Of a stretch of DNA of 6,802 bases, positions 1-6,802 are shown in pieces (the stretch's first letter is position 1; every line of letters starts with the position of its first letter). The notes under the pieces were generated by a model. It did not search any database. It saw only the letters and a list, made by a program, of their open reading frames with translations, and had not been told where the DNA came from. The position numbers and the translations under genes are program-made. Origin of the DNA: Planctomycetota bacterium (lineage in GTDB: Bacteria; Planctomycetota; UBA1135; UBA2386); the NCBI GenBank assembly GCA_016793305.1, contig JAEUHU010000558.1:1-6802 (forward strand), given 5' to 3'.

Positions 1-2
1 TG

Positions 3-857
3 CCGCTGCACGACCCGATCCGCGTCGCCGAGGAGTGGGCCGTGGTCGACAACCTCTCGCAAGGGCGCGCCGGACTCGGCGTCGCCTGCGGCTGGGTGCC
101 GAACGACTTCGTGATCGGCGGCAACCAGGAGCGCTTCCACCTCCGCAAGGAGGCGTTCGCCGACGGCATCGCGACCTTGCGCAAGCTGTGGCGCGGCGAA
201 TCGCACACCGTCGTGAACCCGCAGGGCGAAGCAGTCGCGATCCACACGCTGCCGCGGCCGGTGCAGAAGGAGCTGCCGCTGTGGATCACCGTCGCCGGCA
301 ACCCGGACACCTTCCGCCAGGCGGGCCAGCTCGGCGCCAACGTGCTGACCCACCTGCTCGGCCAGACCATCGACGGCCTCGCCGACAAGATCGCGCTCTA
401 CCACGACGCCTGGCGGGCGGCCGGCCACCCAGGGCGCGGCACCGTGACGTTGATGCTGCACACCTTCGTCGGCGAGCACGACGACGAAGTGCACGACCTC
501 GTGAAGGCGCCGATGAAGCGCTACCTGCAGGGCTCGCTGAGCCTCGCGTCGGCGCACATCTGCTCGGTGCCGTTCCTGCAGCACGCCGAGAACATCGACC
601 TGACCAAGGTGACGCCGCAGCTGGTCGACGAGGTGCTCGACGCGTCGTTCGAGAAGTACTTCCACATGAGCGGCCTGTTCGGCTCGCACGAGAAGTGCCT
701 CGACACGGTCGATCGCGCCGAAGCTGCCGGCGTCGACGAGATCGCCTGCCTGATCGACTACGGCATCGCGCCCGACGTCGTGATGCAGAGCCTCGACCAC
801 CTCAACGTGGTGCGCATCCTGGCGAACCCGAAGCCGCGGCACGCCGCGGCCCGCTGA
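3..857 (+). CDS. Luciferase-like flavin-dependent monooxygenase, MupA/Atu3671 natural-product type (5'-truncated)
   Basis: The reading frame is open from the window edge to TGA at 855-857 and gives 284 residues with no start codon, so the N-terminus lies outside. The GTG at 42 encodes an internal Val in the conserved stretch RVAEEWAVVDNLSQGR and is not a true start. Landmarks follow the luciferase-like TIM-barrel family closely: GWVPNDF, then LRKLWRGE, the RPVQKELPLWIT strand, AGNPDTFRQAG, GANVLTHLLGQ, LMLHTFVGE, and near the C-terminus GVDEIACLIDYGIAPD followed by LDHLN. These match the subgroup annotated as natural-product-biosynthesis luciferase-like monooxygenases, which occur alone or embedded in NRPS/PKS megasynthases. 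Such enzymes use reduced flavin and O2 to oxygenate a carrier-bound or free intermediate. Only about ten residues follow the conserved end, so this is a stand-alone enzyme or the last domain of a larger protein. The family call is firm; the substrate and upstream architecture are unknown. Confidence 0.9.
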   Translation, partial: PLHDPIRVAEEWAVVDNLSQGRAGLGVACGWVPNDFVIGGNQERFHLRKEAFADGIATLRKLWRGESHTVVNPQGEAVAIHTLPRPVQKELPLWITVAGNPDTFRQAGQLGANVLTHLLGQTIDGLADKIALYHDAWRAAGHPGRGTVTLMLHTFVGEHDDEVHDLVKAPMKRYLQGSLSLASAHICSVPFLQHAENIDLTKVTPQLVDEVLDASFEKYFHMSGLFGSHEKCLDTVDRAEAAGVDEIACLIDYGIAPDVVMQSLDHLNVVRILANPKPRHAAAR

Positions 858-1806
858 CGCAACGGCGGCACCAGACGTTCTCGCCCTTGCGGCGCCACTC
901 GGCCGGGCCGAACGCCAGCTCGGCCGGTGGGCTCTCTGGATCGAGCACCGCGTGCACGTGCTCGTCGCCTTCCGGAGTGACGGGCAGCTGGCCGCTCGGA
1001 CGCTGCAGCACGGTGGCCAGCGACGGGTTCACGAACACCGGCAGCGAGCAGCGCGTGCGTTCGAGCGACGGATTGACGACGCGGTGCGGTGTGGCGACGA
1101 GCCGGTTGCCCGAGACGTACTGCAGCAGTTCGCCGACGTTGACCAGCCAGGTCGCCGGTCGGCTCGGCACAGCACACCACCGACCGTCGGGGCGGCGCAC
1201 CTCGAGGCCACCGACGTCGTCCTGCAGCGTCAGCGTCACGAGGCTGAAGTCGAGGTGCGCCGCGACCCCGCGCAGCGCCGCCGTGCGATGCGGCTGCGGG
1301 TGGTAGCCGATGCCCTTCGCCAGCACGTACGGATCGTCACGGAGCCACCCGGTCGCCTCGAGCCCGAGGGCCGCGGCGAGCTTGTGCAGGAGCCGGACGC
1401 CGACGCGTTCGACGGCTTCGACGTAGGCCATCGTGCGCGCGCGGAAGCCCGGGTCGGCGGGCCACAGGTTCGGCCCCTGCAGGCGGACGTGCGGCGCCGT
1501 CGCCCACCGCTCGGCGGCGACCGGCGCACGTTCGCGGCCGAAGTGGATCTGCTCGCGGTGGTCGCGCTCGTTCTGCATGCGGCTGTGGCCGCGGAAGTGC
1601 GGAGAGTGCGCGATCGACAACCGCGCCTTGTCCACCTCGGGCAGCGCGAACAGCCAGCGGAGGTCGGCGAGCACGCGTTCGCAGGCCCCGAGCGGCACGG
1701 CCGCGTCGTGCAGCAGCACGGCCCCGTGCCGCTGGAAGGCCGCCAGCAGCGCTTCGGGCTCGGCGGCCGCGAGGTCGAACACCGGCCAGGTGGCCGCCGT
1801 GCTCAC
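802..1806 (-). CDS. Fe(II)/2-oxoglutarate-dependent dioxygenase, isopenicillin-N-synthase-like
   Basis: 334 residues, cytoplasmic, of usual length for the family. The N-terminal DIOX_N-type region starts with WPVFDLAA and includes RDHREQIHFG (82-90) and GPNLWP (111-116). The C-terminal jelly roll has the facial triad H184-x-D186 (AAHLDFS) and H241 (ATPHRVV). R252-x-S254 (RCSLPVFVNPS) is the expected 2-oxoglutarate carboxylate clamp. VNVGELLQYVSGNRL (222-236) is typical of IPNS/flavonol-synthase-like enzymes. The expected reaction is O2-dependent hydroxylation, desaturation or ring closure of a small molecule or peptide; the substrate is unknown. The start is GTG at 1806, overlapping the upstream stop in GTGA, with GAGG at 1814-1817 seven bases upstream. 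The longer open frame upstream has no plausible start that avoids the neighbouring gene. The last 18 residues are antisense to the monooxygenase gene end and are not conserved-looking. True 1-aminocyclopropanecarboxylate oxidase or IPNS function is not implied. Confidence 0.92.
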   Translation of the reverse strand: MSTAATWPVFDLAAAEPEALLAAFQRHGAVLLHDAAVPLGACERVLADLRWLFALPEVDKARLSIAHSPHFRGHSRMQNERDHREQIHFGRERAPVAAERWATAPHVRLQGPNLWPADPGFRARTMAYVEAVERVGVRLLHKLAAALGLEATGWLRDDPYVLAKGIGYHPQPHRTAALRGVAAHLDFSLVTLTLQDDVGGLEVRRPDGRWCAVPSRPATWLVNVGELLQYVSGNRLVATPHRVVNPSLERTRCSLPVFVNPSLATVLQRPSGQLPVTPEGDEHVHAVLDPESPPAELAFGPAEWRRKGENVWCRRCVSGPRRAAASGSPGCAPR

Positions 1807-2798
1807 GACGACGCCTCGACCGTGGCCCGCAGCCACGCCGCCGCCGCGTCGAGGCACGCCACGGCCTCGGGACTCGGCCCGACGGCGCCGAAGAACCCGC
1901 GCGCGCCCTTCCGGCGGAGCTTCTCGGTGTGCACGCCGCCCGCGAGTGCGGGCACCAGCACCGCGGGTTCGACCGGCAGGCTCTTCTCGTGCAGCAGCTC
2001 GAACAGCAGCCAGCGCGCGGCTTCGGCCAGCCCGCGGTCGGGTTCGCCGTCGAGCGCCGCACACCAGTCGTCGACGCGCAGCGCCCGGATCGCGGCGCGT
2101 CGCCAGCCTTCGGCGCTGGCGTGCGCGACCGCATGCGCCATCACCGCGCGATGCCGCCCCGACACCGGGTCGAACGTCTCGCCGTCGACGTACGGGTCCG
2201 GCACCGTGTGGCCGAGCACGGCGAGGTCCTCCCGCACCTTGTAGCGCGCGTGGTCCAGGTCGTGCGCGAAGAACTCCGCCGGCGAACGCACGGCGCCGTC
2301 GCCGAACGCCGGCCGCTCGACGACGCCGAGCGCATGCACAGGCCAGGCGCGAGAGCACAGCAGTTCGTCGCACGACAGCCGCCGGCTGGTCGGCAACAGC
2401 AGCACGAACGGCCACATCGCCAGCAGCGCGTCGAGCTCGCCCGCGACCTTCGGCACGTAGTGCGGTTCGCTGCCGACGGTGCGTTCCGCGACGTGGGCGG
2501 CGACCAGCCGCACGACGCGACGGTAGCCACAGCCGTCGCTGAGCCAGCGGCGCGGCACCCAGAACGGCCCGATCGCCGCGTAGCCTTCGCGGTGCAGTTG
2601 CTCGAGTTCCCAGGCGAGCACGCTGCCGGGCGGTGCCTCGCTGATCTGCAGGAACGGTTCCTGCCGCTGCACGCCGTCGTGCACCCACGCGTGGTTCTGG
2701 TCGAGCGACCAGTGCCGCAGCGCGTCGGCGAGGCGCTGCTCCTCGGCCCGGCGAGCGCGGCGTTGCAGGTCGTCGAGGCGTCCGATCACGCGGGGCAT
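1803..2798 (-). CDS. Unrecognised protein with HxxxH and ExxH motifs, coupled to the dioxygenase
   Basis: 331 residues; I do not recognise the family. There is no signal peptide or membrane segment; a short hydrophobic run at 129-135 is too short to span a membrane. The N-terminus is charged and helical (residues 7-28, Arg/Glu/Leu-rich). Candidate metal ligands cluster in the C-terminal half: HDLDH (179-183), H197, H222-x3-H226 in AHAVAHA, and E267-x2-H270 in FELLHEK. HDLDHA after an HALGV segment (155-159) faintly recalls HD-domain phosphohydrolases (HDxGH), but the Gly is Asp and the spacing is not convincing. The spaced His/Glu pairs in helical segments would also suit a helical di-metal protein. 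Both ideas are inference. The ATG at 2798 is chosen because the 20 residues added by an upstream TTG at 2858 are Pro/Arg/Ala-rich and unlike a domain, though neither start has a good Shine-Dalgarno. The stop overlaps the dioxygenase GTG, so a joint function is likely. Confidence 0.8.
   Translation of the reverse strand: MPRVIGRLDDLQRRARRAEEQRLADALRHWSLDQNHAWVHDGVQRQEPFLQISEAPPGSVLAWELEQLHREGYAAIGPFWVPRRWLSDGCGYRRVVRLVAAHVAERTVGSEPHYVPKVAGELDALLAMWPFVLLLPTSRRLSCDELLCSRAWPVHALGVVERPAFGDGAVRSPAEFFAHDLDHARYKVREDLAVLGHTVPDPYVDGETFDPVSGRHRAVMAHAVAHASAEGWRRAAIRALRVDDWCAALDGEPDRGLAEAARWLLFELLHEKSLPVEPAVLVPALAGGVHTEKLRRKGARGFFGAVGPSPEAVACLDAAAAWLRATVEASS
1814..1817 (-). promoter_or_regulatory. Shine-Dalgarno GAGG that decides the dioxygenase GTG start
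   Basis: On the minus strand GAGG lies seven bases before the GTG at 1806, inside the end of the upstream gene. Together with the four-base GTGA stop/start overlap this supports translational coupling and the non-ATG start. Confidence 0.65.
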
Positions 2799-2879
2799 GG
2801 GGCGAAGCGAGCCGCGGCCCGCCTCCGCATCATCCGGAGCACGCGGCCGGTGTGGCAACCGTTCCCGACGCTCCGCCGG
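2799..2879 (-). other. Short gap between protease stop and unknown gene; no clear terminator
   Basis: The gap contains an alternative TTG start at 2858 in frame with the downstream gene, and a weak 5-bp stem CTCCG/CGGAG (2823-2839) with no T-run. It has no convincing Rho-independent terminator or promoter, which is compatible with readthrough from the protease gene. Confidence 0.4.
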
Positions 2880-5800
2880 CTACTTCGCCGCCGGCGACTC
2901 GAAGGCGAGCTCGACCACCTGCCCGGAACGCAGCTCGACCTTCGCCCGCAGCGACAGCCGCTCGTTCGGGAACCGGCAGGCGAAGCCACGCTGCTGCTCG
3001 GCGAAGCGCCGCACGACGGCCCGGTCGTACTGGTCCTTCGCCGCGTAGCGCACCCGCACCACCTGCTGCAGCAGCGACTCCGGCCCGTCGACGTAGGCGA
3101 GCCAGTCGGCGGTGTCGGCCCCCGGCGCTCGCAGCGCATGGTCGCGCGTGGCGACGAGCCGCAGTTCGTCGGCCACCGGCTCGGCACCGACGACGAGCTC
3201 CTGCACCGGCAGCTCGACGCCGGGCTCCGACTCGAAGAACCCGGCGCTCACCCGGTGCGTGCCTGCCGGCACCCGGAAGCGCGCCATCGGATGCGGCACC
3301 AGCAGGATCCCGCGCACTCTGAGCGGATCGTCGCCGTCGCGATGCAGTTGGAAGTCCGACCGTTCTGCGATGGCCCATGCGCGCTGCAACGTGGCGTCGA
3401 GCTCGCACTCGATCTCCCACTCGCCGTTGCCCCAGTAGCGTTGGCTCGCCAGCAGCCGCACCGGCCGTTCGAGGTGGGCGGTGTCGACCGACAGGGTGCG
3501 TTGCTCCCCGCCTTGCAGCTCGACCTCGGCCTCGACCGGAAAGCCGCCGTCCTGCGGATAGGCGAGCGCGAAGCCGGTGTACGGCCCCCAGTGCCGGACC
3601 GTCGACCGCGCCGAGAACCCGGTGGCGGCGCAGCGCCACGTGACCGACCCCACCTGCGCCAGCACCGACTCGTGGCCGTCGAGCCACAGCGTGTAGCCGT
3701 TCTTCGGCCCACCGCCGGCAGTGCGCAGCACGCGCGCCACCAGCGGCGGCGTGGGCGGCGCCTCGCAGCGCACGCGCGTCTGCAGCGTGCTCGTGCTGCC
3801 GTCGGCAGCGGTCACCACCGCCGACACGAAGGACGGTCGCGCACACACCAGCGTCACCAGCTCGCCCGCGGTCGCCTCCCACTTGCCGACGACCACGCCG
3901 GTGCCTTCCTCGACGACCGTGTAGAGCACCTTCTGCTGGCGCGCGATCGTGTCGACGAGCCCCGCGAGTTGCAGCGTCACCCTCCAGCGTGGGCGCTGCA
4001 GCAACGGGTCGAAGCCGTCGAACTTCTCGCGCGCGCGCACCAGCAGCGGCACGACCGGCGCCACCGAACGGCCAGGCACGACGTCGGTCTCCAGGTGTTC
4101 GACGAAGCCGTCGTTGCTGGTGACGCTGACGCCGAGGCGGTAGCGCTCGTCCGCCGACGTGTCGAGCCACATCGAGTCCGGCCAGAACAGATGGTCCCCG
4201 ACGAGCCTGGTTCGCTCGAAGCGTCCATCGAGGATGGTCACCCAGTCCGTGGCCACGACGCGGTTGCGCACGTCTGCCGGACCGCCGAGATGGAGCCGTA
4301 GGCGCGGCCCGGAGCGATCCCGGTCGGGGTGCGTCTCACCGAGCTTCGGATCCGGGGTGAACGCGACCTGCTCGATCCGCAACGCCGAAGACGCCGGGGC
4401 GATCGGCATGTGCTCGAGCGATCGCTCGATCGTCCGTCCGTCGTACGTGATCACGGCAGTACCACGCTGCGGCCCGCGCGTTCGTGTCCAACCGACGAAG
4501 CGCTGCGCAACTTCGCCACCGGCCACGTCGACCGGTTCGAGGCCCTCGGCCGACGTCGTGCGCCACGTCACCGCCGCGACCTTCGCCAGCGCCTGCCGGT
4601 CGCCGAGCAACCGCCACGCCACGTCCCAGGTCGGCACGCCGTCGACGAGGCCGACGAACCGATCGAACGCTTCGACGTCGAGCCGCTCCTCGCCCGAGAA
4701 CCGTGTCGTGGCGCCCAGCTCGATCCATCGCTCGACCGGTGTGCGCCGCCCGTCCATCCAGACGATCGTCGCCGTGGCCCGGAAGTCGCGCACGGCGGTG
4801 CAGCGCAGCGGCCACCCGAACGTGCTCTGCCGCACGATGCGGTTCCCACCGGAGAGCCACGGATCGAGTTCCCATTCGACGTGGTCGACCTCGAAGGTCC
4901 TGGCGTGCGGCATGTCGAGCGACACCGTGACCGCTTGCACGGTCCGCCCGGAAGCGTCCTTGCTCATCGCGCGGGCCTGCCACTCGATGCACGGTTCGTC
5001 GCGCACGACGTCGGTGAACTGCGGCTCCAGGTGCAGGCGCTTCCTGCCGCCGTCGCGATAGGTGATCTCGCAGTCGATCGGCCCGGCGACGTTGCTCCAC
5101 CCGAGCGCACTCGAATACGCCGGCGTCGAGCGGGCCCCTTCGCCGCCTTCCTTGTACTCCGACACGGGTTCGAGCCGATCCATCGCCGGCTTCGTCCACT
5201 TCACCGCGACGATGTCGGCGACGTCGCCAGCCGGCACGTCGAGTCCTGCCTCGAAGTACCAGACCGGCGTCTTGCCGTCGGCGAGCCGTCCGGAGTACTG
5301 ATCCCGGAAGTGGATCTGGGCCGGCCGGAAGTCGGCCACCGGCACCGGCCCTTCGACCTGCCCTTCGACCCGGTGCGTCGCCCCATCGGCCAGCTGCAGC
5401 ACGGCGACCAGCGGCGTCGGGTTCTTCTGCGTGCCGGCGACCAGCGCGAAGCCGTTCGCCGCTTCCTCCGCGCGCACCCGGCGCGGCTTGCCGGTCTCGT
5501 CGCTCCAGAACCAGTCGACCGCCTTCACGTCGGCGAGCAGCGTCCGCGGCCCGCGCAGGTCGGCGAAGAACGTGTAGGTGAACTTCTGCGCGTTGGCGTC
5601 GAAGCGCACCGCGTCGGCGTGGCCGCGGATCGCCAGCGCCTCGAGCGTCGCCGGCGCCGGCACGACGCTGCCGTCGTCGTTGCGAACGACCTTCTCCTCG
5701 ACGTCGAGCAGCGTGATCGCCCAGTTGCAGAACACGCCTTCGTGCTCGCCGGCGAGGCGGATGTCGTCGAACAGTTCGTAGGCGACCTGGCAGAAGCCGC

Positions 5801-6569
5801 GCCGGGCCCACTTCGTGCCCCAGCTGTTCATCACCAGGAAGGTGCCCTCGCCGTCGTCGTAGCCGACGATGCACATCGCGTGCTTGCCGTGCGGTTGCCC
5901 CGGCTGGCGCAACTGTTCGTCGCGGTCGAACAACGCGCGGTCGTACTTGGGGAAGCGCCCCGACAGGAAGATCGGGTTCACGTGCGCACCGAACACGACG
6001 ATCTGCCGCCGCTGCAGCGCGCGCCGGATGCCCTGGCGGTCGACGACGAGATGCGCATCGCGCAGCGGGAACGCCTTCGCCTCGGCACGCGCACGCTCGT
6101 TCGGGGCGGTGCGGAAGTCGCCGGGGCGATACGGCTCGGTCGCCAGCGTCGACGCGCCCTGCTCGCACAGCACGCGCACCGCCTCGACGAAGCTCGAGCC
6201 TTCGTCCTGGCCGTGGTTGATCTGGTTGTAGAGGAAGCGCGGCGAGAACACGCGCTCGGGGCGATCCGGGAGCCAGCCCTGGTCGCGCGCCTCGAGGTAG
6301 CTCTTCGCGGCGTAGGCGATCGCCCACGTCGTGCAGTCGTTCATCTGCTGCTCGCCGACCGGCGGCAGCCACCGGCGCAGGTCGACGCGCGGCTCCTCGA
6401 TCAGTTCGATGCGCGGCGGAGTGAACTTCGGCACTGCGGCGAGCTGAGCCGTGGTCGGGTCGACCGAGCCGGTCTGGGCCAGCAGCCTCGACGTGGGCAG
6501 CGAGCCCATGAACACCGCGAGCAAAGCGACCGACCACCAGTGCCTGAAGATGCGCATTCGCCCCAGCAT
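2880..6569 (-). CDS. Secreted papain-like (C1) cysteine protease with nine tandem beta-rich, YEATS-like repeats
   Basis: 1229 residues. A Sec-type signal peptide (1-31) is followed by a short linker and a C1 papain-family peptidase domain (about 63-290). Catalytic residues are C79 in MNDCTTWAIAYA, H230 in HGKHAMCIVGYDD and N248 in MNSWGTKW; the oxyanion Gln is probably Q74 or Q75. FSPRFLYNQIN (108-118) is also family-typical. Residues about 311-1227 form nine diverged repeats of roughly 100 residues, described separately. No classical I29 prodomain fits between the signal peptide and the catalytic domain. The product is probably exported to periplasm, envelope or outside, with the array acting as a binding or spacer region; substrate is unknown. 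There is no lipobox, LPxTG, or obvious C-terminal sorting domain. An ATG at 6557 (residue 5) is an equally possible start and gives a more compact signal peptide; neither has a clear Shine-Dalgarno. The gene is continuous, so the frame is certain. The protease call is strong, the repeat fold is inference. Confidence 0.93.
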   Translation of the reverse strand: MLGRMRIFRHWWSVALLAVFMGSLPTSRLLAQTGSVDPTTAQLAAVPKFTPPRIELIEEPRVDLRRWLPPVGEQQMNDCTTWAIAYAAKSYLEARDQGWLPDRPERVFSPRFLYNQINHGQDEGSSFVEAVRVLCEQGASTLATEPYRPGDFRTAPNERARAEAKAFPLRDAHLVVDRQGIRRALQRRQIVVFGAHVNPIFLSGRFPKYDRALFDRDEQLRQPGQPHGKHAMCIVGYDDGEGTFLVMNSWGTKWARRGFCQVAYELFDDIRLAGEHEGVFCNWAITLLDVEEKVVRNDDGSVVPAPATLEALAIRGHADAVRFDANAQKFTYTFFADLRGPRTLLADVKAVDWFWSDETGKPRRVRAEEAANGFALVAGTQKNPTPLVAVLQLADGATHRVEGQVEGPVPVADFRPAQIHFRDQYSGRLADGKTPVWYFEAGLDVPAGDVADIVAVKWTKPAMDRLEPVSEYKEGGEGARSTPAYSSALGWSNVAGPIDCEITYRDGGRKRLHLEPQFTDVVRDEPCIEWQARAMSKDASGRTVQAVTVSLDMPHARTFEVDHVEWELDPWLSGGNRIVRQSTFGWPLRCTAVRDFRATATIVWMDGRRTPVERWIELGATTRFSGEERLDVEAFDRFVGLVDGVPTWDVAWRLLGDRQALAKVAAVTWRTTSAEGLEPVDVAGGEVAQRFVGWTRTRGPQRGTAVITYDGRTIERSLEHMPIAPASSALRIEQVAFTPDPKLGETHPDRDRSGPRLRLHLGGPADVRNRVVATDWVTILDGRFERTRLVGDHLFWPDSMWLDTSADERYRLGVSVTSNDGFVEHLETDVVPGRSVAPVVPLLVRAREKFDGFDPLLQRPRWRVTLQLAGLVDTIARQQKVLYTVVEEGTGVVVGKWEATAGELVTLVCARPSFVSAVVTAADGSTSTLQTRVRCEAPPTPPLVARVLRTAGGGPKNGYTLWLDGHESVLAQVGSVTWRCAATGFSARSTVRHWGPYTGFALAYPQDGGFPVEAEVELQGGEQRTLSVDTAHLERPVRLLASQRYWGNGEWEIECELDATLQRAWAIAERSDFQLHRDGDDPLRVRGILLVPHPMARFRVPAGTHRVSAGFFESEPGVELPVQELVVGAEPVADELRLVATRDHALRAPGADTADWLAYVDGPESLLQQVVRVRYAAKDQYDRAVVRRFAEQQRGFACRFPNERLSLRAKVELRSGQVVELAFESPAAK
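2889..5639 (-). repeat. Nine tandem protein repeats of about 100 residues (prokaryotic YEATS-like beta-sandwich candidates)
   Basis: Aligning residues 311-1227 by eye gives nine copies. Each has a lead strand, then a core strand ending in V-x-aromatic. The aromatic anchors are W353, W458, W566, W669, W776, Y883, W978, F1073 and Y1175, spaced 105, 108, 103, 107, 107, 95, 95 and 102 residues. Each copy closes with a strand, a turn and a strand; the turn is D-G in copies 1-6 (D395, D506, D606, D710, D820, D923) and G-G, P-G and S-G in copies 7-9. Copies 7 (YTLWLDGHESVLAQVGSVTW) and 9 (YVDGPESLLQQVVRVRY) are the clearest and resemble prokaryotic YEATS-like domains, where a strand ending in dGP is followed by a helix or turn and V-x-Y. 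The YEATS LHxTF acyl-lysine pocket signature is absent in all copies, so ligand binding of that kind is not predicted. The periodicity is directly seen; the fold name is inference, and a generic Ig-like fold is the main alternative. Confidence 0.65.
5700..6383 (-). other. C1 papain-type catalytic domain
   Basis: Encodes residues about 63-290 of the protease. The order is Gln/Cys (VGEQQMNDCTTWA, C79), FSPRFLYN, GSSFVEAVRVLCEQGAS (typical mid-domain helix with Gly turn), H230 in HAMCIVGYDD, and N248-S-W-G. The usual papain QGxCGSCW block is altered: only five residues separate Q74 from C79 (six in papain) and the structural Cys before the nucleophile is missing. Other domain cysteines are C135, C233, C260 and C281. 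Confidence 0.88.
6477..6569 (-). other. Sec signal peptide of the papain-like protease
   Basis: Residues 1-31 show the classic tripartite pattern. There is a basic start (R4, R6, R9), a hydrophobic core WWSVALLAVFMG (11-22), and a polar region ending in SRLLA before Gln32. The likely cleavage is after Ala31. No Cys follows, so a lipoprotein is excluded, and there is no twin-arginine motif. Confidence 0.8.
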
Positions 6570-6680
6570 CGGCCGGATCGAACCCCGCGCCAGAGTCCGG
6601 CCGGGCCGAACCCGGCGATCGCCCGCGAACGGAGTCCCGACGCTCGCGCCGCGAGCCTCCGCTCGCCACCATGCGCGCCC
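6570..6680. promoter_or_regulatory. Divergent intergenic region with clustered palindromes
   Basis: These 111 bases separate the protease start from the TerC-like start and must hold promoters for both unless transcription begins elsewhere. Three perfect palindromic elements are present. One is a 6-bp-stem hairpin GCCGGG-CCGAA-CCCGGC (6600-6616). The second is a 10-bp palindrome GGCGATCGCC (6614-6623). The third is a 7-bp inverted repeat with a one-base centre, GCTCGCG-C-CGCGAGC (6642-6656). Any could be an operator or leader hairpin, but self-complementary words are common at this GC content. No convincing -10/-35 pair is visible. Confidence 0.4.
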
Positions 6681-6802
6681 ATGACGCTGTTCTCCGCCGC
6701 CGGACTCTCGACGCTGTTGATGTTGATCCTGCTGCAGGCCGTGCTCGGCTTCGACAACCTGCTCTACATCTCGATGGAGAGCCAGCGCGTCGCCGAACGG
6801 GA
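6681..6802 (+). CDS. TerC-family integral membrane protein (3'-truncated)
   Basis: The ATG at 6681 opens a frame that runs off the window edge after 40 codons. A hydrophobic first helix (LSTLLMLILLQAVLG, residues 9-23) leads straight into FDNLLYISMESQRV. This matches the start of TerC/Alx/YkoY-type proteins, whose first transmembrane segment carries an E-x-x-L-x-x-D-N motif. Family members are multi-pass inner-membrane proteins tied to tellurite resistance or metal (notably manganese) export. Here the motif Glu is Gln (Q19-A-V-L-G-F-D24-N25). No other in-frame ATG, GTG or TTG lies close upstream, and I see no good Shine-Dalgarno; an overlapping ATG at 6671 is in another frame. Only the first helix is visible, so the family call rests on a short stretch, but it is distinctive. 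Confidence 0.72.
   Translation, partial: MTLFSAAGLSTLLMLILLQAVLGFDNLLYISMESQRVAER

Follow-up and report, generated by a model that had tools for sequence, protein, structure and literature searches.

YEATS domains are well-studied modules of eukaryotic chromatin, where they read acylated lysines, and pYEATS proteins, members of a described Pfam family, occur in cytoplasmic conflict systems. The source of the pYEATS family is said to be Burroughs and Aravind in 2020. For YEATS2, PMC5651844 gives H259, S261 and Y262 as residues of the cage, and a 2021 review (PMC8556138) raises the question of acetyl-lysine readers in bacteria and lists YEATS domains as an unsettled case. Among the matches listed from the open-licence literature, a YEATS domain joined to a papain-like protease was not found, and in PMC7159879 'Yeats' is an author name only.

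The window, the whole 6,802-nucleotide stretch of DNA that was analysed, carries on its minus strand an open reading frame of 1229 aa (2880-6569) that encodes a C1 protease followed by nine degenerate YEATS units. The likely start of the frame is residue 5, at base 6557, where the database copy of the protein (P0001, 1225 aa) begins. The N-terminus (6477..6557, minus) is signal-peptide-like by a hydropathy heuristic, and reading by eye places the likely cleavage site of the predicted signal peptide between A31 and Q32. By the same heuristic such a hydrophobic N-terminus occurs in 22 of the 25 members of the nine-unit family, against 22 of 731 internal stretches used as a control, in agreement with the earlier note, which had placed the array outside the cytoplasm. 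The papain-like C1 peptidase domain (5697..6401, minus, about residues 57-291) is matched by Peptidase_C1 in Pfam (6.2e-7) and conforms to the papain fold. The oxyanion Gln and the catalytic Cys, His and Asn, whose equivalence to papain was assigned by eye, are each present in all 25 nine-unit proteins and correspond to the invariant Q74, C79, H230 and N248; the Gln-to-Cys distance is 5 residues, compared with 6 in papain. No NCBIfam model matched the product, which, as predicted from its sequence, is probably an exported papain-like cysteine protease.

Beyond the protease, residues 309-1229 (window 2883-5645, nearly the extent of 2889..5639 first proposed), some three quarters of the protein, are made up of nine units of about 100 residues each, and these share ancestry. 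The significance of the repeat is taken from comparison of the array profile with itself and not from counting V-x-aromatic motifs: the best off-diagonal score, found when the array is shifted by two units and covering 664 columns, is 302.3, and the controls give 12.6-19.7 in 15 column-shuffled copies, 24.2 for the reversed profile and 12.0 for the protease region. The count was rejected as proof, the pattern V-x-[WYF] occurring 12 times in the array with a shuffle mean of 8.3, and 199 of 2000 shuffles reaching 12. The earlier note had described a V-x-aromatic strand in nine copies; the aromatic is indeed present in all of them (residues 353, 458, 566, 669, 776, 883, 978, 1073 and 1175) and the spacing of 95-108 residues is exact by these positions, but the valine is found in seven of the nine, unit 5 having T-D-W and unit 8 S-D-F. 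The D-G ascribed to copies 1-6 lies at the end strand of units 1-6, and units 7 and 9, said to share a DGxESxLxQV segment, do so and form the top-scoring of the 36 unit pairs (86.2).

An AlphaFold model of the array protein, made from 25 sequences, returns the nine similar beta-sandwich units that the earlier note had asked of a predicted structure (mean pLDDT 87.7); at a pTM of 0.60 the modelled arrangement of the chain is tentative. As read from the DSSP line of this model, eight units begin with two strands and continue through a short helix into five more strands, with an additional short helix in unit 5, while unit 8 is one strand short of this pattern. Unit 7 modelled alone, from an alignment that omitted 9 of the 25 unit-7 rows as divergent, gives a pLDDT of 89.3. 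All nine units lie on the minus strand. Unit 1 (5337..5645, residues 309-411), unit 2 (5004..5336, residues 412-522) and unit 3 (4704..5003, residues 523-622) are followed by unit 4 (4392..4703, residues 623-726), by unit 5 (4062..4391, residues 727-836), defined on the AlphaFold model and the unit comparison, by unit 6 (3759..4061, residues 837-937) and unit 7 (3471..3758, residues 938-1033), by unit 8 (3177..3470, residues 1034-1131), the most degenerate, and by unit 9 (2883..3176, residues 1132-1229), which is nearest to unit 7. The units have diverged strongly from one another without homogenisation, and unit 8 is an outlier that scores 13-25 with every other unit. Units 2, 4 and 6 are of an even type that begins with [RKQHD][YFW]xG, and unit 8 retains this start as RYWG; across the family the motif opens 62 of 100 even units and 2 of 124 odd units (unit 9 of P0002 is cut short). 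The split of odd from even units ranks 8 of 126 in the unit-to-unit scores. A two-unit module of one odd and one even unit is suggested, strongly by the start motif and weakly by the score split.

The YEATS-like ancestry that had been proposed for these units is upheld by two lines of evidence. First, the whole protein matches Pfam pYEATS (PF20305) at 34.8 bits, above the cut-off of 26.9 (1.5e-8), and 21 of the 25 nine-unit proteins match it at E <= 0.1; of the units taken singly none exceeds the cut-off, units 7 and 9 reaching 21.2 and 19.3 bits and the other seven giving no match. Second, an intermediate family links the units to bona fide YEATS domains. This short family (P0030-P0050), Planctomycetota-type, was found by a protein search in which the 7991 candidates sharing most words were scored, and its members consist of a C1 protease and usually three YEATS units, as at L091 175-2130 (+). 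PF03366 YEATS is matched in 20 of 21 of them, the three-unit tail generally contains two canonical YEATS domains, and these match human YEATS2 by sequence. Some members are automatically named 'C1 family peptidase' or 'transcription initiation factor IIF auxiliary subunit', the latter properly the name of eukaryotic YEATS proteins. Two members of 389 aa, P0049 and P0050, have a C1 protease with a single canonical YEATS unit and are possibly a one-unit form.

The three-unit tail aligns unit by unit with units 1-3 of the array (E 6.5e-32 over 282 columns), and the best single-unit partners of units 1, 2 and 3 are s1 (87.3), s2 (67.8) and s3 (93.4), respectively; s2 scores higher with unit 4 (91.8) than with unit 2, and is the best single-unit match of unit 4. 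When short tails were scored singly with the nine-unit profile, 19 of 19 gave 113-179, and no tail from 46 further C1 proteins exceeded 26.2. The protease tree places the nine-unit proteins within the short family as a single clade (98/88), grouped with P0044/P0045 at a support of 100/99. Forcing the short family to be monophyletic is 12.8 log units worse, with a borderline p-AU of 0.042 from a test made after a quick tree had already shown the nesting. The protease stretch was obtained for 91 of 92 proteins, P0008 dropping out; the quick tree held 71 proteins (24 nine-unit, 21 short and 26 of 46 others), and the careful tree held 14 nine-unit proteins, 19 of 21 short ones (P0046 and P0047 omitted) and 11 of 46 others. 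Given the one-to-one alignment of the tails, the decoy control and the protease tree, the units are diverged YEATS domains that share common descent with canonical YEATS domains, and the nine-unit form arose within the short family, once as far as the protease tree shows.

The search of 5.8 billion proteins, in which scoring was confined to the 7985 candidates with the most words in common, gave at least 24 homologs besides P0001 that cover 80-100% of the query, with 27-86% identity over the alignment. Five of them (P0012, P0016, P0018, P0021 and P0025) carry Planctomycetota or Planctomycetes as source name. The eight best related loci are labelled Planctomycetota (L001-L004, L006 and L008), Phycisphaerales (L007) and Opitutae (L005); L008 holds the short form and the other seven are of the nine-unit type. 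The protein on the contig labelled Opitutae is of the nine-unit type at 34% identity. When 154 genomes of the class of the L001 genome were scanned, with at most four candidates scored per genome, 17 matched the nine-unit family profile at 1e-20: in 12 of these the open frames are 1218-1682 aa, four of them covering the profile partly, and the other five hold protease-only or partial matches. Four pattern stretches in viral contigs were not relatives. In two other genomes of the group, as read by eye, a pYEATS domain precedes a TIR-like sequence (L086 1420-2145, +) or an unassigned region (L092 1024-2466, +). Further proteins, also read by eye, have an apparent membrane segment near the N-terminus and a C-terminal pYEATS-like domain (L085 1087-1731, +; L088 928-1731, +; L095 586-1749, +; L096 1474-2175, -).

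The neighbours of the frame in the window are, on the plus strand, a luciferase-like monooxygenase cut by the window start (3-857; PF00296, 1.9e-29) and, on the minus strand, a 2OG-Fe(II) oxygenase frame (805-1923; PF03171 8e-19, PF14226 8.1e-12), which presumably resembles isopenicillin N synthase-type enzymes, and a 330-aa frame between the oxygenase and the protease (1806-2795) with no Pfam match at 0.01. On the other side lies the divergent start of a membrane protein (6681-6802, plus; 40 residues present), TerC-like by eye and without a Pfam match. When these four neighbour proteins were compared with 8 loci, some of which have little flank, no tblastn match was obtained at 1e-4.

The acyl-lysine cage was scored by two motifs, LHx[ST][FY], which covers H259, S261 and Y262 of YEATS2, and GWGxF, which covers W282 to F285. 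In the short family the first is present in 19 of 21 proteins and the second in 20 of 21, and in 16 of 21 both motifs occur in two units; at s2 the aligned His and the aligned Trp are each retained in 19 of 21 proteins, and at s3 the His is retained in 17 of 19 and the Trp in all 19. These YEATS domains, with apparently intact pockets, would lie outside the cytoplasm. In contrast, each motif is found in 0 of 25 nine-unit proteins, so the loss of the lysine-reading pocket that had been inferred from the window is borne out across the family. Traces of the cage persist: at the place of the canonical LHPTF, unit 3 has an LDPWL-like remnant, in which Asp replaces His in 24 of 25 proteins and the Pro is likewise present in 24 of 25. 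In unit 2, 10 of 25 proteins have W at the aligned W position, without a complete GWGxF. By these membership features the units of the window appear to be descendants of YEATS domains and not working YEATS readers. Given that motifs are also weakened in the short-family proteins P0041, P0047 and P0048 and in a 634-aa frame in L083, the loss of the cage may have happened repeatedly.

Together, the near-constant length of the homologs, the conservation of units 1-3 and the start motif of the even units suggest growth of the tail from three units to nine and a length that is now fixed. It is considered probable that the product is an exported C1 protease with a binding tail that expanded from three domains to a scaffold of nine and lost its cage, the role itself being inferred. 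An ancestral tail of three units would have held ligands with acyl or other modifications next to the protease; it would then have grown to nine units, perhaps in two-unit steps, with loss of the cage. The resulting tail would be a scaffold of set length that keeps the protease distant from, or docks it on, the envelope or an extracellular partner, and it would do so by surfaces of the protein away from the former pocket, possibly formed by repeating pairs of odd and even units. Given that the same YEATS ancestry underlies a scaffold, an adhesive array and a recognition module, the odds of these three readings overlap.

The rival that survives best, rather unlikely as it stands, is that the tail recognises substrates through a new pocket or surface and that the protease still selects modified proteins. 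The short family retains the cage, in two units in most of its members, and the units adjoining the protease are the most conserved of the array (0.54-0.56 in units 1-3 compared with 0.39-0.45 in units 4-9), with near-invariant residues at W353, W355, W458, D506-G507-G508 and D569-P570. However, these positions may be core residues, and the cage motifs are missing from all 25 nine-unit proteins. Less probable again is that the nine units are an adhesive array that binds cells or polymers by multivalency. An export-signal-like N-terminus and many beta-sandwich units in tandem would suit such an array, but three observations speak against it: the 24 homologs measure 1168-1252 aa when roughly 676-2150 aa was admissible among the 7985 scored, none of 46 proteins measured by the hydropathy heuristic has a membrane segment at its C-terminus, and the strong divergence of the units is unlike that of homogenised repeats. 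The earlier note had proposed an adhesive or spacer stalk; since the length of the homologs is nearly constant, a scaffold or spacer fits better than a variable adhesin, and the tail is read as a probable scaffold or spacer of set length for the protease.

It is very improbable that the tail consists of common stalk domains of the FN3 or Ig-like kind with no relation to YEATS and that the pYEATS match arose by chance between beta-sandwiches. A better match to another fold, which the earlier note had set as a refuting result, was neither established nor dismissed by the structure search, which by itself does not tell YEATS from other Ig-like folds: YEATS ties with FN3 and with further Ig-like domains, the nominal top matches are not YEATS, and a type 9 secretion C-terminal domain is nominally first. 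Nevertheless, the profiles bridge directly to canonical YEATS units in the same architecture, the protease tree places the nine-unit family among carriers of YEATS domains, and the decoy tails that stayed so far below the YEATS tails included two from FN3-bearing proteins (P0026 and P0027). Nor does FN3 appear among the Pfam matches with E up to 10, either for the whole protein or for any of the nine units, a range in which the HMMER filters drop most matches above about 0.1. Scarcely credible, finally, is a part for the domains in anti-phage defence or conflict, like that of cytoplasmic pYEATS proteins, since the pYEATS domain beside a TIR-like sequence in L086, seen by eye, is outweighed by signal-peptide-like N-termini (hydropathy heuristic), by PADLOC giving no match for P0001, P0030 or P0034, and by neighbours that are not common to the 8 loci.

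Of the two families, the short one is the discovery more open to test. Its members are bacterial proteins whose YEATS domains have the residues with which human YEATS2 holds an acyl-lysine, yet they are apparently exported and joined to a protease. It is conceivable, if rather doubtful, that the two pocket-bearing domains read an acyl-lysine or acylated group outside the cytoplasm and so feed modified proteins to the protease, and that the nine-unit lineage dropped this reading and turned to a scaffold. If true, this would be a bacterial acyl-lysine reader located outside the cell interior. As the short family has the sequence features of a reader, the question of whether bacteria have acyl-lysine readers becomes testable. 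The two families also give a series in the fate of a reader domain, from usually two copies with a pocket to nine copies without one, in which the LDPWL of unit 3 would be a scar of the old LHPTF motif; both binding by the intact copies and a new role for the worn-out copies can be tested directly.

Among known systems, xylellain (PDB 3ois) is a bacterial papain-like protease whose solved chain of 291 residues leaves no space for a tail like the nine units. In the eukaryotic YEATS proteins (YEATS2, Taf14, Yaf9, GAS41, AF9 and ENL) the domain has the cage motifs and a chromatin context, whereas the units of the window have neither and appear to be exported. The protein matches Pfam pYEATS as a whole, while its units are without the LHP[ST]-aromatic and GWG of other pYEATS loci. 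The short family is like the nine-unit family in its export-signal-like N-terminus, its C1 protease and its YEATS-type tail, and differs from it in having three units (one in P0049 and P0050) in place of nine, and in bearing the cage motifs that the nine-unit proteins lack.
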